Assembly (NCBI GenBank): GCA_018667995.1
Contig: JABIQT010000523.1
Span: forward strand, 1 to 9,030
DNA length: 9,030 nt
Reading direction: 5' to 3'
Source: Candidatus Latescibacterota bacterium
GTDB taxonomy: Bacteria; JAAXHH01; JABIQT01
In this document: positions 1 through 9,030 of the stretch, piece after piece
Numbering within the stretch: position 1 is the stretch's first letter
Layout of the letters: each line of letters begins with the position of its first letter
Made by a program: the position numbers and the translations under genes
Notes under the pieces: generated by a model
The model's input: only the letters and a program-made list of their open reading frames with translations
The model's database searches: none
What the model was told of the DNA's origin: nothing

Positions 1-1049
1 ACAATCCTCTCGAGAGGCAATCGGAAGGTCCAGAGCCATAGTCCGGTGCCGATCGAAGAGAATCCCAGACGAGACAGTCCGTAGGCTAGTGCGATGCCAC
101 CAATCAATCCCAGCAAGGTCCCTGCAATGGATATAAGGCCTGCCTCGATCGTGAAAATGGCCAGAATCTGGCGCCCTGTGGTACCGATTGCCTGCATCAA
201 TCCGATTTCGCGAATCCGCTCCGCTACGGCCATGGTAAGGGAGGTTAATACGAGATATAGACCAAGGCAGAGCGTCAGCAGGCCGCTGATGCGGACACCG
301 TCACGCATGACCTTTTCGTCACCCGTCTCACCAGCGAGTACATGGGGAGGCTGGGTGACCGCGTAGTCATAGCCGAGATCACTGCGCATATCCTCAACGC
401 TGTGAGAGCCGTCCGTCTTCACCCACAGAAACGGAGTCACATTTATAATGCTAAATACGTCAAGGCCCGTTTGAAAAGGGATGATGGCGAAATTACCGTT
501 ATTCCGCGATCCCAACTTCCAGTGACGGAGCAGGCCGGTGACCTGGAAAGGCACATCACTTCTTTCCAGAAACCGAACCGTGTCACCCACCGAGATACCA
601 TGCTTCTCCGCAAACCGTTCGTTGAGAAGCAGGTCTGCGATTCCATCATCACGGAGATTGATTCCACCGGAGGCCACTGCGTATCCCGAAAACCATTCCC
701 CGGCATCGGGTTCAAGGGCGGCCACTTCGAGCCCCTCCTGCCGACTCTTGAGAGCAAGAAACAGGTTTTTGAAGAACAATGGGGTCGATCGAACTACATA
801 GGGCTTCTGGGCAAGGAACCTGTGCGCCGCAGCGAAGTCTGAGGAACCTGATGTTACCGGGACGATCTCAACATCTGGTGTGCCGTATTTAGACAGCTCA
901 CGGAATTTCATGGTCAAGATTGTGTTATAGTCCAGGACAAAGACCGCTACCGCCGTGGCCATCCCCAGAGCAACACCCAGAATGGTGAGAAGTGTGCGGG
1001 GCTTCCTAGATGCCAAGTTCCTGCAGGCAAGTAAAAATACGACCTTCAT
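1..1049 (-). CDS. FtsX/MacB-family ABC transporter permease (3' end outside window)
   Basis: Partial membrane subunit of a MacB/LolC-type ABC exporter; 349 residues are visible and the frame stays open to the left edge. I read it by hand from the reverse complement. The start MKVVFLLACRNLASRKPRTL is typical of the family: a short cytoplasmic amphipathic stretch, then TM1 at about residues 19-39 (LLTILGVALG). A large extracytoplasmic MacB-type domain follows (about 40-250, with a 'FAEKHGISVGDTV' segment). TM2 is at about 253-276, then the coupling-helix motif AERIREIGLMQAIG (277-289), then TM3 at about 295-325. Chosen start is ATG 1047-1049, which has AGGA at 1060-1063, 10 nt upstream. It overlaps the end of the ATPase gene by 44 nt, so translation is probably coupled and the two proteins are partners. 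Whether it ends as a 4-TM MacB/LolC-like protein or a larger permease with two FtsX domains cannot be seen. Substrate unknown. Confidence 0.9.
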   Translation of the reverse strand, partial: MKVVFLLACRNLASRKPRTLLTILGVALGMATAVAVFVLDYNTILTMKFRELSKYGTPDVEIVPVTSGSSDFAAAHRFLAQKPYVVRSTPLFFKNLFLALKSRQEGLEVAALEPDAGEWFSGYAVASGGINLRDDGIADLLLNERFAEKHGISVGDTVRFLERSDVPFQVTGLLRHWKLGSRNNGNFAIIPFQTGLDVFSIINVTPFLWVKTDGSHSVEDMRSDLGYDYAVTQPPHVLAGETGDEKVMRDGVRISGLLTLCLGLYLVLTSLTMAVAERIREIGLMQAIGTTGRQILAIFTIEAGLISIAGTLLGLIGGIALAYGLSRLGFSSIGTGLWLWTFRLPLERI

Positions 1050-1761
1050 TCACATCTGGTCCTGTTAGGGTATGATCGGGGCGAATCATTCCGTCTTTCA
1101 AAAAGAGTACCCGGTCACCGTGCGCGGCGTCTCTGGCGTTATGGGTTACCAGAAGGACAGTCTGGCCACGCTTGTCGGTGCATTCACGAAGCAATTTCAT
1201 TACATCTTCCCCTACCCGTGAACTGACGTTACCTGTGGGTTCATCGGCCAGGACAATGGCTGGTTCGTTCGAGAGCGCTCGAGCGATACTCACACGCTGC
1301 ATCTCACCCCCGGAAAGCTGGGCAGGAAAATGACCTGCACGGTGGGTGATCCCAATCCAGTCCATTAGCCCATCCAGGTACGATTCTCGCAACTTTGGAT
1401 CACCTCCCGATATCATAGTCGGCATGGCGATATTCTCGCGGACAGTGAGATGGGGGAGCAAATTGAAGAATTGGAAGATGAAACCGATATTCTCGCGTCG
1501 CATCAACGTCATCTGGCGTCGGCTGAGACTGGTAATTTCCAGGCCATCTACGAGGATCTCACCCGAGGTGGGTTTGTCGAGACCTGAGAGTAGGTGAAGC
1601 AGGGTGCTTTTGCCGCATCCGCTGGGTCCCATCACTATCAGAAATTCCGCACGATTGATATCGAGGGTCACGTCCGTCAATACCGGAACATCGTCATCTC
1701 CGGCCTGGAAGACCTTGGTCACATTCCTTGTGATGAGCACGGAATCTGGTGAAGCTGACAC
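1006..1761 (-). CDS. ABC transporter ATP-binding protein, MacB/LolD/FtsE type
   Basis: Cytoplasmic ATPase of 251 residues, the usual length for this class, that powers the FtsX-like permease encoded immediately downstream. Visible motifs: Walker A GPSGCGKST (45-53), Q-loop Q97 in IFQFFNLLPHLT, signature LSGGE (149-153), Walker B IVLADEPT (169-176) with the catalytic Glu at 174, and switch His207 in LLVTHN. After Walker B the family usually has GNLDS, but here it is GNVSS, so the D-loop aspartate is replaced by serine. The start is taken as GTG 1759-1761, whose G is the last base of the preceding gene's TAG (TAGTG), giving stop/start coupling. An in-frame extension upstream of this GTG only shadows the preceding gene and is not family-like. 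A later GTG at about residue 9 is possible. These systems commonly move lipoproteins, peptides or drugs outward across or out of the inner membrane; this one's substrate is unknown. Confidence 0.93.
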   Translation of the reverse strand: MSASPDSVLITRNVTKVFQAGDDDVPVLTDVTLDINRAEFLIVMGPSGCGKSTLLHLLSGLDKPTSGEILVDGLEITSLSRRQMTLMRRENIGFIFQFFNLLPHLTVRENIAMPTMISGGDPKLRESYLDGLMDWIGITHRAGHFPAQLSGGEMQRVSIARALSNEPAIVLADEPTGNVSSRVGEDVMKLLRECTDKRGQTVLLVTHNARDAAHGDRVLFLKDGMIRPDHTLTGPDVNEGRIFTCLQELGI

Positions 1762-2600
1762 TATTTTCGCCGTTTGCCCGGCGTGGCCGCGGCCCTTGGA
1801 GGGATGCCTGTTCCTCCCTTGACGAGCAGGAGGCAGGCCGGGAATGCCAGCGCGGACACGATACTCACGGAAGCGCCTACGAGAAGCACGAGTCCTACAG
1901 AATAAAAAGGGCCACCACCGGTGAGAGCAGCCGGCGCCGCCACACAGATAGCCGCCAGTCCCCAGATCAGAACCATACGGAGAGAATCGGAAGCACCCTC
2001 CCGAATGGATACCTCCGGTGCTTCGCGCCTGGTGGCAATATTGGCTATCACACGCTCGCCGATCAAGCAGGCGAATACAAAGGCCAACAGGCCAACCGAA
2101 AGAAGCCCCACTGCCATTGGCGCAGAAACCAAAGGTTGAAGACCTATGAGAAAGCCCGCAGTCGTGATGATTGCATAGATGGTCATACCGATGATGGCCA
2201 ACGTGAAACGTGCCTGTATCTTCCAGGCTCCGAAGAGAATCATCACCCAGGCGCCTAGCAAGACGCCAAACCAAGCTGGAAGCCACCCACCCTCTACTGC
2301 TGTGGTGAAGAGCATATTGATGATGCCACCCATCACCACGGAAATCACGGCTACTACAATGGCACGTCCTGGTTGATTGTCAAAACGCCAACCTGCATAA
2401 ACCAGGGCCACCGAGGTCGCCAGAAACACGCCAAAGAGTAGATTGCCCTCCAATACCAGAGCCTGCAGATTTGCTGATACAACGATAGTACTCTGAAGCC
2501 CTGAGAATACAATCCCGGCTACAAGTAGAATACCCGTCACTATCATGACGGCGACAGACTTGTCGATAATTGAAAGATACGTTCTTTGCAACTGTTCCAT
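1761..2600 (-). CDS. SecF-like polytopic membrane protein, highly divergent
   Basis: A 279-residue, very hydrophobic protein with about eight predicted membrane segments (roughly 16-34, 54-71, 79-98, 107-125, 133-152, 160-180, 208-226, 232-258) and a basic tail ending GKRRK. Its position right after secD suggests SecF, the partner of SecD that uses the proton gradient to help the Sec translocon. Residues from about 107 onward track SecF TM2-TM6 in spacing: ERVIAN (182-187) lies where DRIREN is expected, R208 matches the Arg of the SRT motif, and TGGGPFYSVGLVLLVG (227-242) matches the last-helix FGG...F.LALLVG pattern. However, the periplasmic domain after TM1 is missing and the GYSxNDT motif is lost. 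An extra helix hairpin sits in place of the domain. Start: ATG 2598-2600, two bases after the secD stop; an upstream in-frame TTG inside secD is less likely. Family assignment is an inference; it could be an unrelated membrane protein. Confidence 0.6.
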   Translation of the reverse strand: MEQLQRTYLSIIDKSVAVMIVTGILLVAGIVFSGLQSTIVVSANLQALVLEGNLLFGVFLATSVALVYAGWRFDNQPGRAIVVAVISVVMGGIINMLFTTAVEGGWLPAWFGVLLGAWVMILFGAWKIQARFTLAIIGMTIYAIITTAGFLIGLQPLVSAPMAVGLLSVGLLAFVFACLIGERVIANIATRREAPEVSIREGASDSLRMVLIWGLAAICVAAPAALTGGGPFYSVGLVLLVGASVSIVSALAFPACLLLVKGGTGIPPRAAATPGKRRK

Positions 2601-2602
2601 GT

Positions 2603-4210
2603 TTAAATACTCATTTTCGTGAGGTTCCAATGTTCCACGGCGATTGTCAGCACGGTACGCGTGAAGAAATGGACTGTGACAAGGCCAGCCGCTGCTCCGG
2701 AAAGCAGGGTAAGAGCACCATCGAGCAGTGGACCTGTTCCTACTATGATAAAGACTATAGAAAGTACGATGAGCACGCCGTACGTGCCAAACTGTGCGGG
2801 TTTGATTTGTTCCAGAGCCGCTATGCAGGCGTTGCGGGGATTGCCTTCGTCAACCAAGGCATCCCGAAGTCGCTCAAATAGGTATATGTGCAGGCCAGCG
2901 AAGACGAGAAGAGATAATGCAATGCTGACCAGACTGGATAGTGTTAGAAGTGGCGTGATGCCTGAGATTATGCAAAGGCGCAGAAACATACCAGTCATCA
3001 GGAGCTGGAAGAAAATGGCGAGCACGGCGACCAGCCCCGTTCCCTTGTATGCTATGATGAATACCATGGCAAGGAGTAGCAACGCGATCAGACCACTTCG
3101 TAAACCATTCCATGGCGAGGTGTCAGATCCCTGCAATCGAGCCGGAACAGCTTCACTACTGGCGAGGGTGACCTTAGCAGGTAACTCGCCAGATGAGAGC
3201 GCGGTAGCTAATATCCGGGCCTCAGCGATTGTGGATCCCCCCGGAATCTCAGTCCGCCCATCAGATATTCGTCCCTGAATGGGTAGAGTCATGAGAATTT
3301 CGTCATTAAGGGTGGTGGCCAGGCGCTTGCCCACATTTGCACTGGAAATCGTCGTTAGATCCTCCCGACCGGCATCATTCAATAGAACCCGCACCGCGAA
3401 AGGCGCGCGGTCCGCCGTCATGTCCGAAGCTTCACCAACCTGGGCAGTCTCTAACGGAGAGGCTACCAGATCTGGATCGCGATTTACCACGTACAGTGGA
3501 TGATAGAGTTTTCCGTTTCTTTCTACTGGCACTGGAGACCATACAAATTTAGCAGCGGGAGGATTAGCACGGTTGAACGCTCGGATCGATTTCTGTACAG
3601 AAGTATCTGCCAGCATGGACCGAACATCGGCAAGGGCATCATCCTCTACGACGATATCAGCGATGCCCTCGTCGATAATCAAGCTTGCGAGCCGATCACT
3701 GAAGGGGCGAACATTAATCACCTGTCCCGTGGAATCAACTACGGGTGGTGCGAGAGCGCCATCAATTCTCTCGCGAAGTCGCTGTACTTCGTCTCCGCTC
3801 TTGAATAATCGGAATGACAGGCGTCCGTTGTGGGTGAGAAGCGTTCGAATCATAGCCGTATCGGCACTCACGGGTACCCTAGCCTCAATGCTTTGCTCGC
3901 TGATCTTTGTCACGCCAAACTCGATTATACCTATGCCATCGAGCCTGGCGCGAAGTATGCGGATGGTTTCATCCACCGCGTTGTTTCTGCCCCTCTCATT
4001 CAGAGTATTTGTGTCGACATCCAATACGAGCTGGTATCCTCCCACCAGGTCCAGACCAGGAACGGAAGCCATTTGCATAAGGTTAGAAGGATTCTCGGCT
4101 TCGGACATCCCAAGCTGTGGAAGAATCCAGAGACGGGCAGTGGGATACACAAGGACAAAACCCAGCCACGTAAGTAACAACAGAACAATGATATTCAGAC
4201 GAGGTAAAAT
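2603..4210 (-). CDS. secD: Protein translocase subunit SecD (divergent; probable ATT start)
   Basis: Inner-membrane Sec accessory subunit that, with SecF, helps preproteins leave the SecYEG channel. From the proposed start it has 535 residues: TM1 (about 5-22), GLDLVGG (52-58, family GLDLxGG), a long extracytoplasmic region including ILRARLDGIGI (84-94) and the head-like stretch with GGSTIAEARILATALSSGELPAK split over 324-346, then TM2-TM6 at about 372-390, 393-412, 421-445, 476-494 and 500-521. FERLRD (445-450) matches the family FERIRE. The canonical VDANVLIFERIRE is here AGLHIYLFERLRD, so the proton-relay Asp is Gly439 and the Asn is His441. No ATG lies near the N-terminus. ATT at 4208-4210 sits 8 nt from a perfect AGGAGG and gives a proper basic-then-hydrophobic N-terminus (LPRLNIIVLLLL). 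A TTG at 4178-4180 is the next candidate but would cut into TM1. It ends TAA, 2 nt before the SecF-like gene. Confidence 0.82.
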   Translation of the reverse strand: MLPRLNIIVLLLLTWLGFVLVYPTARLWILPQLGMSEAENPSNLMQMASVPGLDLVGGYQLVLDVDTNTLNERGRNNAVDETIRILRARLDGIGIIEFGVTKISEQSIEARVPVSADTAMIRTLLTHNGRLSFRLFKSGDEVQRLRERIDGALAPPVVDSTGQVINVRPFSDRLASLIIDEGIADIVVEDDALADVRSMLADTSVQKSIRAFNRANPPAAKFVWSPVPVERNGKLYHPLYVVNRDPDLVASPLETAQVGEASDMTADRAPFAVRVLLNDAGREDLTTISSANVGKRLATTLNDEILMTLPIQGRISDGRTEIPGGSTIAEARILATALSSGELPAKVTLASSEAVPARLQGSDTSPWNGLRSGLIALLLLAMVFIIAYKGTGLVAVLAIFFQLLMTGMFLRLCIISGITPLLTLSSLVSIALSLLVFAGLHIYLFERLRDALVDEGNPRNACIAALEQIKPAQFGTYGVLIVLSIVFIIVGTGPLLDGALTLLSGAAAGLVTVHFFTRTVLTIAVEHWNLTKMSI

Positions 4211-4218
4211 AGTGTGTT

Positions 4219-4224
4219 CCTCCT
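4219..4224 (-). promoter_or_regulatory. Shine-Dalgarno AGGAGG deciding the secD start
   Basis: The minus strand reads TAGGAGG, so the perfect AGGAGG shares bases with the pdxJ stop codon TAG (4223-4225). Eight bases separate it from ATT at 4208-4210, an ideal distance. The nearest conventional alternatives are CTG (4196-4198) and TTG (4178-4180), at 20 and 38 nt, which is too far. It is much the strongest ribosome binding site seen in the window; the other genes have weak sites or rely on overlap. Confidence 0.75.
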
Positions 4225-4978
4225 ACTCCCCTGGACCTTTGGGAGCATGTCGAATAATTCCGATCATATCCCTTACCGCCCGTTCGAAGCCAATTGAAAG
4301 TGCCTTTGACATAACCGAATGACCAACGACCGCCTCTTCTACTTCACGCATAGCGGCGACTTCCTGGATTGTCTGATAATTGAGGCCTCGCCCTACCGAC
4401 ACTCCCATATTGAGCCTCGCCGCCACGGTAGCAGTACTTGCCAGATCATTGACGGTCTGCTGTTCCGTAACCGCGTTCTCGGATGTGACATATTGGGTCG
4501 CATCAATGTGCACATAGTCGGCATGTAACTGCGAGCAATAGCGGACGTCCGTTGCAGATGGTCTGATCAGCATATTTACGAGAATATTCTGTTCTTTCAT
4601 GACCGATATCGTACGGTCGAGAGATCGTCCTGATGGATCTGACTCCGGCCAGTTGGTGTTAACCCAATCCATACTCAATCCCGCGCTCCTGTATCCAGTA
4701 GGGACGAGAGTGACCATATCGGGCTGAATCGCAAGAATCTGCTGAACGATCTCATCTGTCGGCGTTACGATAAGGTTCAGGTGGGCCTGGACGATTTGCC
4801 GGATCAACACGTATTCGTGGACCTGAAACGACTGCTCGTCGCTTAGCCACGAGGCGCTAACACCCTCGGCTCCACCTATTTGTGCCAGCACTGCTGCTGC
4901 CAAAGGATCGGGCTCGCTCCGTTCAGTAACCTGGCGAATCGCGGCCACATGGTCGATGTTGATGTTCAATTTCAGCAT
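4223..4978 (-). CDS. pdxJ: PdxJ-family protein (pyridoxine 5'-phosphate synthase fold) lacking the catalytic residues
   Basis: A 251-residue protein whose family is clear from LNINIDHVAAIRQ (4-16), PDPLAAA (23-29), VTLVP (89-93), GRGLNY (196-201) and VVGHS (217-221). Genuine PdxJ condenses 1-deoxyxylulose 5-phosphate with 3-amino-2-oxopropyl phosphate to make pyridoxine phosphate. Aligned without gaps to the E. coli enzyme through residue 70, His45 becomes Ser43, Arg47 becomes Leu45, His52 becomes Ser50 and Glu72 becomes Ile70. Near the C-terminal end, catalytic His193 becomes Arg197. Arg20 aligns with Thr18, and the HTG phosphate-side segment reads DAT (159-161). Retained are N7, D9, H10 and the GH pair at 219-220. 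The barrel fold is therefore likely kept, but vitamin B6 synthesis by the known mechanism is doubtful. ATG 4976-4978 matches the family's N-terminus and lies 12 nt after the deacetylase-like gene. It could be a pseudoenzyme or an enzyme with a new substrate. Confidence 0.85.
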   Translation of the reverse strand: MLKLNINIDHVAAIRQVTERSEPDPLAAAVLAQIGGAEGVSASWLSDEQSFQVHEYVLIRQIVQAHLNLIVTPTDEIVQQILAIQPDMVTLVPTGYRSAGLSMDWVNTNWPESDPSGRSLDRTISVMKEQNILVNMLIRPSATDVRYCSQLHADYVHIDATQYVTSENAVTEQQTVNDLASTATVAARLNMGVSVGRGLNYQTIQEVAAMREVEEAVVGHSVMSKALSIGFERAVRDMIGIIRHAPKGPGE

Positions 4979-4990
4979 GAAGTACGCGGG

Positions 4991-6235
4991 CTACCGCTTT
5001 TCCTTTCCTTGCGTGACCAATGATGAAGCGTGTACAAACTGGATTCCGCGAAGGGCAAGCAACTGCATCCGATCCTCGAGCACCGCCAGCGTATTCGGAC
5101 GGGCATGGGCAATTACAATCACCGGTCCCTCCTCAAGCGCGGTGAATGAAGCCTGATCGAGCACCGCAGCGATCCGTTCCTGATTATCGTCCGTATCCAC
5201 AATGCCCCACGCAGAGCCGCTGGGCACGGCCAATTGTCCTGCGGTCTTAATCGCGACTGACTTTTCAGACGACCGGCTATCAATGAAGAAACGCCGACTC
5301 TTCTTCACCTCGCCCAGCACTACCTCCATGATTTCACTGTGGGCGGTGGCCCGACCTCCCATGAAATTCTTGAACCCTCCGGCCATAGGTAGCACAGATA
5401 TGGCCTCCCTTACTACACGCCTGTTTTCGGCGACGGACTGGTTGACCAAGATAGCGGGTCTACCGGGAGAAATCCTCGGGTAATTAACCGGCTCCATTGG
5501 TAGATTCACCAGCACTTCCTGGTCCCGTTCGGCTACTGACACCCCCCATTTTCTGCCAGCGCCACGCCAGGGGTTGATCGAAAATGTCAGTGGTCGGTCT
5601 ATCCCAATGAACTGCGTAGCGACATCAGTCCTGCTTACCTCCAGGTCATTGATCACAATGGCCATGTGGCCAACTTTGTGAAATATAGTCTCGTCGGGAA
5701 TGAGTGTAAGCCGATGAGTAACCGTCTGCCCAAAACCGACCTGAAGAGATAGTTGTTTGCTCCTGCTGGCTTCTACTGCGCTTATGATCCGCCCGCCAAC
5801 CTCGGACACTGAGCGGTCTATCTCGAGATTGCTCTGTGACGTAGCATAAAAGTCTGAGACTCGCAATATCCTCTCGACCGGCTGGGGCTTATCGTCAATT
5901 GCCGAGACCCGGGGTCGAGATTCCCGAACCTGATCTGGACCGATCTGAAGATTCGTCATAGCCCGTGCGATAGCAAAATCGATGTCCCTGAATCTTTCCT
6001 GTGCCGATTTGTAGGCGGCCGTCTGAGGATCGTTACCCGAAACAAGCGTTACGTCTCTGTTGAGCATCCAGCCTAGGCCAGGTAACGGGCCTAATCCGAA
6101 AATAACCCCCCCCGCTCCCCAGACTACGACCGTGAACAGACCCAGTCCAGCAGCAATACGTCGCAGAGGCATATCAGGGGGTTTGGCCGAAGCTTCCATG
6201 GACCGGCGGATTTCATGTGATCGGCGATATCGCAT
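4991..6235 (-). CDS. Divergent polysaccharide deacetylase family protein (YibQ-like), membrane-anchored, probably altered active site
   Basis: A 414-residue protein with a basic N-terminus and one membrane helix (about 27-48), then a linker region (about 60-185) and a C-terminal domain of the divergent polysaccharide deacetylase family (about 190-405), probably extracytoplasmic. Family landmarks: MAIVINDLEV (191-200, family IvIDDLG), VNLPMEP (243-249, family LHLPMEP), KNFMGGRAT (289-297, family NNHMGSR.T), FIDSRSS (317-323), DTDD (347-350) and VIAHARP (374-380, family IGHP). The first Asp of the DD pair is Asn196, the His before LPMEP is Asn244, and the His of NHMG is Phe291; Asp197, Asp319 and His377 remain. 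Deacetylation of a glycan is therefore uncertain. ATG 6233-6235 is 4 nt after rsmA; an in-frame ATG at residue 13 is possible. The usual E. coli member is secreted and of unclear function. Family call is firm, activity unknown. Confidence 0.85.
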   Translation of the reverse strand: MRYRRSHEIRRSMEASAKPPDMPLRRIAAGLGLFTVVVWGAGGVIFGLGPLPGLGWMLNRDVTLVSGNDPQTAAYKSAQERFRDIDFAIARAMTNLQIGPDQVRESRPRVSAIDDKPQPVERILRVSDFYATSQSNLEIDRSVSEVGGRIISAVEASRSKQLSLQVGFGQTVTHRLTLIPDETIFHKVGHMAIVINDLEVSRTDVATQFIGIDRPLTFSINPWRGAGRKWGVSVAERDQEVLVNLPMEPVNYPRISPGRPAILVNQSVAENRRVVREAISVLPMAGGFKNFMGGRATAHSEIMEVVLGEVKKSRRFFIDSRSSEKSVAIKTAGQLAVPSGSAWGIVDTDDNQERIAAVLDQASFTALEEGPVIVIAHARPNTLAVLEDRMQLLALRGIQFVHASSLVTQGKEKR

Positions 6236-6239
6236 GCCC

Positions 6240-7067
6240 TTACTGAAGTCCCGAGTTTCGGAGCGTATCTGTCAGCGTGGCAAATTCCGCGAGTGAAAGG
6301 GTCTCGGCGCGTCGACTCAGGTCGAGACCCGATCCCTGCATAACCCTCTGCGCACTCCCAGGAAGCATACGGTTCACTGCATGGTGCAGCATCTTGCGTC
6401 TGTGCTGAAACGAGGCCTTTATCACCCGAACCAGCAGGGCATCATCACAGACCTCAACAGGAGGCTCACGGTAGGGAACGAGGCGCAGTACAGTAGATTG
6501 AATGGAAGGCTGCGGCCGAAAATTCGCTGGTGAAACGCGGAACAGCCGTTCCACCTTGTAAGCGTATCCAACTATGGCAGTTAATGCACCGTATATTTTA
6601 TTGCCAGGCTCGGCCGATAGGCGCAGGCCAACTTCCTCCTGCGTCATCATCACAACGGTCTCGATACTATCCCGAAACTGCAGCAACCGCTCAATAACCG
6701 GCCCTGTTATATTATATGGGATGTTTCCTATGACTCGCATCCGCCTGCCATCGTATTGGCTGCTGACGTAAGACAGGTCCAATCCGAGTATATCCTCGTG
6801 GAGTAGCGTAAGGTTAGATTCAGAGCCCAGCTCTCTCTGGAGCAACTCTACCAGGCCGGAGTCGATCTCAACGGCGACTACCTGGTGCGCCAGCTCCACC
6901 AGCCTCCTGGTCAGGATTCCCTTGCCCGCACCGATTTCGAGCGCAATTGAATCGTCAGATATCCCGACGCTTTCTACAATGCGATCGGCTACGGATTCAT
7001 TTACCAGGAAGTTCTGACCGAGGGACTTTTTTGCACGTATTTTCCTGCGGCGCATAGCATCTACCAT
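6240..7067 (-). CDS. rsmA: 16S rRNA (adenine(1518)-N6/adenine(1519)-N6)-dimethyltransferase RsmA/KsgA
   Basis: Cytoplasmic SAM-dependent methyltransferase that dimethylates two adjacent adenosines in the 3'-terminal helix of 16S rRNA late in 30S assembly; its loss classically gives kasugamycin resistance. The 275 residues match the family's length. Motifs: KKSLGQNFL (13-21), SAM-binding EIGAGKG (44-50), the acidic ribose ligand in VAVEID (64-69), catalytic NIPYNI (115-120), VSPANFRPQP (178-187), FQHRRKML (220-227) and RAETLSLAEFATL (253-265). All key positions look intact. Start ATG 7065-7067; a second in-frame ATG at 7053-7055 (residue 5) is equally acceptable, and neither has a clear Shine-Dalgarno. 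It is the first gene after the predicted promoter in the gap and heads the apparent operon with the deacetylase-like gene 4 nt downstream. Confidence 0.97.
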   Translation of the reverse strand: MVDAMRRRKIRAKKSLGQNFLVNESVADRIVESVGISDDSIALEIGAGKGILTRRLVELAHQVVAVEIDSGLVELLQRELGSESNLTLLHEDILGLDLSYVSSQYDGRRMRVIGNIPYNITGPVIERLLQFRDSIETVVMMTQEEVGLRLSAEPGNKIYGALTAIVGYAYKVERLFRVSPANFRPQPSIQSTVLRLVPYREPPVEVCDDALLVRVIKASFQHRRKMLHHAVNRMLPGSAQRVMQGSGLDLSRRAETLSLAEFATLTDTLRNSGLQ

Positions 7068-7084
7068 CTGCGAGAAAATCGACC

Positions 7085-7102
7085 GTCAGCATATGTGCCG
7101 AC
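7085..7102 (-). other. Hairpin in the predicted rsmA leader
   Basis: On the minus strand GTCGGCA, loop CATA, TGCTGAC forms a 7-bp stem with one G-U pair. It lies between the predicted transcription start (about 7116) and the rsmA ATG. There is no T-run directly after it, so it does not look like an intrinsic terminator. It could affect mRNA stability or start-site access, or be chance. Confidence 0.35.
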
Positions 7103-7122
7103 AACGTTCATAAGCGCCACCC

Positions 7123-7152
7123 ATAATACACCGAATTTGGGAAGGGAGTCAA
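7123..7152 (-). promoter_or_regulatory. Sigma70-type promoter for the rsmA operon
   Basis: On the minus strand a -35 box TTGACT (7147-7152) and a -10 box TATTAT (7123-7128) are separated by 18 bp, each one base off consensus. Transcription would start near 7116 and give a leader of about 49 nt to the rsmA ATG. It falls inside the only sizeable gap (7068-7179), which supports it. No terminator for tatD is visible before it, so some readthrough from metG-tatD is likely. Confidence 0.65.
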
Positions 7153-7179
7153 CAGTTATATCCCGGGAGGAAAGCGGGT

Positions 7180-7977
7180 TCAAGCGGGTAGATTAAAGAC
7201 GGTTCGGGCGTTCTGCGTAGTGATCTGTGCGAGCTCCTCAAAGGTAATATTCAAGAGCCGTGCCACAGTCTCCGCGGTGTGCACAACACGGGCCGGTTCG
7301 TTTCGACGACCACGGAAGGGATGTGGAGAAAGATAGGGGGAGTCGGTCTCGATCAGCAATTGGTCGGATGGAATGGCGTTGATCACATTTCCGAGCGATA
7401 CATTCTTGAAAGTCACGATTCCACCAAATCCGAGGTAGTACCCAGCGCGCGCTGCCACCGTAGCCATAACTTCGTCTCCGCTAAAGCAGTGAAGTACGAC
7501 GCCAGCGCTGGCATCCTCTTCATTTAACACCGACAATACGGCATCGTGAGCATCACGATCGTGGACGACCACTGGTAAATCGGTGCTACGGGCGAGACGT
7601 ATGTGTTGCCGAAAGAAGTCTATCTGTGTGTCAACGGCGGACGTGTCCCAATGAAAATCGAGTCCGGTCTCACCGATGCCAACCACCCTTGGGTGATCGG
7701 CGATTCTTGATATTTCCTCGAAATCGGCATCCTTCGCATCGCTTACCTCACCAGGATGGATGCCAACTGTGGCATAGATATTGTTGTATTTTTCGGCGAG
7801 GGCAATGGCGGCCAGACTGGTCTCGACATTCATACCAATGGCGACGATACTGGAAACCCCAGCCTCAAGGGCACGATTAATCACGGCCTCGCGATCTTCA
7901 TCGTACTCTGAGACCATGATATGGGCGTGGGTATCTATAAGATCATAATGAGTTGCGGTGTGCAATGGTTCATCCAC
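7180..7977 (-). CDS. tatD: TatD family metal-dependent hydrolase / DNase
   Basis: TIM-barrel metallohydrolase of 265 residues, the normal size for the family, thought to act as a 3'-5' exonuclease in DNA quality control; exact roles vary between members. The metal ligands all appear: HxH in DTHAH (15-19), Glu103 in GIGETGLDF, His139 in VVVHDRDAH, His163 in VLHCFSG and Asp212 in LIETDSPYL. The RGRRNEP signature (222-228) follows. The start is GTG 7975-7977; the first in-frame ATG (residue 21) would remove the HxH motif, and a TTG at residue 5 is an alternative. It begins 3 nt after the metG stop, an arrangement (metG then tatD, often followed by rsmA) that is common in bacteria. Ends TGA. Confidence 0.95.
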   Translation of the reverse strand: MDEPLHTATHYDLIDTHAHIMVSEYDEDREAVINRALEAGVSSIVAIGMNVETSLAAIALAEKYNNIYATVGIHPGEVSDAKDADFEEISRIADHPRVVGIGETGLDFHWDTSAVDTQIDFFRQHIRLARSTDLPVVVHDRDAHDAVLSVLNEEDASAGVVLHCFSGDEVMATVAARAGYYLGFGGIVTFKNVSLGNVINAIPSDQLLIETDSPYLSPHPFRGRRNEPARVVHTAETVARLLNITFEELAQITTQNARTVFNLPA

Positions 7978-7980
7978 GAT

Positions 7981-9030
7981 CTACTTTACCCGGGCGCCAG
8001 AGTTCACACCCTCATCAGGCCGAAGCAGGATCGGTTGCTCTTGATCATTGGTTGCGGCGAGAAGCATGCCTTGTGACTCGACCCCCCTGATGGTCGCCGG
8101 TTCCAGATTCGCCAACACCACGATCTGCCGGCCTATCAACTGATCCGGTTCGTATTGCTGGGCAATACCTGCCACGATTTGCCGTTCCTCGGCACCTATA
8201 CGGATTTTCAACTGGAGCAAACGATCCGCCTTGGGGACTTTTTCGGCAGAGACAATCTCAGCAATACGTATGTCCAATTCCTGAAAATCGGAAAAGCTAA
8301 TCGTATCGGTTTCCTCGTTTGCGGCCACGGTGCTCTCAGTCACATTTGCCTCCAGAGTCCCAGCTCCGAGCTTGGCGATCTGTGCCTCCACCACTTCATC
8401 GTCAATCTTTGTGAACAGAATTTCCGGCGTACCGAGAACGTGCCCGGCCTTCACTTCTGGTTCTGCGCCCCGATCCCAATGCTGCTGATCCACGGTACCT
8501 TCCAGCTGGAGCATGGACCAGATCTTCGCTGCTGAGAAGGGGAGCACAGGTGCCATTATGATAGCCAGCGATCGTACGGCCTGTGCACATACATACAGCG
8601 TGCAGGCGCATCTTTCCGGCGCAGTCTTCCTCGTCTTCCAAGGCTCTTGATCGTTAAAGTATTTGTTCAGATGGTTTCCAAGAATCACGTATTCACGGAC
8701 GGCGGCCCGAACCTGGAATCTCTCGAAGTGATCACCAATGGCCTCTTTGGCCGTGACCAGTTTTGCCAGGATGTCGCGATCCTCTTCGTTCAAATCAACC
8801 GGTTCAGGAACGACACCTTCATGGTATCTGCCGATAAAAGTAAGACTGCGATTGATGAAATTTCCGAATATATCTGCGAGTTCATTATTGTTTCTGGATT
8901 GAAAATCACGCCAAGCGAAATCCGAATCTTTGGATTCCGGTGCGATCGAAGCCAAATAGTACCGAAGCGGATCTGGCGAAAACTCTTCGAGAAACTCATC
9001 AAGCCAAACGGCCCAGTTTCTACTCGTGGA
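7981..9030 (-). CDS. metG: Methionine--tRNA ligase MetG, C-terminal part (5' end outside window)
   Basis: The last 349 residues of methionyl-tRNA synthetase, which charges tRNA-Met in the cytoplasm. The window opens inside the KMSKS loop, which reads STSRNWAVW at the edge, so the Lys of the second K position appears as Thr, as in some bacterial and archaeal-like forms. Next come RYYLASIAPESKDSDFAW (about 23-40), the anticodon-binding helical domain with RNNNELADIFGNF (46-58), NKYFNDQEPWK (122-132) where the anticodon contacts lie, and, after a variable linker (about 215-243), a fused Trbp111/EMAP-like tRNA-binding domain (about 246-349) with FQELDIRIAEI and KADRLLQLKI. No in-frame ATG near the edge is the start: TTG at 8953-8955 is an internal leucine of RYYL. 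Stop TAG 7981-7983. Confidence 0.96.
   Translation of the reverse strand, partial: STSRNWAVWLDEFLEEFSPDPLRYYLASIAPESKDSDFAWRDFQSRNNNELADIFGNFINRSLTFIGRYHEGVVPEPVDLNEEDRDILAKLVTAKEAIGDHFERFQVRAAVREYVILGNHLNKYFNDQEPWKTRKTAPERCACTLYVCAQAVRSLAIIMAPVLPFSAAKIWSMLQLEGTVDQQHWDRGAEPEVKAGHVLGTPEILFTKIDDEVVEAQIAKLGAGTLEANVTESTVAANEETDTISFSDFQELDIRIAEIVSAEKVPKADRLLQLKIRIGAEERQIVAGIAQQYEPDQLIGRQIVVLANLEPATIRGVESQGMLLAATNDQEQPILLRPDEGVNSGARVK

Follow-up and report, generated by a model that had tools for sequence, protein, structure and literature searches.

A PdxJ paralog without the catalytic residues of PNP synthase is retained in a degenerate envelope operon of Candidatus Latescibacterota

The window, the whole 9,030-nucleotide stretch analysed here, corresponds to contig C1139 in a metagenome-assembled genome of 6.06 Mb (1165 contigs, 85% complete, 4% contamination), and its main genes all lie on the minus strand. 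Read in the direction of transcription, they begin with three conserved upstream neighbours, the 3' part of metG (7981–9030, cut by the contig end), tatD (7180–7977) and rsmA/ksgA (6240–7067), and continue with a divergent polysaccharide deacetylase of the PF04748 (SddA/YibQ) family (4991–6235) and a 251-residue PdxJ paralog (4223–4978), which we call PdxJ2. Downstream lie a SecD-like protein (SecD2, 2603–4180) and a 289-residue SecF-like membrane protein (SecF2, 1761–2630), followed by a LolD-type ABC ATPase with intact Walker A and signature motifs (1006–1755, start approximate) and the first part of a MacB/FtsX-type permease (3–1049), which is cut by the contig end and has a full ortholog in locus L051. 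These last two genes come after secF2 in the window genome and in G013 (L051, 10390–13639), but not elsewhere among the relatives examined.

PdxJ2 is a member of the PdxJ family by homology, as judged by both profile match and fold. Its frame (4978 to 4223) is open, with an ATG start 12 nt past the stop of the upstream gene, and the translation matches Pfam PdxJ (PF03740) over its full length with 162.4 bits, against a cut-off of 24.5. It falls below every NCBIfam PdxJ equivalog cut-off, scoring 158.9 where 190 is required and 124.5 against 192.75 for TIGR00559. The AlphaFold model is a (beta/alpha)8 barrel with a pLDDT of 85.6; PdxJ crystal structures take the first 16 places among its structural matches (TM 0.80–0.92), and the closest folds outside the family are phosphosugar TIM barrels.

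The neighbouring products are degenerate too, since the deacetylase, SecD2 and SecF2 all appear from their sequences to have lost catalytic or ion-coupling residues; the original prediction rightly placed the gene in an envelope-type operon but had not seen this wider loss. SddA, the characterised Escherichia coli enzyme of family PF04748, requires D31/D32, H78 and H123 (PMC12440217). At the zinc-ligand positions, where D, D, H and H are expected, the window deacetylase has N, D, N and F and its counterparts in the 12 genomes of genus g3 have A, Y, L and Y; within the phylum the intact set occurs only in G001 (L040). The window genome encodes a second PF04748 protein with intact zinc ligands (L164, G000:C186, 489–1277, plus strand), and a second copy of this kind was not seen in the relatives searched. 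SecD2 retains a recognisable P1 domain, but the TM4 aspartate of VDANV and the DAN-TT motif are gone in all 15 copies aligned, and its score of 161 bits does not reach the SecD equivalog cut-off of 244. Both the VDANV aspartate and DAN-TT are present in the SecDF fusion that these genomes encode elsewhere. SecF2, with a hhalign value of 97.8% to SecF and four orthologs exceeding the PF02355 cut-off, has a shortened TM1–TM2 periplasmic region and has lost the GYSxND...DRIRE motif in nine of nine sequences. As to the start of secD2, a strong AGGAGG precedes an in-frame ATT at 4210, 10 codons upstream of the TTG at 4180, and ATT is a possible start.

The catalytic residues of E. coli PdxJ are His45, Glu72 and His193. 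We aligned 15 PdxJ2 proteins of the window clade with 42 canonical PdxJs and compared them in E. coli numbering. H45, R47, R51, H52, E72, T102, E153, T156 and H193 are identical in 42/42 canonical sequences, the three catalytic residues among them, and are missing from every one of the 15 clade members; the substrate and phosphate residues R20, R47, H52, T102 and E153 are likewise kept in 0/15. The alignment and the model both agree with the original prediction that the catalytic residues are replaced by S43 (codon 4850–4852), I70 (4769–4771) and R197 (4388–4390), all on the minus strand and each the same in 15/15, and that the phosphate-binding positions 20, 47 and 52 are also altered, to T18, L45 and S50. 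At R51, T102, E153 and T156 the window protein has, in that order, Q49, G100, H157 and A160. In the predicted structure beta2 and beta3 end close to S43 and I70, and beta7 just before R197, so that these residues occupy the catalytic sites; a shifted alignment hiding the true residues was considered and is ruled out by the strand positions and the fold. It had also been claimed that framework motifs are kept; some of these, NIDHVA, GLNY and GHS, are peculiar to the window copy, and most of the clade has VDQVA, GVDY and GYA.

What replaced the lost residues is itself fixed. S43, W44, I70, W110, P111, H157, D159, A160 and R197 occur in 15/15 sequences, a C-terminal IRHAP is a fixed new feature of the clade, and a lengthened active-site loop (residues 95–118; 4625–4696, minus strand) replaces the canonical TTEGGLDV loop, with W105, W110, P111 and R118 invariant and low model confidence. 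Within the clade, 8 of the 13 catalytic or phosphate positions do not vary, and several of these (S43, I70, G100, H157 and R197) have taken on a new state; with D159 nearby, this is the pattern that a new active site would show. The barrel mouth (D9, S43, H157, D159, R197 and the long tryptophan-containing loop) may have been rebuilt to take another substrate, probably a phosphorylated one and perhaps belonging to envelope precursor metabolism, a reading that gains from the invariance of the new strand-end residues in 15/15, from the retention at beta7/beta8 of glycines characteristic of phosphate sites (G198 and G219) and from the phosphosugar barrels found as nearest folds. Nevertheless, we consider such a new enzyme rather unlikely. 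The pocket of canonical PdxJ is the most conserved part of the protein (p=1e-6); when the same excess was sought in the PdxJ2 clade, the pocket was indistinguishable from the rest (p=0.34). Moreover, no PdxJ-like Glu/His acid–base arrangement is left, and the operon partners have lost catalytic residues as well.

Our sample of the phylum comprised 16 genomes from a single order. PdxJ2 is carried by 15 of them and scores 417–505 bits with a clade-specific profile; among 368 genomes of other phyla the highest score was 175 bits, and viral contigs searched with the same profile gave no match. Loss of the gene from the sixteenth genome (G011) was rejected as an artefact, the site lying between two contig ends, with ksgA cut off where contig C153 ends and SecD2 where C337 ends. 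The clade has support of 100/100 and sits among PdxJs that directly follow a PF04748 gene. Gene order metG–tatD–ksgA–deacetylase–pdxJ2–secD2 is conserved in 14 further loci, with secF2 orthologs next, the exceptions being copies truncated at contig ends and the L045 locus, in which tatD was not detected. One of the relatives' loci, L048, is JAPOZT010000008.1, labelled Gemmatimonadetes bacterium IRC1_bin_16 at NCBI.

None of the 15 copies has a stop or frameshift, and pairwise dN/dS among 12 genomes of one genus (g3) gave medians of 0.159 for pdxJ2, 0.113 for canonical pdxJ, 0.178 for tatD, 0.237 for ksgA, 0.194 for secD2 and 0.346 for the deacetylase. Since the replacements are fixed across the clade, the synteny is conserved and dN/dS is low, PdxJ2 is not a decayed copy, and judged on these sequences it is very probably a retained (beta/alpha)8 pseudoenzyme or a protein of new function under purifying selection. 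The faster evolution of the deacetylase (median 0.35) and the parallel loss of several active sites could instead point to a redundant operon, slowly decaying and kept by its position beside the essential metG and ksgA. We regard this as improbable, because pdxJ2 is as constrained as tatD and more so than ksgA, its 15 copies are intact and the new residues W44, W110 and H157 and the IRHAP terminus are fixed.

Vitamin B6 synthesis in these genomes can be accounted for elsewhere. The window genome has a second PdxJ on contig C305, with all catalytic residues present (FNIEG, NAGHDLN), together with PdxA; canonical PdxJ is also found in relatives of the order (partial in two fragmented genomes), PdxA in 15/15 genomes tested, and PdxS, among the phylum genomes tested, in G001 only. 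PdxJ2 and the canonical PdxJ of the same genome share ~20% identity. The presence of a canonical PdxJ elsewhere and of PdxA means that B6 synthesis does not depend on PdxJ2, which, from its sequence, is almost certainly not a PNP synthase. That it might still be one, working by an altered mechanism, would fit the closely similar fold, but we give this little credence given the loss of all three acid–base residues and the phosphate Arg/His residues, the canonical PdxJ in the same genomes and the scores under the NCBIfam equivalog cut-offs. The separate PdxJ and PdxA, with the fixed replacements, synteny and dN/dS, bear out the original prediction that the open frame is selected for some other function and is not decaying. 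The contigs bearing canonical pdxJ, secDF and pdxA resemble the window in GC (0.52–0.54) and tetranucleotide make-up, which argues against contamination, and an assembly or binning artefact or chimeric contig, which a genome 85% complete in 1165 contigs might invite, is negligible as an explanation given that agreement and the repetition of the gene and its order in 14 other assemblies, once on a 2.9 Mb contig.

A second phylum also has a PdxJ without catalytic residues. In 40 genomes centred on G359 (loci L177–L206, L209–L228 and L162), probably Calditrichota, a PdxJ-like protein occurs in 35, as a single copy in 34 and as two fragments in G412, and is the only PdxJ-like protein of its genome. 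In the 29 full-length copies H45 is replaced by Y, T, F or S, E72 by R or H and H193 by G, with E153 mostly kept. PdxS is present in 37/40 of these genomes, on which basis the phylum presumably makes B6 by PdxST. In 21/21 loci the gene has one or two small lipoprotein-like genes next to it, usually with a gene for a GH2-like membrane protein and then SMC downstream. In the tree these proteins group with the window clade at 99/98, and at 94/98 when 44 loss columns are dropped; both lineages have long branches and share only three clear derived residues. The grouping is supported by these sequences, but the losses may have arisen independently, by convergence.

A PF04748 gene is commonly the immediate upstream neighbour of canonical pdxJ in other phyla (L144, L145, L146, L147, L148, L149, L150 and L159), and L145 and L146 have the order deacetylase–pdxJ–secD–secF with canonical PdxJ, SecD and SecF. 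The PdxJ2 clade falls among PdxJs with such an upstream gene in a tree whose deep branches are weak. The simplest history we infer is that an inherited operon yielded its functions to copies elsewhere and afterwards lost its active sites. PdxJ2 would descend from the canonical PdxJ of a deacetylase–pdxJ–secD–secF operon; the B6 role in the phylum would have passed to PdxA and the second PdxJ, whose type is distant (NVNKVALLRN), and protein export to the SecDF fusion encoded elsewhere; the old operon would have been retained, its products subsequently losing catalytic or ion-coupling residues. Deacetylases without zinc ligands also lie directly upstream of canonical pdxJ, at L145 6631–7713, L146 2695–3768 and L149 4204–5148. 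At L091 (G070:C99, 1218–1931, minus strand), a PdxJ with R45, M47 and R193 and with E72 kept is the only PdxJ of its genome and adjoins a split PF04748 gene.

We favour, at a probability of roughly 55%, the explanation that PdxJ2 is a paralog from this old operon that no longer acts as PNP synthase and is now the partner of a repurposed SecDF-like envelope module. The residue losses, the clade, the synteny, the selection and the intact copies elsewhere are direct observations; the origin of the operon, physical association and function are our extrapolation, and only tentatively do we picture PdxJ2 as a cytosolic structural or regulatory partner of a membrane module of SecD2, SecF2 and the inactive deacetylase, possibly sensing a ligand through the glycines kept at beta7–beta8. 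A structural or regulatory subunit fits better than a new enzyme, though not decisively, because constraint is spread over the protein and the partners have lost catalysis or ion coupling. Of the two alternatives first put forward, a pseudoenzyme or an enzyme with a different substrate, the data support the pair, and a pocket that is not the most constrained part leans towards the former. Counting against the favoured explanation are the invariant new-state positions noted above, the SecD tree, whose long branches gave no placement of the origin of SecD2, and the different operon of the second phylum, from which the SecDF link may be phylum-specific or incidental. A more far-reaching proposal, which we put forward as speculative, is that the envelope operon as a whole gave up catalysis and ion coupling in concert, turning into a non-catalytic envelope complex whose cytosolic subunit is a former B6 enzyme, that related PdxJs without catalytic sites play a part in the envelope of at least one other phylum, and that PdxJ pseudoenzymes form a widespread, unrecognised family.

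Papers that mention PdxJ and pseudoenzymes together appear, by title and abstract, to deal with other B6 topics. pdxJ serves as the signature gene of the DXP-dependent B6 pathway and is described as well annotated (PMC9997740), yet a gene named pdxJ does not on its own show that a bacterium makes B6 by the PdxJ route, and the second phylum, with its catalytic-site-less PdxJ beside PdxST, means that catalytic residues need checking before B6 synthesis is inferred. Such a pairing would explain why Caldithrix abyssi is listed among ten genomes with seemingly both pathways, the DXP route being probably incomplete (PMC9997740); Fibrobacter succinogenes is also on that list. The operon also offers a rare natural experiment, in which several genes lose their active sites under continued selection, and intact versions in other lineages are available for comparison with the degenerate one.

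Compared with known systems, PdxJ2 resembles E. coli PdxJ (PF03740; PDB 1M5W/1HO1) in its full-length fold at 25% identity and keeps R17, N70, P95, G192, G194, G215 and G226, but differs in lacking H45, E72, H193, R20, R47, H52, T102 and E153, in its longer active-site loop and in that B6 synthesis in its genomes is independent of it. The PdxJ-like protein of the second phylum shares the absence of H45, E72 and H193, but its replacements differ and its gene follows small lipoprotein-like genes, whereas that of PdxJ2 accompanies secD2 and secF2. The upstream gene belongs to the same family as SddA/YibQ, the PF04748 peptidoglycan strand deacetylases, in which a member without zinc ligands, ATU2773, has already been noted in an envC operon (PMC12440217); the window deacetylase is linked instead to pdxJ2–secD2–secF2. 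The downstream genes fall in the SecD and SecF families (TIGR01129, PF02355) but have lost the conserved transmembrane motifs, SecD2 lying below its equivalog cut-off and SecF2 differing from SecF in its shortened periplasmic region. PDX1.2 is a non-catalytic paralog of the PdxS/SNZ family that acts by joining the active enzyme. Like pseudoenzymes of this type, PdxJ2 is a B6 synthase paralog, probably without catalytic activity, that persists alongside an active enzyme; the PdxS/SNZ family is, however, unrelated to PdxJ, and PdxJ2 and the canonical PdxJ are far apart.
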